A stretch of DNA of 6,046 nt from Eubacteriales bacterium (GTDB lineage: Bacteria; Bacillota_A; Clostridia; Lachnospirales; Lachnospiraceae), in NCBI GenBank assembly GCA_030527765.1, contig JAUNAE010000236.1:1-6046 (forward strand), read 5' to 3'. Within the stretch, counting starts at the first letter, position 1. Each line of letters opens with the position of its first letter. Below are positions 1 through 6,046 of the stretch, one piece after another. Position numbers and translations under genes: made by a program. Below the pieces are notes generated by a model, which was given only the letters and a program-made list of their open reading frames with translations, was not told the origin of the DNA and did no database searches.

Positions 1-2
1 TT

Positions 3-164
3 GCCATAGAGGGCTTTGAGAAAACACAGCTCCCTGACGACCATTTTGATGTGGTCATCGGCAATCCTAGTGAGGTATTAGGACTAAACCACGAAATATC
101 CAGTATTTATGCGGGTTTCCGGGCTTCGGAGCCTTATTTTTTTGCTTCCATTTCTGCCGCTTAA
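3..164 (+). pseudogene. Fragment resembling an N6-adenine DNA methylase, truncated
   Basis: The frame is open at the left edge and ends at TAA 162-164 after 53 codons. Its first 22 codons read GFEKTQLPDDHFDVVIGNP at the core, which resembles the region around catalytic motif IV (FD-x-x-IGNPP[YF] or IGNVPFG) of the large methylase/helicase proteins carried by clostridial conjugative elements. The proline-aromatic that should follow is missing: after Asn-Pro (codons at 63-68) the frame continues with Ser-Glu-Val and about 30 residues that do not look like a methylase, then stops. I infer a gene cut by a recombination junction near position 68. Alternatives are a chance resemblance or a natural variant C-terminus. 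The call rests on one short motif. Confidence 0.45.
122..143 (+). terminator. Weak terminator-like hairpin
   Basis: GGCT (122-125) and AGCC (130-133) can pair around a TCGG loop, with a possible extra G-U pair outside, followed by TTATTTTTTT at 134-143. The stem is only 4-5 base pairs, so this is a weak candidate. It lies inside the putative methylase remnant, which fits the idea that the sequence after position 68 is not original coding sequence. Confidence 0.3.
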
Positions 165-202
165 AGTGGATGAACTATAAAAAATTGAATCAACCTTACA
201 TA

Positions 203-255
203 GAGCGATAGCTCATTCTTTGAATTTAGAGAATGGACTGTCGCTCTTTTTTTTT
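203..255 (+). terminator. Strong rho-independent terminator or attenuator
   Basis: The arms at 203-219 and 230-246 form a 17-position stem with two G-U pairs and one mismatch (C-A), a 10-base loop, and nine consecutive T at 247-255. It ends only about 45 bases before the start of the DUF5688 gene. It may simply close the upstream transcript, or act as an attenuator for the downstream operon, because no clear promoter is visible between it and the gene. A 13-codon frame (ATG 170, TAG 209-211) ends inside the left arm, the arrangement of a leader peptide, but its ribosome binding site is poor (AAAGTGG directly abutting the ATG). Confidence 0.85.
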
Positions 256-283
256 GCCTGAAATCCGGCAGAAAACAGAAATC

Positions 284-291
284 AAAGGAGG
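284..291 (+). promoter_or_regulatory. Ribosome binding site that sets the DUF5688 start
   Basis: AAAGGAGG is a full-strength Shine-Dalgarno sequence. The next in-frame start-like codons are TTG 292 (adjacent), ATG 295 (3 bases away), ATG 301 (9 bases away) and ATG 304 (12 bases away). Only 301, or less well 304, has normal spacing, so 301 is taken as the start. Confidence 0.8.
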
Positions 292-300
292 TTGATGACA

Positions 301-1344
301 ATGATGGATTTCAAAGAGTTCACGGACAAGCTGGAACAGAATCTGAAGGTTGCTCTGGAAGATGGTCCCATGAAGGCATCTGTCGTAAGACATGACGTGG
401 AAAAGATGCAGGGGCAGTCGTACACAGCAATTACAGTTTCACCGGCGAACAGTAATGTAGGGATGAACATCAATGCAGATGCTCTCTACGAACAGATGGA
501 ATACGGAGCCACCTATCAGAACGTAGTATCTCACGCACTGAATCAGGCAACGACATTCCTGGAGGACGCACCGAAATTTGATGTTGCTGCTATCACTGAT
601 TACAGCCAGATGAAGGACAGGCTCTTCGTGGATGTAGTTGGAGCGGAGAGAAATGCAGGGATACTTTCGAAAGTACCTCATGTGCAGGTGGAAGACATGG
701 CGATGGTTTACCGCATTCAGGTAGGACAGAGAGATGGAGAAGTTGCCAGTGCACTGATTACCAATCAGATGATGGATTCCATGGGAGTTACGACAGAGCA
801 ACTTCATGAGGATGCACTTGCTAATGCAGCACAGCTTCATCCGGCAAAGGTACAGAATCTTTCAGAGGTGCTTGCAGAGATGAGCGGAATGCCGGTTGAA
901 ATGATTGAGTCATCTGCACCGCCACTGATTGTTGTATCCAATGAGGACAAGATCAAAGGTGCTTCCGCATTGTTCTATCCGGACATGATGGATCAGATTG
1001 CCAAGCAGGTTGGAGGAGATTTCTTTGTTCTTCCCTCATCCATCCATGAAGTTCTGGCAATGCCGGATACTGGGGAGCTGAACGTAGATGAGCTGAAGGC
1101 AATGGTCACTTCCATTAACGGAGATGTGGTTGACCCTGCAGATGTGCTGACAGATCAGGTATATCACTACGATTCCAAGGATCGAATCTTTGAGCGAGGC
1201 GACAAATTCGAAGCCAGACAGGCTGAGAAGGAGCTAAAGAGTGAGCGCACCTCAGTTCTGAAAGATTTGAAGGAAAAGCAGAAAGACCTTCCTCCGGTTG
1301 CGAAGACAGGATTTGCGAAGGAAAAAGCAGGCATGGAGATTTAA
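301..1344 (+). CDS. DUF5688 family protein
   Basis: A 347-residue soluble protein with no signal peptide or membrane segment. I recognise it as DUF5688, a family of unknown function common in Lachnospiraceae mobile elements. Supporting stretches are DRLFVDVVGAERNAGILSKV (about residues 106-125), the MAMVYRI segment (133-139), LPSSIHEVLAMPD (244-256) and the VLTDQVYHYD segment (282-291). The last 50 residues are a charged, lysine/glutamate-rich tail ending in a likely disordered segment. The start at ATG 301 is chosen from the spacing to AAAGGAGG; further in-frame starts upstream at 295 and 292 are too close to it. The stop lies 11 bases before the antirepressor gene, so the two are probably co-transcribed. 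Function is unknown; the family assignment is from memory of conserved motifs. Confidence 0.82.
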   Translation: MMDFKEFTDKLEQNLKVALEDGPMKASVVRHDVEKMQGQSYTAITVSPANSNVGMNINADALYEQMEYGATYQNVVSHALNQATTFLEDAPKFDVAAITDYSQMKDRLFVDVVGAERNAGILSKVPHVQVEDMAMVYRIQVGQRDGEVASALITNQMMDSMGVTTEQLHEDALANAAQLHPAKVQNLSEVLAEMSGMPVEMIESSAPPLIVVSNEDKIKGASALFYPDMMDQIAKQVGGDFFVLPSSIHEVLAMPDTGELNVDELKAMVTSINGDVVDPADVLTDQVYHYDSKDRIFERGDKFEARQAEKELKSERTSVLKDLKEKQKDLPPVAKTGFAKEKAGMEI

Positions 1345-1355
1345 GAAAGGCGGAT

Positions 1356-2156
1356 ATGACAATGGAAACAAAAAAGGCTATTACACAGATTTTTTCATCT
1401 AAAGAATTTGGAGATGTTCGATTGATGAAGGACGGGGAACAGATTTTGTTTAGTGCTACAGATGTAGCAAGGTGCTTAGGATATAAAAATCCCCATGATG
1501 CAATTAGAAGGCACTGTAAGGGAACCCCCCTCGCGAAACACGAGGGGGTCTCCATCACGGTGAATCAGCATGGGACTACGACAACTCAAACTGTAGAGAT
1601 GGCTTTTATTACGGAAGGAAATGTTTATCGTTTGATTGCACATAGCAAACTTCCTGCGGCAGTCGAATTTGAAAAATGGATCTTCGAAGAGCTTCTTCCT
1701 GCAATCCGTAAGTATGGTGCTTATATGACAGATTCCGTACTGGAACAGGTGCAGGAGAATCCAGAGATGATCTACAGCATTGCAGAAAAACTCCTCGCAG
1801 AACGTGAGAAGTCAAAGGTGCTGGAAGGAAGACTTCGCATTGCACAGCCGAAAGCGGATTACTTTGATGCCTTTGTGAATCAGGATGATCTCATTTGTAT
1901 TCGTGTGGCAGTGAAAGAACTTGCGTCTACCAGAGAGAAGCAGCTGATCAAATCTCTGCTCGATAAGAAGTACCTGTACAGAGGTAAGGATGAAAAGAAA
2001 ACTCTTCTCCCTACAGCGGAGGCAGTTGCTAAGGGGTATTTCGTAGTCAAAGAAGTTCATATCAAAAATTCAAGAAAAACCGTGCCGCAGACCTTCTTCA
2101 CACCGAAAGGAAAGGATCACGTTCGCTTACAAATTGAAAAAGGAAGATTGGGGTGA
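1356..2156 (+). CDS. Bro-N / KilAC-domain phage-type antirepressor
   Basis: A 266-residue protein with two recognisable domains. Residues about 8-118 are a Bro-N DNA-binding domain: the segment FSATDVARCLGYKNPHDAI (32-50), RHCKG (52-56), ITEGNVYRLI (85-94) and FEKWIFEELLPAIRKYG (105-121) are typical. Residues about 165-260 are a KilAC (phage antirepressor C-terminal, ANT) domain beginning ADYFDAFV. A charged helical linker (128-160) joins them. Proteins of this type relieve or modulate prophage and ICE repressors; the target here is not visible. AGAAAGG at 1344-1350 leaves 5 bases to ATG 1356; ATG 1362 (11 bases) is an alternative start. Between RHCKG and the next Bro-N block the sequence PLAKHEGV is encoded by a GC-rich hairpin at 1526-1548. 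The stop overlaps the region of the next small gene. Confidence 0.9.
   Translation: MTMETKKAITQIFSSKEFGDVRLMKDGEQILFSATDVARCLGYKNPHDAIRRHCKGTPLAKHEGVSITVNQHGTTTTQTVEMAFITEGNVYRLIAHSKLPAAVEFEKWIFEELLPAIRKYGAYMTDSVLEQVQENPEMIYSIAEKLLAEREKSKVLEGRLRIAQPKADYFDAFVNQDDLICIRVAVKELASTREKQLIKSLLDKKYLYRGKDEKKTLLPTAEAVAKGYFVVKEVHIKNSRKTVPQTFFTPKGKDHVRLQIEKGRLG
1526..1548. repeat. GC-rich inverted repeat inside the antirepressor gene
   Basis: CCCCCTCG (1526-1533) and CGAGGGGG (1541-1548) are perfect inverted arms of 8 bases around a 7-base loop CGAAACA. Seven of every eight arm bases are G or C, unlike the surrounding A/T-leaning coding sequence. It encodes residues 57-65 of the Bro-N domain. It could fold in mRNA, but has no T-tract so it is not a terminator. 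Arms of this size may also occur by chance in a window this long. Confidence 0.5.
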
Positions 2157-2161
2157 GAACA

Positions 2162-2347
2162 ATGAGATATTTTATGACAGGTCGTTTGGCAGAGTATGAG
2201 CGTATGATGCAGGACAATGGTGAAAGCTATCGCAGTAGATGTAAAAATGCCGCAGATGAAAGAAAGAATCAGACTGTTGCGAAAGATATGCAGATTCATA
2301 AGCCTACTATGAAGGCTGGTGACACCTATGCCGGTAATAAGAGTTGA
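2162..2347 (+). CDS. Small protein of unknown function
   Basis: A 61-residue hydrophilic protein beginning MRYFMTGRLAEYERMM, rich in Met, Arg, Lys and Glu, with one cysteine and no membrane segment. I do not recognise the family. It sits between antirepressor and replication initiator and overlaps the initiator by 20 bases. Two starts are possible: GTG 2153, whose GTGA overlaps the antirepressor stop and has AGGAAG 6 bases upstream, and ATG 2162, which has GGTGA (2152-2156) 5 bases upstream. I chose ATG 2162 because the same GGTGA-to-ATG spacing recurs at the next gene. The predicted N-terminal helix could mediate protein contacts, but no function can be assigned. Continuous in-frame coding with good spacing supports a real gene; homology would settle it. 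Confidence 0.55.
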   Translation: MRYFMTGRLAEYERMMQDNGESYRSRCKNAADERKNQTVAKDMQIHKPTMKAGDTYAGNKS

Positions 2348-3002
2348 TAAGAATAAGGACTTTACAACCATCTGCAATGTGCCTCTAAAAGATAAGCGGC
2401 TGAGCCTTCGTGCAAAGGGGCTGCTTGCCATGTGCATCAGCTTCCCGGATGACTGGGATTACAGTGTGAATGGTCTGGCTGCTATCTGTAAAGAAGGCAG
2501 AGATGCCATTATGACAATTCTTCGTGAATTAGAAGAATGTGGCTATCTGACAAGAGAACAGCCGCGATTGCCATCTGGGAAAATGGGCGCAATTGAATAT
2601 GTGATTCATGAATGTCCACCGCAGTCGGAATTTCCGACTACGGTTAAACCGACTACGGGTGAGCCGATTACGGAGAAACCGATGTCGGTCAACCCGACAC
2701 AATTAATAACTAATGAATCAATAAAAGAAGAAATAAAAGACTTAAAGAATAAAGAGATCCGTCATAAGCATGGTCAGTATGGAAATGTTCTTTTGTCAGA
2801 GGAAGAGCTTGGCAAGCTGCAGTCTGAATTTCCTTACGATTATGGGGAGCGGATAGAAAGACTCTCGGAATATATGGCTTCTACCGGTAAATCTTACAGG
2901 AATCACCTGGCTACTATCCGTAACTGGGCAAGAAGGGAGAAACCAAAGCAGCAAGTCTATAATCCGGGCATGTATGAGTTTAAGGAGGGCGAAAGCTTAT
3001 GA
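2328..3002 (+). CDS. Winged-helix replication initiator-like protein
   Basis: A 224-residue protein. Residues 1-80 form a helix-turn-helix domain of the type found in phage and ICE replication proteins (HTH_36-like): IRVDKNKDFTTI, KDKRLSLRAKGLLAMCISFP, then DDWDYSVNGLA and a recognition region GRDAIMTILRELEECGYLTR. Residues 102-126 are a linker of pentapeptide repeats (PTTVK, PTTGE, PITEK, PMSVN, PTQ). Residues about 150-203 are a C-terminal domain with LLSEEELGKLQSEFP, ERIERLSEYMASTG and HLATIRNWARRE, which I associate with replisome organiser proteins acting with a DnaC-type loader. ATG 2328 is preferred over GTG 2319 because related proteins start M-x-V-I-R-V; GGTGA lies 5 bases upstream. 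The stop overlaps the loader start as ATGA. The linker DNA is an iteron array, so the gene probably contains its own origin. Confidence 0.82.
   Translation: MPVIRVDKNKDFTTICNVPLKDKRLSLRAKGLLAMCISFPDDWDYSVNGLAAICKEGRDAIMTILRELEECGYLTREQPRLPSGKMGAIEYVIHECPPQSEFPTTVKPTTGEPITEKPMSVNPTQLITNESIKEEIKDLKNKEIRHKHGQYGNVLLSEEELGKLQSEFPYDYGERIERLSEYMASTGKSYRNHLATIRNWARREKPKQQVYNPGMYEFKEGESL
2624..2638. repeat. Inverted repeat bordering the iteron array
   Basis: GTCGGAA (2624-2630) and TTCCGAC (2632-2638) are perfect 7-base arms around a single T. The right arm runs into the first iteron, and the left arm carries the core TCGG in inverted orientation. It could be an extra binding site for the protein that binds the iterons, or a site used for autoregulation. 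Confidence 0.6.
2634..2700 (+). repeat. Tandem 15-base iteron-like repeats
   Basis: Four contiguous 15-base units start at 2634, 2649, 2664 and 2679: CCGACTACGGTTAAA, CCGACTACGGGTGAG, CCGATTACGGAGAAA and CCGATGTCGGTCAAC. A fifth partial unit, CCGACAC, starts at 2694. Each has a conserved CCGANNNCGG-like core in which CCG and CGG are mirror images (the fourth is a perfect CCGA-TG-TCGG), followed by a variable 5-base tail. The unit is five codons, so it also writes the Pro-Thr-rich linker. The core is better conserved than the tail. Confidence 0.85.
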
Positions 3003-3844
3003 GTGACACAGCATCAGGATTGGTGGATGCCTTTATGTCGAAGATGAACAATCAGCGCGAAGCCGGTGAGAATGAATATCTCGGTGAGGATGGATTGCTT
3101 TATTGCAAGAAATGCAGGACTGCGGTTCAGTACCGATTAGACATGAATGGCAGGGAAGCTATAGTTGGTGTGATCTGTAAGTGCCGGCAGGAAGAACTGG
3201 CACAGGAGGAAAAGCGAAGACAGGAAGAAGAACACATTCGTAGAATCCGTCAGTTAAAAGCGAATGGGATTCAGGAGAAGCACCTTCTGGACTGGAACTT
3301 TGAAGTTGCGGAGGACGGTAAAGACATTCAGATGGCAAAGCGATATGTAGAGAATTGGACGAAGGTCAGGGCTGATAACCTTGGCCTTTTATTATGGGGA
3401 GAAGTAGGTAGTGGGAAATCGTTTCTTGCTGCATGTATCGCAAATGCACTGTTGGAACAAGGAATACCAGTACTAATGACCAACTTTTCCAAAATTCTTA
3501 ATCAGATGGGAGCGATGTATTCGGAAGAACGATACAGGTATATAGCTTCCTTCTCTAATTTTTCGCTTCTCATTATTGATGATCTGGGGATTGAACGAAG
3601 CACAGAATATGCACTGGAACAGGTCTATGCCGTGGTTGATGAACGTTATAAATCCGGTCTTCCACTGATTATTACAACAAATCTAACGATAGCGGAGCTT
3701 CGCAATCCGGTGGATGTGCCTCATGCACGAATTTACAGCCGCATTCTGGAAATGTGTACGCCGGTAAATGTCCGTGGCGGAGACCGACGAAAAGCAATCA
3801 GTCAGTCCAAGCGAGATGTTGTAAAGGAGGTTTTAGACCTGTGA
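2999..3844 (+). CDS. DnaC/IstB-type helicase loader ATPase with N-terminal Cys cluster
   Basis: A 281-residue AAA+ ATPase. Walker A is GEVGSGKS (134-141), Walker B is LLIIDDLG (190-197), a sensor-1 segment is ITTNLT (225-230) and a candidate arginine finger lies in HARIYSRILE (242-251). Residues 36-62 hold C36-x2-C39 and C60-x-C62, a likely zinc-binding site, and residues 63-85 are a charged helix. DnaC/DnaI-type proteins load the replicative helicase at an origin; IstB-type transposition helpers are close relatives, but no transposase is nearby and the initiator gene is immediately upstream with an ATGA overlap, which favours replication. AAGGAGG (2982-2988) is 10 bases before the ATG. The gene ends at TGA 3842-3844, overlapping a GTG start. 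Confidence 0.9.
   Translation: MSDTASGLVDAFMSKMNNQREAGENEYLGEDGLLYCKKCRTAVQYRLDMNGREAIVGVICKCRQEELAQEEKRRQEEEHIRRIRQLKANGIQEKHLLDWNFEVAEDGKDIQMAKRYVENWTKVRADNLGLLLWGEVGSGKSFLAACIANALLEQGIPVLMTNFSKILNQMGAMYSEERYRYIASFSNFSLLIIDDLGIERSTEYALEQVYAVVDERYKSGLPLIITTNLTIAELRNPVDVPHARIYSRILEMCTPVNVRGGDRRKAISQSKRDVVKEVLDL
3823..3830 (+). promoter_or_regulatory. Ribosome binding site for a GTG-start small gene
   Basis: AAAGGAGG lies inside the last codons of the helicase loader gene, 10 bases before GTG 3841. It is as strong as the site in front of the first gene of the window and has no other start codon to serve, since the parB start has its own site at 3905-3914. Confidence 0.7.
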
Positions 3845-3984
3845 AACGTAAGAGTAGGAATTATGGATTTTGGAATAAGAAGGACGATATTTATCGCCGT
3901 GGAAGGGAGGTGAGAAAAGCTTATGGCAAGACAAAAGACTACAGAAAACCGCCAAAATGGATCAGTCGCAGACGCTGCGGTTAA
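3841..3984 (+). CDS. Small basic protein between helicase loader and parB
   Basis: A 47-residue protein starting at GTG 3841 (GTGA overlap with the loader stop) and ending at 3984, 62 bases into parB in another frame. It begins MKRKSRNYGFWNKKDDIYRR and is very rich in Lys and Arg (about 19 of 47), with aromatic residues and no hydrophobic segment, so binding to nucleic acid is conceivable. I do not recognise a family. The evidence for a real gene is the perfect AAAGGAGG at correct spacing. The overlap with parB and the possibility that the Shine-Dalgarno is a by-product of coding sequence are the reasons for caution. It might instead be a short translated frame that couples loader translation to parB. 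Confidence 0.5.
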   Translation: MKRKSRNYGFWNKKDDIYRRGREVRKAYGKTKDYRKPPKWISRRRCG

Positions 3985-4828
3985 GGTAGAAAGACTGGAT
4001 ATTCCGCTATCAGAGCTGCATCCCTTTGAAGGACATCCGTTTAAGGTATTAGATGATGAGCTGATGGAGCAGACAGTGGAAAGTGTCAAGATGATTGGCA
4101 TTGTAGAACCGTTGATTGTTCGTCCGGATCCAGAGGGCGGTTACGAGGTAATATCCGGACATCGGAGACTTCGAGCAGCAGAACTTGCTGGACTGGATAC
4201 CGCTCCGGTGGAAGTCAGGGAAATGGACGATGATCAGTCGATTATTTTTATGGTGGATTCCAATATCCAAAGAGAAGCAATTCTCCCCAGTGAGAGGGCA
4301 TTTGCCTACAAGATGAAACTGGAAGCTGTAAAACATCAAGGGAATAGATCAGATCTAACTTTGGACCAACTTGGTCCAAAGTTATCAGCTGCGGAAAAGG
4401 TGGCTGCGGATGCAAATGATAGTGGAACTCAAGTAAAAAGGTTTATCCGTCTCACGAATCTGATTCCTGAAATACTGGATCAGGTGGATGAAGGAAAAAT
4501 TAAATTTAATCCGGCAGTTGAACTGTCCTATCTGAAACCGGAGGAACAGAAGGATTTCCTGGAGGCAATGGATTATGCCCAGACTACACCATCGTTATCA
4601 CAGGCACAGCGGATTAAGAAGATGAGTCAGGAAGGCTCCTGTAATCTGGATGTGATGTGTAATGTCATGAATGAGATCAAGAAGGATGATATGACGAAAG
4701 TAACTCTGGATCATGCGACGATTCGGAAGTATTTCCCAAAGTCCTACACGCCAAAACAGATGCAGGACACAATCATTAAGCTGTTGGATCAGTGGCAGCG
4801 AAAGCGCCAGAGAGATATGGAACGTTAA
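3923..4828 (+). CDS. parB: ParB/Spo0J-family protein
   Basis: A 301-residue protein. Residues about 22-117 are the ParB N-terminal nuclease/CTPase-like domain, with IPLSELHPFEGHPF (27-40), IVEPLIVRP (60-68), SGHRRLRAAELAGL (78-91, the GHRR phosphate-binding motif) and the SNIQRE box (113-118). Residues about 120-235 are the helix-turn-helix DNA-binding part (SERAFAYKMKLEA, then GTQVKRFIRLTNLIPEILDQVDEGKI). The basic C-terminal segment (262-301) may dimerise. ParB proteins bind parS sites and help segregate or organise DNA; no ParA is in the window, so a non-segregation role is also possible, as often with ICE-borne ParB. GGGAGGTGAG (3905-3914) is 8 bases before the ATG. Codons 145-154 are written by a perfect 29-base palindrome. 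The stop is 16 bases before the next start. Confidence 0.9.
   Translation: MARQKTTENRQNGSVADAAVKVERLDIPLSELHPFEGHPFKVLDDELMEQTVESVKMIGIVEPLIVRPDPEGGYEVISGHRRLRAAELAGLDTAPVEVREMDDDQSIIFMVDSNIQREAILPSERAFAYKMKLEAVKHQGNRSDLTLDQLGPKLSAAEKVAADANDSGTQVKRFIRLTNLIPEILDQVDEGKIKFNPAVELSYLKPEEQKDFLEAMDYAQTTPSLSQAQRIKKMSQEGSCNLDVMCNVMNEIKKDDMTKVTLDHATIRKYFPKSYTPKQMQDTIIKLLDQWQRKRQRDMER
4346..4356. repeat. Short palindrome AGATC-A-GATCT
   Basis: AGATC and GATCT are 5-base inverted arms around one A. Alone this is unremarkable, but it abuts, and shares its last base with, the larger palindrome that follows, giving two palindromes in 39 bases of parB. Confidence 0.5.
4356..4384. repeat. Perfect 29-base palindrome inside parB, candidate protein-binding site
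   Basis: TAACTTTGGACCAA (4356-4369) and TTGGTCCAAAGTTA (4371-4384) are perfect 14-base inverted arms around a single C. Inside are two self-palindromes, TTGGACCAA (4361-4369) and TTGGTCCAA (4371-4379), whose centres are 10 bases apart, one helical turn. The element is much larger than codon choice would produce by chance. It may be a parS-like site bound by the ParB it lies in, an operator, or an RNA hairpin. It is unlike the classical chromosomal parS (TGTTTCACGTGAAACA). No second TTGGNCCAA was seen elsewhere in the window. Confidence 0.75.
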
Positions 4829-4844
4829 GAAATGGAGGACGTAA

Positions 4845-5384
4845 ATGTATAACAAAAAAAAGTATGGAATACTGAAGAATCAATGTGCACAGGTAAAAGC
4901 CAGAATTGGAAATGAACTGGATGGAGTCGATAGAGAGGCCAGATCTCTGGAAGGAAAATGGCACATGCTTCGAAAAAAGATGTTGGCTGCACTGAACTAT
5001 GAAGTGAGCCTGGAGCAGGAGGAATTTCAGCGTTTGTTTGAGACAGACGGTACAATCGGGCTTTTTTGTGAGGCGGATATTGAACCGGTTGCCATGCCGT
5101 TAGAGATCTTAGAAAACAATTATCCTGACAAGGAGTTTGACGAAATTATCTTTGCAGATGATGGCTTGGTCGTGATGTTTGATGAGGATGATCTTGTCGA
5201 TGAAGACGATGTGACTTATCTGTGCGGACCGGTCTTTATTGTTCGAATGGATGAGTATGGTAATGTCGGTTCGGTTGACTATGAAAGTATTAAGAACATC
5301 TTATATTACCTGGATCTGAATACTGTAAAGATGGAATGCCCCGATGATGAAAATCTCGAATATGCAGTGTTTCGCTTAGAGTAA
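4845..5384 (+). CDS. Acidic protein of unknown function, bipartite charge
   Basis: A 179-residue soluble protein that I do not recognise. Residues 1-52 are basic and helical (12 Lys/Arg, 5 Asp/Glu), a possible coiled coil. Residues 53-179 are strongly acidic (36 Asp/Glu against 6 Lys/Arg by hand count), with an almost continuous acidic run, MFDEDDLVDEDD, at 111-122, and a mixed hydrophobic pattern suggesting a folded beta-rich domain. GGAGG (4834-4838) lies 6 bases before the ATG. It follows parB by 16 bases and its stop overlaps the next gene's Shine-Dalgarno, so translation is probably coupled. Possible roles are a partner of the neighbouring DNA-binding proteins or a DNA mimic; both are guesses from charge alone. 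Confidence 0.78.
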   Translation: MYNKKKYGILKNQCAQVKARIGNELDGVDREARSLEGKWHMLRKKMLAALNYEVSLEQEEFQRLFETDGTIGLFCEADIEPVAMPLEILENNYPDKEFDEIIFADDGLVVMFDEDDLVDEDDVTYLCGPVFIVRMDEYGNVGSVDYESIKNILYYLDLNTVKMECPDDENLEYAVFRLE

Positions 5385-5394
5385 GGAGGTATTC

Positions 5395-6024
5395 ATGAAA
5401 GAATACGATGTAATGATCACAGAGACACTGCAGAGAAAAGTGACGGTAGAGGCTTCTTCGCAGTTAGAGGCGGAGCAGATGGTAACAGATGCATGGGATC
5501 ATCAGGATTATGTGCTTGGCGCAGAAGACTTTACCGGCGTTACCTTCAATACCGTGGATGAGCGAGAAAGCAGTATTCAGAAAGAAGCCATGGATGTGCT
5601 TCTGATTAAGCCAAATGAGTATCCACAGAAGATTGAAATCAGCAGTGAACTAGAGGAACTGCAGAAGGCGGTCGGTGGGAATATCGAAGTCACGTATCCA
5701 TTCCTGGATGAAGTGTGTCTCATTATGAACGAGGAAGGAAAAATCAATGGAATGCCTCTAAACCGTGCACTCCGCAGTGAAGATGGGGATGTATATGACA
5801 TAGTGGCAGGTGACTTTCTGGTAGTTGGGCTGACGGAAGATAGTTTTGGATCGCTCAGTCCTGAGCAAATGGAGAAATTTGAATCCCTGTTTCATCAGCC
5901 GGAGATGTTTGTGAAGATGGGACGTTCCATCATGGCAATGTCGATGCCGGATGACATGGTGAAGAACAGTAAAGACCAGGCTTTGAAGCTGGATGATAAA
6001 CAAAAGAATCAACCGGAACGATAA
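5395..6024 (+). CDS. DpnD/PcfM-like plus DUF3846 protein
   Basis: A 209-residue protein. Residues 1-53 resemble the DpnD/PcfM C-terminal-type domain: YDVMITETLQRKVTVEASS (4-22) with EAEQMVTDAW, then LGAEDFTGVTFNTV (41-54). Residues about 67-166 match DUF3846: DVLLIKPNEYPQKIEI (67-82), LEELQKAVGGNIEV (86-99), YPFLDEVCLIMNEEGKI (101-117), GMPLNRAL (119-126), DIVAGDFLVVGL (135-146). Both families occur on mobile elements of Firmicutes; neither has a firm biochemical role. The tail (185-209) is polar. TAAGGAGGT (5382-5390) gives 4-5 bases to the ATG and includes the upstream stop codon. Function is not assigned; the family calls are from motif memory. Confidence 0.82.
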   Translation: MKEYDVMITETLQRKVTVEASSQLEAEQMVTDAWDHQDYVLGAEDFTGVTFNTVDERESSIQKEAMDVLLIKPNEYPQKIEISSELEELQKAVGGNIEVTYPFLDEVCLIMNEEGKINGMPLNRALRSEDGDVYDIVAGDFLVVGLTEDSFGSLSPEQMEKFESLFHQPEMFVKMGRSIMAMSMPDDMVKNSKDQALKLDDKQKNQPER

Positions 6025-6039
6025 CAGACGATATCTGAG

Positions 6040-6046
6040 AGAGGAG
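6040..6046 (+). promoter_or_regulatory. Ribosome binding site of a gene beyond the window
   Basis: AGAGGAG is a good Shine-Dalgarno sequence at the right edge, 16 bases after the last stop, so another + strand gene probably continues the operon. No terminator is seen in 6025-6046. Confidence 0.6.

Follow-up and report, generated by a model that had tools for sequence, protein, structure and literature searches.

The parB gene of a mobile element, in a 6,046-nucleotide stretch of DNA (the window), contains within its own coding sequence a perfect palindrome, which we interpret, with a probability of about 0.85, as the cognate parS-like site at which the element's own ParB docks. Sequence evidence from homologous loci established constraint at the DNA level, compensatory change between the arms, and coupling of the variable core of the site to the ParB recognition helix on a tree. 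From these results we infer that ParB physically binds the site, and comparison of the sequences indicates that the specificity of ParB-site pairs is fast-switching. In the mechanism that we propose, each half-site would be read by one ParB helix-turn-helix (HTH); constant ends and a constant centre would provide a common frame, while a 5-bp core would set specificity, and ParB would most likely load on its own 25-bp site. Since the site lies in the linker codons just before the HTH, lock and key would fall within about 100 bp of each other and could be transferred together as a single block, in keeping with the numerous core changes described below.

A palindromic site within the parB gene

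The inverted repeat consists of two 14-nt arms (4356-4369 and 4371-4384) that are 100% complementary, are separated by a 1-nt spacer and lie within the parB frame (Table 1). A sequence-only reading of this DNA had described such a perfect palindrome and judged it improbable by chance, and both points held: 3.65e-5 perfect repeats with 14-bp arms are expected in 6046 bases of the window's composition when the spacer is 0-1, and 2.0e-4 when it is 0-10. When the window peptide was fixed and codons were drawn from the gene's own usage, none of 4000 sequences was equally palindromic. The same reading had resolved the palindrome into two smaller ones with centres 10 bases apart, and hence into two TTGGNCCAA units occupied by two dimers. 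The smaller palindromes, TTGGACCAA (4361-4369) and TTGGTCCAA (4371-4379), are present in the window at that spacing, but they are not general among homologues and result from the window's own core. The two-dimer interpretation was rejected, because homologues show constant ends and a constant centre with one variable 5-bp core per arm, the symmetry of a single 25-bp site; the window version reads ACTT TGGAC CAA C TTG GTCCA AAGT.

Table 1. Features of the window that bear on the palindrome.
Feature	Position	Strand	Further evidence
parB, 301 codons; ParB_N domain, HTH	3923..4828	+	Pfam, NCBIfam, fold matches
Codons 141-154, disordered linker before the HTH, houses the palindrome	4343..4384	+	AlphaFold2 pLDDT <50
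Whole inverted repeat, 14-bp arms, 1-nt spacer	4356..4384	.	
25-bp site of the family ACTT-N5-CAA-N-TTG-N5'-AAGT	4358..4382	.	Homologues and covariation
Left-arm variable core, N1-N5 = TGGAC	4362..4366	.	
Right-arm variable core GTCCA, reverse complement of the left core	4374..4378	.	
Codons 168-179, second HTH (recognition) helix	4424..4459	+	AlphaFold2 helix, column scan, tree test

Elsewhere in the window, three 15-bp direct repeats of the CCGACTACGG type (2634-2678) lie inside the gene of an HTH_36 protein, which also holds a near-palindrome at 2619. It is possible that the repeats of this region (2619-2690) are iterons of an origin inside a rep gene.

Conservation of the site among homologues

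We collected 89 loci, comprising the best 80 of at least 564 relatives from a scan of genome_contigs and nine from viral_contigs; the set includes many near-identical copies (e.g. L032-L048). Under strict criteria, which required 12-bp arms around a 1-nt spacer and allowed no more than one mismatch, 86 of these 89 best-matching loci had a palindrome at the corresponding position of parB. The exceptions were L083, which has 10-bp arms, and L088 and L089, for which mapping failed. The shared pattern is the one given in Table 1, with N5 cores that differ by type (for example CTCGC, CCCGA, CGGCC, CTGTT, CGCCG and GTGGC) and are nearly always self-complementary. Ten relatives (42-65% identity) came from annotated records; seven had arms of at least 12 bp with at most one mismatch, one had 7-bp arms and two (L091 and L099) had none. 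L099 carried no site in its linker or anywhere else in the 8.8 kb examined. We also counted unique linkers with arms of at least 12 bp, at most one mismatch and a spacer of up to 4. Among loci found by protein search only, 97 of 120 linkers contained such a palindrome, versus 1 of 722 control segments taken from those genes; after addition of loci fetched by the site pattern the figures were 125/159 and 2/958. A palindrome of 8 bp or more was absent from 15 of the 120 protein-search linkers. In viral_contigs TTTGGACCAANTTGGTCCAAA had no match, and the loci drawn from 14-base pattern matches there (among the matches listed) were taken as likely mostly chance; L120-L198 were left out of the ParB analyses by locus number, and L199-L238 were put through the ParB score filter and contributed 0 of 128 tree rows.

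Several other features of these loci were observed. Nine (L322, L335, L354, L358, L360-L362, L364 and L376) have a palindrome with another centre, CCASTGG or CAGCCTG, and their ParB linkers usually carry Pro in place of Gln. In the ParBs of L240, L292, L293, L295, L296 and L297, long additional insertions separate the palindrome codons from the HTH, which again suggests that the linker is tolerant. A second recurrent palindrome, (C/A)AGAATCGTGA...TCACGATTCT(G/T), lies outside parB in the Faecalibacterium-type loci L018, L023, L027, L029, L030, L069, L075 and L081. The search flagged one in-frame TGA in the ParB matches of L330, L332 and L333.

The ParB protein and its probable role

The window ParB contains a ParB_N domain (Pfam PF02195, E 1.5e-18) and matches NCBIfam parB_part (E 4.1e-24). 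Its best fold matches are ParB, Noc, Spo0J and KorB, including the Spo0J-parS complex 4umk, with the loose superposition (rmsd 5-16 Å) that flexible domains would lead one to expect. The HTH helices occupy residues 155-163 and 168-179 of the AlphaFold2 model (mean pLDDT 81.3), and the core-coupled residues of the recognition helix are G168, T169 and K172. The stretch GHRRLRA resembles the motif GxRRxxA; CTP binding and hydrolysis are putative activities of this protein.

If the palindrome is the docking site of ParB, the loaded protein, a CTP clamp by family, would on balance serve the element, when excised or replicating, in partition and incompatibility. Alternatively, ParB may dock there for expression control, as KorB, VirB or BisD do, rather than for partition. 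The neighbours of parB in the window are HTH_36 and IstB/DnaC-like genes, and we found no ParA gene in the window, which covers 3.9 kb before parB. Orphan ParBs are linked to mobile elements, with BisD and VirB acting as expression regulators, in the portion of PMC12704722 considered here. Against this alternative, at least 33 of the 126 homologous loci that could be used (counted without deduplication) have a ParA-type motif upstream of parB, and we regard expression control as a credible but clearly less probable role.

Coupling of the core to the recognition helix

The core-helix rule was first seen in 105 unique ParBs and written down, and later rows served as the test set. With 21 perfect cores as units, G at N4 occurred with Arg or Lys at residue 169 in 8/8 versus 0/13 (p 4.9e-6) and CC at N4N5 with Asn or Ser in 6/6 versus 0/15, in tests that were mostly post hoc. 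The enlarged set held 173 unique ParBs, 129 of them with a CAANTTG-type site. A tree of 128 of these, selected on length and on the helix being found, was built without the linker and HTH columns; on this tree the symmetric cores are of 28 kinds and changed at least 67 times. The rule that G at N4 goes with Arg/Lys169 held in 128/128 ParBs, in 22/22 independent tree pairs (p 4.8e-7), and in 40/40 rows fetched after it had been written. CC accompanied Asn/Ser in a mean of 18.4 of 19 tree pairs with none opposite, and G at N5 accompanied Asp/Glu in 8-9 of 9. GG at N2N3 went with Lys172 in 12 of 15 pairs, again with none opposite; this rule was broken in 3 of 22 rows, and it held in three of the six GG rows that came later.

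A scan of well-filled alignment columns, using one ParB per core and excluding the palindrome's own codons, identified residue 169 as the best column for N4 and N5, residue 168 for N3 and A157 for N2, while N1 had no clear partner column. By our own reading of the alignment, residue 168 probably equals or neighbours ParB position 173. According to the portion of PMC7383237 considered here, that position governs the choice between parS and NBS, and ParB specificity depends on a small number of residues within and close to the recognition helix. Tyr-Lys at 168/169, found in 13 ParBs, accompanies cores ending in GA: CTGGA in four, a GGGA site inside the gene in L092, L338 and L359, and a GGGA site outside the gene in L289, L368, L369 and L372. 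For two of the 13 (L099 and L373) there was no site in the stretches searched. Among 120 listed proteins (10 not parsed) one, P0086, was discordant, with a CGGCC-type linker peptide and a CTGAC-type helix; P0017 and P0024 look mixed. At the protein level, near-identical ParBs within P0018-P0120 form two alleles in which linker peptide and helix differ together (SAQVGPK with SKSQVKR, SDQVGQK with SKTQVQR), a pattern such as a block swap would give.

The coupling could in principle be indirect, if the site were read by another protein (a recombinase, a Rep protein or a regulator) and its link to the ParB helix reflected hitch-hiking of neighbouring DNA. Site and helix, separated by about 100 bp, probably move together. 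However, the coupled columns are base-facing HTH positions rather than the nearest codons, the best N-terminal columns reaching at most 0.25 bits versus 0.77 for residue 169. The coupling also persists where the site lies outside the gene. The ParBs of L270, L271, L273 and L246/L284 lack the linker insert and have sites flanking the gene instead, with CGGGC accompanying Lys169 in L270, L271 and L273 and TGCGT accompanying Arg in L246. We consider another reader very improbable.

Selection on the DNA sequence

The 120 genes used for a synonymous-codon null were selected because each has a site with no more than two mismatches. When synonymous codons were drawn at random, 6.89 mismatches were expected, compared with 0.42 seen, and P was below 0.01 in 120/120 genes. 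Across a chosen set of 24 sites, pairing was found in 98.6% of cells; double changes occurred in 6 of 12 pairs and one-sided changes in none, all four pair types were found in columns 6 to 9, and pair covariation was 0.488 versus 0.081 when shuffled. Because palindromy exceeds the codon null and the sequence shifts while remaining paired, selection acts on the DNA. The sequence-only reading had named, as an observation that would count against it, close homologues that keep the peptide with the palindrome broken. Examined statistically, palindromy was instead far above what the peptide allows, and this result, together with the covariation of core and recognition helix, supports its suggestion of a self-encoded parS-like site.

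A hairpin of the parB mRNA or of single-stranded DNA, acting in translation control or recombination, would need nothing but a stem; a perfect stem could form here, and stems tolerate sequence change. Such a structure does not predict the coupling to the HTH, and numerous copies of these sites lie outside genes. Wobble-type, one-sided changes were lacking in the 24 sites, whose arms remain complementary right up to a single central base, and the mismatches over the 120 genes comprised 13 G.T (wobble on coding-strand RNA) versus 26 A.C and 11 others. The mRNA hairpin was rejected on these mismatch types and on the absence of one-sided changes, and a hairpin of either kind is highly improbable. 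Chance or a by-product of the peptide, whose frame T-S-x-Q-[VLI]-x-x-K is common around the palindrome, has a negligible probability given the synonymous-codon null, which refutes it, the number of repeats expected in the window, the covariation, and the excess of linkers over control stretches.

Sites outside parB and mixed arrays

Exact matches to the pattern numbered 24 in G162 (which includes L270), 17 in G145 (L271) and 16 in G057 (L273); the matches listed extend across about 23 to 35 kb. They mostly have the core CGGGC, with some CGGGT, CGGGA or CGAGC halves. The L273 element is ICE-like, since coupling-protein and TrbL genes are present, and ICE-type elements carry many copies of a single type, the opposite of the mixed arrays described below. 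L104, L108, L117 and L280, with a relaxase and GGGA-type sites, were considered as ParB-less IMEs and rejected because a ParB may be near: a Tyr-Lys ParB lies within about 17-30 kb in G003 (L117 and L372) and G137 (L276 and L289), so these loci may be ICE parts and were not counted as hijackers. One type can occur twice per genome (G003); strict incompatibility is therefore not evident, and strict exclusion of types within a genome was not seen.

Clusters of sites of differing types occurred in stretches that, over the 2.8 to 30 kb examined, have no ParB-like frame. The L100 array has 10 sites of 10 kinds, and L385 has six sites of six kinds at an even spacing of 32-35 bp. L111 and L226 each have four sites of four kinds, with one site in common; L306/L380 has four sites of three kinds, L390 three of three and L389 two of two, L101 has two kinds, and L377 has one site and a partial one. 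Left out of these counts are one L100 site, which lies at 1898, about 360 bp away from the others, two L380 sites (12719 and 12755), the sites of L103 and L278, and an imperfect third palindrome of L101. Of loci from the 14-base viral_contigs pattern, L226 alone, picked by a later search, was examined for arrays. At L380:12719-12779, two more array-like sites lie beyond the restriction genes, hence sites are present on both sides of the cargo. Shuffles of seven array loci gave no arrays. A core known from a ParB was present on at least one half of 16 of 21 array sites (position-wise null mean 8.9, P 0.0015) and of 11 of 15 later ones (null 6.4, P 0.017). Matches to a close-spaced pair of sites occurred in 2/297, 2/299, 2/391 and 1/247 genomes of overlapping sets, one of them judged chance, and matches to the reversed pattern in 2/297, 1/299, 0/391 and 0/247. 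Given these forward and reversed counts, the evidence is the content of each array match and not the count. The match in G379 was not accepted, and neither was that in L391, which consists of a known locus's parB site and a half-like neighbour.

Genes near the arrays of L100, L101, L111, L226, L380, L385, L389 and L390 were checked with PADLOC and Pfam. L100 is accompanied by the Gabija genes GajA (E 5.8e-216) and GajB (1.9e-211), L101 by mREase_IV (1.1e-227) and a candidate PDC-S26, and L380 by an OLD-like ATPase, REase_II, a C5 methylase and a relaxase; a serine recombinase also lies by L380, as judged by a look at the sequence. An RM specificity subunit neighbours L385, a weak LmuA match (9.9e-7) L111, and a Mu Gp27-like gene L226. 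No defence-type gene was found among the proteins tested from L389 and L390.

Sites in ParB-less elements may use or titrate the ParB of other elements, and the mixed arrays could possibly be hijack or decoy arrays. We tentatively suggest, at somewhat less than even odds, that they form a specificity library, in which ParB-less mobilizable elements, prophage-like contigs and defence islands keep centromere mimics. Such mimics would serve in riding on, or acting against, the ICEs circulating in their hosts; the rapidly changing site within parB would represent the opposing side of the contest. One form of such a library would be a defence that hits a rival's segregation rather than its DNA or RNA. 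It is also conceivable, though unlikely, that the arrays are not directed at foreign ParBs and are relics or operators of a local regulator. Several array sites carry 2-3 mismatches, only seven or so arrays were found, and 5/21 and 4/15 array sites match no known core. Against relics or operators, the sites within arrays differ in type, their ParB-known cores exceed the null, and the spacing in L385 is even.

Comparison with known systems

The system resembles the ParB-parS systems of chromosomes and plasmids (Spo0J, Noc, KorB) in its ParB_N domain and fold and, by our reading of the sequences, probably in a palindrome read by the HTH. It differs from them in that the 25-bp site lies in the parB linker and, within a single clan, comes in at least 28 symmetric core types. 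The chromosomal parS consensus is unlike the frame of this site, in agreement with the sequence-only reading. In Bacillus subtilis a parS also lies inside spo0J, but that site is common to many others and is not variable.

The other systems are compared here as far as the portions of the cited papers considered describe them. The parS of Alphaproteobacterial repABC plasmids, GTTNNNNGCNNNNAAC, likewise combines a constant frame with a variable self-complementary part, and extra parS displace the parent plasmid (PMC9040568). Its frame differs from ACTT-N5-CAANTTG-N5-AAGT, and the window, where parB has HTH_36 and IstB/DnaC-like neighbours and no RepC module is present, does not belong to repABC. 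The portion of PMC9040568 considered does not describe repABC sites as being retained within repB and covarying with that gene. The IncC plasmid has fourteen parS scattered over it, and the mobilizable element SGI1 carries two parS mimics that use the helper's ParB and destabilise the helper (PMC10954446). SGI1 may by analogy be a precedent for the mixed arrays, although its mimics are of one type, whereas the arrays hold many types and would act through a putative helper. In Clostridium perfringens, diversified ParR-parC centromere specificity has been proposed as a basis of compatibility (PMC9426499); that system is ParMRC, with about ten families and a site apparently not inside the reader's gene. 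BisD of ICEclc and other orphan ParBs are ParB-fold proteins of integrative elements that act in expression control, and the portion of PMC12704722 considered describes no embedded variable site such as that found here. The titles and abstract openings of the open-licence papers searched yielded no description of a co-varying parS inside parB or of mixed parS arrays.

Implications

Many natural helix-site pairs are fused here in one gene, which would make the ParB recognition code directly readable and testable. These pairs could reveal by what means related mobile elements evade or enforce incompatibility, and the core could serve for typing the ICEs and IMEs of the clan. Centromere mimicry would extend beyond the SGI1 case if the mixed arrays do act on foreign ParBs.
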